A stretch of DNA of 64,000 nt, taken from the NCBI RefSeq assembly GCF_000214665.1, contig NC_015572.1, positions 3,596,001 through 3,660,000 of the forward strand, read 5' to 3'. Shown here piece after piece: positions 1 through 64,000 of this stretch. Every line of letters begins with the position of its first letter. The first letter of the stretch is position 1. The notes below the pieces were generated by a model. The model saw only the letters and a program-made list of their open reading frames with translations. It ran no database searches and was not told the origin of the DNA. The stretch comes from Methylomonas methanica MC09 (lineage in GTDB: Bacteria > Pseudomonadota > Gammaproteobacteria > Methylococcales > Methylomonadaceae). The position numbers were made by a program, and so were the translations under genes.

Positions 1-153
1 GTGAACGGCTGGGTGTTATTGGGCCAGGTCACCTTGGGCTATGAATTGTGGCGTATGTTCAACGGCTTTCCGCCTCTGGTGTTACCGGAGCCGCAGCTCG
101 ATCGCAAGTCTACGCTTGACTCAAAAAGTACTGGCAACGGCGAGAAAAAATAG
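1..153 (+). CDS. C-terminal end of an unidentified protein (partial)
   Basis: An open frame runs from the first base of the window to a TAG at 151-153, giving about 50 residues. It begins with a hydrophobic stretch (GWVLLGQVTLGYELW) and ends in a polar tail rich in Ser, Thr and Lys. The TolC-family gene begins two bases after the stop, so the two are probably co-transcribed. An inner-membrane or adaptor subunit of the same exporter would fit, but the fragment is too short to assign to a family. The true start lies outside the window. Confidence 0.5.
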   Translation: MNGWVLLGQVTLGYELWRMFNGFPPLVLPEPQLDRKSTLDSKSTGNGEKK

Positions 154-155
154 TC

Positions 156-1580
156 ATGAGAATTCGGGTACTGGAACTGGTTTTGTTGTGCTGTCTGACA
201 CCCGCTTATGCCGGCTCCGGCGCGGACCGGCCACTGTCGCTGGAGGAAGTATTGTCGGCGGCACTGCGCGCGTTTCCCGGCTTGTTATCGACCGAACAAA
301 AGAAAGAGGTGGCCGAAGGCAACTATCAGACGGCCGAGGGCGGTTTCGATACCCTGTTCAAATCGAAAAACCGCTGGTCGATTGCAGGCATCTACGAAAA
401 CCAAATGAACGATGTCAGCCTCGAACAACCCACCCCCTTTATGGGCGCAACCTTCTTCGGCGGCTGGCGCCGCGGTAGCGGCGACTATCCGGTTTACGAG
501 GGCAAAAGCCAGACTGCGGATGACGGCGAAGTCCGGCTGGGCGTCAACATTCCGCTATGGCGCAACCGGGATATCGATAGCCGCCGCGCCAAGCTGCAGC
601 AAGCCGAACTGGGCAAACTGATCGCCAGCCACGAATACGACCAAGCCCTATTGGAAGTCCGCCGTCTTGCCAGTCAACGTTATTGGGATTGGCTGATGGC
701 CGGTCAACGATTGAAAGTTGCAGATCGCTTACTACAGATTGCCGAAGCGCGTAATGCCGGCATTCTCGAACGCGCGGCAGCCGGCGATATCGCGGATTTC
801 GAAGCATTGGATAACCAGCGGGCGATTCTGGAACGGCGGGAACGGCGTGTGGCCGCACAACGGCTACTCGAACAAAGCGCCATTCAACTTTCAATGTATT
901 GGCGCGATACCGATGGCCAGCCGCAATTGCCGGATCTGTCTCTGATGCCTGATGATTTTCCGGATCGGGAGCCCGCTCTGGATATCAACCCGGAGCGCGC
1001 CATACAAACAGCACTCGACCAAAGACCCGAATTGAAACGCCTGGGTTTGCAAAAACGGCAAACGGAAACCGAACTGGAGCTGCAACAGAATCAGCGGGCA
1101 CCGGGTGTCGATTTCTCGGTGATGGGCGCGAAAGACGTGGGTTACAGCAGCCAGAAAATCAATCGGGACGAACTTTATTTAGGCCTGAATGTCGACATTC
1201 CGTTACAGCAACGCGTGGCCGGCGGGCGGGCGCAAGCGGCGAGCGCTAACCTGCGGCGGCTGAAATGGGATCAGCAGTTGCTGGAAGACAAAATCAATAA
1301 TGAAATCCAGGATGCATTGTCCGCCATAAAAGCGGCCCGTCAGCGGGTGCAACTCAGCCGTCAGCAATGGCAAGCCGCTGAAAAACTGGAGCAGGGCGAA
1401 CAAAGCCGCTTCGAATTGGGGGACAGTACGCTGTTATTCGTAAATTTACGCGAAATCGCCAACGGTGACGCCGCGCTGAAAGTGGCGGAGACCAAGGCCA
1501 CGTTATTCAAAGCACATGCCGATTTTCAAGCCGCGTTGGGCAGCCCGGTTCAAGCGGAAATGGGGCCACCGACCGATTAA
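156..1580 (+). CDS. TolC-family outer membrane efflux protein
   Basis: This 474-residue protein has a signal peptide (residues 1-19, cleavage after AYA) followed by long polar helices rich in Gln, Arg, Leu and Ala. This is the pattern of TolC-family outer-membrane channels with two coiled-coil repeats. Recognisable family features are the LSLEEVLSAAL start of repeat one and the RAIQTALDQRPELKRLGLQ segment near residue 280, which begins repeat two. The length matches the family. It would form the outer-membrane exit duct of a type I or RND exporter. The upstream partial gene and the downstream membrane protein are spaced closely enough to form an operon. The substrate cannot be told from sequence. 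Confidence 0.85.
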   Translation: MRIRVLELVLLCCLTPAYAGSGADRPLSLEEVLSAALRAFPGLLSTEQKKEVAEGNYQTAEGGFDTLFKSKNRWSIAGIYENQMNDVSLEQPTPFMGATFFGGWRRGSGDYPVYEGKSQTADDGEVRLGVNIPLWRNRDIDSRRAKLQQAELGKLIASHEYDQALLEVRRLASQRYWDWLMAGQRLKVADRLLQIAEARNAGILERAAAGDIADFEALDNQRAILERRERRVAAQRLLEQSAIQLSMYWRDTDGQPQLPDLSLMPDDFPDREPALDINPERAIQTALDQRPELKRLGLQKRQTETELELQQNQRAPGVDFSVMGAKDVGYSSQKINRDELYLGLNVDIPLQQRVAGGRAQAASANLRRLKWDQQLLEDKINNEIQDALSAIKAARQRVQLSRQQWQAAEKLEQGEQSRFELGDSTLLFVNLREIANGDAALKVAETKATLFKAHADFQAALGSPVQAEMGPPTD

Positions 1581-1594
1581 AGGAGCTTATCTCG

Positions 1595-2086
1595 ATGAAA
1601 CCCTTATTGCCAAAACCCCCGCATAAACTTTTGCTACCTAAACCAGGCAGATTTTTTCCGCTTAAACACGCTAAAACCCTATTTCTGCTCAGTCTATTTA
1701 TTAGTTGGCTAATCTTGCCGGAATTGCTGTGGCACAAAATGGGGTTTGTTTTTCATCACCTTGCCGTATTAATTCACTTGCTTTACGAAACGCTGTCCTT
1801 TTTCCTGGAAGAAAGCCTGATGCACGGTTTTGGCATGGAAAAGTATTATGCCCAGATGCTGGTGTTCTATTGTTTTTTGACACTTGGCCTGTGGTGCGCT
1901 TATCGCTTTTGGCTTTATTTACCGAAACTGTTGGCATCGTTGCGCGCCAAGCTGTTTTTGCTAAGCCTGGAATTCAAATATCGCGCTATTGAAGCCTGGC
2001 TGGCACTGACACTATGGCAAAAGACTAAATTCGTGGTGTTTAACCTGCTCGGGCTGACAGGCGGCGTTATGATTTTGTTGGCGTGA
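1595..2086 (+). CDS. Small multi-pass membrane protein of unknown function
   Basis: The protein has 163 residues with a good ribosome binding site (AAGGAGC) and starts 14 bases after the TolC-family gene. A short basic, proline-rich N-terminus is followed by hydrophobic segments near residues 28-48, 52-72, 86-106 and 145-163, so it is probably an inner-membrane protein with three or four spans. I do not recognise the family. Its position suggests it belongs to the exporter transcription unit. The coding sequence is rich in Leu and Phe codons and somewhat more AT-rich than its neighbours, as expected for a membrane protein. Confidence 0.7.
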   Translation: MKPLLPKPPHKLLLPKPGRFFPLKHAKTLFLLSLFISWLILPELLWHKMGFVFHHLAVLIHLLYETLSFFLEESLMHGFGMEKYYAQMLVFYCFLTLGLWCAYRFWLYLPKLLASLRAKLFLLSLEFKYRAIEAWLALTLWQKTKFVVFNLLGLTGGVMILLA

Positions 2087-2208
2087 CTCTCGCCAGGTTC
2101 CCAACTAGGCGATACCTAAAACTGGCATTATTTCAGTGCTATTTGGTGATAGACTGATTGTGAAATTTTACTTGATTCGCTGACATCCTGATTGCCAGAG
2201 GAAATTCA

Positions 2209-3276
2209 ATGACCAATCAACGCCCTGATTCGGGGCTACCCAGTATTTTAAAGAAACTGGGCGCGATGACCGCCATCCGCGACACCTCGATGGTAGAACA
2301 AAGCTTATTACGCACGTTGGGCCCGTTACTGGGCATACTGGAAACCGCCTTTTACCGGATTGACGATAACGGCTATGTCATCAGAGCACTTTATCACGCG
2401 CGGCGAGTGGTTGAAGAGCATGGCAGTAAACGCATCGTCGACAATATCGAAGAAGTCACCAACGAGCAAAATGTGTCGCCGGAACTGCGTAATCTGTTCG
2501 ACAGCGTGCGTTTGCTGCGTAAATCCTGCTGCCGAAAGTTGGGATTCGACCTGCTGATCTGCTATCCGATTTTCGGGGAAAATCAAGTGTTGGGATATTT
2601 CGTGTTTCGGCGCGACCGGGAAGTCACCCCGGTGGAAGACGCTATTATTCAGGGCGTCCTGGAAGTATTTACCAATTATTTTGCCCTGCTCGATAGCAGC
2701 CAGCGCGACCAACTGACCGGATTGCTGAACCGCTATTCCCTGGAAGCCAATCTGGACCGCTTATGGAATCTGCTGTCGGCGAAACTGCATGTCAACCACG
2801 TCGGCGACAACGCACGGGTAAATTACCCTGAATCCTACTGGTTATGCGTGCTGGATGTGGACCACTTCAAGAAAATCAACGACACCTTCGGCCATGTGAT
2901 AGGCGACGAAGTGCTAATCATGGTGACCCGGTTACTGCAAAACACCTTGCGTCAATCCGATCTGTTATACCGCTACGGCGGCGAGGAGTTTGTGGCGATT
3001 ATTGCCGCCAACGATTTCGAGGCCGCAAAGGAAGCTTTTGAGCGGACGCGAGCGAGTATCGAGGAATTCCACTTCCCTCAAGTCGGCCGCGTCACCATCA
3101 GCGGCGGCTTCAGCAGCGCGGATCCCAGCGTGTTACCGCAAGAAGTCATCCACCGCGCTGATAGCGCGCTTTATGCCGCCAAAGAGGCCGGACGCAACCG
3201 GGTATTCGATTACGACACGCTGGTGGCACAAGGCGTGATAAAAGCAGCATCCACCGGTTCTATCGACTTATTTTAG
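2209..3276 (+). CDS. Diguanylate cyclase with N-terminal GAF-like domain
   Basis: This 355-residue protein would make cyclic di-GMP from two GTP. Residues 1-165 look like a GAF-type sensor, with no membrane segment or signal peptide. The GGDEF domain (about 170-340) starts at RDQLTGLLNRYSLE and carries the active-site signature GGEEF near residue 258. An RxxD motif (RQSD) lies five residues upstream of the signature, so the inhibitory I-site for product feedback appears intact. The metal-binding aspartate region (VLDVDHFKKINDTFGH) is present. AGAGGAAA just upstream of the ATG serves as the ribosome binding site. It stands alone, 120 bases after the membrane-protein gene, so its signal is unknown. 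Confidence 0.93.
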   Translation: MTNQRPDSGLPSILKKLGAMTAIRDTSMVEQSLLRTLGPLLGILETAFYRIDDNGYVIRALYHARRVVEEHGSKRIVDNIEEVTNEQNVSPELRNLFDSVRLLRKSCCRKLGFDLLICYPIFGENQVLGYFVFRRDREVTPVEDAIIQGVLEVFTNYFALLDSSQRDQLTGLLNRYSLEANLDRLWNLLSAKLHVNHVGDNARVNYPESYWLCVLDVDHFKKINDTFGHVIGDEVLIMVTRLLQNTLRQSDLLYRYGGEEFVAIIAANDFEAAKEAFERTRASIEEFHFPQVGRVTISGGFSSADPSVLPQEVIHRADSALYAAKEAGRNRVFDYDTLVAQGVIKAASTGSIDLF

Positions 3277-3462
3277 CCTGGCGTACTTAACTACCGACAA
3301 AGCAATCGCTGCCGTTTGCGCAATCCCGAGGGCATTCATTAAAGCCCAACAGGGCTGAAACCGATACGACACGGTGACAAAAAAAGCCCAAATCTGCTAA
3401 ATTCCCGCAAGCTCAACGATATCCCCCCGTGAGCCAATCAATTTAAGTTTTGTAGGAAAAAT

Positions 3463-3672
3463 ATGACATCTGAAAAAATCAAAAAGGACCGGAAAAAAGT
3501 AGCGTTGGATCAGGATACTTATGAAAAACTCAAAACTTTTACCCGGTTTAATGGCCTGAAGTTGCGTTGCACTGTCGATACGCTGGTCGACCTGATGCTG
3601 CAGGATGAAGCGCTCGGCAAACAAGTGGTCGAACTGTCGCTGCAAAAGCAAGCGGCCGAATCGGACGCTTGA
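3463..3672 (+). CDS. Small hypothetical protein, possibly ribbon-helix-helix-like
   Basis: The 69-residue protein is preceded by a clear AGGAAAA ribosome binding site. The start is lysine-rich, and then VALDQDTYEKLKTFTRFNGLK reads like the strand-helix start of Arc/CopG-type ribbon-helix-helix proteins, with a second helix (DTLVDLMLQDEAL). That similarity is by eye only. No partner gene lies alongside. Codon use is like the host's. Confidence 0.55.
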   Translation: MTSEKIKKDRKKVALDQDTYEKLKTFTRFNGLKLRCTVDTLVDLMLQDEALGKQVVELSLQKQAAESDA

Positions 3673-3759
3673 GCGGACCGAGAGGGTTTTTCAAGCGAGC
3701 AGTTATCCTGCCATTCATTTTAATCCCATAAAAGACCGGCTCTTGACCGGTGATGACCG

Positions 3760-3797
3760 AAAAAAAAGGCGGCCCCGCAAAACCGCGGGACCGCCTT
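3760..3797 (-). terminator. Rho-independent terminator of the PEP-CTERM gene
   Basis: An 11-bp stem (3768-3778 with 3785-3795, one mismatch) has a 6-base loop. On the minus strand it is followed by a run of about eight T residues (A-run at 3760-3767). It sits about 20 bases after the stop of the minus-strand PhoX-like gene. Confidence 0.9.
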
Positions 3798-3816
3798 GAT
3801 TCAGGCTAGCGCAAAA

Positions 3817-5259
3817 TCAAGCGCGTTTGCGGCGGGTTACGCCCAAGCCTCCCAAAATCGCACTGCCGAACAGCCACGCCGCACCCGGCACCGGTACCGG
3901 CGCAGTTGCGGTCAACTCGATAGTACGGTCTATGCCATCGAATGGATGTTGCACGTTGATGTAGGCTTTGTTCGAATCGAACTTGTCGAAATACAAACCG
4001 GTACTTTCCGCGCCGTCAGTCGTCAGACTGATCCATTTGGAAATCGATTCGGCCACGCCATCGCGGTCCGAATCCATAGCAAACCATACATCCTCGATGC
4101 CGCCGGGCTGATCTTCCACGATATAGATGTTGCCTTCTGAGTCAATCGCCAGATTGTCCGGATTGCTAAAAGCACCACCGGCAGCCAAACCGGTTGCCGC
4201 ATCGATAGTGTTGCTGTCCGCGAACAATTTAACTTCCAGAGTCGTCAGGTTGAACGAGTAAACGCGGCCGCGTCCGTCGGAATTGATACCGTTGTCGTCC
4301 GAATCGGTAGTAGCGAAATACAGAAACTGATCGCCGCTGGACAACGTTTGAATTTCCAAGTCTTCAGGACGGTTATATCCGGTAGCCGTCACGGTATCCG
4401 CCGTCACCCGGCCGTCGATAGTACCGTCGCCCAACACGGCGGAAATGCCGACCAATGCGCTTCCGTCCGCATCGGTAATCGCTTCCCAGCTTGCGGAACC
4501 GGTAATCGCGGCACCGTTGTTGCCTTCGAACTGGCCGCCGTTACCGACTTTCAGGGCAAATGTCTGGCCGGCCGCAAAATAATCGGCACCGCTGCTTGCA
4601 AACGGATCGGCGGAAACATATTTGTAAATCGAGCCGCCGTTCAACTCGTCGACAAAATACAGGGCATTATTGCTGTCGAATGCCAAACCTTCGTGGGAGA
4701 CGCGTGGAATGATGGTTTCTTGAACGAAATTTGCACCGTTGGCAGTTGCCGTGGTCGGATTACTGATTTCAAACAAGCGGCCTTTAGTGCTACCTGTACC
4801 CCAGCGTTCTTCGGCGGTCAAATAACCGCCCCAAGGTGTCCAGCGAGACGCGTCGCCGGATACAAAACCTTGTGTGCCGGGGGCTACGATCGTGGTGGTG
4901 CGGGTGTTGTAGTTGCTATCCCATAAATCGATACGTTGCACACCGGCTTGGCTGGTTTCGAATGGCATAAACAAATATCGGCCGGCGTCCGGGCCTGTTT
5001 CGTTAGCGGTAATCATATCGAAGTTGCCGGAATTGGAACCCGGTACCAAGGCATTTTGAGTGGCGCGGTCGGCAATGGTCTGTTGGCTGAAGTACGGTGA
5101 CGACAACTTATAAGGCGTGGCGGAACCAGGATTTAACGGCGTGGTATCCCCTGTCATCGGGGTAAAGTTGTCGAACTCGGTATCGGCCGCTTGCGCAGTG
5201 AATGGCGAGACAACAGCTGAGATTGCCGCTGCCACCAAAGTTAATTTAAACAGTTTCAT
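3817..5259 (-). CDS. PhoX-like (DUF839) protein with PEP-CTERM sorting signal
   Basis: The 480-residue protein has a signal peptide (residues 1-24, ending AQA) and a C-terminal PEP-CTERM-type signal (VPVPGAAWLFGSAILGG followed by RRKRA), so it is exported and processed by an exosortase-type system. The body resembles PhoX/DUF839 beta-propeller proteins: TPWGGYLTAEERWG near residue 140, SHEGLAFD near 200, NRPEDLEIQ near 300 and FSNPDNLAID near 360. PhoX enzymes are calcium- and iron-dependent phosphatases; whether this one has the full metal site cannot be settled here. The nearby PhoA-type phosphatase fits a phosphorus-acquisition role. The ribosome binding site is GAGGAAA. Confidence 0.8.
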   Translation of the reverse strand: MKLFKLTLVAAAISAVVSPFTAQAADTEFDNFTPMTGDTTPLNPGSATPYKLSSPYFSQQTIADRATQNALVPGSNSGNFDMITANETGPDAGRYLFMPFETSQAGVQRIDLWDSNYNTRTTTIVAPGTQGFVSGDASRWTPWGGYLTAEERWGTGSTKGRLFEISNPTTATANGANFVQETIIPRVSHEGLAFDSNNALYFVDELNGGSIYKYVSADPFASSGADYFAAGQTFALKVGNGGQFEGNNGAAITGSASWEAITDADGSALVGISAVLGDGTIDGRVTADTVTATGYNRPEDLEIQTLSSGDQFLYFATTDSDDNGINSDGRGRVYSFNLTTLEVKLFADSNTIDAATGLAAGGAFSNPDNLAIDSEGNIYIVEDQPGGIEDVWFAMDSDRDGVAESISKWISLTTDGAESTGLYFDKFDSNKAYINVQHPFDGIDRTIELTATAPVPVPGAAWLFGSAILGGLGVTRRKRA

Positions 5260-5669
5260 GAATCCATTTCCTCAGATTTAATTAGTAGTTTTGTGTTGCA
5301 CTAATTGCTGTTTCCAGCAATCGCTAAAAATGCTAATCGCATCACAAGAAATACAAATTACACATTCGTTAAGATTGGATTAAACGTAATACATTCGAGC
5401 AATATGATTGATATTTAATCATTTTCCACGAAGAAACATCCCGTCTGAAATAATCGTGCCGACCTAAAATCGACGCATCGCGGTCTTGTTGCATTTAATC
5501 GCCTTGACGATACCGTTCGTCCCCGCGGTTCATGACTCGTTACCGCCAGCCCGGCGTATCGGCGCATCCATTGATTGATGCGCTATTTGCAGGTAATTAA
5601 ACTAAGATGTCATAATTCTTTCATAATCGTTTTGTACGTTATTTTTAATTTTAAATACGCTTAGCACTC
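5260..5669. other. Divergent intergenic region
   Basis: This 410-base AT-rich gap separates the minus-strand PhoX-like gene from a small plus-strand gene and must hold promoters in both directions. Apart from the Pho-box-like pair at 5608-5625 I see no coding sequence, terminator or repeat. I found no convincing Pho box oriented toward the PhoX-like gene. Confidence 0.6.
5608..5625 (+). promoter_or_regulatory. Pho-box-like direct repeat
   Basis: Two heptamers, TGTCATA (from 5608) and TTTCATA (from 5619), are spaced exactly 11 bases apart, matching the 7-4-7 layout of PhoB binding sites. The site lies 45 bases before the small gene at 5670. A single two-unit match can arise by chance in AT-rich DNA. 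Confidence 0.4.
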
Positions 5670-5858
5670 ATGAAAGAACCGCTTACCTCGACCCCGACGG
5701 AATTACTGGAAATCGAGCAACTCATCGACGATCTGATGGCTGACTTTCAGCATCCGATTCACAACCGCCGACACCCGCAACATGCAGACTGCGCCAAAGC
5801 ACTGGATAATTTGATGGAACACGCGGATAAACTGCGCAACCGCTGGCTGATCGATTAA
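5670..5858 (+). CDS. Small hypothetical protein (62 aa)
   Basis: This short acidic protein is predicted to be mostly helical, with ELLEIEQLIDDLMADFQHPI followed by a His-rich turn (HNRRHPQHADC) and a second helix. No signal peptide, membrane span or known motif is visible, and the ribosome binding site is weak. The Pho-box-like pair upstream is the only functional hint. It might be a small regulator, but I do not recognise the family. Confidence 0.5.
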   Translation: MKEPLTSTPTELLEIEQLIDDLMADFQHPIHNRRHPQHADCAKALDNLMEHADKLRNRWLID

Positions 5859-5956
5859 TTCAGCCTGCATCGACCGCGTGCAGGCTATGGGGCGGTTTAC
5901 CGATGATTTTCATAGTGTCTAAATTAAACCAATGAATGAAGGTACAAGGACGTCAT

Positions 5957-7486
5957 CTAATGCCATTCCAAACGGTACAGATCGACACGGCGTTTGGACA
6001 AATTTTGGGACGCCCCACGGGTACGGGCCTGTTTTAACAGCTCCAGATTGACATCCGCAATCAGCGTCATTTCCGTATTAGGCGTAGCCTCGGCCAATAT
6101 GGCGTCATGCGGAAAAGCAAAATCGCTGGGGCTGAAAATGGCCGCTTGCGAGTACTGAATATCCATGTTTTCGGCATGCGGCAAATTGCCGACACTGCCG
6201 CCGATGGCGACAAAGCATTCGTTTTCGATGGCGCGTGCCTGGGAGCAATACCGCACCCGCTGATACGCATTTTTGGTGTCGGTCCAGAACGGTACAAACA
6301 ATATCTGCGCGCCTTGCAGCGCGGCCAATCGGGCCAGTTCCGGGAATTCCGCGTCATAGCTGATCAAGATGGCGATTTTGCCGCAATCGGTATCGAACAC
6401 TTTCAGCGCATCGCCGCCTTGCACCCCCCAATAGGCGACCTCGTCGACAGTGATATGGATTTTATATTGCGCCTCGAAGGTGCCGTCCCGGCGCAGCAGC
6501 CAGGAGACGTTGTAGAGTTCCTTGTTGCTGTACTCCGGCATGCTGCCGGCGATGATGTTGATATTGTAGGACATGGCCATTTCCAACAGACCTTCCCGTA
6601 TATCCCGGCTGAAACCCGCCAAGGCACGGATAGCGTCCGCCGGGTTCTTATCGTTGAACAAGCCCATCAACGGCGCGCTGATGTACTCCGGAAACAACAC
6701 AAAATCGGCGTTGTAGCCGGCCACCGCATCGATGAAAAACTCGGCGTGTTTCAGCAACACCTCCACGCTGGCCAAGGGCCGCATCTGCCATTGCACCACC
6801 CCCAACCTGATCAGGCTTTTTAAGTCGCCCAGCTCGGGGGTTTTATCCACATAATCGAGATTGATCCATTCCAGCAGGGTGGCATAACCATGCGAATCGC
6901 CGTCCACCGGCAAATAACCGGTCAGTAACTTACGTACGTGGAAACCGTTGGCCATTTGAAACGACAACACAGGATCGAAAATTTCCCGGCTCTTGACCTG
7001 CTCTATGTAACGCACCGGCGTGAGGCTATCGGCATAGTTGGCATATCCCGGGATACGTCCGCCGGCAATGAAACGGCGTAAATTGAAATTGCGGCATAAT
7101 TCCTTGCGGGCGTCGTATAAACGCCTGCCCAAGCGCAGCCCTCTGAATTTTGGGTCAACGAAAATATCCACCCCGTACAGAGTGTCGCCGTCCAAAGTGT
7201 GGTGGGTCAAATAACCGCCGCCGGTGATTTGCGCATAGGTATGGTTGTCGCCGAACTGCGCATAATCCACGATCATGCTCAGCGCCGCCGCCACCAGCAC
7301 GCCGTTATCTTCGATGCCGATCTGGCCTTCCGGAAAGCGGGTGACTTGCGCGAGGTATTGTTCCTGCTTCCACGCGCCGCCGAGGTTGTTGTAGACCCTG
7401 TCCATAATCTCGGCGATTTGCGGGTAATCCTCGGCGGTTAAATGCCGTAACAACAGCTTATGTTTCTTACTCTTATCTTTTTTCAT
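5957..7486 (-). CDS. GNAT acetyltransferase / carbon-nitrogen hydrolase fusion
   Basis: The start is placed at the ATG at 7486 (MKKDKSKKHKLLLRHLT), giving 509 residues; the longer open frame runs into the neighbouring transposon end. Residues about 10-200 form a GNAT domain ([17 protein letters not shown] is the acetyl-CoA loop). Residues about 225-509 form a nitrilase-superfamily domain. Its catalytic Glu (FPEY, about 268) and Lys (QYKIH, about 343) are present. The position that should be the catalytic Cys in the usual ICYD motif reads ISYD, with Ser at about 376. This two-domain architecture is known (for example Bacillus YhcX), but its substrate is not. The Ser may mean altered or lost amidase activity. 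Confidence 0.85.
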   Translation of the reverse strand: MKKDKSKKHKLLLRHLTAEDYPQIAEIMDRVYNNLGGAWKQEQYLAQVTRFPEGQIGIEDNGVLVAAALSMIVDYAQFGDNHTYAQITGGGYLTHHTLDGDTLYGVDIFVDPKFRGLRLGRRLYDARKELCRNFNLRRFIAGGRIPGYANYADSLTPVRYIEQVKSREIFDPVLSFQMANGFHVRKLLTGYLPVDGDSHGYATLLEWINLDYVDKTPELGDLKSLIRLGVVQWQMRPLASVEVLLKHAEFFIDAVAGYNADFVLFPEYISAPLMGLFNDKNPADAIRALAGFSRDIREGLLEMAMSYNINIIAGSMPEYSNKELYNVSWLLRRDGTFEAQYKIHITVDEVAYWGVQGGDALKVFDTDCGKIAILISYDAEFPELARLAALQGAQILFVPFWTDTKNAYQRVRYCSQARAIENECFVAIGGSVGNLPHAENMDIQYSQAAIFSPSDFAFPHDAILAEATPNTEMTLIADVNLELLKQARTRGASQNLSKRRVDLYRLEWH

Positions 7487-7563
7487 GCAGATAGTCCCAC
7501 CAGAAAAATAAGCTGTTATGGCGGTTTTTTGCCTCGGGGTCAATGAATTGGTTCGTTCCCGGG

Positions 7564-7691
7564 TGTCGGATCTCATAATTAATGAAATACCGAATTCTTC
7601 TATTTTCAACGAGTTATATAAATTATGAGATTTTGATTTTAGTAAAAAAATCTCATAATTCGTTTTCCAAATCAGAAAAAATCTCACAATT
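7564..7691. repeat. Left end of the element with repeated TCTCATAATT motifs
   Basis: Copies lie at 7571-7580 (direct), 7621-7630 (inverted), 7651-7660 (direct) and 7682-7691 (direct, TCTCACAATT). The outermost copy starts 7 bases inside the terminus, exactly as in the right end. Confidence 0.85.
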
Positions 7692-7743
7692 CATGAAACA
7701 AAAATCTTCCTGAAGATAAAAAATCAATCCTTATGGTATGGCC

Positions 7744-8349
7744 TTATGAGTTTGCCAATACAAGCCATGTCCAAGTAACTCCTGCCGCCTTATTTCTTGG
7801 TTGCACAGATTCGGCTGATCGTTTGGCGAGAACTTTTAAATTGCTTTGACAAGCGAGATAAACCGTTTCCTCAACGGTTGCAGGGAAACATTCTCGGTCT
7901 AATGATCCTGGTCCATGACGTATGGACATGATGAGTCGTCCATATCGTGAAAGAAGTTTAGACATATTCGTCATGGAAATTTGTCGTTCTTCGGGCGTAA
8001 GATGCTGCCACACCGCAATAAGTAGCACTAGATCAAATGTTCCTCGGCTTTCTAGTGCTTGATGTAAATGCGGAAGGCTGTCGTCTATCCACTGAACCAA
8101 AGAAGAAGGGTGTAAAAGCCTACCGGCTTTGCGAAATTGTTCTACGGGTTCAACCGCAGTTAATCTATGACCGTGCGAAGCAAGCCAAGCAACGTCACGA
8201 CCAGTTCCTGCGCCAATATCGATGATCCGAGATGGCTCCCTAGGCAAGAAATCTAGAACGTGTGCAAGAACGTCAGTAGCAGATATGGCTTCAAATGCAG
8301 GAATGAGGCGTTCCGCGTCAACAGTGTATCCGCTGAGACTATTGCTCAT
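7744..8349 (-). CDS. Class I SAM-dependent methyltransferase (transposon cargo)
   Basis: The 201-residue protein has the Rossmann motif I DIGAGTGRD near residue 43, an acidic motif II position (TAVEP near 65), a post-motif segment FDLVLLIAVWQHL near 105 and LLSRYGRLIMSIRHG near 135. This is the layout of small stand-alone class I methyltransferases of the Methyltransf_11/TehB type. It has no target-recognition domain, so small-molecule or peptide methylation is likelier than DNA methylation. It is the only gene in the element, with its start 32 bases inside the innermost right-end repeat. Base composition and codon use are more AT-rich than in flanking genes, which agrees with transfer. The substrate is unknown. 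Confidence 0.85.
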   Translation of the reverse strand: MSNSLSGYTVDAERLIPAFEAISATDVLAHVLDFLPREPSRIIDIGAGTGRDVAWLASHGHRLTAVEPVEQFRKAGRLLHPSSLVQWIDDSLPHLHQALESRGTFDLVLLIAVWQHLTPEERQISMTNMSKLLSRYGRLIMSIRHGPGSLDRECFPATVEETVYLACQSNLKVLAKRSAESVQPRNKAAGVTWTWLVLANS

Positions 8350-8380
8350 TAAATACCGTGCCCTTTATTACTGACTAATA

Positions 8381-8439
8381 AATTTTGAGATTTCATTTCA
8401 CAATTGTGAGATTTTTTTCATTAATTATGAGATCTGACA
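8381..8439. repeat. Right end of the element with three phased motifs
   Basis: AATTTTGAGA (8381), AATTGTGAGA (8402) and AATTATGAGA (8423) are spaced exactly 21 bases apart, about two helical turns. The last ends 7 bases before the GACA terminus. Regular phasing like this is typical of transposase binding sites in Tn7/Tn5053-type ends. Confidence 0.85.
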
Positions 8440-8474
8440 CCGGGTATGCCCGCCAAACAAGCCTAACCCGGAAA

Positions 8475-8523
8475 TATGACAGCAATATGAAATTATCGAT
8501 ACAAGTTGTCACACAATTGACAC
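8475..8523 (+). promoter_or_regulatory. Tandem Pho-box-like sites before the alkaline phosphatase
   Basis: TTGTCAC (8506) and TTGACAC (8517) lie 11 bases apart, and a second pair TATGACA (8475) and TATGAAA (8486) also lies 11 bases apart. This is the 11-base periodicity of PhoB sites. The downstream gene encodes an alkaline phosphatase, the classical PhoB target. The pairing with the gene makes this more credible than the sequence match alone. Confidence 0.6.
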
Positions 8524-8597
8524 ATTGATTTTTTACTATTTGCGTATTGCATCGCACTTTTGCCGGCGATCACGATAGACAGATAGAGGACTTTGTT

Positions 8598-10115
8598 ATG
8601 CATTCCGACGATTTCAAACTGACATCCAGCGCCGTGATACTCGCCGCCCTGTTACTGGCAGCGACCGACACCAAAGCCGCCAATAGAGCGGAAACGCCGG
8701 AGTTCTGGTTGGAAACCGGTGCAAAAAACCTTCGCGAAGCCGAACACCTCAACCCCAACGAACGATACGCCAAAAACGTCATTTTGTTTGTCGGCGACGG
8801 CATGGGCATTTCCACCATCACCGCAGCGCGTATTTTGGAAGGCCAATCCAAACCGGACAACCGGGGCGGCGAGGAGAATTCCCTCAGTTTCGAGCAGTTC
8901 CCTTATCTGGCTCTGTCCAAAACCTACAGTGTCAATCAGCAAACACCGGATTCGGCGCCCACTATGACCGCGATTATCAGCGGCGTTAAAACCAATGACG
9001 GCGAGTTGTCGGTCGGCATGGACGTGTCCCGCCAGGAAAAAGATGCCTTCGTCATCAATGCCCACAAAGTGAAAACCTTGTTGGAGCAGGCTGAAGAACA
9101 TGGACTGTCGACCGGCATCGTCACCACCGCCCGTATTACCCACGCCACCCCGGCGGCCTGTTACGCGCATACCTCCGAGCGCGATTGGGAGTCCGACGCC
9201 AATCTACCGGCCGACGCCACGGTACACGATATCGCCAGACAATTATTGGAATTCCCCTACGGCAATGGCCTGGAAGTAGCGATGGGCGGCGGCCGCAGCA
9301 TGTTTTTACCCAACACCACGCCCGACCCGGAAGACGCCGGCAAATTCGGCAACCGGAAAGACGGCCTGGATTTAACCCAGCAGTGGCTGGGCCAATCGAT
9401 GAGATCGGCTTACGTCTACGACAAAAACGGCTTCGATGCCGTGGATCCGAAATACACCGACCATTTGCTGGGACTGTTCGAGCGGTCGCACATGGAATAC
9501 GAATACGACCGCCCGGGCGATAGCGGCGGCGAACCGTCTTTGACCGAAATGACCGAAAAAGCCATCGAGATTCTGTCCAAAAACCGCAAGGGTTATGTGC
9601 TGATGGTAGAAGCGGGCCGTATCGACCATGCCCACCACGCCGGCAATGCCTTTCGAGCCTTGACCGAAACCGTGGAATTATCTAATGCCGTACGCACGGC
9701 CGTGGCAAAAACCAACGCCAAAGACACGCTGATCGTAGTTACCGCCGACCACAGCCATACGTTTACCATTGCCGGTTATCCGCAACGCGGCAACCCCATT
9801 CTGGGCTTGGTCAAACATCCCGGTGCCGCCGACTATGCCAAAGACAGCAACGGCCTACCCTTTACCACGTTGGGATATGCCAACGGTCCCGGCTACCGAG
9901 GCCCGAACCCGCGGGCGGATTTAACCGGCATCGACACGGCGCATCCCGATTTTCTGCAGGAAGCGGCCATTCCCTTGCATGACGAAACCCACGCTGCAGA
10001 AGACGTGGCGATTTTTGCCCAAGGCCCCAAAGCCCATTTGTTCCATGGCATTCAGGAACAAAGCTATATTTACCAAGTCATGGCCAAAGCGCTCAAATTC
10101 AGGCCAGGGCAATAA
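8598..10115 (+). CDS. Alkaline phosphatase (PhoA family)
   Basis: The start is placed at the ATG at 8598 because it follows a GAGGA site and opens a signal peptide (ending TKA); an upstream ATG at 8547 would bury that signal. The 505-residue exported enzyme hydrolyses phosphate monoesters. The metal site motif GDGMG (near residue 58), the nucleophile Ser in DSAPTMTA (near 120), VEAGRIDHAHH (near 335) and VTADHSHTF (near 382) are all present, so it should be active with two zinc and one magnesium ion. Pho-box-like sites lie just upstream. The transposon's right end is 158 bases before the start and leaves those sites intact. Confidence 0.95.
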   Translation: MHSDDFKLTSSAVILAALLLAATDTKAANRAETPEFWLETGAKNLREAEHLNPNERYAKNVILFVGDGMGISTITAARILEGQSKPDNRGGEENSLSFEQFPYLALSKTYSVNQQTPDSAPTMTAIISGVKTNDGELSVGMDVSRQEKDAFVINAHKVKTLLEQAEEHGLSTGIVTTARITHATPAACYAHTSERDWESDANLPADATVHDIARQLLEFPYGNGLEVAMGGGRSMFLPNTTPDPEDAGKFGNRKDGLDLTQQWLGQSMRSAYVYDKNGFDAVDPKYTDHLLGLFERSHMEYEYDRPGDSGGEPSLTEMTEKAIEILSKNRKGYVLMVEAGRIDHAHHAGNAFRALTETVELSNAVRTAVAKTNAKDTLIVVTADHSHTFTIAGYPQRGNPILGLVKHPGAADYAKDSNGLPFTTLGYANGPGYRGPNPRADLTGIDTAHPDFLQEAAIPLHDETHAAEDVAIFAQGPKAHLFHGIQEQSYIYQVMAKALKFRPGQ

Positions 10116-10154
10116 TAGGCCGGGTTACCTGATGATAGAAAGTTCGCTGCCGCA

Positions 10155-10895
10155 TTGACCGTGACCGTGACCGTAAAACATTCAACTTTGCCGGGCTTGG
10201 TGCTGGCACTATGCTTAAGCGCCTGCACTACAACCCAGACACATCCGACAAAACCTCTGCGCGTCGACTTACCTTTACCCGACATCGCCGCAGAGTTTGA
10301 AACCCGTATCGAACGATTGGACTCGTCAAGCGACGCTCACGAACCGCAACGCTATCGGTGGCGCTTTTATCGTTCCGCCAAGCGGATAGAAACTCATCTG
10401 TTACCGGATAACAGCGGCGAAAGCTGGACTCAATTGCCCGACGGCGATATCGCCTACCAAAGACTGTTTCATACCCAAAAACAACTGATCGATTATCTGC
10501 CCGGCGATTTGAAAGCCATCGGCAGCCAACCGAACTGGCTTAGGCTTGCTACGCTGATTAACGCGGATCATCTGGAAAACTTCGTAGCGCAAAGTTCCGA
10601 TACTATACTGGGTCGCTCCGTTACCCACTACACCGATGACACCCGCAGCAATCCCGTTGAATTGGCTTGGCTGGAGGCGGAACAATTACCGGCCCTGCTG
10701 CGCAGACGTGGGCATGGACACACCGTGACTACGCGCCTGATCGCCGTGTACCGCCTTGACGACGCCCCGTGGGAACGGCCCAATTCAGACGCGTATCAAA
10801 CAACCGATTTTGCCGATCTGGGCGACAAGGAAAATAATGCCTTTATCAAAAGCATTTTGCCGCAATTAAAAGGCACTCAAAGCCACGAACATTAA
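10155..10895 (+). CDS. Putative lipoprotein of unknown function
   Basis: The protein has about 246 residues with a lipobox LSAC near residue 22, so it is probably anchored in the outer membrane. The start is uncertain: TTG at 10155 or GTG at 10161 or 10167. All three fall in a small GACCGT triplicate repeat, with no strong ribosome binding site. The body reads like a periplasmic globular domain with many Arg and Asp residues (ETRIERLDSSS, RYRWRFYRSAKRIETHLLP), and I do not recognise a family. It follows the alkaline phosphatase by 40 bases without a terminator, so the two are probably co-transcribed. Confidence 0.7.
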   Translation: MTVTVTVKHSTLPGLVLALCLSACTTTQTHPTKPLRVDLPLPDIAAEFETRIERLDSSSDAHEPQRYRWRFYRSAKRIETHLLPDNSGESWTQLPDGDIAYQRLFHTQKQLIDYLPGDLKAIGSQPNWLRLATLINADHLENFVAQSSDTILGRSVTHYTDDTRSNPVELAWLEAEQLPALLRRRGHGHTVTTRLIAVYRLDDAPWERPNSDAYQTTDFADLGDKENNAFIKSILPQLKGTQSHEH

Positions 10896-10926
10896 TGCCG
10901 CCTCGGTTAGCACAAATAACCGCGGT

Positions 10927-11670
10927 TCATTGCGCCCCTTGCTCTATCCAGGTTTTCACGATAGCCACATCCGCTTCCGAGAGCCGGTGACTGTCGGCCA
11001 TCGGCATATCAGTCCGGTTACCCGAAATGATGGCCAGCAACGGACTTTCAGTACTCTGTCCGGGCACAACCGAAGGCGCTGCGGGTTTGAAAAAATCCTG
11101 ACGTTGGTCGGCCCGAAAATCCGCCCATTGCTTATTTGGGCCATGGCAGGCAACGCAATGTTGCTGAAAAATCGGATAAACATCGTCCCAGAGCACATGG
11201 CTATCTGGCTTGGGTTCGGCAGCTTCAGCCATGGCCGGCGGCTGTTGTTCGATAGCTTGCCGGCTTTTAGCCTGGAAACCTCGCCTGGGCCGCTCGACCT
11301 CGACAACGTCCCGATTAGCCAGCCAGGCAAATCCGATACACAACGCAGCGAAAACCCCTATCACCCAAACCGCACTGCGCACCAGCGAAGGCTGGGGACT
11401 TTTCACCAATCCGCAGCGCTTGCCGATAACCGTCACCACCCAATTCCAATGCAGCGCTAAATGCACCACCAGCACCACCATAAGCCCAATGCTGATCCAA
11501 AAGTGCACATCGCCCCATTCATGGCGGCTCAACCCCCACAACGCATGGCTTTTGTTAGAGCCTGGCGGCAACGGAAAACGTAACAAATATCCGGTAGCCA
11601 ACATGCCCAAAAACAGTAATGTGGCGATCAAATCGATAATGATGTTTACAGCGGTTCGGTTTGCGCTCAT
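10927..11670 (-). CDS. DUF4405 membrane protein fused to a cytochrome c domain
   Basis: The ATG at 11670 is chosen because GTGAG precedes it at the right distance; a GTG at 11682 is the alternative. Residues 1-85 form two or three membrane spans with conserved His residues (SRHEWGDVHFW and HLALHWNW), as in DUF4405 cytochrome-b-like proteins. A third hydrophobic segment lies near 100-120. The periplasmic C-terminal part carries a single c-type heme motif CVACHG (about residue 175) in a PSD1/planctomycete-like cytochrome context with VVPGQSTESPLL. It probably passes electrons between the membrane and the periplasm. The donor and acceptor are unknown. Confidence 0.8.
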   Translation of the reverse strand: MSANRTAVNIIIDLIATLLFLGMLATGYLLRFPLPPGSNKSHALWGLSRHEWGDVHFWISIGLMVVLVVHLALHWNWVVTVIGKRCGLVKSPQPSLVRSAVWVIGVFAALCIGFAWLANRDVVEVERPRRGFQAKSRQAIEQQPPAMAEAAEPKPDSHVLWDDVYPIFQQHCVACHGPNKQWADFRADQRQDFFKPAAPSVVPGQSTESPLLAIISGNRTDMPMADSHRLSEADVAIVKTWIEQGAQ

Positions 11671-11764
11671 GATAAATCTCACATTGGAAAGTCCCCGAAA
11701 ACTATCTCACAGATACGCTGTAAACGGTTAATGTCCAGCTACTGCAACGGTCTAAGCCACACTA

Positions 11765-11882
11765 TTATTAACCCGGCCCTTAAATACCCTCCATTCGTCA
11801 TTCCAGAGAAAGCGGGAATCCTTTGCATCCACTGGGCTCCCGCTTTCGCGGGCGCGACGATATTCAAGGGCCGGGTTAATAA
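11765..11882. repeat. 118-bp palindromic repeat element
   Basis: The outer arms (11765-11785 and 11862-11882) are inverted copies with one mismatch, TTATTAACCCGGCCCTT and its complement. Inside lies a second, looser pair based on CATTCxxxxGAAAGCGGGAATCC and CCCGCTTTCGCGGG, the dispersed repeat type seen in many proteobacterial genomes. It encodes nothing. It looks like a REP/MITE-type element between a cytochrome gene and a small-protein gene. No clear target duplication is visible. Confidence 0.75.
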
Positions 11883-11946
11883 CTTCATAGCCGTTTGCAA
11901 CGTTGTTTACCCCTGGTTAAACGAAAAAGTGCGGGCTCATCCACGC

Positions 11947-11976
11947 ATGCAACAACCGTAATCCCGGTTGTTGCAT
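11947..11976 (-). terminator. Hairpin after the Gly/Met-rich gene
   Basis: A perfect 12-bp inverted repeat (ATGCAACAACCG / CGGTTGTTGCAT) with a 6-base loop lies 13 bases beyond the stop of the minus-strand gene. There is no T-run, so termination may be factor-assisted. Confidence 0.6.
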
Positions 11977-11988
11977 GGCAAATTCAGC

Positions 11989-12360
11989 TTATTGACCCGG
12001 CAGCATTTGTTGTGTTCGGTTCTGCTCCTGATTCATTTCCCGAAATTGCTGTTGACCGCCATTCTGATATTGGTCCGGGCTCATTTGCCGCATTCGATTC
12101 TGCTCCTGATTCATCTCCCGGAACTGCTGTTGGCTGCCGTCCTGATATTGCCCCGGCGCTTGCTGATGCTGGCGCAGACGCGTGCGATCGCGGTCCATAT
12201 CGCCGAAACCGCCTTGCCCCATGCCCATACTCTGCCCCCCTCCCATGCCTTGACCCTGCATGCGACCGCCTCCACCGCCGCCTCCCATGCCTTTGGCTTG
12301 GGTATTCAGAGCGACGCCTGCCAACAAGATAAAAACCAAACTCACTCGTGACTTTTTCAT
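11989..12360 (-). CDS. Secreted Gly/Met/Gln-rich repeat protein
   Basis: The ATG at 12360 has a GAGGAAA site and opens a signal peptide (ending TQA), giving 123 residues. The mature protein starts with a Gly/Met-rich stretch (GMGGGGGGG, GMGGGQSMGMGQG). It then has two copies of a 26-residue unit containing QQQFREMNQEQNR and ends PGQ. The abundant Met residues could bind copper(I), but that is inference. The adjacent upstream gene encodes a cytochrome c'-like protein 40 bases away, so they are probably one operon. I do not recognise a family. Confidence 0.7.
   Translation of the reverse strand: MKKSRVSLVFILLAGVALNTQAKGMGGGGGGGRMQGQGMGGGQSMGMGQGGFGDMDRDRTRLRQHQQAPGQYQDGSQQQFREMNQEQNRMRQMSPDQYQNGGQQQFREMNQEQNRTQQMLPGQ
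11997..12152. repeat. Two tandem 78-bp units in coding sequence
   Basis: Units start at 11997 and 12075, and a partial third starts at 12153, each with CCGG. They differ by scattered substitutions that mostly keep the amino acids, so the duplication has been kept in frame under selection. Confidence 0.8.
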
Positions 12361-12400
12361 GACTATTTTCCTCATATAATTAAGCAATGACCGCCGCCAT

Positions 12401-12889
12401 TCATTGTTTTTGCTGTGGTTGAATAAGCTGAATCTGATACGCCTCATGGCATACCGCACAAGTGCTCAGAGTGGTGCTGAGTTGCTGTAAGCTATGTTTG
12501 GTATCCTTTCTGGATTCCGCATCGGCGGCGATGCGATCGAAATCCTGATGAACGGCCATACCCAGCTGCATAAAAGCCGGCGGCAAAACGTCGTGCAGAT
12601 GATTCTCGGCCTTATGCCCCATGTGCATCCCCAAGGCGCTTGCCTGACGCGCAACTGCCGCCATGTCGTCCGCAGCCAGCGCGGCAAGCAGGGTTTGCGT
12701 GCCGGATAACAGAACCCGCATCTCGCCCAAGACATGCGCCCGCTGGGCCGCTGTCAATTCAATGACCTGCCGCCCGTCAGCCGCATCGGCCCACACGGTT
12801 CCATTGATCAAGGCTAATGCAAAGCTCAATCCCGCCAGTGCGGATTTTTGCGGTCGGACGAACAATCCCGTTAAGATGCTGCTTTTCAT
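12401..12889 (-). CDS. Cytochrome c'-like protein
   Basis: The 162-residue protein has an N-terminal signal peptide (hydrophobic segment about 17-33, ending VWA). It is otherwise helical and has a single heme motif CAVCH about 20 residues before the C-terminus, as in cytochrome c' type four-helix bundles. Several His and Met residues (LGMHMGHKAENHLHDVL, about residues 85-105) could bind metal. Cytochromes c' bind NO or act as electron carriers; which applies here is not visible. It shares an operon with the Gly/Met-rich protein downstream and is divergent from the two-component system gene. Confidence 0.75.
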   Translation of the reverse strand: MKSSILTGLFVRPQKSALAGLSFALALINGTVWADAADGRQVIELTAAQRAHVLGEMRVLLSGTQTLLAALAADDMAAVARQASALGMHMGHKAENHLHDVLPPAFMQLGMAVHQDFDRIAADAESRKDTKHSLQQLSTTLSTCAVCHEAYQIQLIQPQQKQ

Positions 12890-13035
12890 AATAAAGTCTC
12901 ATATATTAGATTTTATTAATATATTAGCAATAGAATGTTTCCAGCTGTTTTCCAAGCTGTAACAATATGTTTCAAATTGTTACAAATGACCCGGTTTGCC
13001 CTGCCGCCATTAACAACTCCAAAATTAATAAATCC

Positions 13036-13755
13036 ATGCACAAATCTGAAGACACACAACGCATCCTTATCGTGGACGACGATTGCGCTCTGCGGGAATT
13101 GGTAACGGATTACCTGAGCATGAGCGGTTTTTTGGTCTTTACAGCCGGCGACGGCCAAAGCATGCGCGCCGTGTTAAACGAACACAGCGTGGACTTGGTG
13201 GTAATGGATCTGATGCTACCGGGCGAGGACGGGCTGAGCCTATTGCGCTGGCTACGCGAACAGCACGGCCCACCGGTGATTATCGTATCCGCGCGCGGCG
13301 ACGAAGTAGACAGGGTAGTCGGACTGGAAATGGGCGCGGACGATTATCTGGCCAAGCCCTTCGGGCCGCGCGAACTACTGGCCCGCATTCGCGCGGTAAT
13401 ACGCCGTAGTAGCGAACCGGAGACTGGCGTAGAGGAGAAGGTGTTAGCGTTCGGCCCGTTTCGCCTGCATCTCAACAGCCATGTCATGAGCCGCGACGGC
13501 GCCGAAGTGCCGCTGACCTTCGGGGAGTTCAATTTGTTGCGGGTATTTCTGGAACATGCCAACCAAGTGCTGTCGCGCGACCACCTGATCAGCCTGTTGA
13601 AAGGCTACGAACGGTCGCCGTACGACCGTAGTATCGATGTGCGGGTAACCCGCCTGCGGCGCAAGATAGAACCCAAACCGGACAGTCCCGTTTATCTGCG
13701 CACAGTCTGGGGCGAAGGCTACTTGTTCACGCCAAGGGGCGATGAAAACCCATGA
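13036..13755 (+). CDS. OmpR-family response regulator
   Basis: The ATG at 13036 is chosen because it places the receiver domain near the N-terminus (ILIVDDD at residue 10); an ATG at 12967 is possible, and neither has a strong ribosome binding site. The receiver domain (residues 8-120) has the phosphorylation site in LVVMDLMLPGEDG (Asp about 57) and the Lys in YLAKPFGPREL. The C-terminal winged-helix domain (about 140-235) has the OmpR/PhoB pattern (LTFGEFNLLRVF, RSIDVRVTRLRRKIE). It overlaps its kinase gene by ATGA. The divergent cytochrome operon is a plausible target. Confidence 0.92.
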   Translation: MHKSEDTQRILIVDDDCALRELVTDYLSMSGFLVFTAGDGQSMRAVLNEHSVDLVVMDLMLPGEDGLSLLRWLREQHGPPVIIVSARGDEVDRVVGLEMGADDYLAKPFGPRELLARIRAVIRRSSEPETGVEEKVLAFGPFRLHLNSHVMSRDGAEVPLTFGEFNLLRVFLEHANQVLSRDHLISLLKGYERSPYDRSIDVRVTRLRRKIEPKPDSPVYLRTVWGEGYLFTPRGDENP

Positions 13756-15059
13756 GACGGCTGATCTCCCTGTTCCGTTGCACCGCGATGACGCTGGCCA
13801 TTGGGCTGTTGATTTTCCAAATCGCCGCCGCGGCCGCCATGTTTGCGAACCTGGTACTGCCGCTGGCTCACCGGTCCGCCGACGACCTGGCTGATTTACT
13901 GATTCTGTCCGCGCGCGTCTGGAACGAACTGCCGCCGGACAAACGCCCGGCATTTGAAACGGAAATACGCGCAAAATACGGACTGTCCCTGGTACATCCC
14001 CAAGCGGGGTCGGCGGATAAAACCGACTGGTATCCCTACATCCGCTTTTTGCGTTCGGCGCTGATTGCCCGCTTGCCCGGTCAAACGCCCAGCGTGTCGG
14101 AAGACGATCATGACCAGTTTCGGGTGAAGTTTTCCTGGTCGGGCCGGCCGATGCAATTCGAATTTTCCAAAGACCGCATCACCCCCCGCCCAAGTCTGGC
14201 TTTAGCTTGGGTCGTCCTATTCGGTATATTGGCGACGCTGATCCTGACCTGGCTGTTAGCGCGCCGGGTCACCGCGCCCGTGGCTCGACTGGCGGTAGCG
14301 GCACGGCGAATTGCAAATGCCGGGCATGTGTCGCCTTTACCTGAAACCGGCTGCGCAGAATTCGTCGAACTGGCGCGGGTCTTTAACGAAACGGCCCGCC
14401 AACTACAGGCGCAACGCGAGAACCAAACCACGCTGCTGGCCGGCGTTTCCCACGACCTGCGCAGCCCGCTGGCACGCATGAAGATGGCCGTCGGTATACT
14501 CGCGGAACAGAGCCCGTCTGCCCTTTTATCCCGCATGGAGCGGGACATTGCCGATATGGACAATTTAATCGGTGCGCAACTGGAACTGGCCCGCGCCCAG
14601 GAAAGCGAACCGACCGAACCCGCCGATCTGGACGAATTGTTACAGGACGCGGTTGAAGCGGCGGAAGCGCAAGCCCCCGGCCGGATGTATCTGCACGCTA
14701 CAGGCAGCATTTGTACGACCGAGATCGCCCCGGTAAGTTTTCGCCGCTGTATCGGCAACCTATTGGAAAATGCCTTGCGTTACGGCGGCGAAGGCAACAT
14801 ACACGTCGCACGGCGCTGCATCAACGGCTCGATATTTATCGGGGTCCGCGACCGCGGCCCCGGCATTCCGGCCCATCTTGCAGAACAAGTATTTCGGCCT
14901 TTCTACCGGCTGGAGTCCTCCCGCAACCGTATCACCGGCGGCAGCGGTCTGGGCTTGGCCATTGCCCGGCAACTGGCGGAAACGCAGGGCTGGAAAATAG
15001 CGATTAAGTCGCGCTGGCGCGGTGGCACCAGTGTCTGGCTACAAATAACATCGCCATGA
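13752..15059 (+). CDS. Sensor histidine kinase
   Basis: This 435-residue inner-membrane kinase overlaps the regulator gene by 4 bases (ATGA). Membrane segments lie near residues 12-34 and 147-170, enclosing a periplasmic sensor loop of about 110 residues. A HAMP linker follows (RRVTAPVARLAVAARRIA). The phospho-acceptor motif is SHDLRSPLARMK (His about 236), and the ATP-binding domain has LLENALRYGG (N box), DRGPGIP (G1) and GGSGLGLAIAR (G2). The overall layout resembles EnvZ-type kinases. The stimulus cannot be read from the sequence. Confidence 0.92.
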   Translation: MRRLISLFRCTAMTLAIGLLIFQIAAAAAMFANLVLPLAHRSADDLADLLILSARVWNELPPDKRPAFETEIRAKYGLSLVHPQAGSADKTDWYPYIRFLRSALIARLPGQTPSVSEDDHDQFRVKFSWSGRPMQFEFSKDRITPRPSLALAWVVLFGILATLILTWLLARRVTAPVARLAVAARRIANAGHVSPLPETGCAEFVELARVFNETARQLQAQRENQTTLLAGVSHDLRSPLARMKMAVGILAEQSPSALLSRMERDIADMDNLIGAQLELARAQESEPTEPADLDELLQDAVEAAEAQAPGRMYLHATGSICTTEIAPVSFRRCIGNLLENALRYGGEGNIHVARRCINGSIFIGVRDRGPGIPAHLAEQVFRPFYRLESSRNRITGGSGLGLAIARQLAETQGWKIAIKSRWRGGTSVWLQITSP

Positions 15060-15070
15060 AGTGTTTAAGA

Positions 15071-16030
15071 CTATAAACCCAATACCCTAAACTCGGAACA
15101 CGGGACCGAGCGTTGCCAAACTCGTTCGAATTCTTCCTGCAAGCGACGATTTCTTGCCGGCAGATTCGGGCTCCAATGCCCTTCGTAGCGGTTGCCGAGC
15201 AAGCGAAACAGGTAGCCGTCGCTATCATTGAGCAGAAATGCGGATAGATATTGCAAATCCTCGGATTCCACGGGCGTACGTATCTGAAAATGCGACGTCA
15301 ACCTTTGCGCCAGCTCCAAGAGCGGGTGTGTCTGACCTCTAAGGTTAGCGGGTTCTTGAATGATGATCCGCACGCCGCCGCCGCGATTACGCAGCGCCAG
15401 CTGTTTAAGCGCTTCCACGATTTCAGGCTGCCCGTACAGGGCATACTCCAAATCCCGGCTGTAAATAGTCAGTTGACGCCGGGCACCCTGAATCAGTTGC
15501 AGCGTGGCGGCCACGGCGGATTCCAATGTCTCCAGCCGAGACGCCTCGATCGAAGCGGTTTTGGGCCTGGGACTCGGTCGTTTTGCAGCCTCCACCGGCG
15601 GCAGCGGCAAGAGCATGGTTTGGTGGGGAATGCCCGCTTCTTGGAATACCGCGCCTTCCGCGACAAAACCGAGTTTCCGGTAAAACTCCAGCGCAGACAC
15701 TTGCGCATTGGCTGAAACCGTTGTCAGCCCCAGCGCTCGGGCTTTTTCGATTAACACGCGCAGTAAGGACTGACCGACCCGTTGCCCCCGCCAGTCGCGC
15801 AACACCGCCATGCGGCCGATTTTGCCCTGCGGCGATAAGCGGCCTGTCGCTATCGGCCGGGACTGCTCATCGCGGGCGATAAAGTGGTGACATTGCCGGT
15901 CGAGTTCGTCGAACTCGATTTCCGCCGGTATCCGTTGTTCGACCACGAACACCTGATGCCGCACGGAATGCAGTGCATCGTAATCGGCCTCAAAATTGGC
16001 GGGTTCGAGGTAATAGTTTGTGATATTCAT
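15071..16030 (-). CDS. GNAT acetyltransferase with C-terminal DUF7931-like domain
   Basis: Residues 1-150 are a GNAT domain of the ElaA-like type: FEADYDALHSVRHQVFVVEQ opens it, and RGQRVGQSLLRVLIEKA near residue 83 is the acetyl-CoA binding turn. After a linker, residues about 165-319 form a second domain (RRQLTIYSRDLEYALY) of the kind found fused or adjacent to such acetyltransferases in gammaproteobacteria. The acetyl acceptor is unknown. It lies tail-to-tail with the kinase gene, with only 11 bases between the stops and no obvious terminator. Confidence 0.85.
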   Translation of the reverse strand: MNITNYYLEPANFEADYDALHSVRHQVFVVEQRIPAEIEFDELDRQCHHFIARDEQSRPIATGRLSPQGKIGRMAVLRDWRGQRVGQSLLRVLIEKARALGLTTVSANAQVSALEFYRKLGFVAEGAVFQEAGIPHQTMLLPLPPVEAAKRPSPRPKTASIEASRLETLESAVAATLQLIQGARRQLTIYSRDLEYALYGQPEIVEALKQLALRNRGGGVRIIIQEPANLRGQTHPLLELAQRLTSHFQIRTPVESEDLQYLSAFLLNDSDGYLFRLLGNRYEGHWSPNLPARNRRLQEEFERVWQRSVPCSEFRVLGL

Positions 16031-16076
16031 AGCTTAATACGATGATGACTAAATCAAATACCTATGACGGAAGATC

Positions 16077-17240
16077 TTATATTAGCCAATCGGGCCTCAG
16101 CAACATAGCCGCTGCCAATCCCAGCATCACGGCTCCGCTAATCAACTTTAACCAGCGGCCGGACTGTTCGGTGAGTTTATGGCTGCCCAGCGTAAAAACC
16201 GCAATCGCCACCATCAACGTGTCGTCGGCAATGTAGGCGACGATATACAACAGCAGATAAGCATAATACTGCGGCATACTCAGACCCTGTTGACTGAGTA
16301 CAGCAGTATAGATAGCGGGCAAGCCGGCGGTACAGAGTAATTCGATAAAGTTGACCAGAATGGCCAGCACCGTTACCGACAGTAGCGAAGCCGCCAGCGC
16401 CTTGTTCTGCAGCAATTGCCGCATGCGTGCATATAAACCCGGTTTGGCGGCTTCCGGTATCGAAAATGAAAGTCCTTGTTTGAAGGCGAAGAAGTCTTTG
16501 ACATTAATCGCGCCGATCAGAATAGCCAAACCCGCCAAGGTCCAGCGCACCGGGTCGGACATACCCATGATCAGGAATACATTCAGCCAGGCGGCCATAA
16601 AGGCGTAATACACGGCACCGCTGACGAATACGAAAGTACCGGCCACCAGCGCCATGCGCCGCCGATTTTGCAAACGGATCAACAACGATAACAGAAACAG
16701 CAGCACCCACATCGCGCACGGGTTAAAACCATCCAGCAACCCCAGCGCCAGCGTAAACAGCGGCAGGCCCAAACGTTCGACGCTAAGCTCGCCGAACCAA
16801 CCGGCATCCACGGTTTGACTGGCGGTTACCGCGTCGTCGATAAAAGCCAATAGCGCCGGACCGCTGATTTCGGCATCGTTAAACCCTACAAGAACCTTAT
16901 CATGCATCGCGAAGGTGGGCACGCCCGGCGGCCAGAGCCCGTGTTGTTGAGACAAGGCAATCAGTTCGATGCGGGCGCCGGGCTCTCGATCCAGGGAGCG
17001 GTAGACAATTTTGAGATGGGGGCGTTGTTCGACAACCTGGGGCAGAAATTTTTTGGCTTCCGCGCAATGCGGACAGCCCTCGCGAACATAGACCTGCAAA
17101 ACCCCCAGTTCAGCCGAATCGACAGCTCCCGCAACTGGGGACAGCAACAACGCATAAAGCAGACCCAAAAAACAGTAAAGCCATCGCTTACGCCCCACCC
17201 TGATTGACTGCGGTGCCGATATCAACATAGGGCTCAACAT
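16077..17240 (-). CDS. Thioredoxin-fold / CcdA-like membrane fusion
   Basis: The 387-residue protein has a signal or anchor segment (about 20-40), then a periplasmic thioredoxin/glutaredoxin-like domain with the redox motif CPHC (about residue 57). A multi-span domain starting near residue 155 carries FNPCAMW and LLCTAGLP, the two membrane cysteines typical of the DsbD/CcdA family. It probably carries reducing equivalents across the inner membrane to a periplasmic thiol partner, for instance for cytochrome c maturation. The architecture is a compact analogue of DsbD with the thioredoxin part in front. An internal ATG at 17228 is a possible start. The stop of the ftsH-like gene upstream lies 10 bases away. 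Confidence 0.82.
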   Translation of the reverse strand: MLSPMLISAPQSIRVGRKRWLYCFLGLLYALLLSPVAGAVDSAELGVLQVYVREGCPHCAEAKKFLPQVVEQRPHLKIVYRSLDREPGARIELIALSQQHGLWPPGVPTFAMHDKVLVGFNDAEISGPALLAFIDDAVTASQTVDAGWFGELSVERLGLPLFTLALGLLDGFNPCAMWVLLFLLSLLIRLQNRRRMALVAGTFVFVSGAVYYAFMAAWLNVFLIMGMSDPVRWTLAGLAILIGAINVKDFFAFKQGLSFSIPEAAKPGLYARMRQLLQNKALAASLLSVTVLAILVNFIELLCTAGLPAIYTAVLSQQGLSMPQYYAYLLLYIVAYIADDTLMVAIAVFTLGSHKLTEQSGRWLKLISGAVMLGLAAAMLLRPDWLI

Positions 17241-17250
17241 CCGCTGTATG

Positions 17251-19191
17251 TTAGGTGCGTCCCAACAGCGTCAGCATTTCCTCGCGCTGAATCACTTCTT
17301 TTTCCTGCAGCAATCCGGCCAGTTGTTCGAGTTGCCGGCGTTTAGCCGACAAAATATCCTGAGCCCGTTGTTGGGCTTGTTCGACCAAGGCTTTAATTTC
17401 GGCATCGACGATACGGGCGGTTTCTTCGCTGTAATTGCGCTGCTCGGACACATCGCCGCTCAAAAATTGCAATTGTTGGCGCTGGCCGTAAATCAGCGGC
17501 CCGAGTTTTTCGCTCATACCCAGATAACAGACCATGTTACGGGCAATTTCGCTGGCTTTTTCCAGATCGTTTTGCGCACCGGTGGAGACGCTGTCCAAAG
17601 CCAATTGCTCCGCCACCCGGCCGCCCAGCAAAATCGCCAACTGATCCTTCAGCTCAGCTTCGGTGGATAGATATTTTTCCTCGACCGGTAGTTGCAGGGT
17701 AAAGCCCAAGGCGGAAACACCGCGCGGAATTATGGAGATTTTGTGCACCGGCTGGCCCGTAGCAACCGTCTCTGCGACCAGCGCATGACCCGCTTCATGG
17801 AAAGCCACCCGACGTTTTTCTTCCGGCCCCAGCACACGATTTTTCTTCTCGGGGCCGGCCATGACTCTATCGATAGCCGCCTCGAAATCGCCCATGTTCA
17901 CACTATCACGTCCGCCACGCGCTGCCAGAATGGCCGCTTCGTTGGCAATATTGGACAGATCGGCGCCGACAAAACCCGGCGTACGTTTGGCGACGGTTTC
18001 CAGATCGACATCTATAGCCAATTGCATCGCTTTGCTATGCAGTTTGAGAATGGCGATACGGTCGGCCAAATCGGGCTTATCGACCACGATCTGCCGATCG
18101 AAACGGCCGGCCCGCAGCAAGGCTTTATCCAGAATTTCCGGCCGATTGGTGGCAGCCATCACCACCACACCGGCGGTGGGATCGAAACCGTCCATTTCGG
18201 TCAGCAGTTGATTGAGGGTTTGTTCGCGCTCGTCGTTGCCGCCCATGATGGCCGGTCCGCCGCGCGAACGGCCGATGGCATCCAGTTCGTCGATAAAAAT
18301 AATGCAGGGGGCTTTTTGCCGGGCCTGCTCGAACAAGTCGCGTACCCGGGCCGCGCCGATACCGACGAACAATTCGATGAATTCAGAGGCGCTGATGTTG
18401 AAAAACGGCACCCCGGCTTCGCCGGACACGGCCCGCGCCAACAGTGTTTTACCGGTACCGGGCGAACCCACCAGCAGTACGCCTTTGGGCATACGCCCGC
18501 CCAGTTTTTGCAGTTTTTCCGGGGATTTTAAGAACTCGATGGTTTCCTTGAGTTCCTGTTTGGCGCTTTCCGCCCCTGCCACGTCGTCGAAGGTGATTTT
18601 GCCGGCTTCCTGCTGAATTTTGATTTTATTGCCCAGATTCAAAAATCCGCGCCCCGCCCCACCGGTCATACGCGGCAGCAACCACATCCAGATGCCGGCA
18701 AAAATGGCGATAGGGATAATCCAGTTGAACAGGATATTGCTGAGCCAGTTGTCGCCGCTTCTGACCACATATTCGACCTTATGCTCCTGCAGGTTTTTGG
18801 TCAGCGACTCATCCCACAATGGGATAGTGAAAAAATGCCTACCGATTTTTTTGTCTTCGGCTTTCAGCGTTCCATTGATAAACCGCTGGGTCACCACCGC
18901 TTTATCGATCTTGTTATCGTTGACCAAGCTTAAGAATTGGCTGTAAGGAATCTCTTTGCCCAACGGTTTTTCACCGCCGGCCAACACGGACAACACCACT
19001 ATTCCCAGTATTAGATACAAGAAAAACCGGGCTGGCTTGGCCGGCGGCGCATCGGGCGGATTTGACTTACCGTCGGTTTGTTGCGGCGGATTAAACAGCG
19101 ATCCGATTGTGTTTTCCAGCCAGCCCCAGGCTAAGCGTAGCCAATCCAATAAGGTTTTAACTATTTCGGTCAGTTTATGCTTGTCCAACAT
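17251..19191 (-). CDS. FtsH-like ATP-dependent zinc metalloprotease (second copy)
   Basis: The 646-residue inner-membrane AAA+ protease has two membrane segments (about 50-70 and 155-175) flanking a periplasmic domain. The Walker A reads GSPGTGKT (about 240), where the housekeeping FtsH of this window has [20 protein letters not shown] (Walker B), the SRH region and the zinc motif HEAGH (about 465) are intact, so it should be an active protease. The N-terminus is longer and proline-rich. It is clearly paralogous to the FtsH at 31-33 kb but diverged. Its neighbours (redox protein, flavin reductase) do not reveal its substrate. Confidence 0.9.
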
Positions 19192-19259
19192 GGCGCCTTA
19201 CTCCCGATTCAATCATTAAACGCTAAGTTTATGCGATTCCGGCAGACTGACTTTACTTG

Positions 19260-19745
19260 CTAATCTCCAGACAATTGCCGATAAGCACCGCTGTAATATA
19301 ACAAGGGATCGCCGCCGCGACAGACCACTTTTTGTACTTCGCCGATTACAATCCAATGCGTACCTGCCAACACTTGGTCGACCACTTTACACTCCAAACT
19401 AGCCAAGGCGTCGGTCAATAACGGCGCACCGTTTTCACCGGCCTCCCATGCGACGCCGGCAAAGCGTTCTTCCTGAGTAGCGCCGCCGGCAAACTGGTTG
19501 GAGACATTTTGCTGCTCCGTACCCAGTATGTTCACGGCAAACCGTTTTTGTTCCAGCACCACCGCGCCGGTATCGGTATTTTGATTCAGGCACACTAAAA
19601 TTTGCGGCGGATCGACGGACACACTGCTAAACGACGTAGCGGTCATACCTTTAAGACCTTGCTGCTCGGATTGCGCGGTCACCACGGTAACGCCGCTGGC
19701 CCACAGTTTTAGGGCATTTTTAAATTGACTTGCATCAACGCTCAT
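19260..19745 (-). CDS. Flavin reductase family protein
   Basis: The 161-residue protein is of the flavin_reduct/RutF type: LKLWASGVTVVTA at the N-terminus, GMTATSFSSVSVDPP (FMN phosphate loop) near residue 33, and the HWIVIGEVQ strand near residue 130 where these proteins have a conserved His. Such enzymes reduce FMN or FAD with NAD(P)H and often supply a monooxygenase, but no monooxygenase gene is adjacent. The length is typical of the family. Confidence 0.88.
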   Translation of the reverse strand: MSVDASQFKNALKLWASGVTVVTAQSEQQGLKGMTATSFSSVSVDPPQILVCLNQNTDTGAVVLEQKRFAVNILGTEQQNVSNQFAGGATQEERFAGVAWEAGENGAPLLTDALASLECKVVDQVLAGTHWIVIGEVQKVVCRGGDPLLYYSGAYRQLSGD

Positions 19746-19875
19746 AAATTTCTCTTAAATTATAACCATTACCAGATTAAGGGTTTAACAGCTTTTTTCA
19801 AATCTTAGTGGTAAATAAAACCCGGCAAGGCAAACGCCACAGCCAACAATACTCCGTAAACACGACTCTGGGCCA

Positions 19876-21372
19876 TTAATTTTTCGGCCGCATGTGCGGG
19901 AACAACAACACGTCGCGAATACTCGGGGCGTTGGTAAACAACATCACCAACCGATCGATACCGATACCCTCCCCGGCCGTCGGCGGCATGCCGTGCTCCA
20001 GTGCCGTGATGTAATCGGCATCGAAATGCATGGCTTCATTATCGCCGGCTTCTTTTTCCTGCACTTGTTTCTGGAATCGTTCGGCCTGATCCTCGGCGTC
20101 GTTCAGCTCGGTAAAACCGTTGGCGATTTCCCGGCCGCCGACGAAAAACTCGAAGCGGTCGGTGACATGCGGGTCGTCATCGTTACGACGAGCCAGAGGG
20201 GACACTTCCACCGGATAAGCGGTGATAAAAGTCGGATTCATCAAGCGATGTTCGACGGTTTTTTCGAAAATCTCAATCTGAATTTTGCCTAAACCGTAAC
20301 TGTCCTTGACCGGGATTTTCAGATTTTCCGCCACTTTTGCCGCCGCTTCACGGGTTTGCAAATCCTCCAACGTCAAATCCGGGTTGAAATGCAGAATCGA
20401 TTCCAGCACCGTCATCCGCACAAAAGGTTTACCGAAATCGTAGTGCTCGCCTTGATATTCGATGATCGTTCGGCCGACGATATCTTCGGCAATGCCGCGC
20501 AGCATGGCTTCAGTCAAATCCATCAAATCGCCGTACTCGGCGTAAGCTTGATAAAACTCCAACATGGTGAATTCAGGATTATGTCGGGTCGACAAACCTT
20601 CGTTGCGGAAGTTGCGGTTAATCTCGAACACCCGTTCGAAACCGCCCACCACCAGCCTTTTCAGATACAGCTCAGGCGCGATGCGCAGATACAAGTCCAT
20701 ATCCAGCGCATTGTGAAAGGTGGTAAACGGCCGTGCGGTGGCCCCGCCCGGAATCACCTGCATCATCGGGGTTTCCACTTCCAGAAAGTCGCGATGGGTC
20801 AAAAAATCCCGGATATAATTGACGATTTTGGAACGCATCAAAAAGGTTTTGCGCGCCTCGTCGCTCATGATCAGATCCAGATAACGCTGGCGGTACTTGA
20901 TCTCCTGATCGGCGATACCGTGGAATTTTTCCGGCAGCGGCCGCAGCGCTTTGGTCAGCAAACGAATGCTGTCGAGCTTGACGCTCAGTTCGCCCGTTTT
21001 GGTCTTAAACAATACGCCCTCGGCGCCGACGATATCGCCAATATCCCATTTTTTGAACTGCTCGTTGTACACGCCTTCCGGGAGATTGTCGCGGGCCACG
21101 TAGACCTGAATCTGCCCAGACATATCCTGCAAATGGCAAAAACTGGCCTTGCCCATGATACGGCGCGTCATCATCCGGCCGGCAATTTTCACCCGAATCG
21201 GCTCGGCGGTTAATTCCTCTTCCGGTTTCTCGCCGTATTCGGCGATTAACTCGCCCGCCACCACGTTGCGGCGAAAGTCGGTCGGAAATGCTATACCCTC
21301 CTCGCGGATAGCGTTAAGTTTTTCGCGGCGTTGCCTGATCTGTTCTTGTTCGTCTTGTTCGAGTTCTGACAT
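19876..21372 (-). CDS. lysS: Lysyl-tRNA synthetase, class II
   Basis: The 498-residue enzyme charges tRNA-Lys. The N-terminal OB-fold anticodon-binding domain (about 60-145; [18 protein letters not shown]) is followed by the class II core. Motif 1 is around [16 protein letters not shown], motif 2 is [21 protein letters not shown], and motif 3 is [11 protein letters not shown] near the C-terminus. All signatures are intact and the length is normal. It stands 18 bases before the PIN-like toxin gene in the minus direction, with no terminator visible between them. Confidence 0.97.
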
Positions 21373-21390
21373 GATGGTTATTTAAATCAA

Positions 21391-21804
21391 CTAAGTTTTG
21401 GTTTTCAGAAAAACGGGGATTCGAAATAAGTAGATTATCGAACCAAAGGTAATAAGCGCACGCGCTCTTTTTAATTCGTCTGCGACGACCAAAGCCCCAT
21501 CATTCAGTTGGCTCTCAAATCGACGCAATAATTCAATAGCACGATTTCCCAGAACTGCCGGCGTCACATCATATGTGCGAATTTGAAAAACGCTGGGGGC
21601 TTCCGCGCCGGTAAGGGCAAGTAGGGTGCCAAAATCCATGTCATGGGTAAAAACAATAGCGCCTTGTTCACGAGCCCAAGAAAATAATTCAACATCCGGT
21701 GCATCCGCAGCACCCAATGTGCTCCAATGTAATACTTCAAATCCTGCTTGCTGCGGAATAGGCACCCAAGCAGGCGAAAGATTCATATCCCACAATATCT
21801 TCAT
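21391..21804 (-). CDS. PIN-like (DUF5615) putative toxin
   Basis: The 137-residue protein starts MKILWDMNLSPAWVP, with the conserved Asp and Asn of DUF5615. Further acidic positions lie in DAPDVELFSWAREQ and THDMDFG (about 55), matching the PIN-like nuclease layout. These proteins pair with DUF433 antitoxins, and here the antitoxin gene overlaps by 4 bases upstream. It would be a ribonuclease acting on RNA in the cytoplasm if active. The C-terminal hydrophobic stretch (ALITFGSIIYLFRIP) is longer than I expect for the family. Confidence 0.75.
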   Translation of the reverse strand: MKILWDMNLSPAWVPIPQQAGFEVLHWSTLGAADAPDVELFSWAREQGAIVFTHDMDFGTLLALTGAEAPSVFQIRTYDVTPAVLGNRAIELLRRFESQLNDGALVVADELKRARALITFGSIIYLFRIPVFLKTKT

Positions 21805-21992
21805 GCCGCAACAAGCGGCAACTCAATCTCTTCAGACCGCCAGGCAGCAAAACGGAGTGCTTCAGTAATGTCGTTTGAATCGAGATAAGGATACAAAGCA
21901 ATGATATCCTGATGGCTGTAACCACTGGCGATCAAACCCACCAATGTACCTACCGTCACCCGTAAACCTCTTATACAGGGCTTGCCGCCCAT
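21801..21992 (-). CDS. DUF433 antitoxin, N-terminally shortened by a frameshift
   Basis: The 63-residue frame begins MGGKPCIRGLRVTVG, the core DUF433 motif, and continues with a helix-turn-helix-like part (YSHQDIIALYPYLDSNDI). Family members normally have about 12 more residues before this motif. In this DNA those residues (TDDPAV after an F/E-rich start) are encoded just upstream, but in a different frame from the ATG that follows the ribosome binding site. So the first 10 codons and the body are out of frame, joined by a TAATG stop/start overlap. The protein may be made by coupled reinitiation at 21992, or may have lost part of its fold. Confidence 0.7.
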   Translation of the reverse strand: MGGKPCIRGLRVTVGTLVGLIASGYSHQDIIALYPYLDSNDITEALRFAAWRSEEIELPLVAA

Positions 21993-22024
21993 TACAGCAG
22001 GATCATCCGTTCAAAGTTTTTCAT
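21992..22024 (-). CDS. 10-codon leader ORF coupled to the DUF433 gene
   Basis: The reading starts at ATG 22024 behind a strong GAGAGGG site and runs MKNFERMILL to a TAA whose last A is the first base of the antitoxin ATG. The peptide start (MKNFER) looks like the original antitoxin N-terminus, so this is probably the remnant left by a single-base change, now acting as a translational leader. Confidence 0.5.
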   Translation of the reverse strand: MKNFERMILL

Positions 22025-22054
22025 GTTGCCCTCTCTAAGTCCTTATTTTGGGGT

Positions 22055-23152
22055 TTACAACCCGCTCTTCAAGCTGGCTTCGATAAACTGATCCAGCGCG
22101 CCGTCCAGCACAGCCTGTGTATTGCCCGTCTCGACGTTGGTGCGCAAATCCTTGATCCGCGATTGATCCAGCACGTAAGAGCGAATCTGGCTGCCCCAGC
22201 CGATATCGGATTTTGAATCTTCCACCGCCTGCTGGCTTTCGCTGCGCTTCAACATTTCCATCTCGTAGAGCTTGGCTTTCAACTGCTTCATCGCCGTGTC
22301 TTTGTTTTTATGCTGCGAGCGATCGTTTTGGCACTGGGTGACGATGCCGCTGGGATTATGGGTAATCCGCACCGCTGACTCGGTCCTATTGACGTGCTGG
22401 CCGCCGGCGCCGCTGGCCCGGTAAACGTCGATACGCAGATCGGCCGGGTTAATTTCGATTTCTATATCGTCGTCGATTTCCGGCGACACAAACACCGAAG
22501 CAAACGAGGTATGCCGGCGGTTGCCGGAATCGAACGGCGATTTGCGCACCAAACGGTGAACGCCTGTTTCTGTGCGCAGCCAACCGAAGGCATACGGCCC
22601 TTCGAATTTAATCGTGGCGCTTTTGATACCCGCCACATCGCCGGGCGACTCTTCGATCAACTCGGTCTTGAAGCCTTTGGCTTCGCCCCAGCGCAAATAC
22701 ATACGCTCTATCATCGATGCCCAATCCTGGGCTTCGGTGCCGCCGGAGCCGGATTGAATGTCCAAAAACGCGTTGTTGGCGTCCATTTCGCCGCTAAACA
22801 TGCGCTGAAATTCCAGGCCGGCAACCTGTTTTTCGTACTGATCCAAGTCGGCCGCCACGGTATCGACGGTGTCCTCGTCATTCTCTTCCACAGCCATCAG
22901 CAGCAATTCTTCGGCGTCGTTCAGCCCCTGCTCCAAGTCCTTGATGGTCAAGACGATATCTTCCAGCATGGCGCGCTCTTTGCCCATTGCCTGCGCCTGT
23001 TCCGGTTTGTTCCAGATCGCCGGATCTTCCAATTCGCGCAGCACTTCCACCAACCGTTCGCTTTTGCTGTCGAAATCCAGATAGATTTTCAACCCGGCGC
23101 TACGTTCGCGTAAATCGGCGATTTTATATTTAATGGGATTAATTTCTTGCAT
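22055..23152 (-). CDS. prfB: Peptide chain release factor 2, uninterrupted frame
   Basis: The 365-residue factor reads UGA and UAA stop codons. The SPF recognition motif (KSPFDSG near 185) and the GGQ peptidyl-hydrolysis motif (GAGGQHVN near 250) are intact. In most bacteria the gene is split by an in-frame UGA after about 25 codons and needs a programmed +1 frameshift. Here the equivalent place (LKIYLDFD, residues 21-28) reads CTG GAT with no UGA, so the protein is read straight through and this autoregulation is absent. lysS lies nearby, as in many gammaproteobacteria (prfB-lysS), with the toxin-antitoxin pair inserted between them. Confidence 0.96.
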
Positions 23153-23221
23153 GCACTCTCAAAACCCAAGCAAAACACCGGGCTACCCCGGCGACTAGAA
23201 AAAGCTTGTAATTATAAACGA

Positions 23222-24010
23222 TTACGCAATCGCTTTGCTCGAGTGGTTTTTCAAGGACCAGATAACGCAAGCAATGCCGGCTAATATAAACGGAATGCTG
23301 AGCAATTGGCCGGCGGTCAATGCCAAACCGGTGTTATACATAGCTTGCTCGGTTTTGAAATATTCCAGCAGGAAACGCACACTGAACATCATGATAAGAA
23401 AACAACCGAATACAAAGCCCGGCTTGTCGGCTTGCTTTTTGTAGATCTGCAAACAAATGCCATACACCAGCAAATACCCAAACGCCTCATACAGTTGTAC
23501 GGGATGGCGCGGCAACGGATCGACTCGGGCGAAAATGACGCCCCAAGGTTCCTGAGTCGGCAAACCCAAAATTTCCGAATTGAAAAAATTCCCAATCCTG
23601 ATCAACGCACCGGCCAGTGCAGTCGGAATAGTCACCCTATCCAGCAACCAGAAATAACTGTCGCCAAACTTGCGCCGGTATAAATACAAAGCGGTCAATA
23701 TGCCGATTGCCGCGCCATGACTGGCCAAGCCGCCTTCCCATATCGCCAGGATCTTCACGGGATTCGATAGATAATAAGCAGGGTCGTAGAACAAAGTATG
23801 CCCCAATCGCGCGCCGACAACAGTAGCAATCACCATATACCAAAGCAAGGTATCCAGTTCTTCGACATTCTTGCCTTCGCGTTGGTATATCCACTGCATG
23901 GTCAAAAAGCTACCGACAAAACCCGACGCAAACATAAGGCCGTACCAACGAATTTTAATAACGCCAAAATCGAGCAAAATGGGATCGATGTTCCAGATGA
24001 AATGGTGCAT
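23222..24010 (-). CDS. lgt: Prolipoprotein diacylglyceryl transferase
   Basis: The 262-residue inner-membrane enzyme moves diacylglycerol from phosphatidylglycerol to the lipobox Cys of prolipoproteins. It has about seven membrane spans. Family signatures are RWYGLMFASGF near 20, GARLGHTLFYDP near 70, GGLASHGAAIG near 95, and the lgt signature around GALIRIGNFFNSEILG near 140. Intact and normal in length. It is separated from prfB by about 70 bases. Confidence 0.96.
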   Translation of the reverse strand: MHHFIWNIDPILLDFGVIKIRWYGLMFASGFVGSFLTMQWIYQREGKNVEELDTLLWYMVIATVVGARLGHTLFYDPAYYLSNPVKILAIWEGGLASHGAAIGILTALYLYRRKFGDSYFWLLDRVTIPTALAGALIRIGNFFNSEILGLPTQEPWGVIFARVDPLPRHPVQLYEAFGYLLVYGICLQIYKKQADKPGFVFGCFLIMMFSVRFLLEYFKTEQAMYNTGLALTAGQLLSIPFILAGIACVIWSLKNHSSKAIA

Positions 24011-24348
24011 AAGTAGGTTTGCCGAAAATGAATGGATATTTAACAGTGCGATTGTAACCCCGCAAGTCGGTTTATGCAGCCAACCAAAGCAAACGATAGG
24101 GTTAATCGAACCAACTGATCACGTAGCAGCAGGGAAGCCGCCATTTTTTGAAACGCCTTCAGAGGTTTTGAACAACGTCCCGAATTGGAATCCCCAGTCA
24201 AAACAGCTGAAAGTTATTTCCGACCCAATCCATAGCTGATAAAAAATCGGCCACGCTTGTTAAATGCCGGATTATTTGTGCGGTTGAGGGCACGCCCCCA
24301 TAACATACCTTCTGGGTTTAAAAACTCCACTGTCGACAAGCCGCGATC
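24011..24348. other. Intergenic region without recognisable features
   Basis: This 338-base stretch lies between lgt and the Slp gene. I see no convincing coding frame, terminator or repeat. The lgt promoter must lie in it. Confidence 0.5.
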
Positions 24349-24888
24349 CTAAAAACAGCGGCCATAACCAAATCTATAGCCGTATGGATAAATGCCTGCG
24401 ACCGCAGTCAGACTAAATGGGCCGCAATTGGAATTATCCGCATAATCACTTTCGGACGGGTTCGGCCAAAGTTGGTACTTCTGAACTTTCACTACCGGGT
24501 AAACATAAGGTTTTTCGCCTATTTTTCTGGTCTCCAAGGCATCCATCAACCCGTAGGCGGTCATCTTACGACCTCTGGAATAGATAGCCGGATCAACAAA
24601 ACCGTCCACCTTGGCTAGAAACCGGCCCTGAGCGTCATTGCTGTAAAGCGGTTTTCCTGAACTGTCGACTTTCTCGGCTAATATCTCAATTTCCGTATCG
24701 TTTGCATTATTAGTAACCGCCAAAATAGTACCACCCCAGCGCACAGGTTGGCCTTTGTGTATTTCAGATTGTGCAACCGCATCCTGAAGCGTCAAATTTG
24801 GCGCAGGCGCTTGACTGATGTTTTGTGAAATACTTCCGGCGCATCCGCATAAAAAAAGCCCGGGAATAAGGAACGCAAAGATTTTCAT
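24349..24888 (-). CDS. Slp-family outer membrane lipoprotein
   Basis: The 179-residue protein has a lipoprotein signal with lipobox LCGC (Cys about 16). The Slp core is visible in GQPVRWGGTILAVTNNANDTEIEILAE (split here at its centre), GRFLAKVDGFVDPAIY near 90 and GRKMTAYG near 105. Slp proteins are starvation-inducible outer-membrane lipoproteins; their biochemical role is poorly known. The C-terminus is Tyr/Gly-rich (YPYGYRFGYGRCF). It is isolated from other genes. Confidence 0.85.
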   Translation of the reverse strand: MKIFAFLIPGLFLCGCAGSISQNISQAPAPNLTLQDAVAQSEIHKGQPVRWGGTILAVTNNANDTEIEILAEKVDSSGKPLYSNDAQGRFLAKVDGFVDPAIYSRGRKMTAYGLMDALETRKIGEKPYVYPVVKVQKYQLWPNPSESDYADNSNCGPFSLTAVAGIYPYGYRFGYGRCF

Positions 24889-25055
24889 GATTTAACCCTC
24901 CTCAGGCAACTTGATTTTTGAAGGCGTGATACCTCCGTTTGTTCTGCGAGAAATCGACATTTTTCTGTCATAAAAATTCAATGCGAAATAAAACTTCTAC
25001 CGCCGCACGATTAACTTTCACTAATCGCCAAATCATCGCTCAAATGCGGCAGCCC

Positions 25056-25142
25056 CGTAGGTTGGGTTAGGCATTAGCCGTAACCCAACACGTTGGCCTT
25101 CGATTGTTGAATTTAACTCTAATCGAGCGAACCTAACCTACG
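25056..25142. repeat. Palindromic dispersed repeat (GTAGGTTGGGTTAGG type)
   Basis: CGTAGGTTGGGTTAGG starts the element and CCTAACCTACG closes it, with an inner GTAACCCAAC. This class of non-coding dispersed repeat is common in proteobacterial and cyanobacterial intergenic DNA. Confidence 0.65.
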
Positions 25143-25275
25143 AGTTGTTGCTTGTCTCGGTTTTGATCACGCCCAACGCAATACTGTGGACGCTGGGCAA
25201 GCGCTTGGCGAGATTGGCCAAGCGCTTTGGTGTGGCTTATCAAACATTGCCGACCGCGAAATGAAAATTCAGAAT
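25143..25275. other. Spacer between two palindromic repeats
   Basis: The spacer contains a short open stretch reading TLGKRLARLAKRFGVAYQT in one frame, which might be a worn gene remnant, but I cannot assign it. It includes an inner inverted repeat around AAGCGCTTGG and CCAAGCGCTT. Confidence 0.3.
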
Positions 25276-25348
25276 CGTAGGGTGGGCAAATTTGCCCACC
25301 ATTAGGCCGTTAAATCCGCGTGGGCACAAAAACCGTGCCCACCCTACG
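25276..25348. repeat. Palindromic dispersed repeat (GTAGGGTGGGCA type)
   Basis: CGTAGGGTGGGCA at the left matches TGCCCACCCTACG reversed at the right, with a nested GGGCAAATTTGCCC. It lies 65 bases downstream of the DUF262 gene stop and could form a strong hairpin that ends its transcript. Confidence 0.75.
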
Positions 25349-25412
25349 CGACTTGGTAGTTTAGTCTTTCGCAGACTTGTGTATAACGATGAGCGCGGAG
25401 CGTGGGAACGAT

Positions 25413-27179
25413 TCAAAATCTATTTGCTATCGCAGCGATCTGTTTTGCATTTTCTGCTTTGATTGTCTCATCTCCACTCCTCAAATATGTATCATCACCG
25501 ACATAGGCCATTTCTTTTTGGGGAGGGATTGTAATGGTGATTACACCTAGTCCGTAGAATTGATTAAAATCCATATTAGAAAGAACGGAATCCCTTATTC
25601 CAATGGATAGTTCTGAGTTTCTGATTCCTTCCTTCCATTTTGAGAAATAATCTTCCAAGGATAACCCAAGTAATTTAGCCTCTCTTGAAATTCCGACAAC
25701 GAAGCGCTTGCCAACTTTTCTTGGTTCGATTTTATCTAGTATTTTTACTCTGTCCTTGTCCGAATCTTTATCAGTTACTCCAATCAATATTTTTCCTGTA
25801 TTTGTTGGTCCATTATTCCCCATAGCGCAAATGGTTTTTACAATCTTGTCAATAATAGTTTTGTCAATTTTTCTATCCTCGGATAGCATTAATAATCCTT
25901 GCTTTAGCTCGTAATTGGCTAGCTCTATCTCTGATCGTCTGATTGAATTCTCTATGTCAATACCTGAGTGAGATCCATATATATGTGTTTTGCCATTAGA
26001 GTCAATTAAACAGTTAGCTAATAAACCCTTTATGGTGTCAACGTTCTTTCTGCGCTCATCAGGTGAGCCTGCTTTTCTGCTTGCCTCAATGCGAGTTATA
26101 ATATTATTCAGAGCTGATTTTGCTTTGCTATAGTCTGAAATAATTTTATTGTCTTTCACGAATATTTCATGTAATGCCATGAATAAAGCTGCAAAAACAG
26201 ATGGAAATGGATTTGTTGTCCTTTTTTCAAAAACAATTTCTCTGAGCTTTTTATTGTTGTCGGTTGCGCATATTTTTTTGATTTCATCTATGCAGAATTT
26301 AAACTCTTCAGTTATTTTGTTGTCGCCATAAATATCTAAAGAAGTTAATATTCGTATATTTTCTTCGCTCCCTTTTTGATATATATCATCCAATGCATCT
26401 TTGGAGCGGCTAATAAGGTCACCTCCAACTATGGATGAAACAATGTCAGCAATACATTGCTCATCCATGCTATCTCTAAGATCGGTTGATCTTAAGATAC
26501 CTTGCTGCACCCAGAAAACTTCCTCTGCACAAATTTGATACCCATGCTTCGTCATAGGTAAGTCAATGCTAATTGATGGCATAAGGGATAAATTCAACAC
26601 ATCGCAAGATACATCACCCCTAATGTCGCACGCTATTTTTCTTACTACTTCCGAAAAAGCGTTTTGCACCCCGGATTGTCGTCTTTCCTGATCGCTCAAA
26701 CGATGGCCATATGTATTAATTCTGTCGAAAACATCATTAATTTGTTCTGGCGTTGCATTGCGCATCACTGACAATGGGAGGGTGTAATCTAAAATAGCAC
26801 TAACAGCCTTTTGATTAATATAATTTCCTGAGTTTTCCGGCTGAAACCTTCCGCTCTCTGAGCAAGCTTTAGCAGTGGGAAAGTATTCAAGGTTAAAATG
26901 CAACCCATCTAGAGTTGAATAAGATGTCTCAATAAAAGAAACAATTGCATGTAATCGCTGGAGGCCGTCAATTATTTCGTATGTTCCAGGTTCGTCCCTT
27001 TCTGCGATTAATATGGCAGGGATAGGGTATTTGTTTAGAATAGATTCAATTAATTTCTGCTTTTCTTCTAGTGTCCAAACGAGCTTTCTTTGGTATCTTC
27101 TGTTTACAAATAATTTGTTTTCTATGAACCAATTATATATTGACTGTATTGCAGTAGGTTGAGAAGCCAATTCTGCCAT
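25413..27179 (-). CDS. DUF262 protein fused to an AlbA/Schlafen-like domain
   Basis: The 588-residue protein starts with a DUF262 domain (about 10-230): RRYQRKLVW near residue 27 and IIDGLQRLHAI near 69 are the ParB/Srx-like nucleotide-site motifs (DGQQR in other members). DUF262 is the nucleotide-hydrolysing, DNA-sensing half of GmrSD, BrxU and SspE defence proteins. A helical middle follows. Residues about 445-588 resemble an AlbA_2 (Schlafen-type) nucleic-acid-binding domain: NTGKILIGVTD near 468, GVITITIPP near 540 and YLRSGDETIKA near 570. No HNH nuclease motif is visible. The gene is much more AT-rich than its surroundings, which points to recent transfer. A defence role is an inference. 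Confidence 0.75.
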   Translation of the reverse strand: MAELASQPTAIQSIYNWFIENKLFVNRRYQRKLVWTLEEKQKLIESILNKYPIPAILIAERDEPGTYEIIDGLQRLHAIVSFIETSYSTLDGLHFNLEYFPTAKACSESGRFQPENSGNYINQKAVSAILDYTLPLSVMRNATPEQINDVFDRINTYGHRLSDQERRQSGVQNAFSEVVRKIACDIRGDVSCDVLNLSLMPSISIDLPMTKHGYQICAEEVFWVQQGILRSTDLRDSMDEQCIADIVSSIVGGDLISRSKDALDDIYQKGSEENIRILTSLDIYGDNKITEEFKFCIDEIKKICATDNNKKLREIVFEKRTTNPFPSVFAALFMALHEIFVKDNKIISDYSKAKSALNNIITRIEASRKAGSPDERRKNVDTIKGLLANCLIDSNGKTHIYGSHSGIDIENSIRRSEIELANYELKQGLLMLSEDRKIDKTIIDKIVKTICAMGNNGPTNTGKILIGVTDKDSDKDRVKILDKIEPRKVGKRFVVGISREAKLLGLSLEDYFSKWKEGIRNSELSIGIRDSVLSNMDFNQFYGLGVITITIPPQKEMAYVGDDTYLRSGDETIKAENAKQIAAIANRF

Positions 27180-27374
27180 GTAGCGCTCCCTTAATGTGTT
27201 TTATTAAAAAATTATTAAGATAATTAAAGATCAATAAATTATTTAATAGGATCTATTTGTGAGTTAGTATATACCTTAAATTCCAACAATAGAAAACAAG
27301 ATAAAATCCAGATTTCGAATGCAATGCTCCATCGTTGACACTGCATTAAGGCTTCATCCTAATCAAATTACATA

Positions 27375-28250
27375 TCAATACGCCTGCACCCCAAACTTCA
27401 ACAACAACCTCGGCAATATATCGTCCAGATTCAATACGTCCTTATCGGTCAGTTCAATCAAATTGAAATTATATTTCCGGTAAATGGCGAGTTTTTCCTG
27501 TTTTCGAGCCAAGTATTTGGCGTCGTTTTCGTAACCCCAGAATTCGATATAGACCTTACCGGTGGGGATGTAGAAGTCGCAGTACATTTCCTCTTCGATC
27601 GGCAGTTTGCGTTCGTAGGCGTGGACGATTTCGGCCATGTACAGCCAGTTGTCGATCAGCATTTCCGCCTTGGAGCGGACGAAATGGCCGTCGGTGCTGC
27701 GGTGGGTGGCTTCGAATTTGTGGCGGAAGCTGTCCATTTTGTCGGCGTCGGTTTTGGGTTTGTCGACGCCCTTGATGTTGTCGACGTTGTCTTTCAACGC
27801 CCGGTTGCGGTTGATTTTTTCCGGCCAGCGCACATAGGGGATGCCGGAGCGGCTGTCTTCGCCTTGCTCGGCGCCCAGGGCCAAACCTTGTTCCGTAACC
27901 AGCCAGCCTTTCAAGCCTTTTTTGATCCAGCCCAATTCGGACAGGATGTAGTTCATTTTGTTGGCCGAGAGTTCGAACTGTTGCCCGAGCACGGTGGCGG
28001 TCAGTAATTTAGACACGTCCGGTTTGCTTGTAAGATTCGGCATCTGAAAATCTTCCGGCCAAGCAACGTATTGGCCGTATTTTCCGGTCAGATAAACACC
28101 GCCGACGGCAGTGCCTGAATCCGTCAGTTGCCATTTATCGTCTTGTTTTTCGATTAATCCCAGCGCCTTCAGCTGCCCGAACATCTGCTCCTGAGATAGG
28201 CCGCGCAATTTGGCCAGTCGAGTGGTGGATAGGCATTTTTCGTCAGTCAT
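27375..28250 (-). CDS. Putative PD-(D/E)XK nuclease with two winged-helix-like domains
   Basis: The ATG at 28250 gives about 291 residues; a GTG at 28280 is possible. The N-terminal half has two similar units (TTRLAKLRGLSQEQMFGQL then QLTDSG, and TVLGQQFELSANKMNYIL then LVTEQG) that look like KilA-C-type winged helices. The C-terminal part has an endonuclease-like order: SKAEMLIDNWL (conserved Glu), EEEMYCDFYIP (Asp), VYIEFWGYE (Glu-x-Trp) and RKQEKLAIYRKY. It could be a DNA nuclease or repair/modification factor. It is less AT-rich than the DUF262 gene and lies 196 bases upstream of it on the same strand, so a shared unit is possible but not shown. Confidence 0.65.
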   Translation of the reverse strand: MTDEKCLSTTRLAKLRGLSQEQMFGQLKALGLIEKQDDKWQLTDSGTAVGGVYLTGKYGQYVAWPEDFQMPNLTSKPDVSKLLTATVLGQQFELSANKMNYILSELGWIKKGLKGWLVTEQGLALGAEQGEDSRSGIPYVRWPEKINRNRALKDNVDNIKGVDKPKTDADKMDSFRHKFEATHRSTDGHFVRSKAEMLIDNWLYMAEIVHAYERKLPIEEEMYCDFYIPTGKVYIEFWGYENDAKYLARKQEKLAIYRKYNFNLIELTDKDVLNLDDILPRLLLKFGVQAY

Positions 28251-28440
28251 CACTGCAGTTCTTTTGTTAGACTGAAGCACAGTTTAGACCATCGGAGAAT
28301 TTCAGCTCATCTGACTGCCTTAAAGGTGTCGCCATCCCACAGGCGAAAGCCCGGACAAACAAATTATCCTCACGCCTATCAATCGTATAGCTATTGGGTA
28401 TACGCCCGAGATCTTGGTCATATTCCATTAGACAATAAAA

Positions 28441-28469
28441 AACCCGCCAAGCTTTTCAGCTTGCGGGTT
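28441..28469 (-). terminator. Terminator after tRNA-Leu
   Basis: The inverted repeat AACCCGCAAGCT / AGCTTGGCGGGTT (one bulge) has a 4-base loop and a T-run on the minus strand, lying 24 bases past the tRNA 3' end. Confidence 0.9.
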
Positions 28470-28492
28470 CTTGGACTATTCAAGTCCTGGAT

Positions 28493-28577
28493 TGGTACCG
28501 ACGGCCGGACTTGAACCGGCACGACTTGCGTCACCACCCCCTCAAGATGGCGTGTCTACCAATTTCACCACGTCGGC
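28493..28577 (-). tRNA. tRNA-Leu (anticodon GAG)
   Basis: The 85-base gene includes an encoded CCA end. The acceptor stem GCCGACG pairs with CGTCGGT before ACCA. The D loop has AAATTGGTAGACACG. The anticodon stem CCATC / GGTGG holds the loop TTGAGGG, which gives anticodon GAG for CUC codons. The variable arm is long, as in leucine tRNAs, and the T arm is GCCGGTTCAAGTCCGGC. It follows secG, the usual gammaproteobacterial position. Confidence 0.96.
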
Positions 28578-28601
28578 TTAAATGGTACCTTAACTTGTTG
28601 T

Positions 28602-28982
28602 TTATTCGGCGGGCTGCACTTCTTTGATTGCAGGCGCTTCAGGCAGTGTTGCCACGGGCACTGAATCATCCGCTTTATTTTGCGATAACGGCACGTCGGA
28701 AGTCACTTGTTCAACCGCGGGCACATCCATAATGTCGGTTTTCTTGCCGTGGTAACCGCTCAAAAAGGCCAAGCCCAAGCTGGTTACGAAGAACAGGCTG
28801 GCAAATATGGCCGTGGTTCTGGATAGGAAAGAAGCCGAACCCTGGGCTCCGAAAACCGAACCCGATGCACCGCTTCCGAAAGCAGCGCCGGCGTCAGCGC
28901 CTTTACCCTGCTGCATCAGAACCAGGCCGATAATCCCGATACCTAACAGGATGTGTATAACAATGATAATTTGATACAGCAT
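28602..28982 (-). CDS. secG: Preprotein translocase subunit SecG
   Basis: The 126-residue inner-membrane protein supports the SecYEG channel. Membrane spans are at about 3-22 and 52-72, with the conserved LVLMQQGKGADAGAAFG and GSGASGSVFG loop between them. The acidic C-terminal tail (after about residue 80) is longer than the core family but common in gammaproteobacteria. It sits between tpiA and tRNA-Leu, 21 bases after tpiA, in one transcript. Confidence 0.95.
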   Translation of the reverse strand: MLYQIIIVIHILLGIGIIGLVLMQQGKGADAGAAFGSGASGSVFGAQGSASFLSRTTAIFASLFFVTSLGLAFLSGYHGKKTDIMDVPAVEQVTSDVPLSQNKADDSVPVATLPEAPAIKEVQPAE

Positions 28983-29003
28983 ATTAATCCTAAAGCAAAA
29001 ATA

Positions 29004-29753
29004 CTAAACTGAATGACAAATCTGCAAGAAACCTTTTGCATCCAGCGAAGCGCCGCCTACTAGGCCGCCATCGATATCCGGCATGGCAAACAAGCCTTTA
29101 GCGTTGTCTGGTTTAACGCTACCGCCGTACAAAATTTGTACTTTTTCGGCAATAGCAGGGTTTCTATCCGCAATGCGCTTACGGATGTATTGGTGAACTT
29201 CTTGCGCTTGTTCGTCACTGGCGGTTTTGCCGGTGCCGATTGCCCAAACAGGTTCGTAAGCGATAACCGCATTTGCAAATGCTTCGATGCCGGCAGCATC
29301 AATAACCGCATCCAATTGCTCGTCAACAACTTGGAAAGTTCTGTCTTGTTCGCGCTCTTCCAGGGTTTCACCGACACACAGCACTGGAATCACATTTTGT
29401 TTTTGCGCTTGGCAGAACCGATTGGCTACGCTTTGGCTGGTATCGCCGTAGTAAGAGCGTCTTTCCGAGTGGCCCACTAACGCATATTTAACGCCGCAAT
29501 CGGCCAGCATGGCGGCTGAAATTTCGCCGGTGTATGCGCCGGAGGCTTGGTCGGCCACGTTTTGCGCGCCCAGAGCGATAGGAGATGAAGCCAATGCGCC
29601 GCGAATATCTGACACGTAGACAAAAGGAACACAAACCGCAACTTCCTGGCTGCCTGCGTTTAAGCCGTCCGCCAAGGCTTTCGCCAGTTGCACGCCCTCT
29701 TCCCGAGAGCCATTCATTTTCCAGTTTCCCATGATCAAAGGTTGCCGCATCAC
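29004..29753 (-). CDS. tpiA: Triosephosphate isomerase
   Basis: The 249-residue TIM-barrel enzyme interconverts dihydroxyacetone phosphate and glyceraldehyde 3-phosphate. Active-site residues are present: NWKMNG (Lys), VGHSERR (His), AYEPVWAIGTG (Glu plus loop 6), and GGSV near the C-terminus. Intact. It lies between glmM and secG in the conserved order. Confidence 0.97.
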   Translation of the reverse strand: MMRQPLIMGNWKMNGSREEGVQLAKALADGLNAGSQEVAVCVPFVYVSDIRGALASSPIALGAQNVADQASGAYTGEISAAMLADCGVKYALVGHSERRSYYGDTSQSVANRFCQAQKQNVIPVLCVGETLEEREQDRTFQVVDEQLDAVIDAAGIEAFANAVIAYEPVWAIGTGKTASDEQAQEVHQYIRKRIADRNPAIAEKVQILYGGSVKPDNAKGLFAMPDIDGGLVGGASLDAKGFLQICHSV

Positions 29754-29810
29754 TTACTCCAGGCTAAATAAAGCCGCCTATAATAAACCTTGAACGTTTG
29801 GAGTTCAAGA

Positions 29811-31145
29811 TTAGATTGCTTTTCTAACATCGTTGGCCAACTGATTCGCGTATCTATTGACTTCGTCGGCATCGACACCTTCGACCATAATTCGAACCAG
29901 CGGCTCGGTACCCGAGGCGCGCAACAACACTCTGCCTTTATCGGCCAATTTTTTCTCGACGGCTGCGACCGCTTTTTGGATGCTTTCGATTTCGTCGAGT
30001 TTGACTTTTTTCTCGACTCTGACATTAATCAACACTTGCGGGTATTTATTCATGCCTGATTTCAACTCGTGCAGACTTTTGCCGGAAAACATCATCTCGG
30101 CCAACACTTGCAATGCCGATATAATGCCATCACCGGTGGTGGTTTTATCCAGGCAAATAATATGCCCAGAGCCCTCGCCACCGAGCATGCCTTTTTTCTC
30201 CGCCAACAACTCCATGACATAGCGATCGCCAACGTTAGCCCTGAACAAGGGAACCCCCATTTCCTTCAAAGCGTGCTCCATACCGAGGTTTGACATCAGG
30301 GTTCCTACAACAGGCCCCGTCAATTTACCCTTGTCGTGAAAAGATCTGGCGATGATGTATATCAGTTCATCACCGTCGACGATCTCGCCTTTGTGATCAA
30401 CCATAATGACCCTATCGCCATCGCCGTCCAATGCGATACCTAAGTCGGCTCGGTATTCCATAACCTTGGATGCCAGCACTTCCGGATGGGTTGCACCACA
30501 TTCATCGTTAATGTTCAGACCGTCAGGCTCGCCGCCGATCACAACCACCTCAGCACCGACCTCACTAAACACGTGGGGCGCAATATGGTAAGTCGCCCCG
30601 TGGGCACAATCGATAACAATACGCATGCCTTTAAAATCCAGATTGGCCGGCACGGTGGATTTACAAAATTCGATGTAACGCCCGGCGGCATCGCTGACGC
30701 GTTTCACCTTACCCAGCTTCGCCGACTCTACCGTGGTCATAGGCGCATCAATGTATTGCTCGATTTGATGCTCCAATTCGTCAGGCAATTTGGTACCGTT
30801 CACGGAAAAAAACTTGATACCGTTATCGTAATACGGGTTATGAGAAGCGCTGATGACAATGCCGGCCTTGGCCCGCAAGGTGCGCGTCAGATAAGCAATG
30901 CCCGGTGTCGGCATCGGCCCCAGCATGCGCGTATCCACGCCAGCCGCTGATAAACCTGCTTCCAAGGCCGATTCGAACATATAGCCGGAAATACGCGTGT
31001 CTTTACCCACCAACACAAAACCGCTACCTTCTTTGGCAAATACCCGGCCGGTCGCCCAACCCAGCTTCAACATAAAATCCGCCGTAATGGGGTATTCGCC
31101 CACTTTGCCGCGAATACCGTCGGTACCGAAATATTTTTTTGCCAT
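29811..31145 (-). CDS. glmM: Phosphoglucosamine mutase
   Basis: The ATG at 31145 ([13 protein letters not shown]) is preferred over an in-frame GTG four codons earlier. The 444-residue enzyme converts glucosamine-6-phosphate to the 1-phosphate for UDP-GlcNAc and cell-wall synthesis. The phosphoserine loop [15 protein letters not shown] (near 95), the metal loop DGDGDR (near 240) and the sugar loop GGEGSGH (near 323) are intact. Upstream, folP, which commonly sits between ftsH and glmM, is absent and a terminator is present instead. Confidence 0.96.
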
Positions 31146-31169
31146 AATCAAATCCACTTTCCCGTTTAC

Positions 31170-31198
31170 AAAAAAAAGAGAGACCGAAGCCTCTCTCT
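31170..31198 (-). terminator. Terminator after ftsH
   Basis: A 7-bp AGAGAGA/TCTCTCT stem has an 8-base loop and is followed by a run of T residues on the minus strand. It lies just past the ftsH stop and before glmM, so glmM needs its own promoter or read-through. Confidence 0.8.
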
Positions 31199-31218
31199 GT
31201 TTTTAAATTGCCAGACGA

Positions 31219-33147
31219 TTAGCCTTGTTCGGCCGCATCACCAATAGACTGATCTTTATTGGTTTTACTCCAAGGCTCAACTTCGACATCGCTGTTGGAT
31301 GAAGGCGGCGTATCGTCCCACCCCTTAGGTTCTCTGACCGGTTTTCTGCTCATCAAATCCTCGATTTGATATTTATCGATGGTCTCGTATTTCATCAACG
31401 CATCCGCCATGGCATGCAAAATATCCACATTCTCTTTCAGAATGTTCTCTGCCCGCTCATAGTTCCTATCAATAATAGACCGAATTTCTTCATCTATGGT
31501 ATGCGAGGTTTCTTCCGCCACCGATTTATGCTGAGTAACCGAACGCCCCAGGAAGACTTCGCCTTCTTCCTCGCTGTAGGTCAAAGGCCCCAATCGCTGA
31601 GACAAACCCCATTTGGTGACCATGTTTCTGGCCAGCTCGGTAGCACGCTCGATATCGTTGGAAGCACCGGTCGAAACTTGCTCCCAACCGAAAATCAATT
31701 CTTCGGCGATACGACCGCCATACAAACTGGAAATCATGCTATCCAGTTTACATTTGCTGGCGCTGTATTGATCGCGTTCCGGCAGGAACATGGTCACACC
31801 CAAAGCACGTCCGCGCGGCATGATACTGACCTTGTAAACCGGATCGTGTTCGGGAACTATTTTACCGACAATGGCATGACCCGCTTCGTGGTAAGCGGTC
31901 ATTTTCTTTTCTTTTTCGTCCATTACCATGGAGTGCCTTTCCGCGCCCATGATCAATTTATCCTTGGCTTTTTCCAGATCGACCATGCTGACGAGGCGCT
32001 TATTGAAGCGCGCGGCAAACAGAGCCGCTTCGTTGACCAGATTGGCCAGATCGGCGCCGGAAAAGCCTGGGGTACCTTGGGCAATATATTTGACCTTGAC
32101 GTCGTCGCCTACCGGTACTTTTTTCAGATGCACGTTCAGGATTTGTTCGCGCCCCCTGACATCCGGCAAACCGACCACGACCTGCCGATCGAAACGGCCG
32201 GGACGCAACAAGGCTTTATCCAAAACATCCGCGCGGTTGGTTGCGGCGATGACGATGATGCCTTCATGACCTTCGAAACCGTCCATCTCCACCAACAATT
32301 GGTTCAGCGTCTGCTCGCGCTCGTCGTTACCGCCGCCCAAGCCTGCTCCGCGAGAGCGGCCGACAGCGTCGATCTCGTCGATAAAGATAATGCAAGGCGC
32401 ATGCTTTTTAGCTTGCTCGAACATGTCGCGCACACGTGAGGCGCCTACACCTACAAACATTTCCACGAAATCGGAACCGGAAATAGTGAAGAACGGCACC
32501 TTGGCTTCGCCGGCAATAGCACGAGCCAACAAGGTTTTACCGGTACCCGGAGGCCCCACCATCAGTGCCCCGCGCGGTACTTTACCGCCCAATTTCTGGT
32601 ATTTGGCCGGGTCTTTCAAAAAGTCGACCATCTCCTGCACTTCTTCCTTGGCTTCGTCGCAGCCAGCCACGTCGGCAAAGGTGACTTTATTTTGATCCTG
32701 GTCCAACATGCGGGCTTTGCTTTTACCGAAGCCCATGGCTCCGCCGCGCCCGCCGACACCGCCGCCTTGCATCTGCCGCATGAAAAATACCCATACCGCA
32801 ATCAACAGCAAAATCGGCCCGAAGGAGACAAAGATCGACATCAACATCGACGGTTCTTCCGGCGGCCGCACCACAATCTCCACGCCATTCGCCAACAAGT
32901 CATCGATCAAATGCGGGTCGTTCGGCATATAAGTCTTAAACTTATCGCCGGACTGCATTCTGCCGGTCACCGTGTTATCGGCAATGGAAACCTGCTGCAC
33001 CTGCCCCGCCTTCACGGCATCGATCAGCTGCGAATAAGACAAGGTGGCGTCGCTTCGGATCGACCGGGAGCCGAAATTATTAAAAATCGCCATCAAAACA
33101 ACTGCGATGACGACCCACAGCACTAAATTTTTCATCATATCGCTCAA
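31219..33147 (-). CDS. ftsH: ATP-dependent zinc metalloprotease FtsH
   Basis: The 642-residue hexameric inner-membrane AAA+ protease degrades unneeded or misfolded membrane and cytosolic proteins such as LpxC and sigma-32. There are two membrane spans (about 5-22 and 102-122). Walker A GPPGTGKT (about 198), [12 protein letters not shown], the pore [11 protein letters not shown] and the zinc motif [10 protein letters not shown] (about 421) are intact. It sits directly after rlmE, the usual pairing. A diverged paralogue is at 17-19 kb. Confidence 0.97.
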
Positions 33148-33260
33148 TTTACGCGCTCCGGCCGTAAAACGGCCTAAAATATTAAAACCAAGTAATTCTA
33201 TCAGGAATACCGTAATGCCTACCGGCCAACTTTACCCGATACCGTGTAGAGTGTACCAAG

Positions 33261-33878
33261 CTATTTAAAACCTTTTGCCAAAATATAGACTTCGTTACTT
33301 CTGGCCCGCGATGCCTTGGGTTTTCTGATTACCACACTGGTGAAACGCTGCCTCACCTGATTATAGTATTCGTCAAACCCGGCTCCTTGAAACATTTTAA
33401 TTAAAAACACCCCACCCTTAACCAAAATACTGTTCGCCGCATCCAGGGCCAATTCCCCCAAATAAATGGATCGGGGTTGATCCATTTCTTTGTTACCACT
33501 TATATTTGGGGCCATATCCGACAATAACAAGTGAACGGGTTGACCATCAAGCACTTTATAAAGTTTTTCCAACACTTCGTCTTCTCTAAAATCGCCCTGA
33601 ATAAAATCGACGCCCGCAATCGGCTCGATATCCAGCAAATCCAAGGCGATCACTTTATCGTTTTTTCCGAGCAATTTTCGGGCGTATTCAGACCAGCCGC
33701 CCGGCGCCGCGCCTAAATCGACAATATTCATACCGGGACGGATAAGTTTATCTTTTTCTTGAATTTCGATCAGTTTAAATACCGCACGCGACCGATAACC
33801 CAGCGCCTGGGCTTTTTTGACATATTCATCCTGAAAATGCTCCTGCATCCACTGATGACTACTTTTAGTGCGTGACAT
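33261..33878 (-). CDS. rlmE: 23S rRNA 2'-O-ribose U2552 methyltransferase
   Basis: The 205-residue RlmE/FtsJ/RrmJ protein methylates U2552 in the ribosomal A loop using SAM. The SAM motif [14 protein letters not shown] is near residue 50 and the catalytic K-D-K-E set is visible ([17 protein letters not shown] near 120, FLIKMFQG near 160, and the Glu in [13 protein letters not shown] at the end). It is paired with ftsH as usual and is divergent from yhbY. Confidence 0.96.
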
Positions 33879-33928
33879 AGTATCGATTGGTGTAAAATTG
33901 ATCGGTTATTAAAGCTAAAGGAAACAGA

Positions 33929-34195
33929 GTGAATCCTATTGAAAAGAAGAAGTTGAAAGCTCAGGCACACCCGTTAAAACCGGTGGTGATGATTGGGCAA
34001 TCCGGCTTAACCCCTGCGGTATTGAAAGAAATCAATGTTGCGCTGGATGCGCATGAATTAATCAAAGTCAAAATCCGCGCCGAACGCGATGAACGCACTG
34101 TCATCAGCGAACAGATTTGCACGGAAACTCAAGCGGAACTGGTGCAGTCTGTTGGGCAAGTCGCAGTTATTTACAGAAAAAATCCCAAAAAGTAA
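33929..34195 (+). CDS. yhbY: YhbY-family RNA-binding protein (CRM domain)
   Basis: The 88-residue protein starts at GTG behind AAAGGAA. It is a single CRS1/YhbY (CRM) domain: LKAQAHPLKPVVMIGQSGLT with the GxxG-type loop, then a Lys-rich helix and VAVIYRKNPKK at the end. It associates with pre-50S ribosomal particles. It is the only plus-strand gene in the housekeeping block, divergent from rlmE and convergent with greA, as in many gammaproteobacteria. Confidence 0.94.
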   Translation: MNPIEKKKLKAQAHPLKPVVMIGQSGLTPAVLKEINVALDAHELIKVKIRAERDERTVISEQICTETQAELVQSVGQVAVIYRKNPKK

Positions 34196-34198
34196 AGC

Positions 34199-34219
34199 TA
34201 GGGAGGTAATACCTCCCTA
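34199..34219. terminator. Bidirectional hairpin between yhbY and greA
   Basis: A perfect 10-bp palindrome TAGGGAGGTA / TACCTCCCTA with a single-base centre lies between two convergent stops. There is no long T-run on either side. Confidence 0.6.
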
Positions 34220-34237
34220 TTCCGTCCTTATTAACGA

Positions 34238-34714
34238 TTAAATATAGTCAACCGCAATAATTTCATACTCGATATTGCCGCCCGGCGCCTTTACCGTCAC
34301 CACGTCTTCCACTTCCTTGCCGATCAATGCTCTGGCTATCGGCGAGCCTACGGAGATGCGGCCTTCTTTAATATTGGCTTCGTCCTCGCCGACAATTTGA
34401 TAAGTGACTTCCTTACCGGAATCCAAATCTTCGATTTTGACCGTGGCGCCGAATATCACCTTGCCGTTGGCATCGGCCTTGGTAACATCAATGATATTAG
34501 CATTGGACAGTTTGCTCTCAATCTCGGCTATACGCCCCTCGGCAAAACTTTGCTGCTCGCGGGCAGCGTGATATTCGGCATTTTCCTTCAAATCCCCATG
34601 CGCTCGGGCATCGGAAATCGCTTGAATGATACGCGGCCTGACCACGCTTTTTAACTCTTCCAGCTCGGCACGCAGTTTATTGGCACCCGCCACTGTTAGC
34701 GGCACTTTATTCAT
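34238..34714 (-). CDS. greA: Transcription elongation factor GreA
   Basis: The ATG at 34714 has an AGGAG site 7 bases before it; the longer TTG start is unlikely. The 158-residue factor rescues backtracked RNA polymerase by stimulating transcript cleavage. The N-terminal coiled coil (about 1-75) has [16 protein letters not shown] and the acidic tip ([16 protein letters not shown]), and the C-terminal FKBP-like domain begins about 80. Length is normal. It is the last gene of the dapB-carAB run. Confidence 0.97.
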
Positions 34715-34741
34715 GAACAACTCCTAAAAACATTGCTGACA

Positions 34742-37700
34742 TCATCCTTTGAAGGTTTTGTGCAAATCCTGCAGACAATTCACGGAACCCGCGGACAGTT
34801 CGCCCAAGGCAAAACACGCCGCACGCGCTCCGGCCATAGTCGTGTAATAAGTTACTTTACGCTGCAAGGCTTCCCGACGCATGGTAAACGAGTCGGCCAC
34901 GGCTTTGACGCCTTCGGTGGTATTGACGATCAATTGGATCTCGCCGTTTTTGATCATGTCCACCGTATTCGGCCGCCCTTCGTTGACCTTGTAAATCTCC
35001 TGGCAGGGAATGCCGGCCGCCTTCAAGACTCTGGCCGTACCCCGGGTTGCCACAATTTCATAATTCTTTTCGATCAACATCTTAGCCAAATCCGGCAACT
35101 TGGGCTTATCCGCATCGCGGATGCTGATCAACACCTTGCCGCTTTGACTCAAATCGACGCCGCCGGCACGTTGCGATTTGGCAAACGCTTCGCCAAACGT
35201 ACTGCCAACACCCATCACTTCGCCGGTGGATTTCATTTCCGGCCCCAACAAAGGATCGACACCGGGGAATTTAATAAACGGAAATACCGCTTCTTTGACC
35301 GAGAAATATTCCGGGATGCGCTCTTCGGTAATACCCTGTTGTTTCAAAGACTTGCCGACCATGCAGCGGGCGGCTATCTTGGCTAGCGGATAACCGGTGG
35401 CTTTGGAAACGAATGGTGCCGTACGCGAAGCCCGCGGATTGACTTCCAACACATAAATCGTTTCGCCCTGAATGGCAAACTGGGTGTTCATCAAGCCGCA
35501 CACACCCAAGGCTTCCGCCATCTTGGCCACTTGGGCACGCAATTGATCCTGCAAATGAATCGGCAAATCGTAAGGCGGAATCGAACAAGCCGAATCGCCG
35601 GAATGCACGCCGGCCTGCTCGATATGTTCCATTAATCCCCCGATCAACACGGTTTCGCCGTCGTAAATCGCGTCCACATCCATTTCCACCGCATCGTCCA
35701 GGAACCTGTCCAGCAACACCGGCGAATCGTTGGAAACGCTGACCGCCTCTTTCATGTAACGGCGCAAGCCTTCTTCGTTAAAGACGATTTCCATGGCCCG
35801 CCCGCCCAGCACGTAAGAAGGCCGCACCACCAGTGGATAGCCCAGTTCTTTTGCTGAATTAACGGCTTGCTCGACCGAACGCGCGGTGGCGTTGGGCGGC
35901 TGCAACAGGCTCAAGCGTTCCAGCAATTTCTGGAAGCGCTCGCGGTCTTCGGCCAAGTCGATCGAATCAGGCGAAGTACCGATAATTGGCGCCCCAGCGT
36001 CCTCCAGGGCACGCGCCAGTTTCAGCGGGGTTTGACCACCGTATTGCACAATCACCCCTTTTGGCTTTTCCAATTCGATGATTTCCAACACGTCTTCCAG
36101 CGTCAACGGCTCGAAATACAAGCGGTCCGAGGTATCGAAGTCAGTGGACACGGTTTCCGGATTACAGTTGACCATAATGGTTTCGTAACCGTCTTCACGC
36201 AAGGCCAAGGCGGCATGCACACAGCAATAATCGAACTCGATACCCTGGCCAATACGGTTCGGCCCGCCACCCAGAATAATGATTTTTTCCCTGTCGGATG
36301 GCTTGGCTTCGCACTCTTGTTCGTAGGTCGAATACAGGTACGCAGTATCGGACGCAAATTCCGCCGCGCAGGAATCGATGCGCTTATAAACCGGACGCAC
36401 GCCTTGCTTATGACGGATATTGCGCACTTCCGATTCTTTGGTTTCCAGCAATTTGGCTAAACGCCGGTCGGAAAAACCTTTGCGCTTCAAGCGCAACAGT
36501 TCGCCTTTTTCCAGGGTTGCCAGAGTTTTGGTGGACAAGGTTTTTTCGGTGAGGATCAAATCCTCAACCTGCGCCAAAAACCACGGATCGATTTTGCACG
36601 CCTGATGAATCTCTTCAAAACTCAAGCCACTACGGAAGGCATCCGCCAAATACCACAAGCGATCGGGACCTGGGTAACGCAATTCGCGCAGGATGGTGTC
36701 TTCGCTATTTTCGTCGCTCAGATCGATGATTTCATCCAGACCGTCTACCCCTACTTCCAATCCGCGCAAGGCTTTTTGCAGCGATTCTTGAAACGTACGG
36801 CCAATCGCCATGACTTCGCCGACCGACTTCATCTGGGTGGTCAAGCGATCATTGGCTTGCGGGAATTTTTCGAAAGCGAAACGCGGCACTTTGGTAACCA
36901 CGTAGTCGATGCTGGGTTCGAAAGAGGCCGGCGTGGTACCGCCGGTAATCTCATTGCGCAACTCATCCAGGGTATAACCCACCGCCAATTTGGCGGCGAC
37001 TTTGGCGATTGGAAAACCGGTGGCTTTGGAGGCCAGCGCCGAAGAGCGCGAAACCCGCGGATTCATCTCGATGACGATTAGCCGGCCGTTGTCCGGATTG
37101 ACCGCAAACTGTACGTTGGAACCGCCGGTATCGACGCCGATTTCCCGCAACACCGCCAACGAAGCGTTACGCAAAATTTGGTATTCCTTGTCGGTCAAAG
37201 TTTGCGCGGGCGCTACGGTAATCGAGTCGCCGGTGTGCACGCCCATGGGATCGAAGTTTTCGATCGAGCAGATGATGATGCAGTTATCCTTGGAATCGCG
37301 CACCACTTCCATTTCGAATTCTTTCCAGCCCAAAATGGATTCTTCAATCAGCAATTCGCTGGTCGGCGACAAATACAAGCCGCGCTCGCAAATCTCGATA
37401 AATTCTTCGCGGTTATAGGCAATACCTCCGCCGCTGCCGCCCATGGTGAACGAAGGCCTGATCACGGTGGGGTAACCCACCTCTTCCTGCGCCGCGAAAG
37501 CTTCTTCCATACTGTGAGCGACCTTGGCCTTGGATACCTCCAAACCGATCCGGCGCATGGCTTGGTTGAACAAGTCGCGATCTTCGGCCATATTGATGGC
37601 TTCCTTACTGGCGCCTATCATTTCCACGCCGTACTTTTCCAGCACGCCGTGTTTATCCAGCGCCAGAGCGCAGTTCAGCGCTGTTTGGCCGCCCATGGTC

Positions 37701-37963
37701 GGCAAAACAGCGTCGGGACGTTCTTTTTCGATGATTTTTTCCACCGTCTGCCAATCGATAGGCTCGATATAAATCGCATCGGCCATGTCCGGATCGGTCA
37801 TGATGGTGGCGGGATTGGAGTTCACTAAAATGACCCGGTATCCCTCTTCTCGTAAGGCTTTGCAGGCCTGAGTGCCTGAATAATCAAACTCGCAGGCTTG
37901 ACCGATCACAATCGGCCCGGCACCCAGTAGTAAAATCGATTTTATGTCGGTTCTTTTTGGCAT
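34742..37963 (-). CDS. carB: Carbamoyl-phosphate synthase large subunit
   Basis: The ATG at 37963 ([16 protein letters not shown]) is the start; the open frame upstream belongs to carA DNA. The 1073-residue subunit makes carbamoyl phosphate from bicarbonate, ammonia and two ATP for arginine and pyrimidine synthesis. Two duplicated ATP-grasp halves are seen ([10 protein letters not shown] near 20 and [12 protein letters not shown] near 570), with a C-terminal MGS-like allosteric domain from about 935. Length and motifs are typical. It follows carA by 17 bases. Confidence 0.97.
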
Positions 37964-37980
37964 AGGACTCTGTATTAAAC

Positions 37981-39114
37981 TTAAGCGGTACGGGACTGGT
38001 TCATCAGTGCAACGAAGTCGTCGAACAAGGCTTCGACATCGTGCGGCCCCGGACTGGCTTCGGGGTGCCCCTGAAAACTGAAGGCCGGGCAATCGGTACG
38101 CTCTATACCTTGCAAGCTGCCGTCGAACAACGAGTGGTAGGTGGCCCGCAAATTGGCCGGCAAAGACTCGGCGCTGACCGCAAACCCGTGGTTCTGGCTG
38201 CTGATCATCACCCGCCCGCTGTCTTTGTGTTGCACCGGATGATTGGCACCGTGATGGCCGAATTTCATTTTGCAGGTTTTGGCTCCACTGGCCAAGGCTA
38301 GCAATTGATGTCCCAAACAGATTCCGAACACAGGAATCTTACGTTCCAAAATGGTTTTAATGGCGGCTATCGCATAGTCGCACGGTTCCGGGTCTCCGGG
38401 GCCGTTAGATAAAAACACGCCATCGGGATTCATGGCCAACACCTCTTCCGCGGGCGTTGTGGCCGGCACTACGGTGACCCGGCAACCCCGGCTGACCAGC
38501 AAACGCAAAATATTGCGTTTTACGCCGAAATCGTAAGCCACTACATGTTTAGGCAAATCAGCAACTTCAGCATGTCCTTCGCCCAACTTCCAGACACTCT
38601 CGGTCCACTCGTACCGACAGCTAGTGGTAACTTCCCGAGCCAAATCCAGACCCTGTAAGCCTGGAAAATCGTCAATCGCCCGCTTGGCTGCTTCCAGATC
38701 GATGCGCTCACCGGCCATAATACAACCGCGTTGCGCACCTTTGTCGCGCAACAAGCGGGTCAGTTTGCGGGTATCGATGTCGGCAATCGCCACCACTTTG
38801 TTTTCCCACAAATATTCCGGCAAGGTTTTTTCGCTACGCCAGTTACAGGCCAACAACGGCAAGTCCCGCACCACCAGACCGCTGGCAAACACGCCAGCCG
38901 ACTCGTCATCTTCACTGTTGGTGCCGACATTACCGATATGCGGGTAGGTTAGCGTGACAATTTGCCGCGCATAAGACGGATCGCTGAGTATTTCCTGATA
39001 GCCGGTGAGTGCCGTATTAAAAACCACTTCCCCTACGGAACAGCCATCGGCACCGATTGAAATGCCGTGAAACTCCGTACCGTCTTCCAATACCAGTAAT
39101 GCAGGTTTATTCAA
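37981..39114 (-). CDS. carA: Carbamoyl-phosphate synthase small subunit
   Basis: The 377-residue glutaminase subunit supplies ammonia to CarB. The N-terminal domain has [19 protein letters not shown]. The class I amidotransferase domain (about 190-375) has the catalytic Cys in [11 protein letters not shown] (about 268), and the His/Glu pair in [12 protein letters not shown] (about 350). Intact. It is translated together with carB. Confidence 0.97.
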
Positions 39115-39137
39115 GATTGGTCACCTTAGATGTAGAA

Positions 39138-39167
39138 AACGGGACGAGCCTGACGACTAATCCCGTT
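39138..39167 (-). terminator. Hairpin between dapB and carA
   Basis: AACGGGA and TCCCGTT pair around a 16-base loop, with TTTTCT after it on the minus strand. It could end the dapB transcript or act as an attenuator before carAB; no leader peptide is evident. Confidence 0.5.
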
Positions 39168-39219
39168 CCAGAGAGATAAAAGCTAAGTTGATTTTACGAA
39201 ATTATGGTCGATAGGTCTA

Positions 39220-40032
<813 letters not shown>

Positions 40033-41178
40033 TTATCCCGTCAATTTGTCGAAAAAGCTTTTCACGCCATCAATCCAGCCGTGTTCCTGCGGGCTGTGCT
40101 GTTTACCGCCACCGCTCAAGGAGGCCTGCAATTGTTCAACCAGGGATTGCTGTTCCTTAGTCAAGCGTACCGGCGTTTCGATCTGTACCCGGCACAGCAA
40201 ATCGCCCACCGGGCCGCCGCGAACCGGCTTGACGCCTTTGCCGCGCAAGCGGAATAACTTGCCGGTCTGAGTTTCCGCAGGGATTTTCAGTTTGACCTTG
40301 CCGTCCAAAGTCGGCACTTCCAATTCTCCGCCCAAACAAGCGGTCGGAAAACTGATCGGCACTTCGCAATACAAATTCGCCCCATCGCGGGTAAAGATAG
40401 CGTGGTCCTTGACTTGCACCTGTACATATAAATCGCCCGACGGCCCGCCGTTCAAGCCGGCTTCGCCTTCGCCCGCCAAGCGGATCCGGTCGCCGGTATC
40501 GACGCCGGGCGGCACTTTGACATTCAGGGTTTTGGTTTCCTGAACCCGACCCTGGCCATAGCATTTGGAACAAGGATCCTTGATCTGCTTACCGCTACCG
40601 TGGCAGGTCGGACAGGTTTGCTGCACCGAAAAAAAGCCTTGCTGCATTCTGACTTGGCCGTGACCGTGGCAGGTACTACAGGTAACCGGACTGCTGCCCT
40701 TTTTGGCGCCGGAACCGCCGCATTCGCCGCAGGCCACCAACACCGGCACTTTCACTACCGCTTCGGTACCGCCCACCGCTTCTTCCAGCGTCAATTCCAG
40801 GTTGTAGCGTAAATCCGCACCGCGCTGCACGTTGCTGCGCTGCTGCCGCCCGCCACCGGCTCCTCCAAAGATATCGCCGAATACATCACCGAAAATATCG
40901 CTGAAACTTTCCGCACCACTGAATCCGCCGCGTCCGCCCATTGATGGGTCGACGCCGGCATGGCCGAACTGGTCGTATGCCGAACGCTTTTTAGGATCGG
41001 ACAACACCTCGTAAGCTTCCTTGATCAGTTTGAATTTCTTCTCGGCCTCTTCGGGATTGTCCTTGTTTCGATCCGGATGAAATTTCATCGCCATCTTGCG
41101 ATAGCTTTTTTTGATCTCGGCTTCACTGGCGTTACGATCAACCTCCAGCAGTTTGTAAAAATCTTCTTTTGCGGCCAT
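40033..41178 (-). CDS. dnaJ: Chaperone DnaJ
   Basis: The 381-residue Hsp40 stimulates DnaK ATPase and delivers substrates. The J domain (1-70) has the HPD motif (FHPDRNKD). A Gly-rich linker ([17 protein letters not shown]) is followed by the zinc-finger domain with four CxxCxGxG repeats ([32 protein letters not shown]; about 145-215) and the C-terminal substrate domains. Normal length. Confidence 0.97.
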
Positions 41179-41254
41179 TTCGTTATGGTTTTGTTATTAA
41201 TTTTCGTTTCCCAATCCACATCATCCAGGATCGAAAACACTTTTAAACACCTTA

Positions 41255-41281
41255 GGCGGACGCGCCTCTCGGCGTTCCGCC
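41255..41281 (-). terminator. GC-rich hairpin between dnaK and dnaJ
   Basis: GGCGGA pairs with TCCGCC around an inner GCGCC/GGCG stem. With only a loose T-rich stretch after it, it may lower dnaJ expression relative to dnaK or stabilise the dnaK mRNA rather than fully terminate. Confidence 0.5.
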
Positions 41282-41336
41282 CATTATGGACTGCGGATAA
41301 ATTCGGCAGACGCCGCTAAACGCCCGCCGTAAGGCT

Positions 41337-43268
41337 TTATTTATTATCGTCCTTAACTTCTTCAAACTCCGCATCGACCACGTCGTGATCCGGCGCCGCC
41401 TGTTCGCCGCCTGCTGAATGCGCTTCGCCGGCACCCGTTTCCTCGCCGCCTTTTTGCGCGTACACGCGCTCGGCCAGCTTGCCGGACAGCTCGGTCAAGG
41501 CATTGGTTTTGGCTTCGATGGCGTCTTTGTCGTCGCCTTTCAACACGCCTTGCAGGTCGCTGATCGCGGACTCGATCGCCGATTTTTCCTCGCCGCTGAC
41601 TTGGTCGCCCAGTTCTTTCAACGATTTTTCGGTGGCGTGTATCATGCCTTCGGCTGAATTACGCGCCGAGACCAGTTCTTTCAGCTTGCGGTCTTCATCG
41701 GCATGCAATTCCGCATCCCTGACCATGCGTTCGACTTCGTCGTCGGACAAACCGCTGGAAGCCTTGATCACAATCGACTGTTTTTTACCGGTGGCTTTGT
41801 CCTTGGCCGATACATTCAAAATACCGTTGGCGTCGATATCGAACGACACTTCGACTTGCGGAATGCCGCGCGGTGCCGGCGGAATGTCCTGTAAATCGAA
41901 ACGGCCCAGCGATTTATTGCCGGACGCCACTTCCCGCTCGCCTTGCAACACGTGCACGGTAACCGCGGTTTGATTGTCTTCCGCGGTCGAGAACACTTGC
42001 GAGGCATTGGTAGGGATGGTGGTGTTTTTCTCGATCAGTTTGGTCATCACGCCGCCGAGGGTTTCGATACCCAAAGACAGCGGAGTAACGTCCAGCAACA
42101 GCACGTCTTTGACATCGCCGCCCAATACCCCCGCCTGAATCGCCGCACCCAAAGCAACTGCTTCGTCAGGGTTGACGTCTTTACGCGGCTCTTTACCGAA
42201 CAATTCTTTAACAAACGCTTGCACTTTCGGCATGCGGGTTTGACCGCCGACCAAAATCACATCATTGATTTTTGCGGTGGAAATACCGGCGTCTTTAATC
42301 GCTTGCAAGCATGGGCCTTTGGTACGTTCGATCAAATCGTCGACCAGCGACTCCAGTTTGGCGCGGGTCAGCTTCACGTTCAAATGCTTGGGACCGGACG
42401 CATCAGCAGTGATGTACGGCAGGTTGATATCGGTTTGTTCGGAAGAAGACAACTCGATTTTGGCTTTTTCCGCTGCTTCTTTCAGACGTTGCAACGCCAA
42501 TGGATCGTTATGCAGGTCGATGCCGCTGTCTTTTTTGAATTCGCCGGCCAGGAAATCGATGATGCGCAAGTCGAAATCTTCACCGCCCAAAAAGGTATCG
42601 CCATTGGTGGCCAATACTTCGAATTGGTGCTCGCCTTCGATTTCGGCGATTTCAATAATGGAGATATCGAAGGTACCGCCGCCCAAGTCGTAAACCGCGA
42701 TGGTGGTGTCGCCTTTCGGTTTGTCCATGCCGAACGCCAACGCCGCCGCAGTCGGCTCGTTGATAATACGCTTGACGTCCAGACCGGCGATACGGCCGGC
42801 GTCTTTGGTGGCTTGACGCTGCGAGTCGTTGAAGTAAGCCGGTACGGTAATCACCGCTTCGGTGACTTCTTCGCCCAAAAAGGCTTCGGCGTCTTTTTTC
42901 AGTTTCATCAACACGCGTGAAGACACTTCCGGCGGCGCCATTTTTTTGCCGTGGCATTCCACCCAGGCATCGCCGTTGTTGGCTTCCATAATTTTGTAAG
43001 GCACCATTTTGATGTCTTTTTGCACCGCGTCTTCCTTAAAGCGGCGGCCGATCAAACGTTTGATGGCGAACAAAGTATTTTCCGGGTTGGTAACCGCTTG
43101 CCGTTTGGCCGATTGACCTACCAATACTTCGTTGTCGCCGGTAAAGGCGATAATGGATGGCGTGGTACGTGCGCCTTCGCTGTTTTCGATAACCCGCGCG
43201 GTGCCGTTCTCCAGCACAGCCACGCAAGAGTTGGTGGTACCCAAATCGATTCCGATCATTTTAGCCAT
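41337..43268 (-). CDS. dnaK: Chaperone DnaK (Hsp70)
   Basis: The 643-residue ATP-dependent chaperone has Hsp70 signatures [18 protein letters not shown] (about 5-22), [13 protein letters not shown] (about 192) and [16 protein letters not shown] (about 336). The substrate-binding domain follows, and the C-terminal tail ends [12 protein letters not shown] as is usual. Intact and highly conserved. Confidence 0.98.
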
Positions 43269-43338
43269 TGAATTTCTCCAGACTTGAATAGTTAATTAGT
43301 AAGAATTTGTTAGCGATATGCGGTTGATAGTTTTAATT

Positions 43339-43983
43339 TCAAGCCTGCTCATCAATTTTTGCGCTATCGGCCGGTTTATCTTCGGCCTTGGCGACGACCA
43401 CCATGGCCGGGCGCAACAACCGGCCGTTTAGGACGTAGCCTTTTTGGAACACGGTAATCACGTGGTTTGGCGCCACGGTGGAACTCGGCTGCATCACCAT
43501 GGCTTGGTGCAGTTCCGGATTAAACGGCTGCCCGGTCGGGTCGATGGTTTCGATATTGAATTTGGCGAATACGGTTTCGAACTGCTTCATGGTCAATTCG
43601 CTGCCTTCGCGCAGCTTCACCACTTCGGGGCTATCGCCGGTCGCCGCCTGAATACCCAGCTCCAGACTATCCAAGACGCTTAACAACTCCTTGGCAAACT
43701 TGGTCAAACCGTACTTACGCTCATCCTCCAGATCTTTTTGCACCCGTTTTTTCAGATTTTCCATTTCCGCCAAGGTACGGATGGCTTTATCCAGATTATC
43801 GGCGGCTTGTTGTTGCGCTTCTTCCAATTGTTTCTGCAAAACTTCGACAGTATTCTCTTCATTTGCAGGCGCGGTTTCCGCTTCTTCGGTCTGATCGGCT
43901 AAAGCCTCGCCGGTTTGCTCAAGCACTTCAGCGATTAATTCACTATCGGATTGCTGTTCGTGGCTTGATTGCTGATGACTCAT
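43339..43983 (-). CDS. grpE: Nucleotide exchange factor GrpE
   Basis: The ATG at 43983 follows GGAG; an in-frame TTG four codons earlier is less likely. The 214-residue dimeric exchange factor has an acidic low-complexity N-terminus (about 1-45), a long coiled coil (about 45-110) and a beta domain with the signature region around FNPELHQAMVMQPSS (about 160). It lies in the order hrcA-grpE-dnaK-dnaJ. Confidence 0.96.
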   Translation of the reverse strand: MSHQQSSHEQQSDSELIAEVLEQTGEALADQTEEAETAPANEENTVEVLQKQLEEAQQQAADNLDKAIRTLAEMENLKKRVQKDLEDERKYGLTKFAKELLSVLDSLELGIQAATGDSPEVVKLREGSELTMKQFETVFAKFNIETIDPTGQPFNPELHQAMVMQPSSTVAPNHVITVFQKGYVLNGRLLRPAMVVVAKAEDKPADSAKIDEQA

Positions 43984-44035
43984 AGTTCGCTCCAAAGGTT
44001 GTAATTTTTTAAGTTGCCTATAACGATAAGGGCGT

Positions 44036-45073
44036 TTATTTGCTATTCAAGGCCGCGCCCAATAATTTTGCGGTCACATCGACGAAGGGAATCACTTTTT
44101 CGTAGGCCATGCGGGTCGGACCGATCACGCCCAGCACCCCAACCACTTCGTCATTGATGGAATACGAGGATGTCACCAGACTGCAATGCTCGAAAGCCCG
44201 GTAGCCGGACTCCTCACCGATAAATATCTGTACGCCTTCCGCCAGCAGGCATTGATCCAACAGATGAATCACCCCGCGTTTTTGGCTGAAGGCTTCGAAT
44301 AACTGTTTCAAACGCTCCATGTCGGATAATTCCGAAAAGCCCATTAAATTGGTTTCGCCGCTCAACACATAATCGTCCTTGGGCTTTTCCGAAAAAGCCA
44401 GTTGCGCCATGCTGACGGCGTCTATCATGCCCTGATTGACTTGGCTACGCTCCTGCTCCATCTCTTTCAGGATCAAATCCCTGATCTTGGCCAAACTGCG
44501 CCCGGCAAACACCGAATTCAGATAATTGGCGGCTTGCTGCAATTCCGCCGGGCTATATAAACGATCGGTGTGAATGATTTTGTTGTGCACTTCCTGACCA
44601 TCAGTAACAAAAATCACCAACACCCGGGTGTTCGACATGGGTAAAAATTCGATATGCCGCAGCGTCACGCTTTCCCGACGCGGCAAGGTCACCACGCCGG
44701 CCATTTTAGTGACCTCGGAAAGCAGGCGGGAAGCCTTGTTCAACACATCGCCCGGCCCGTCGTGTTCAGTGAGCAAACTGGTTTGTAGTTGATCCAATTC
44801 GCTGGATTCCAAAGGCTTGACGGTCAACAGACTATTGACGAATAGCCGGTAGCCGCTGACGGTCGGCACCCGACCGGCGGAGGTATGTGGGGAATGGATC
44901 AAGCCCATGTCCTCCAGGTCGGCCATCACGTTGCGAATGGTCGCCGGACTGAGTTTTAGATGGGGATCTTTTGATAATACCCGCGACCCCACGGGCTGAC
45001 CGTCATGAATATAACGCTCCACCAGTGTTTTCAATAAATAGAGGGATCTTTCGTTTAAATCCTGATTGCTTGC
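44036..45073 (-). CDS. hrcA: Heat-inducible repressor HrcA
   Basis: The GTG at 45073 follows GGGTGAGAG; a TTG at 45088 is the alternative. The 345-residue repressor has a winged-helix DNA-binding N-terminus (LLKTLVERYIHDGQPVGSR and LSPATIRNVMADLEDMGL) and a GAF-like dimerisation domain. It ends ALNSK. It binds CIRCE and represses chaperone genes, with GroE as cofactor in species where that has been tested. A CIRCE element lies in its own promoter region. Confidence 0.95.
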   Translation of the reverse strand, partial: ASNQDLNERSLYLLKTLVERYIHDGQPVGSRVLSKDPHLKLSPATIRNVMADLEDMGLIHSPHTSAGRVPTVSGYRLFVNSLLTVKPLESSELDQLQTSLLTEHDGPGDVLNKASRLLSEVTKMAGVVTLPRRESVTLRHIEFLPMSNTRVLVIFVTDGQEVHNKIIHTDRLYSPAELQQAANYLNSVFAGRSLAKIRDLILKEMEQERSQVNQGMIDAVSMAQLAFSEKPKDDYVLSGETNLMGFSELSDMERLKQLFEAFSQKRGVIHLLDQCLLAEGVQIFIGEESGYRAFEHCSLVTSSYSINDEVVGVLGVIGPTRMAYEKVIPFVDVTAKLLGAALNSK

Positions 45074-45097
45074 CACACTCTCACCCAAAGCCGACTG

Positions 45098-45124
45098 TTA
45101 GCACTCTAAACACGTGAGTGCCAG
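45098..45124 (-). promoter_or_regulatory. CIRCE operator upstream of hrcA
   Basis: TTAGCACTC - 9 bases - GAGTGCCAG matches the CIRCE consensus TTAGCACTC-N9-GAGTGCTAA with two mismatches in the second arm. It lies 25 bases before the hrcA start, so HrcA probably represses hrcA and the following grpE-dnaK-dnaJ genes. Confidence 0.9.
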
Positions 45125-45317
45125 AGAAAACTATCAGCTGGACATACCCTTGTCAACCAAGCGTTTGTTAGCCGCCAATTTCCCAAATCACTCGCAGCAA
45201 TCGCCGGCAAGTTGTTTTAGCCGACAGCTTCGCGGATAATCCGAAGTCAATCGCAAAACCAAACCTAAAATTAAGGTGGGCAGCAAGCCCTGATCGCCCG
45301 CTTTCTTTCCTACACCC

Positions 45318-46451
45318 ATGCCCATGAGACATCCGGAATTCCCGCTCACCGACCACCTGATTTATCTCAATCACGCCGCCGTCGCGCCCTGGCCCAAGCG
45401 GACCCGAGACGCAGTGATTGCGTTCGCTGAGCAAAACAGCCGGTTCGGCTCGCATTATTATTTGGACTGGCTAAAGAAGGAAGTCGAATTACGCCGGCAA
45501 TTGCAAAGTTTGCTCAATGCACCCTCATCTGACGATATAGCACTGGTCAAAAACACCTCGGAAGCCTTGTCTTTTGTGGCCTACGGCCTACCCTGGCAAC
45601 CCGGCGACAATATCGTTTCCAGCAACGAGGAATTTCCTTCCAACCGCCTGGCTTGGCAATCGCTGGCCGATCAGGGTGTGGAATTTCGCCAAGCCGATCT
45701 GAATAGTGCCGGTACACCGGAAGACGCCCTGTTTGCGCTGGTGGACGGCAACACTCGCCTGCTGACCATCAGCTCGATCCAGTTTGCCTCCGGCTTACGC
45801 ATGGATTTACCCCGCATCGGCGAGTTTTGCAAACAGCGCGGCATCCTGTTTTGCGTCGACGCCATTCAAAGCCTGGGCGCGGTGCAATTCGACGCGCAAG
45901 CCTGCCAAGCCGACTTTGTAATGGCCGACGGCCACAAGTGGCTGTTCGGCCCGGAAGGCTTGGCGGTGTTTTACAGCACGGCAGCAGCCCGCGCAAAACT
46001 AAAGCTGACTCAATACGGTTGGCACATGATGAAGGACACCCATAATTACGAAAACGTGCCGTGGGAAATTCACCCCGGCGCCCGCCGTTTCGAATGCGGC
46101 AGCCCCAATATGCTAGGCATCCATGCCCTGTCCGCCAGTTTGTCGCTGTTACTGGAAATAGGCATGGCTAATGTTGAAGCCTTGGTGATTGAACGCAGCG
46201 ATTATTTAAAAGCCGCCATTGCCGCTCACCCGCAATTGGTTTTGTTGTCCGGCCAACAAAGCAAGCTCAAATCCGGCATCGTGGTATTTAAACATCAAAG
46301 CCATGACAACCAGGCGCTGTATCAACATTTGCAGCAAAACGGCGTGGTGTGCGCGTTGCGCGGTGGCGGCATTCGTTTCTCGCCGCATTTTTATAATAGC
46401 TTTGCGGAAATGGATCGCGCCCTGGCGCTAGCTATCGACTCAAGCTTATAA
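45318..46451 (+). CDS. Class V aminotransferase (PLP-dependent)
   Basis: The 377-residue fold type I PLP enzyme is of the cysteine desulfurase/isopenicillin epimerase-like group. The PLP-binding Lys is in MADGHKWLFGPEGLAVFYS (about 204), with the cofactor Asp in FCVDAIQSLGAVQ (about 180), an N-terminal ALVKNTSEALSFVA loop and GPEGLAVFY beyond the Lys. There is no clear catalytic Cys loop as in desulfurases, so it might be a transaminase or lyase. Starts at 45318 or 45324 are possible. Its substrate is unknown, and no operon partners are visible. Confidence 0.85.
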   Translation: MPMRHPEFPLTDHLIYLNHAAVAPWPKRTRDAVIAFAEQNSRFGSHYYLDWLKKEVELRRQLQSLLNAPSSDDIALVKNTSEALSFVAYGLPWQPGDNIVSSNEEFPSNRLAWQSLADQGVEFRQADLNSAGTPEDALFALVDGNTRLLTISSIQFASGLRMDLPRIGEFCKQRGILFCVDAIQSLGAVQFDAQACQADFVMADGHKWLFGPEGLAVFYSTAAARAKLKLTQYGWHMMKDTHNYENVPWEIHPGARRFECGSPNMLGIHALSASLSLLLEIGMANVEALVIERSDYLKAAIAAHPQLVLLSGQQSKLKSGIVVFKHQSHDNQALYQHLQQNGVVCALRGGGIRFSPHFYNSFAEMDRALALAIDSSL

Positions 46452-46456
46452 GCGCT

Positions 46457-48046
46457 TCAGCCCTGACCGGCCCACTGTTTGACGGTTTTAAAATCCAGGC
46501 CGAATTTGGCCAGGTACTGAATCAGCCTGTGACTGTCGTTGCCGGAGTTTTTTTGCTGGCGGCTGAGGTTAAACAGTTTCCTGCCCGCGTCCGCTGCCGT
46601 TTGCGAAGTTTGGCAAATCCGCACCACCTGCCGCAACTGCAATTGATCGAACAAATCCAGCGGCTTGCCGATTAGGGTTTCCAAATCAGGCCCATCCCGG
46701 CTTTCCGTGCCTTGCCAGTTCCGGCGCAAGCGCTGAATCTCCTCCTCAACCCCGTCAGGCGTGATTCTGCCACCTTCCGCCAGGGTCGCCATCCGGATGA
46801 TACTGGCGTTCAGATCGCGAAAATTGCTGACCCAAGTGGCCTCCGGCGATTTGGCAAAGTTTAAATAATCGGCCCGAGCCTGTTTGTTAAAGCCGACCAT
46901 GGCGTTGGTTTTCTGGCTATATTTGTCCAACTCATAATCGATGTTGGCATCCAGATCGTCCAGCCGTTGCTGCAGGGACGGCAGCTGATAAGTCCAGATA
47001 TTGATGCGGGCCAGCAAATCCTCCCGAAACCGGCCCTGCTCCACCTGTTGAAACAAGTTACGGTTGGTGCCGGCGATCAACTGAAACCGGCTGCCGGTTT
47101 CCCGATCCGAGCCCAAAGGCATGAAACGTTTGTCTTCTATCGCCCGCAGCAGCATGGCCTGCTCGTCCAAACCCAGCTCGCCGATTTCATCCAGGAACAA
47201 TAAACCGTTGTCGGCTTCGGCCAACAAACCCTTCCGCGCCGTGGCCGCGCCGGTAAAGGCGCCTTTTACGTGACCGAACAAAGCCGACATGGCATTGTCG
47301 CCGCGCAAGGTGGCGCAGTTGACTTCCACCAATGCGCCCGCCAACTGCCCGCGTCGTTTCTTCAACTTATAAATGCGCTTGGCCAGTTGCGATTTACCGG
47401 AACCGGAGGGTCCGGTCAGTAAAATCGGTTCCCGGGAACGGACCGCGACCTTTTCCACCTGTTCTATCATCTTATTAAAGGCTAAGTTACGGGTTTCGAT
47501 ACCGCCTTTTAAGTAATGCGTGCCTTCTTGATGCTCCTTGGAAAATCGCGAGGCAATCTGATCGTATTTGGACAAATCCAGATCGATAATCTGATACAAA
47601 CCCGCCACGGCCTGATTGCGCGGCGGCGGCGAGGTCTGAACCAGCAAGCCGGGCAAATAGCGGGCTTCGGTCAATAGATACAAGCATATTTGCGCCACGT
47701 GCGTACCGGTGGTGATATGCAGCAAATAGCGCTCGTTTTCCAGATCGAACGGATAAGCGCGGGCAAAATCCAGCAGTTCGGCATAAACGCTTTCGAAATC
47801 CCAGGGATCCGGCATTAGCAGATTATGCTGCCGGACTGCCGTTTCCGGGGACACGCTGTGAATATCCCGGCTCAACAGATCGGCAATGTCTTGATAGCGG
47901 CTTTGGCACAACAATTCCAGCCGGTCGACCAGCAAATCCGGCTGTTGACACAACGACAAGGTCGGTCGCCAGCGCCCCCAGCGCTTTTGGTTAAAGCCGC
48001 GATTATCCAGCGTGGTACCCAACAAACTGATGACGACGGTTTTCAT
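46457..48046 (-). CDS. rtcR: Sigma-54-dependent regulator RtcR
   Basis: The 529-residue activator has an N-terminal CARF-like sensor domain (about 1-180; VVISLLGTTLDNRG, LHITTGTHVAQICLY), the central AAA+ domain with Walker A GPSGSGKSQL (about 215), the sigma-54 contact loop GAFTGA (about 262) and LLFLDEIGELG. A C-terminal region follows with a Fis-like segment (RQVVRICQTSQTAADAGRKL). RtcR turns on rtcBA in response to RNA damage; RNA ends with cyclic phosphate are proposed ligands of the CARF domain. It is divergent from rtcB with a 176-base shared regulatory region. Confidence 0.95.
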   Translation of the reverse strand: MKTVVISLLGTTLDNRGFNQKRWGRWRPTLSLCQQPDLLVDRLELLCQSRYQDIADLLSRDIHSVSPETAVRQHNLLMPDPWDFESVYAELLDFARAYPFDLENERYLLHITTGTHVAQICLYLLTEARYLPGLLVQTSPPPRNQAVAGLYQIIDLDLSKYDQIASRFSKEHQEGTHYLKGGIETRNLAFNKMIEQVEKVAVRSREPILLTGPSGSGKSQLAKRIYKLKKRRGQLAGALVEVNCATLRGDNAMSALFGHVKGAFTGAATARKGLLAEADNGLLFLDEIGELGLDEQAMLLRAIEDKRFMPLGSDRETGSRFQLIAGTNRNLFQQVEQGRFREDLLARINIWTYQLPSLQQRLDDLDANIDYELDKYSQKTNAMVGFNKQARADYLNFAKSPEATWVSNFRDLNASIIRMATLAEGGRITPDGVEEEIQRLRRNWQGTESRDGPDLETLIGKPLDLFDQLQLRQVVRICQTSQTAADAGRKLFNLSRQQKNSGNDSHRLIQYLAKFGLDFKTVKQWAGQG

Positions 48047-48170
48047 GCTATCGAAATAGATAAGTTATTATGAAATTAGATAATAATTACTATAGCCCAA
48101 TACCCGCCGTTTTTTACAAAAAATACGCAAGCAGTTGATAATAAAACGCTATCAGACAAAATCAGCACAC

Positions 48171-48186
48171 TGGCATCGGCTTTGCA
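48171..48186 (+). promoter_or_regulatory. Sigma-54 promoter of rtcBA
   Basis: TGGCATCGGCTTTGCA has the -24 GG and -12 GC separated by exactly 10 bases, with the consensus TGGCA and TTTGCA. Transcription would begin about 12 bases later, some 25 bases before the rtcB start. The divergent RtcR is the matching activator. Confidence 0.88.
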
Positions 48187-48222
48187 ATAACTATGACGCC
48201 TTTCAATAAACAAGGAAACACC

Positions 48223-49449
48223 ATGACTCAGCAAGGCTATGAAGTCACCCAGGCCGCCGGCGGCGTACCGATTAAATCCTGGACCCGCGGCGTGCATTTT
48301 GAAGACCAGGCCCGTCAGCAATTAATCAATCTGTCCAGACTGCCCTTCATTCACAAATGGATAGCGGCCATGCCGGACGTGCACCTGGGTAAAGGCGCCA
48401 CTATCGGCAGCGTGGTCCCCACCGTCAACGCCATCATTCCGGCCGCGGTGGGCGTGGATATCGGCTGCGGCATGATGGCGGTAAAAACCCAAATCCGCGC
48501 CGAACAATTGCCCGACAGCTTGCGCGACGTCCGTCACGCTATCGAACGCGCCGTGCCGCACGGCCGCGAGCATAACCGTGGCGGACGCGACAAGGGCGCC
48601 TGGGGGCAATTACCGGACGATGTCGCCATAGCTTGGCGGGAATTGGCGGAGCCGTTCAAACAGTTGTGCGAGAAATATCCGCTGTTGAAAAATACCAATA
48701 ACGCTCACCATCTCGGTACGCTGGGCACCGGCAATCATTTTATCGAACTCTGCCTGGACGAAAGCGATGCGGTGTGGGTGATGTTGCATAGCGGTTCGCG
48801 CGGGGTCGGCAACCGTATCGGCACCCATTTCATCGAACTGGCTCAAAAAGAAATGCAACGCTGGCAAATCCAGCTGCCGGACCGGGATTTGGCCTATTTG
48901 CCGGAAGGTTCACGCTATTTTGCCGACTATGTGCAGGCGGTGGAATGGGCGCAGCATTACGCCAGAATCAACCGCGATGTGATGATGCGGCGGGTATTGA
49001 ACGCATTGTCGGAGACTTTGAGCCTTAATTTTTCCGCCCAGTTGGCCGCCGTGAATTGCCACCATAACTACGTCAGCCGCGAACACCATTACGGTAAAAA
49101 CGTGTTCGTTACCCGTAAGGGTGCGGTACGCGCCGGACTGGGCGAATGGGGCATCATCCCCGGCAGCATGGGCGCCAAATCGTTCATCGTGCGCGGCTTG
49201 GGTAACGAGGAAAGTTTTTGCAGCTGCAGCCACGGTGCCGGGCGGGTTTTGTCCCGCACCGCCGCCAAGAAACAAGTCTCGCTGGAGCAGCATATCGCCG
49301 CTACAGAGGGTGTGGAATGCCGCAAGGACCCGTCGGTACTGGACGAAACCCCAGCCGCCTACAAACCCATCGAACAAGTGATGGCGGCGCAAAGCGATCT
49401 GGTGGAAATTATGCATACCTTAAAGCAGGTGGTTTGTGTCAAAGGTTGA
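48223..49449 (+). CDS. rtcB: RNA-splicing ligase RtcB
   Basis: The ATG at 48223 follows AAGGAA; the longer frame adds only upstream leader. The 408-residue length equals that of E. coli RtcB. The GTP- and manganese-dependent ligase joins 3'-phosphate or 2',3'-cyclic phosphate RNA to 5'-OH ends. Metal and guanylate residues are visible: the Cys in GVDIGCGMMAV, HLGTLGTGNHFIEL, LHSGSRGVGNRIG and the guanylated His in CSHGAGRVLSR. Intact. It is followed directly by rtcA. Confidence 0.97.
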   Translation: MTQQGYEVTQAAGGVPIKSWTRGVHFEDQARQQLINLSRLPFIHKWIAAMPDVHLGKGATIGSVVPTVNAIIPAAVGVDIGCGMMAVKTQIRAEQLPDSLRDVRHAIERAVPHGREHNRGGRDKGAWGQLPDDVAIAWRELAEPFKQLCEKYPLLKNTNNAHHLGTLGTGNHFIELCLDESDAVWVMLHSGSRGVGNRIGTHFIELAQKEMQRWQIQLPDRDLAYLPEGSRYFADYVQAVEWAQHYARINRDVMMRRVLNALSETLSLNFSAQLAAVNCHHNYVSREHHYGKNVFVTRKGAVRAGLGEWGIIPGSMGAKSFIVRGLGNEESFCSCSHGAGRVLSRTAAKKQVSLEQHIAATEGVECRKDPSVLDETPAAYKPIEQVMAAQSDLVEIMHTLKQVVCVKG

Positions 49450-49453
49450 AGAC

Positions 49454-50491
49454 ATGCTGGAAATAGACGGCAGCCACGGCGAAGGCGGCGGCCAAGTATT
49501 GCGTACCGCCCTGTCGCTGTCCGCCTGCCTGGGCAAACCGGTGCATATCCGTCACGTCCGCCAAGGTCGCCGTAAACCGGGTTTGATGCGTCAGCACTTG
49601 GCCTGCGTGAAAGCCATTGCCGAAATCTGCTCCGCCGAGGTGAAAGGCGCGTCGATAGGTTCGAAAGCAGTGCAATTCATCCCCGGCCCGATCAAGGCCG
49701 GGGATTATCGGTTTGCGGTCGGTAGTGCCGGCAGCAGTACGCTGGTGTTTCAAACGGTGTTGCCGGCATTGCTGATGACCCGACAAGCTTCGCGCTTGAC
49801 CCTGGTCGGCGGCACCCATAATCCGTTGGCGCCCTGCTTTGATTTTATTCAGTCGACATTTTTGCCGGTGCTGCGGCAAATGGGTTGCGCGTTTGAGGTT
49901 TACCTGAACCGTTACGGTTTTTATCCGGTGGGCGCGGGCGAATGGACAATTGAGATTACCCCGCCGCACAGCTTTAAAAAAATTGTTCTGGACAATCGCG
50001 GCCAGTTGCTGGGCCAAAGCGCCCGCTGCATCAGCGCCGGCATTCCGGGCCATGTGATCGCCCGGGAAAAACAACAGTTATTGCGGCGGTTGAAATGGCC
50101 GGACGACACTATCAGCATCGAGCAAGTGGACTCGTTGGGGCCGGGCAATAGCGTCATCCTCGAACTACGCTATCCGAAAGTCACAGAAACCGTGACCAGC
50201 CATGGCGCGGTCAGCATCAGCGCGGAGCGGGTTGCCAATCAGGCCGTGGATTTGCTGCGCGCTTATCTGGATATCGGTGCCCCTGTCGGCGAGCATCTGG
50301 CAGACCAGTTATTGTTGCCGCTGTGTTTGGGGGCCGGCGGCAGTTTCGTCACCGGACCGTTGTCCGGGCATTGCAAAACCAATATCGACATCATCCGCCA
50401 AATGCTGAATGTCGACATCAAGTTGGAAAAACAGCATCAAGGGCGACAATGGCGCATCGAAATCAAACCGGACTCCACTTGCGCGACATGA
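49454..50491 (+). CDS. rtcA: RNA 3'-terminal phosphate cyclase RtcA
   Basis: The ATG at 49454 gives MLEIDGSHGEGGGQ, which matches the family start; a GTG at 49436 inside the rtcB end is the alternative. The 345-residue enzyme cyclises RNA 3'-phosphates with ATP. The signature is DGSHGEGGGQVLRTALSLS at the N-terminus, with GTHNPLAPCFDF near 120 and the adenylated His region in GAPVGEHLADQLLLPL near 285. It is translated with rtcB. Confidence 0.96.
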   Translation: MLEIDGSHGEGGGQVLRTALSLSACLGKPVHIRHVRQGRRKPGLMRQHLACVKAIAEICSAEVKGASIGSKAVQFIPGPIKAGDYRFAVGSAGSSTLVFQTVLPALLMTRQASRLTLVGGTHNPLAPCFDFIQSTFLPVLRQMGCAFEVYLNRYGFYPVGAGEWTIEITPPHSFKKIVLDNRGQLLGQSARCISAGIPGHVIAREKQQLLRRLKWPDDTISIEQVDSLGPGNSVILELRYPKVTETVTSHGAVSISAERVANQAVDLLRAYLDIGAPVGEHLADQLLLPLCLGAGGSFVTGPLSGHCKTNIDIIRQMLNVDIKLEKQHQGRQWRIEIKPDSTCAT

Positions 50492-50536
50492 ATTGCATGG
50501 CATTACTATCGCAGATAAATCTGCTCGCTTATAGTC

Positions 50537-50761
50537 ATGTCAACCAAGATTAACCCCAAAAAACTGTTACTCAGTAAATGGACCGCGGTAGCGCCGCGAA
50601 ACAAGGAAAAACACTTTATCGTCACAAAACTATTGCTGCCGGAAAATCCGCCGACCCCGCTTGAGTTCATCGAACTGGAAGCGGTTTACAGCAAACGCGT
50701 GCATGTGTTGCCTTGGCGAGCACTGAACGATACCGCCGCATGGCGGCCGGGATGGCATTGA
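50537..50761 (+). CDS. TIGR02450 family Trp-rich small protein
   Basis: The 74-residue protein starts NPKKLLLSKWTAVAPRNKEKHF, typical of the Trp-rich TIGR02450 family, whose function is unknown. Trp residues are also at RVHVLPWRAL and WRPGWH. It lies 45 bases after rtcA on the same strand, so it may be read from the rtc transcript, but a functional link to RNA repair is not shown. Confidence 0.8.
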   Translation: MSTKINPKKLLLSKWTAVAPRNKEKHFIVTKLLLPENPPTPLEFIELEAVYSKRVHVLPWRALNDTAAWRPGWH

Positions 50762-50795
50762 AAATAACCGGGCTTCCCTGCCCTTGCAATTAATC

Positions 50796-50939
50796 TCAGG
50801 AATTCGGCTTACGCATCGTATCGCACGACTGGTCGATACCGTGAGTATCGATGTCGCAAACCGATTCCAGCCACATGGCATTGATGATAGCGAAAGCGGC
50901 GGCGAAACCGACGCCTAAAATCCAAGCGAAATACCACAT
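50796..50939 (-). CDS. cydX: Cytochrome bd oxidase small subunit CydX
   Basis: The 47-residue single-span protein (MWYFAWILGVGFAAAFAI...) follows a GAGGAC site. The MWYFAWILG start is diagnostic of CydX/CbdX, which stabilises the heme region of the bd oxidase. It lies just after cydB, the normal place. The tail is longer and carries two Cys residues (SVCDI, QSCDT). Confidence 0.92.
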   Translation of the reverse strand: MWYFAWILGVGFAAAFAIINAMWLESVCDIDTHGIDQSCDTMRKPNS

Positions 50940-50949
50940 AATTTTGTCC

Positions 50950-52089
50950 TCAATAAAGTGTATGACTGTCTTGTAAAACGGACGCTTCTGTAACGCTGCC
51001 CCAGATAATCCGGTAAACGAAACGGGTGTAAAGCAACACGATGGGCAGAAAAATTACCGTAATCCAAAATGCCAGGACCATGGTGGAGTAACTTGAGCTG
51101 GCATCCCACAGGGTCAGACTGGAATTCGGATCGGTTGAGGAAATCAGCAGGAAAGGGAATAACGCAAACCCCACGGTCAAGGCGATGCCGACTACGCCAA
51201 CGCTACTGCACAGAAACGCGCCCATTCTGGACTCTCCCTTGCCCATCCACCACGCCATGCCAAAGCCGCCCAAACCGGCCAGCGGCGCCAACCACATCCA
51301 GGGATATTGCATGAAATGCGCTATCCACCCGGCGCCGTTACTGATGACGGTTTTGTGCATGGGATTGGAAGGCGCACCGGTGCCGGCCATTTGGGTAATC
51401 TCGGGGCGATCGATACCGATAAATATCCAAAGCAGTACCGCGCTTAACGCCGCTATCAGCATGGGCCCGAGGATCTCCACCGCCAATACTGCACGATCGT
51501 GGATCACATCTTCGCTACGCCATTTCAAAAACAGCGCGCCGTGAAAAGTAGTCAATAGCAAACCGGATACACCGCACAGCAACGCAAACGGGCTTAATAG
51601 CGCCCAGAAGGAACCATCGTAAAAGGTCCGCAAATCCTGATCCAGATGAAACGGCAGACCTAAAATCAAGTTACCCACCAACACCCCGATCAAGATGGGC
51701 GGCAGCGTGCCACCCAAGAACAACGCCCAATCCCAGGCATTGCGCCAAGTGGGATTCTCCACCTTGCTGCGGTAGTCGAAACCGGCCGGACGAAAGAACA
51801 AAGCAAATAACACCAGCAACATGGCGACGTACAACCCCGAAAACAAAGTGGCGTAGACCGCCGGCCAAATGGCGAATATCGCCCCGCCCAGCAGCACCAG
51901 CCAAACCTGATTACCTTCCCAGGTAGCACCGACGGTATTGATAATCACTCGCCGCTCCACATCGGTTTTTCCGATAAACGGCAGCAAGGTGCTGACGCCG
52001 AAATCGAAGCCTTCCGTTAATACGAAGGCAATGCCGACCACACCGATAAACACCCACCAGATTACACGAATAGTTTCATAATCAAACAT
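50950..52089 (-). CDS. cydB: Cytochrome bd ubiquinol oxidase subunit II
   Basis: The 379-residue inner-membrane subunit has about eight spans. It begins MFDYETIRVIWWVFIGVVG, with the family stretch EGFDFGVSTLLPF near 27 and WEGNQVWLVLLGGAIFA near 57. It pairs with CydA to reduce oxygen to water with high affinity. It starts three bases after the stop of the periplasmic-protein gene that separates it from cydA. Confidence 0.96.
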   Translation of the reverse strand: MFDYETIRVIWWVFIGVVGIAFVLTEGFDFGVSTLLPFIGKTDVERRVIINTVGATWEGNQVWLVLLGGAIFAIWPAVYATLFSGLYVAMLLVLFALFFRPAGFDYRSKVENPTWRNAWDWALFLGGTLPPILIGVLVGNLILGLPFHLDQDLRTFYDGSFWALLSPFALLCGVSGLLLTTFHGALFLKWRSEDVIHDRAVLAVEILGPMLIAALSAVLLWIFIGIDRPEITQMAGTGAPSNPMHKTVISNGAGWIAHFMQYPWMWLAPLAGLGGFGMAWWMGKGESRMGAFLCSSVGVVGIALTVGFALFPFLLISSTDPNSSLTLWDASSSYSTMVLAFWITVIFLPIVLLYTRFVYRIIWGSVTEASVLQDSHTLY

Positions 52090-52092
52090 GAC

Positions 52093-52638
52093 TTACTCCT
52101 TAGGTAAAGACGGTTGCATTGTGCCGTGGCGGTGCATTTTATGCAGACATTGTTCAGGCTTTCCGCCTACCGCATGCCGGGCGTGATCGCTGAGCTGCGC
52201 ATTGAAATAGCGGTGAATGGCATCGACCAGACTCGAGTCTTCGGCGGAATATTCGATTGCCGCGCCATTCGGCAATTCCCGGTAGTCGAATCGCACGTTG
52301 GCGTAATCCGCCGCCAGTTCGGCTAGACCCGGCATGTCAGCACCGTGAATCCGCCGCTGACGGGAGAAATCGCCATTTTTAAAACCTTGGCTGATCTCCT
52401 GCAAATGCCGGCGGATCAAAGCGATTTGTTCCGCATCGCCGGCATTATTGGCTATCACCTGTTGAATCCCGCCGTACGCGGTTTTGTCGAATACGTGTAG
52501 GGTTTTTTCCAGATTAAACGGCATCACCTGCCGGCCGCGCTCGACAACGGCATCCAGTCTTCCCGAGCTGGCCGGCGGCTGGGCCTTTGCCGAGGTCGCG
52601 ACTAGCAACATACCCATTATAAAATTGATTTTTCGCAT
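52093..52638 (-). CDS. Periplasmic protein of unknown function inside the cyd operon
   Basis: The 181-residue protein has a signal peptide (ending AKA, about residue 19). Conserved-looking stretches are VMPFNLEKTLHVFDKTAYGG, IALIRRHLQEISQGFKNGDFS, IHGADMPGLAELAA and IEYSAEDSSLVDAIHRYFNAQ. The C-terminus has many His and one Cys (DHARHAVGG, QCLHKMHRHG) that could bind metal. I recall relatives of this family being mislabelled as carbamoyltransferase; none of the catalytic motifs of that enzyme is present. It lies 4 and 16 bases from cydB and cydA, so it is co-expressed with the oxidase. Confidence 0.8.
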   Translation of the reverse strand: MRKINFIMGMLLVATSAKAQPPASSGRLDAVVERGRQVMPFNLEKTLHVFDKTAYGGIQQVIANNAGDAEQIALIRRHLQEISQGFKNGDFSRQRRIHGADMPGLAELAADYANVRFDYRELPNGAAIEYSAEDSSLVDAIHRYFNAQLSDHARHAVGGKPEQCLHKMHRHGTMQPSLPKE

Positions 52639-52653
52639 GCTTTTCTCCTGCCG

Positions 52654-54216
52654 TTAGTGGGCGGCTGCGGTTTGTTCGAAACAATAGCGCCCGGTATGCA
52701 GACTGCTGGGCCCGATGCGCACATATTTGATCATCAAATACATCTCGATAATCAACAATACCGTGTAGAACAAAGCAAAACCGCCGATGCTGAACCAGAG
52801 CTGGTCAGCACTGAGACTGGAGACGCTTAAATGCGTCGGCAATATACCGGAAATCGTCCAGGGTTGCCGACCGACTTCCGCTACAAACCAACCGGTTTCA
52901 GCGGCAATCCAGGGCAGGGGAATGCACCAAACCGCCATCCGCATTAGCCAGCGTTTTTGATCGGCTACCCGGGTTGCGCAGTAGTAAAAACTCATGGCAA
53001 AGATAAACAACATGGTAAAGCCGCAGGCCACCATAATCCTGAAGGTCCAAAACAGCGGCGCGACCTTGGGCAGCGTATCGTCCGCGGCTTTTTCGATCAT
53101 GCCTGCATCGGCATCCACCACATTATCGGTATATTTTTTCAGTAATAAGCCGTAACCCAAATCGGCTTTGCGGTCCGCAAAATTTTGTTTGGTGGCATCG
53201 CTGGTATCGCCGGCACGCAGCTTCTGCAAGTCTGCATAGGCCAGCATGCCGTTTTTGACCCGCTCCTTGCTTTCAGCGCGCAAGTCCTTCAACCCCTTGA
53301 CTTCTTCGGTGATGGAACGGGTTGCAATTAAACCCAATACATAGGGAATTTTGATGGCGTAGCGGGTTTCCTTATTTTCCTGATCCGGTATGCCGAACAG
53401 GGTAAAACTGGCCGGCGCCGGTTCGGTTTCCCATTCGGCTTCGATGGCGGCCAGCTTGGCTTTTTGCGTTTCGCCTTCGGTATAACCACTTTCGTCCCCC
53501 AGTACGATCACCGACAGAATTGAAGCCAAGCCGAATGCCGAAGCAATCGAAAACGAGCGTCTGGCAAAACCGATATCCCGCTTGTTCAGCAGATACCAGG
53601 AGCTGATGCCCAGCACAAACATAGAGCCCGTCACATAACCCGCCGCCACGGTATGTACGAATTTAACCTGCGCCACCGGGTTGAAAAATACGTCGGCGAA
53701 GCTGGTCATTTCCATGCGCAAAGTTTCATAGTTGAACTCCGCTCCTACCGGATACTGCATCCAACCGTTGGCAATCAGAATCCACAAGGCCGACAAACTG
53801 GTACCCACGGCCAATAGCCAGGTCACAACCAAATGCTGAGTCTTGCTTAACCTGTCCCAGCCAAAAAAGAACAGGCCCACAAAGGTCGATTCCAGAAAAA
53901 ACGCCATCCAGCCTTCCGCCGCCAACAGCGGCCCAAAGATATCGCCGACGTAATGCGAGTAATACGCCCAATTGGTGCCGAACTGAAATTCCAGAGTCAA
54001 ACCGGTGGTTACCCCCATCGCGAAGTTAATACCGAACAACTTGCCCCAAAACTTGGTCATGTCCTTGTATACCTCTTTGCCGGTCATCACATACACCGAT
54101 TCCATAATCCCGAGGATAAAGGTCATGCCCAAGGTTAAAGGCACGAATAAAAAGTGGTACAGCGCGGTCAACCCGAACTGCATCCTGGATAGCATGACAA
54201 TGTCATCACCGAACAT
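52654..54216 (-). CDS. cydA: Cytochrome bd ubiquinol oxidase subunit I
   Basis: The 520-residue subunit carries hemes b558, b595 and d. It starts with [22 protein letters not shown] (His axial ligand near 20) and has [16 protein letters not shown] near 450. A long charged periplasmic loop (about 255-375) contains the Q-loop, as in the E. coli (long) type. Length fits E. coli CydA (522). It overlaps cydP by 11 bases. Confidence 0.96.
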
Positions 54217-54454
54217 GGGAGGGCTCCTTTGTTAAAGATTGAGACGAGAAATCGACTGGCGCAACCACTTTTGCAGGCGTCAAGGCAAAGTGCTCAGCCA
54301 TATCCGGCTTAGCGGCAGGTCTGTCCTGCCAGCGAAAAATTAAAAACCATAAACCGATCAGCAATACGATTTTAATCAACAATGCCGTAGCTATTTCCCA
54401 GCGCAACAGACTGGACTTGGGCAACCGCGGCTTGAATGAACTTGAGTTAATCAT
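54206..54454 (-). CDS. cydP: Cytochrome oxidase putative small subunit CydP
   Basis: The 82-residue protein has one membrane span (about 25-43, [16 protein letters not shown]) after a basic N-terminus, then a polar tail. It fits the small CydP-type proteins annotated next to bd oxidases. The end overlaps the cydA start, so translation is coupled. Confidence 0.75.
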
Positions 54455-54524
54455 AAAATTACCGTTTTGTAATATACAAGATAAAACCGCTGTTCCAAAA
54501 TGAAATTCTTCAGGTTAAATCTGA

Positions 54525-55550
54525 CTAATGCATCACCATGGACTGCGGCATTTTCATGGCATGCCCGGTTTTCAGCATCTGCCATCCGCGCTGCGCCATC
54601 ATCACCCCCATCACAATCACCAGAATCCCGGACACCCGCACCAACTGATGCATGGCATTGGCCGACAATAATGTTGCGAACAAGCCAAAACCCCAAAGCG
54701 GCAGCAAGGTACCCAGACTGAACATCAATAAAATCATGCCGCCTTGCAATGGATCGCCACTGCCGGCAGCCATGATATACATAGCCTGCAACGGACCGCA
54801 GCCGAGCAGCAGGCCGCTCCACAGGCCGGTAGTCAATGCGTTTCGTTGTTTACGTATGCCGGCACTGATTTGGCGATTCAGCGAACCGGGTAAGCGCAAG
54901 GTAAAGTGGCGTAAAAAGCCGAATACATTCAGCATTTTTAAGCCATACAGCACCAAGAACACACTGGCCGCCAAGGCGGAAAAACCGCGTATTTGCGGCG
55001 TAATGGCAATGCTTGCCCCCAGCAACCCAAATCCGGCACCCAGCGTGGTATAGGAGATCGCCTTCCCCACCCCGTAACTCAAATGAGCCAACCCCTGCCT
55101 GAATTTAGAGCGACTGGTATCGGTATAACCGACCACGAAACTGCCGCACATGCCGATACAATGAAACCCGGTCAAAAAGCCGATGCCGAACAACACAGCG
55201 TAACCGGCCTGCGGCGCCATCAATTGCATCACTATGGGCATTTGGCTTTTACCCCAAAATGCCACTCCACCGACAGTGATTAACAAGATTAAAAACGCCA
55301 ACACGGTGCGAAGCACTCCCAGTCCTCGCGCCTTGGACGGGTTGACAACATAGCCCTTATCGGCGATGGCTTGCCCGATCGCCGCGAACCCAATCTGGGT
55401 ATCGTCGTAAACCACATCAACCACCTGCCGAACATAGCTGGCAGAGACACGTTCCACGCCGGGCAGTTTTACTACCGCTTCGATTATGATGTCTTCGCAG
55501 CCCGTACACTGCATGCCATCGACCTTTAAATGCCTATGTTGAGTCGCCAT
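54525..55550 (-). CDS. HMA-SafE membrane protein (metal-binding/sulfite exporter-like)
   Basis: The 341-residue protein begins with a heavy-metal-associated domain (residues 1-70; metal site MQCTGC). It continues with about six membrane spans of the TauE/SafE-related UreH type (GFLTGFHCIGMCGSFVVGY near 145, LSYGVGKAISYTTLGAGFG near 170). Such proteins occur beside cytochrome oxidase maturation genes and copper ATPases, and may move copper or a thiol across the membrane. A link to the bd oxidase (which contains no copper) or the nearby multicopper oxidase is possible. The substrate is not proven. Confidence 0.85.
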   Translation of the reverse strand: MATQHRHLKVDGMQCTGCEDIIIEAVVKLPGVERVSASYVRQVVDVVYDDTQIGFAAIGQAIADKGYVVNPSKARGLGVLRTVLAFLILLITVGGVAFWGKSQMPIVMQLMAPQAGYAVLFGIGFLTGFHCIGMCGSFVVGYTDTSRSKFRQGLAHLSYGVGKAISYTTLGAGFGLLGASIAITPQIRGFSALAASVFLVLYGLKMLNVFGFLRHFTLRLPGSLNRQISAGIRKQRNALTTGLWSGLLLGCGPLQAMYIMAAGSGDPLQGGMILLMFSLGTLLPLWGFGLFATLLSANAMHQLVRVSGILVIVMGVMMAQRGWQMLKTGHAMKMPQSMVMH

Positions 55551-55582
55551 GCCATTACCCTCCTGGTTGCAGGTTATTACGC

Positions 55583-57349
55583 TTATTCAACGGAAAAGTC
55601 ACGCATCATTCCCATATCTTCATGTTCAAGATTATGGCAATGGAACATAAACAAACCTTTAAAGTCTTGAAAAGGCTTGATGATTCTGACCCGTTCGCCC
55701 GGCATCACTAACACGGTGTCTTTCCAGCCGCCTTCGATAAAACCGTCTTTAACCGAGGCATACCCCTTACTCTCCGGACCATCCAGACTACGATTGAGAA
55801 TTTGAAAATATTGGCCGTGCAAATGGATCGGATGGGCCATAGACATCATCATACCCATACCGCCACCGCCCATCATGCGGCCCATTTTATGACCACCTTG
55901 CTCGCCGCCGCCGTGCCGCATGCCCATACCCATGCCTTTTCCGCCGCCCTCATGATTCATACCGCGCATACCCATGCCGCCCATCTTGTGACCGCTCTCT
56001 TCACCTCCATGCCGCGTAGCGGGTTTTGATGCCCCCCCATGACCGCCGCCGTGGGCGTGGAATATCTCCATCAATTGCACGGTGTCGAATGGAATCCGCT
56101 CATTGGGCTGGATATCGTCGTAGGCGTAAGGCCGACCGTTCAGAACCATTTTCATCGGTCCTTCGGAAATACCAATCGGCACCGGTTTTTGCGGATTAGC
56201 GGTATCAGCCGCAGTGTAGCGTTTAATGATAGACAATTTTTGCGGTAAGGCCGGGCTATCGCTGACCTGCCGCACAACCTTGACGCTAAAGATCGGGTAG
56301 TCGCTGCCCACGGGCAAACTCGAGCCATGCATACCTCGCCCGCCGCCCATCATGCCCGGCAATACGCCGGAAAACTCGCGGCTACGCAGAACCAACCGGG
56401 AGCCGACTTTGCGTCCGCTAAAATCAACCCATAAATCCAGACGCTCACCGGGGGCCAGCATCACATAAGATTTTTTGACTGGTTTTTCCAGTAGCCCGCC
56501 ATCAGTACCAATCACAGTAATCGGCGTGTTGTCGTCCCAAGCCAATTTATAAATGCGTGCCGTAGACGCATTAAGCACTCTCAAACGGTAAGCCCGACTG
56601 GCGACATCAAGATGAAAATTCGGCAAGCCGTTAACTAAAATCCGATCGCCATAAAAACCCATCATACGGTCGTGCATGTGGCGCGCATAAATCAACTGAT
56701 TTTGGTTATCGAATAAACGATCCTGAATCACTACCGGTATTTCGAATTCACCGTCCGGTAGCTCCAGGCGCTTTTCCTCGTCGTCATTCACAAGAATTGC
56801 CCCGGCCAAACCATGGTAGACCTGCTTGGCGGTGGTATTGTGCGGGTGCGGGTGGTAAATATTCATGCTGGCGCGATTGAGCATTTCGAACTCGTAAACA
56901 AAGGTTTCGCCTTTGCCTATCGCATACAAAGGGTGCCCATCCACCTCGGCCGGCACGTGCAAACCATGCCAATGAGTGATGGTAACTTCATCCAACTGAT
57001 TGTGCAGATTGATGCGGATTTTCTGGCCTTTTTGAAAACGCAAAATCGGCCCCAGATAAGAGCCCGGCAACTGCGTCAGCGTATTGGCAGGACCTTTTAC
57101 CAGCTTGGCGAAATATTGCTGCACTCGAGTTGCGTTACCGGGCAGAATACCAATCGATGATGGCTTGCAAACCAAATCGATTTCCACATCCGGATGATAG
57201 TTGGGTGTCGCTTTACGCGCCGGTAATGTCGGCATATCGCCCATGCCTTCCATGGCGTGTAACCAGCCCGGCACGCCTGCCCAAGCTAATAGCCCGACAC
57301 CGGTTTGGGTAAAAAAACGACGGCGGGAAGGATTGGTTGAATGTTTCAT
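55583..57349 (-). CDS. Multicopper oxidase, CopA-like, with Met/His-rich insert
   Basis: The ATG at 57349 follows GAGGAG and opens a Tat signal (SRRRFFTQTGVG), giving 588 residues. Copper ligand motifs in order are HWHGLHV (about 137), HPHPHNTT (about 180), HPIHLHG (about 520) and HCHNLEHEDMGMM (about 573); the last carries the type 1 copper site with Met. Between residues about 445 and 510 lies a Gly/Met/His-rich insert (MGGMGMRGMNHEGG, GMGMGMRHGGG). It probably oxidises copper(I) or other metal in the periplasm and helps copper tolerance. It lies 32 bases before the HMA-SafE gene, likely one operon. Confidence 0.92.
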   Translation of the reverse strand: MKHSTNPSRRRFFTQTGVGLLAWAGVPGWLHAMEGMGDMPTLPARKATPNYHPDVEIDLVCKPSSIGILPGNATRVQQYFAKLVKGPANTLTQLPGSYLGPILRFQKGQKIRINLHNQLDEVTITHWHGLHVPAEVDGHPLYAIGKGETFVYEFEMLNRASMNIYHPHPHNTTAKQVYHGLAGAILVNDDEEKRLELPDGEFEIPVVIQDRLFDNQNQLIYARHMHDRMMGFYGDRILVNGLPNFHLDVASRAYRLRVLNASTARIYKLAWDDNTPITVIGTDGGLLEKPVKKSYVMLAPGERLDLWVDFSGRKVGSRLVLRSREFSGVLPGMMGGGRGMHGSSLPVGSDYPIFSVKVVRQVSDSPALPQKLSIIKRYTAADTANPQKPVPIGISEGPMKMVLNGRPYAYDDIQPNERIPFDTVQLMEIFHAHGGGHGGASKPATRHGGEESGHKMGGMGMRGMNHEGGGKGMGMGMRHGGGEQGGHKMGRMMGGGGMGMMMSMAHPIHLHGQYFQILNRSLDGPESKGYASVKDGFIEGGWKDTVLVMPGERVRIIKPFQDFKGLFMFHCHNLEHEDMGMMRDFSVE

Positions 57350-57421
57350 GACAGCTCCTCGATCTGAATCGATCATTTTTATAATAGTTATAGTGTGCAA
57401 ACCTCCTTGTCGTTGTCAGAC

Positions 57422-57844
57422 TCAGCCGTTGTCCGACGGTGGTTTCAGAATCACTCGCGTGGCTATCGCCAGCAACAGGATCGCCGCGGATACCCATAAC
57501 ATGCCCATGCCGGCTTCGTGATGAGCGGACACATCGGCAATCACCAAGCGGGCCAGCGCGGTAATCGCCACATAGATCAAACAGCGCACCGGCATAACGT
57601 TGGTTTTAAAATAAATCCCCACCATGGCGCCCAGCTCGAGATAAATAAACAACAGCAGAATATCGCCTATAGTGGCGTGCCCCTGCGCCACCATACCGGC
57701 GTACGCGAAAACGGCCGACCAGACGATGCTGGCGCCGATGACGAACAACGCCAGATAATGAAACGCTTCGATCAACAGATTACCTAACTCGTCCGACCAA
57801 GCTTTCATGCTGGCGTGTAACGCGTTAAAACGCTCGGGTTTCAT
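57422..57844 (-). CDS. PsiE family membrane protein
   Basis: The ATG at 57844 is chosen; the longer open frame lies inside the upstream TSUP gene. The 140-residue protein has four hydrophobic segments (about 22-42, 55-75, 85-105, 115-133) and the PsiE-like ILLLFIYLELGAMVGIYF and MPVRCLIYVAITALARL. PsiE is phosphate-starvation-inducible in E. coli; its activity is unknown. Its neighbour on the upstream side is the TSUP permease, translated just before it. Confidence 0.82.
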   Translation of the reverse strand: MKPERFNALHASMKAWSDELGNLLIEAFHYLALFVIGASIVWSAVFAYAGMVAQGHATIGDILLLFIYLELGAMVGIYFKTNVMPVRCLIYVAITALARLVIADVSAHHEAGMGMLWVSAAILLLAIATRVILKPPSDNG

Positions 57845-57848
57845 AAGT

Positions 57849-58781
57849 TTAGTGCCCATCCGCCGATTTGTGCGTGCCGCCGAGAATGACGGCATCGGTT
57901 TTATGTATCCAACTGCCGATGCGAAACAAACTCAAAATCAACGACAAACCGAATAAAACCCAAACCAGACCATGCGCTTGGCTAAACCAGGCATGGCCAT
58001 CACTTATTAAATTTTCGGTCAAGGCTTGCGACAATACGTAAATACCGACGCCAACCACCATCACACCGAAACCGCGCCGTAACCAAGCCGGCTTGATGTA
58101 CCCGGAAATCACCGCCCCCAGACCGCTACCGACTAAGGCGCCGGCCGTAACGATCATTGTCAAGGACACATCCAACACTGCATGCTGGCTATAACCGGCC
58201 AAACCGGCCAGCGCATTCATCACAATGATCAATAACGAGGTGCCGACAGCGCCGTGCATCGGCAAGCCTACCAGCAGGGTTAATGCGGGCACGATCAAAA
58301 AACCGCCTCCCACCCCGACCATACCGGTCAGTCCGCCCACGAAAAAACCGTCAAAAAGCACCCGCAAGTACGGCACTTTTAACGGGCAGACCGAAATGGG
58401 CTCCATCTTTGCGTCGGCATCGGCTTGGCCCTTATTCCTTCTCAGCATCAATAGCCCGGTTGACAGACTGATCAAACCGAATAAGGTCATCAACAAATCC
58501 GAGGAAAAATGCGCGGCCAAACGTCCACCGGCGAAAGCGCCGAGCATACCGGACAAGCCGAAAAACAGTCCGCTTTTCCAGCATACCGAGCGGCGGCGGG
58601 CATGCGGTATCAATGCCATCAAACTGGAAATGCCGACCACCACAAACGACGTGGCAATGGCAGTTTTCGGCTCCACGTTTAACAGGTATACCAGCATGGG
58701 TACAGTTAGAATCGATCCGCCGCCACCCAACAATCCCAGCAACAACCCGATGACAAGAGATAGCGACAACGTCAGCAACAT
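57849..58781 (-). CDS. TSUP (TauE/SafE) family permease
   Basis: The 310-residue membrane protein has about eight spans in two halves, opening with GLLLGLLGGGGSILTVPMLVYL and repeated by GGLTGMVGVGGGFLIVPALTLL near 155, the paired family motif. These transporters move sulfite, organosulfonates or related sulfur compounds out of the cell. The persulfide dioxygenase gene follows 9 bases upstream in the same operon, which supports a role in exporting sulfite made from persulfide. Confidence 0.92.
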   Translation of the reverse strand: MLLTLSLSLVIGLLLGLLGGGGSILTVPMLVYLLNVEPKTAIATSFVVVGISSLMALIPHARRRSVCWKSGLFFGLSGMLGAFAGGRLAAHFSSDLLMTLFGLISLSTGLLMLRRNKGQADADAKMEPISVCPLKVPYLRVLFDGFFVGGLTGMVGVGGGFLIVPALTLLVGLPMHGAVGTSLLIIVMNALAGLAGYSQHAVLDVSLTMIVTAGALVGSGLGAVISGYIKPAWLRRGFGVMVVGVGIYVLSQALTENLISDGHAWFSQAHGLVWVLFGLSLILSLFRIGSWIHKTDAVILGGTHKSADGH

Positions 58782-58790
58782 GATAGGCTC

Positions 58791-59489
58791 CTATTTCTGC
58801 TCAACAGCCAAGCCGCAAGACTGGTTGGCCGGCAAGGCTTTATCGATAAATTTGGGATACGCCAGTTTCAAATCCTGCATGATGGCGATGAACTCTTCCC
58901 GAGTCTTGCCGCCGCCCAAGCGACTGTTCTTAGCTATTTCCTGTTTTATGGTCGAGACTGTATTGCCTTGATAGTCGTGGCCCGGATACACCAGGGTATC
59001 GGGCGGCAAACTGAATAACTTGCGAGTGATACTGTCGTAAAGCAGACCGGCATCGCCTTGTTGAAAATCGGTACGTCCGCTGCCATTGATTAACAATGCA
59101 TCGCCGGTAAACACCCGGTCGGCCATCACATAACTGACACAACCGCCGGTATGGCCCGGTGTATGCCGCACTTCCAAATCCAGGTCCCCCACCTGCAAAG
59201 TCACGCCATCGGTTACCAATAAATCGGCGCACATCGCCCCGGCGTCGCGATGTACCACGCTTTTGCTGCCAATTTGCTTCCGCAATTGGCCTGCCGCTGT
59301 AACGTGATCGGCATGCACGTGAGTTTCCAAGGTGTAAATCAGTTTTAGATCAAGGTCCTGCAACAATTGCAGATATTGATCGATTTCCGAAACCACGGGA
59401 TCAATCAAGAGGGCCCGGTTTGTACGTTGGCAACCCAGCAAATAACTGTAGGTGGAGGTCTCGGTTTCAAAAAGCTGTCTGAAAATCAT
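58791..59489 (-). CDS. Persulfide dioxygenase, ETHE1-like (MBL fold)
   Basis: The 232-residue metallo-beta-lactamase-fold protein has HVHADHVTA (about 57-63), RHTPGHTGGCVSYVM (about 110) and FTGDALLINGSGRTDFQQGDA (split: FTGDALL then GRTDFQQGDA), which are the ETHE1-type iron ligands and the Arg-Thr-Asp-Phe motif. It oxidises glutathione persulfide to sulfite. It is paired with the TSUP permease and likely detoxifies sulfide. Confidence 0.92.
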   Translation of the reverse strand: MIFRQLFETETSTYSYLLGCQRTNRALLIDPVVSEIDQYLQLLQDLDLKLIYTLETHVHADHVTAAGQLRKQIGSKSVVHRDAGAMCADLLVTDGVTLQVGDLDLEVRHTPGHTGGCVSYVMADRVFTGDALLINGSGRTDFQQGDAGLLYDSITRKLFSLPPDTLVYPGHDYQGNTVSTIKQEIAKNSRLGGGKTREEFIAIMQDLKLAYPKFIDKALPANQSCGLAVEQK

Positions 59490-59759
59490 GGCTATATCCC
59501 GCGAAAACTGAATTAGAAAAGATTAATAATCTTATATCAATTCGCGTGCCAAGCCCTCTCCCAACTTTCTTTTCACAAGTCATTGTTTTTAGGTTATTTT
59601 TTGATTTCTAATATTTGATAAGCGTTTCATAATGAAACAAACGACACATAACCTGCATCTCTGAAACATCAGCTGAAACATTTTTTAAGCTTAGCTCTTG
59701 GCAGAACACCATGAACATAGATAGTTGAAGGCATAAACAGGCATTTACACACAATAAAA
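59490..59759. other. AT-rich intergenic region
   Basis: No gene or clear repeat is visible in these 270 bases. It must contain the promoter of the persulfide dioxygenase operon. Confidence 0.4.
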
Positions 59760-61184
59760 CTAATGAGGGATACCACCCTCCTGCCAAAACCTCGGCCCAA
59801 CTACTTGGTAGCCAATGGGAATCATTTCAAAATCACCTAAAATATTCGGCAATAATTCCGGCAATACCGACCACACCATGACCACCAGAATTACACCAGA
59901 AAATACTCTATGCCCTATATCGTTTAACGGCTTTACAAGGGCAAAAGGATCGCTTTGCCGATACAGCCCGATCATCATCCCCAACACCACGGCCATCATG
60001 ACCTGACTGAGCGGCATCACGATCACGCCGTCCACCAAAGAATAAAATGCCGAAGCCACGGCGGTAAAAAACAGCGCCATCGCCAACACTTGTTCAGACT
60101 CGGGCACAGCCTTTAGGGTGTTTGCATTAAAGCGCTTCAACCAGCGAAACAGGCCGAACCCCAGCAAGAATAAAATCAAACCGGTGGCCGGCAAGCCCCA
60201 TTCGCAGGCCAATTGCACAAGGCTGTTATGCGGGTGCGCCGCCATGTTGTTAGGATACCAGGCATAGTGCATCGGCCCCACACCCAACCAAGGGTGGGCT
60301 TGAATCATTTTCCAGGCATGCGTCCATAGATAAATCCGGTCGTTCGTATCTCCCCTTAAAACCGTTTGGACAACTACGCTACCGCCGCCGGCGTTCAGTT
60401 TCGGCAACCAGACAAACAACAGTTGATATGCCACAAAACCGCAACCGAAACACTTGAGTTGCAATTGCAAGAAAGGCCACGCGAGCCGCCGATACACCCG
60501 CCAAGTGATGACCATACTCAGCAGCCAAGCCAGCAACACCCCGCGACTGGTGGATGCGAACAACAACACCCACCAAGCCGACAACAGACAAAACACCCAA
60601 ACTTTGTATTTCGGCTTAACCGAACCGGGCACCAACAACGGCAGACACAGTAAACCCAAGGTCCAAAGTTGATATTGGTTGAACTGCCTGACGTTGGACA
60701 GCATAAAGAAGGGTTCCGGCCAGACTAAGGGAATTCCTTCCAGAAACGAAGCCAGATACCCCGTGTAAAAACCGATCATGTAGAGTACGGCACCTAATGA
60801 AATGGCGCTAACTATTGAGACCATGAGGGTATTCTGATAGTCATACCAAGCCTTGGCAATCAATAAACTCAAATAAAACAAACCGACAAATACACTGATT
60901 TCCAAAAACGCATGACGTGGAGAAGCAGACAATACCGCTGACAACCCCGCCAGAAAAAGAATAAACACGACCAAATAGCGGATTTCTATGTTCCAGATTG
61001 ATTTCAAAGAGCCAGCTTTCACGCCGCCCAACAGACTCCAAAACAAAGCCACAACGATAATTAGCAACTCACTCACCCGCTTGTCATCATAAGCAATCAA
61101 ATTGGGTATCAAGCCATAGTTCAAAGACAAACTGACGAGTATCATAATCAAGATAATCGCAAGTAGCTTTAAAATAAAACTCAT
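59760..61184 (-). CDS. PglL/Wzy-type oligosaccharide ligase
   Basis: The 474-residue multi-pass membrane protein (about 11 spans) has the Wzy_C/PglL-type periplasmic loop with HPWLGVGPMHYAWYP and HPHNSLVQLACEWG near residues 300-330. PglL proteins transfer oligosaccharide to pilin Ser/Thr residues. The pilin gene lies directly upstream, the usual pairing for a pilin-specific glycosyl-ligase. An O-antigen ligase is the alternative. Confidence 0.85.
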   Translation of the reverse strand: MSFILKLLAIILIMILVSLSLNYGLIPNLIAYDDKRVSELLIIVVALFWSLLGGVKAGSLKSIWNIEIRYLVVFILFLAGLSAVLSASPRHAFLEISVFVGLFYLSLLIAKAWYDYQNTLMVSIVSAISLGAVLYMIGFYTGYLASFLEGIPLVWPEPFFMLSNVRQFNQYQLWTLGLLCLPLLVPGSVKPKYKVWVFCLLSAWWVLLFASTSRGVLLAWLLSMVITWRVYRRLAWPFLQLQLKCFGCGFVAYQLLFVWLPKLNAGGGSVVVQTVLRGDTNDRIYLWTHAWKMIQAHPWLGVGPMHYAWYPNNMAAHPHNSLVQLACEWGLPATGLILFLLGFGLFRWLKRFNANTLKAVPESEQVLAMALFFTAVASAFYSLVDGVIVMPLSQVMMAVVLGMMIGLYRQSDPFALVKPLNDIGHRVFSGVILVVMVWSVLPELLPNILGDFEMIPIGYQVVGPRFWQEGGIPH

Positions 61185-61270
61185 AACGGTTAATACCTAG
61201 GTGAACTAAAACAGGAACGCATTGAAATATGAACCGCTTGCGAATACCGCATTGTCTATCCCTAAAAATG

Positions 61271-61296
61271 AAACAGGGAGCCGAAGCTCCCTGTTT
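61271..61296. terminator. Strong terminator after the pilin gene
   Basis: A perfect 11-bp stem (AAACAGGGAGC / GCTCCCTGTTT) with a CGAA loop is flanked by T-rich sequence on both strands. It lies 42 bases past the pilin stop, so the ligase gene is mostly read from its own promoter or from read-through. Confidence 0.92.
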
Positions 61297-61338
61297 TTAG
61301 ATTGGTTAGGATTAAATCCCTACTAAGCAATAATGTGA

Positions 61339-61791
61339 TTATGATCTGCAGTTTGCAGGCATATATTTACTGCTTGCTGCAACAGCTGGTCTGCACAACC
61401 ATTGAATAGGCTCACCGGCGGAAAATGTTGGTGCTAATGTCAAATTTGGTTGCACGCCGCCACCTAAGTCGTTAAATGATACAGAAATGACGCCATCAGC
61501 TACTGTAATACTTGAAACTTGTGTTGTTGCCGCCGGCTGTTTATACCCTAGAGGACCACTGCCATCGGCAGTTGAGTCTAAACTAGCAGTTGCAACACCA
61601 GCTGCATAAGCATCCGCTACAGCTAATTTAGCGGCACTAGCTAAACTTAAGCCCTCGGTAACTTTTGCCCTAATTGTATAATCCTGGTAGGCCGGTATTG
61701 CCACCGCCGCCAAAATACCGATGATCGCCACAACGATCATTAATTCGATCAAGGTAAAACCTTGTTGTACTTTTTTCATTTGCATGTTCAT
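61339..61791 (-). CDS. Type IV pilin (PilA-like)
   Basis: The ATG at 61791 follows a GAGAGGAAA site. The 150-residue prepilin has a short leader ending in Gly, then [20 protein letters not shown], the classical class IVa prepilin cleavage site and membrane helix with Glu5. A Cys pair near the C-terminus (WLCRP and PANCRS) forms the D-region disulfide. The pilin is processed by PilD and assembled into type IV pili for attachment, twitching or DNA uptake. A sigma-54 promoter precedes it. Confidence 0.95.
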
Positions 61792-61842
61792 AGTGAGTTT
61801 CCTCTCGTGGATTGTTGTTTTGGTGAAAGACAAATCTGTTAA

Positions 61843-61859
61843 TGCAGTTGCCGTGCCAA
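61843..61859 (-). promoter_or_regulatory. Sigma-54 promoter of the pilin gene
   Basis: TTGGCACGGCAACTGCA on the minus strand has GG and GC 10 bases apart and a near-perfect -24 element. Pilin genes of this type are normally driven by sigma-54 with PilR. Confidence 0.88.
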
Positions 61860-62120
61860 CCGACAAAATGCCCGCAGCGATAAACTGAATACCATGTTAT
61901 TTCAATGGCTTATATTTATAAGCCACTACTATAACTATATTAAGCCGTTTATCTATCTTTTAAGCTCTGCAAATTCACCCCTATAAGCAACACTGTTTTG
62001 ACCGCTACTGACAAAATTTGTCACCCGATAAATCTATCGATATCCTTTACCGCCATTCGCAACCATCAAGACAAGGTTATAATCGACAGCCTTCAAACCA
62101 TTAACTTTGTTTTATCTATC

Positions 62121-63598
<1,478 letters not shown>

Positions 63599-63604
63599 TA
63601 CTTT

Positions 63605-63636
63605 GCAGGCTTACAAACCTGGGTTTGTACGCCTGC
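63605..63636. terminator. Hairpin between dapE and radC
   Basis: A 15-bp stem (GCAGGCTTACAAACC paired with GGTTTGTACGCCTGC, one mismatch) with a 2-base loop lies between the convergent dapE and radC stops. There is no T-run, so it may be a bidirectional factor-assisted terminator or a dispersed repeat. Confidence 0.55.
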
Positions 63637-63648
63637 GCTTGACGCAAT

Positions 63649-64000
63649 TTAAATCAAGCCGTGCTCGGCGAAGGAATAAGGCTGGCCGTCGCCGACTATG
63701 AAATGATCCAGCACCCGAATATCGAATAAAGCCAGCGCCTGTTTCAACTTATCGGTAATTTGCCGATCCGCCTGACTGGGTTCATTGATGCCGGAGGGAT
63801 GGTTATGCGCAAAAATCACGGCGGCCGCATGGTGGAATAAGGCCCGCTTGGCCACTTCCCTGGGGTAAACGCTGGCACCGTCTATGGTGCCGCGAAACAA
63901 CTCTTCCCACTGAATCACCCGATGCTGATTATCCAAAAACAAACAGGCAAACACCTCATAACTATAACCGCGCAGTTGCGCACTCAGATACGCGCGGGTA
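63649..64000 (-). CDS. radC: RadC family JAB/MPN domain protein (partial)
   Basis: The reading frame continues past the window end, so only the C-terminal 116 residues are present. It has the JAMM-type metal motif HNHPSG (with the Ser and Asp typical of RadC) near the middle, preceded by [14 protein letters not shown] and ending FAEHGLI. RadC proteins have an N-terminal helix-hairpin-helix part that lies outside this window. The function is uncertain; a DNA-repair role was claimed but not confirmed in E. coli. Confidence 0.93.

Follow-up and report, generated by a model that had tools for sequence, protein, structure and literature searches.

An 876-bp transposase-less element with Tn7-like ends in Methylomonas methanica MC09, probably a passenger of a methanotroph Tn7-like family

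Main finding

The single-contig genome (5.05 Mb) of Methylomonas methanica MC09 contains, within the 64,000-nt stretch analysed as a whole (the window, C1:3596001-3660000), an element that encodes a methyltransferase and no transposase between two complete Tn7-type ends. The same chromosome carries a full Tn7-like element (E1) with four open tns genes and matching ends, and sister passengers as well as family members adjoining gyrB are present in related genomes. The element is best explained as a natural mini-Tn7, i.e. a transposase-less passenger of a methanotroph Tn7-like family that is mobilised in trans (probability roughly 0.8). According to the proposed mechanism, the TnsB of a full element (e.g. 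E1) would bind the motif copies in the ends A and B of the mini element, TnsA and TnsB would cut it out, and TnsC together with a target selector would place it at its new site under generation of the 5-bp duplication; the methyltransferase would travel as cargo and might confer some benefit. Recognition of the family's gyrB home site presumably falls to the TniQ/TnsD protein of 618 aa, and the mini element would have used another, non-gyrB site.

Structure of the mini element

A sequence-only reading of this DNA had described an 876-bp element with inverted ends, a perfect CCGGG on both sides, right-end motif copies 21 bases apart and a methyltransferase as its only gene, all of which was borne out by direct inspection (see Table 1): Position 7564 opens TGTCGGATCTCATAATT, the inverted partner closes at 8439, and CCGGG borders both as a perfect 5-bp target-site duplication flanking TGTC...GACA. 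With the duplication counted in, the inverted ends (7559-7587 and 8416-8444) comprise 29 nt and are 93% complementary. The motif ATCTCAYAATT starts 6 bases inside either terminus; end A holds four copies (direct at +6, +86 and +117, inverted at +57), and end B holds three (+6, +27 and +48; spacings of exactly 21 and 21) plus one weaker, overlapping match at +34. This asymmetry, with spread copies in end A and close ones in end B, was seen again in other genomes. Terminal TGT...ACA, asymmetric arrays of TnsB-site-like repeats and a 5-bp duplication, as found in the Tn7-like family, are thereby all present in the mini element. It lies away from the family's home site downstream of gyrB, between two oppositely reading genes; such a home site is not essential for a Tn7-like element, because Tn7 has a second pathway according to the part of the source available (PMC11406308).

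Table 1. Features of the window and elements of the family with both ends on one contig (window positions unless prefixed with C1; both mini-element ends were among the profile training sequences, which inflates their E-values)
Feature	Position	Strand	Length	tns genes	Basis or content
Left neighbour	5957..7486	-	509 aa		looks like GNAT + nitrilase fusion (by eye)
Left target-site duplication	7559..7563	.	5 bp		CCGGG, direct read
Mini element	7564..8439		876 bp	without	methyltransferase
End A, Tn7 left-end-like, terminal TGTCGG	7564..7691	+			motif copies, profile match E=2e-28 (inflated)
End A motif copies	7570-7580 (+), 7621-7631 (-), 7650-7660 (+), 7681-7691 (+)
Predicted class I SAM-dependent methyltransferase, sole gene of the element	7744..8349	-	201 aa		ORF, Pfam domain
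End B, Tn7 right-end-like, terminal TGTCAG	8381..8439	-			motif copies, profile match E=8.3e-17 (inflated)
End B motif copies, 21 bp apart	8433-8423, 8412-8402, 8391-8381	-
Right target-site duplication	8440..8444	.	5 bp		CCGGG, direct read
Right neighbour	8598..10115	+			looks like alkaline phosphatase (by eye)
E1	C1:38886-56140		17,255 bp	with	see text
E2 (adjoins E1)	C1:56145-65287		9.1 kb	without	Lamassu LmuB, LmuC
G110 element (Methylobacter tundripaludum SV96)			23.9 kb	with
G151:C1 element (Methylomonas fluvii EbB)			39.9 kb	with
G151:C2 element (Methylomonas fluvii EbB)			6.8 kb	without	Gabija GajA, GajB
G003:C30 element			1.8 kb	without	one 380-aa gene, no Pfam or PADLOC match
G028 element			6.6 kb	without	iron alcohol dehydrogenase, hydrolase
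G147 element			13.3 kb	without	RND pump, glycosidase
G129 element			10.4 kb	without	ABC transporter gene, DUF4238
G014 element			9.2 kb	without	type I restriction genes
G124 element			7.9 kb	without	type I restriction genes

The methyltransferase gene, separated from the innermost repeats by 52 bp at one end and 31 bp at the other, is intact and reads away from end B; no other ORF of 70 aa or more lies fully within the element. The methyltransferase domain scored above the Pfam cut-off, PADLOC returned a match to mad2 (E=6.7e-14, positions 275-424 of 492), and all seven NCBIfam matches stayed far under their cut-offs; the assignment predicted from these profiles reaches only as far as the generic class I fold. 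Full-length relatives number 11 (69-84% identity), the nearest homologue being 84% identical from end to end. Among 151 family and 369 class genomes, the methyltransferase element did not recur (best other match 47% identical). Viral contigs contained no relative of the methyltransferase, and none of its plasmid relatives, spread over 45 records, reached 60% identity (43% for the best among the matches listed). Phages yielded no DNA similar to the element, Rfam yielded no match, and a promoter scan returned 0 sites versus an average of 2.0 in shuffles. An attC-like pattern, searched with one fixed spacing only, matched the window once, at 25083 and not at the element. MITEs are non-coding and occur in high copy number; this identity was rejected, as the element holds an intact gene and is present in one copy in the host genome.

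The partner element E1

Further copies of the ends and a transposase flanked by them, both anticipated by the sequence-only reading, were found on the host chromosome: The 17-mer of the end occurs six times without mismatch in the genome, as three B/A pairs, and E1 shows the motif of the mini element at both of its ends. From end B, E1 is arranged as tnsA, tnsB, tnsC, tniQ, cargo and end A, with the four tns genes at C1:41988-47460. All four tns genes are open and match, respectively, the Pfam models TnsA-like N (PF08722), Mu-transposase C-terminal, TniB and TniQ; an IS630-like DDE gene lies ahead of tnsA. The cargo comprises a dCTPase-model deaminase, a dCTP-deaminase-like protein, ThyX, a PfkB kinase and PDC-S51. 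By eye, neither cas genes nor a resolvase were seen among the E1 ORFs of at least 120 aa. Wherever tnsA and end B were present on one contig (G000, the host, as well as G110, G151 and G141), end B was located on the tnsA side. The catalytic D-D-E with D35E spacing is present in 5/5 translated TnsB of the family (residues chosen by eye), of which the G151 protein has one internal stop.

The solved structure nearest to E1 TnsB is that of Tn6677 (9y7b, E=7.7e-80, 272 bits; Tn7 TnsB 64 bits), and Tn6677 likewise provided the nearest one for E1 TnsC (7ufi, E=4.8e-25). Residues 70-122 of the TniQ protein match the TniQ domain and residues 504-543 an HTH, the latter below threshold; a TniQ of the E1 type was present in 5/61 relatives at E<=1e-60. 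The former placement in the Tn7/Tn5053 group is retained for its Tn7 half, which agrees with the Tn7-type ends and the TnsA-bearing partner. A Tn5053-like identity of the partner was rejected, because E1 possesses TnsA and has its nearest solved relatives in Tn6677; the resolvase that would belong to a tniABQ-res-tniR module as in Tn5053/Tn402 was not seen by eye among the E1 ORFs of at least 120 aa.

Likewise, the former proposal of a transposase-less cassette mobilised in trans is upheld as far as a one-gene element without any Tns match, and cognate TnsA, TnsB, TnsC and TniQ in the same genome, are concerned, with the movement itself being probable. The mover would not have to be E1. No host TnsB other than E1's own reaches 70% identity to the E1 protein. 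End A of the mini element is identical to that of E1 in 96/127 positions, to that of E2 in 89/107 and to that of G155 in 104/129, and end B to those of E1, G158 and G151 in 51/66, 59/62 and 61/66 positions, respectively. As the mini-element ends are not most like those of E1, the mover may have been a lost or foreign relative, or an earlier ancestor of such elements.

Distribution of the family

The exact 17-mer was detected in 18/151 genomes of the host's family and an exact end in 26/311 genomes of the order, all 26 within this family; a stricter end-B pattern matched 13 stretches in a collection of 84,980 species, 11 of them with Methylococcales names. Seven of the 26 end-bearing genomes encode a TnsB with 70% or more identity to that of E1, full-length and stop-free in four. 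Stretches were fetched from 25 of the 26 (all but G167) and revealed 12 elements delimited by two ends on the same contig, three with and nine without tns genes, the latter defined by no match to the E1 Tns proteins at E<=1e-10; the ratio of 3:9 is biased towards short elements, since long ones often leave the contig or the fetched stretch. Methylomonas fluvii EbB (NZ_JACXST010000001.1 and 2.1) repeats the pairing of the host in having one tns element and one passenger. Full tns sets with one end missing on the contig also exist at G141:C220 and G155:C105, outside the 12. Partial or broken tns genes lie at undelimited loci of G135, G003:C51, G079 (TnsA), G160 (TnsA) and G027 (TniQ pieces, which adjoin an end A without its terminus).

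A perfect 5-bp duplication flanks 8/12 elements: all three with tns genes (TCGTT, ATACC and CCGAC) and 5/9 without, where the sequences are all different (CCGGG in the mini element, GCAGC in G147, and AAAAA, CTAAG and CTTGC). The last base of the right duplication copy of E1 is the first base of E2. Among the counted passengers, weak ends are present in G014 (both), G124 (A) and G147 (B, E=0.03), the last of which was kept because its duplication matches. Ends without a full partner end in the fetched stretch, or at a contig end, were excluded from the 12 (G003 C8, C13 and C51 (two); G025; G027; G028 C1:1800139; G029; G032; G055; G061; G079 (two); G107; G135 (two); G141 (three); G155 (three); G157 (two); G158 (two); G159; G160 (two); G167; G173; the Methylomonas DH-1 plasmid; L014; L021); G167 and G155:C31 are known from the search match only.

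Several loci show signs of further rearrangement. E2 appears interrupted by IS3-like transposase genes (L008:7315-8205 and 10583-13230, by eye from the ORF list). At G003:C51 (L098), a truncated tnsB is followed by two copies of end A 2 kb apart (12173 and 14212), a decaying stack. In G025, G032 and G055, which represent two genera, end B has near-identical outer flanks (L046 598, L080 625 and L079 19255), as would result from the spread of a single ancient insertion or of a larger element common to them. The plasmid search for ends returned only an end B in one record, NZ_CP014361.1 of Methylomonas sp. DH-1 (L077:15059), where it faces molybdate and heavy-metal efflux genes; no partner end was found within the 15 kb fetched. 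Seven viral contigs contain the bare 17-mer, four of which gave only a terminal profile match of 18-24 positions, and none of the seven had a Tns match; given these short matches and the 0/7 Tns result, they are treated as unproven carriers.

The gyrB home site

Of 15 gyrB 3' ends within the fetched stretches, 11 are followed by an end of the E1 family 7, 8, 9, 10 or 11 nt past the stop codon (end B in 10 cases, a degenerate B-like end in G014), from which gyrB is concluded to be the home site of this family. The remaining four adjoin an end of a second Tn7-like family (G000, G159 and G160) or of neither family (G107). On the host chromosome, gyrB is directly followed by an element of the second family with other end repeats and a GTTGT duplication (C1:6273-38885; L170, L103, L104 and L007), then by E1 and E2 (boundaries of the stack by eye). 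With the later insertions removed on paper, E1 lies at stop+11 and E2 at stop+10; the two Tn7-like families have the gyrB home site in common. Wadjet JetC/JetD-like genes (by eye) are located just outside E1 within the second-family element (L007:13-2703). Four tns-less elements reside at gyrB (E2, G014, G129 and G124), none with a duplication, and stack deletion or recombination therefore explains them as well as mobilisation in trans. The five tns-less elements away from gyrB, the mini element included, each possess their own duplication.

Origin of the mini element

The foremost rival, which we regard as unlikely, states that a full Tn7-like element inserted at this locus and that an internal deletion then removed its tns genes; movement as an 876-bp unit would not have taken place. 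Such a deletion would leave a CCGGG duplication of the same appearance; decay of tns genes is common in the family, the cognate TnsB being split, truncated or stop-containing in 3/7 genomes (G135, G003 and G151), and the lack of duplications in the four gyrB passengers is as expected from deletion or stack recombination. The mini element itself speaks against this course of events, in that a complete gene lies within a short distance of the innermost repeats on both sides, both ends are complete, and no tns match is left. Moreover, 5/5 duplication-bearing elements away from gyrB are devoid of tns genes, whereas deletion in place should leave some of them full; set against the seven gyrB elements (three with tns), however, this distribution reaches only a p of about 0.16 (one-sided Fisher).

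A mover from another Tn7-like family in the genome, e.g. the second one beside gyrB, is very improbable: Its TnsB (C1:13633-15408), about 35% identical to that of E1, has an unbroken frame in the same chromosome, and its end adjoins gyrB in three genomes, but its ends display a different repeat (GTGCCA...AATTA, by eye), against the mini-element motif at both ends of E1. Chance inverted repeats flanking an ordinary methyltransferase gene are excluded, the probability being practically nil, since AT-rich ends and one host match of the backward-read control at two mismatches (versus six real ones) are outweighed by four exact ends elsewhere in the host chromosome, no exact backward-read match in 151 and in 311 genomes, and the results of a scorer of end and copy positions. 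This scorer assigned the mini-element ends 1.0 and 0.0 mismatch points, and even with the limits relaxed as far as 12 and 10 it detected no end in a simulation of 1.5 Mb, generated by a first-order Markov chain for which the fetched loci served as training set.

An empty site in close strains, which the sequence-only reading had envisaged, did not emerge: When the joined flanks were searched in 36 genomes of the genus besides the host, none matched both flanks and none contained an empty CCGGG site; a single flank was present in each of G158 and G154, the second one being absent from the 1.5 kb fetched per side. The missing empty site, the missing second copy of the methyltransferase element, the lesser resemblance of its ends to those of E1, its position away from gyrB and the promoter scan weigh against the mini-Tn7 interpretation.

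Beyond the mini-Tn7 interpretation of the single element, a two-tier Tn7-like system of the Methylococcales may tentatively be considered, to which we give somewhat less than even odds: Full elements at gyrB would supply the proteins, and much of the cargo would reside in separate transposase-less satellites that share these ends and may be as small as one gene, and that could settle at sites other than gyrB through a second targeting mode. The 12 elements, with the p of about 0.16, are too few to settle this reading.

Significance

The value of the finding lies less in the cargo than in the family, with its many passengers, few full elements and a gyrB site common to two families: Nine passengers, several with known defence systems, stand against three full elements and two contig-limited full tns sets. 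Surveys anchored on the transposase are blind to such elements, and the mobile gene load of Tn7-like systems is therefore probably undercounted. The survey of Tn7-like cargo by Benler et al. 2021 took tnsB as the minimal requirement according to the part available (PMC8649781), so that transposase-less elements fall outside it. In addition, the family offers gyrB as a candidate home site, opens to experiment the question of how site-specific Tn7-like machinery directs satellites to other places, and provides in the 876-bp element a naturally occurring model for building compact delivery elements for methanotrophs.

The former claim that the type was not yet described holds for the family rather than for the kind. 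Transposase-less elements mobilised in trans are not new, as they have been described for Tn5053/Tn402 in the accessible part of PMC7765201; the mini element together with its gyrB-homing family seems undescribed. Trans mobilisation in the Tn7-like branch of E1 was absent among the literature matches listed, which covered few subscription journals, and a gyrB home site of this branch was likewise not found in literature mostly outside subscription journals, which is weak evidence. The main texts of PMC10293859, PMC8649781 and PMC11406308 contain no mention of gyrB, and in one of the papers with co-occurrence of Tn7-like elements and gyrB, the available part treats gyrB as a phylogenetic marker.

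Comparison with known systems

To our knowledge, Tn5053/Tn402 elements have no TnsA. According to the part of the source available, they consist of tniABQ-res-tniR and insert at res sites, and their tni-defective derivatives (Tn6606, class 1 integrons) are moved by tni supplied in trans, for which experimental evidence is cited in the cases of In0 and In2 (PMC7765201). These derivatives resemble the mini element in having ends, cargo and 5-bp repeats without complete transposition genes, but depend on tniABQ, a resolvase and res sites, in contrast to the E1 family with its TnsA and its home site at gyrB. The elements surveyed by Benler et al. 2021 belong to the same broad group as the E1 family and are likewise rich in defence cargo (PMC8649781). 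Tn6677 of the I-F3 branch contains the nearest solved relatives of both TnsB and TnsC of E1, which differs by the lack of visible cas genes (by eye) and by its TniQ of 618 aa. For Tn7, the conserved gene glmS as home site, the two-pathway lifestyle and also a parE-targeting TnsD are described in the accessible part of PMC11406308. The E1 family agrees with Tn7 in TnsA, TnsB and TnsC plus a TniQ-type selector and in a home site at a conserved gene; Tn7 deviates in its end motif, in the use of glmS instead of gyrB and in its only distantly similar TnsB (64 bits, compared with 272 for Tn6677).

Tn7 generates a 5-bp duplication and possesses one end with close tandem sites, the right end beside the tns genes, and one with spread sites; in laboratory mini-Tn7, the ends enclose cargo and tns is supplied in trans. 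We know of no inverted copy in Tn7 such as that in end A. Tn7 and mini-Tn7 share with the family the layout of the ends, with the tandem-site end beside tnsA, as well as the 5-bp duplication. Laboratory mini-Tn7 is artificial, and the mini element of M. methanica would represent its natural form.
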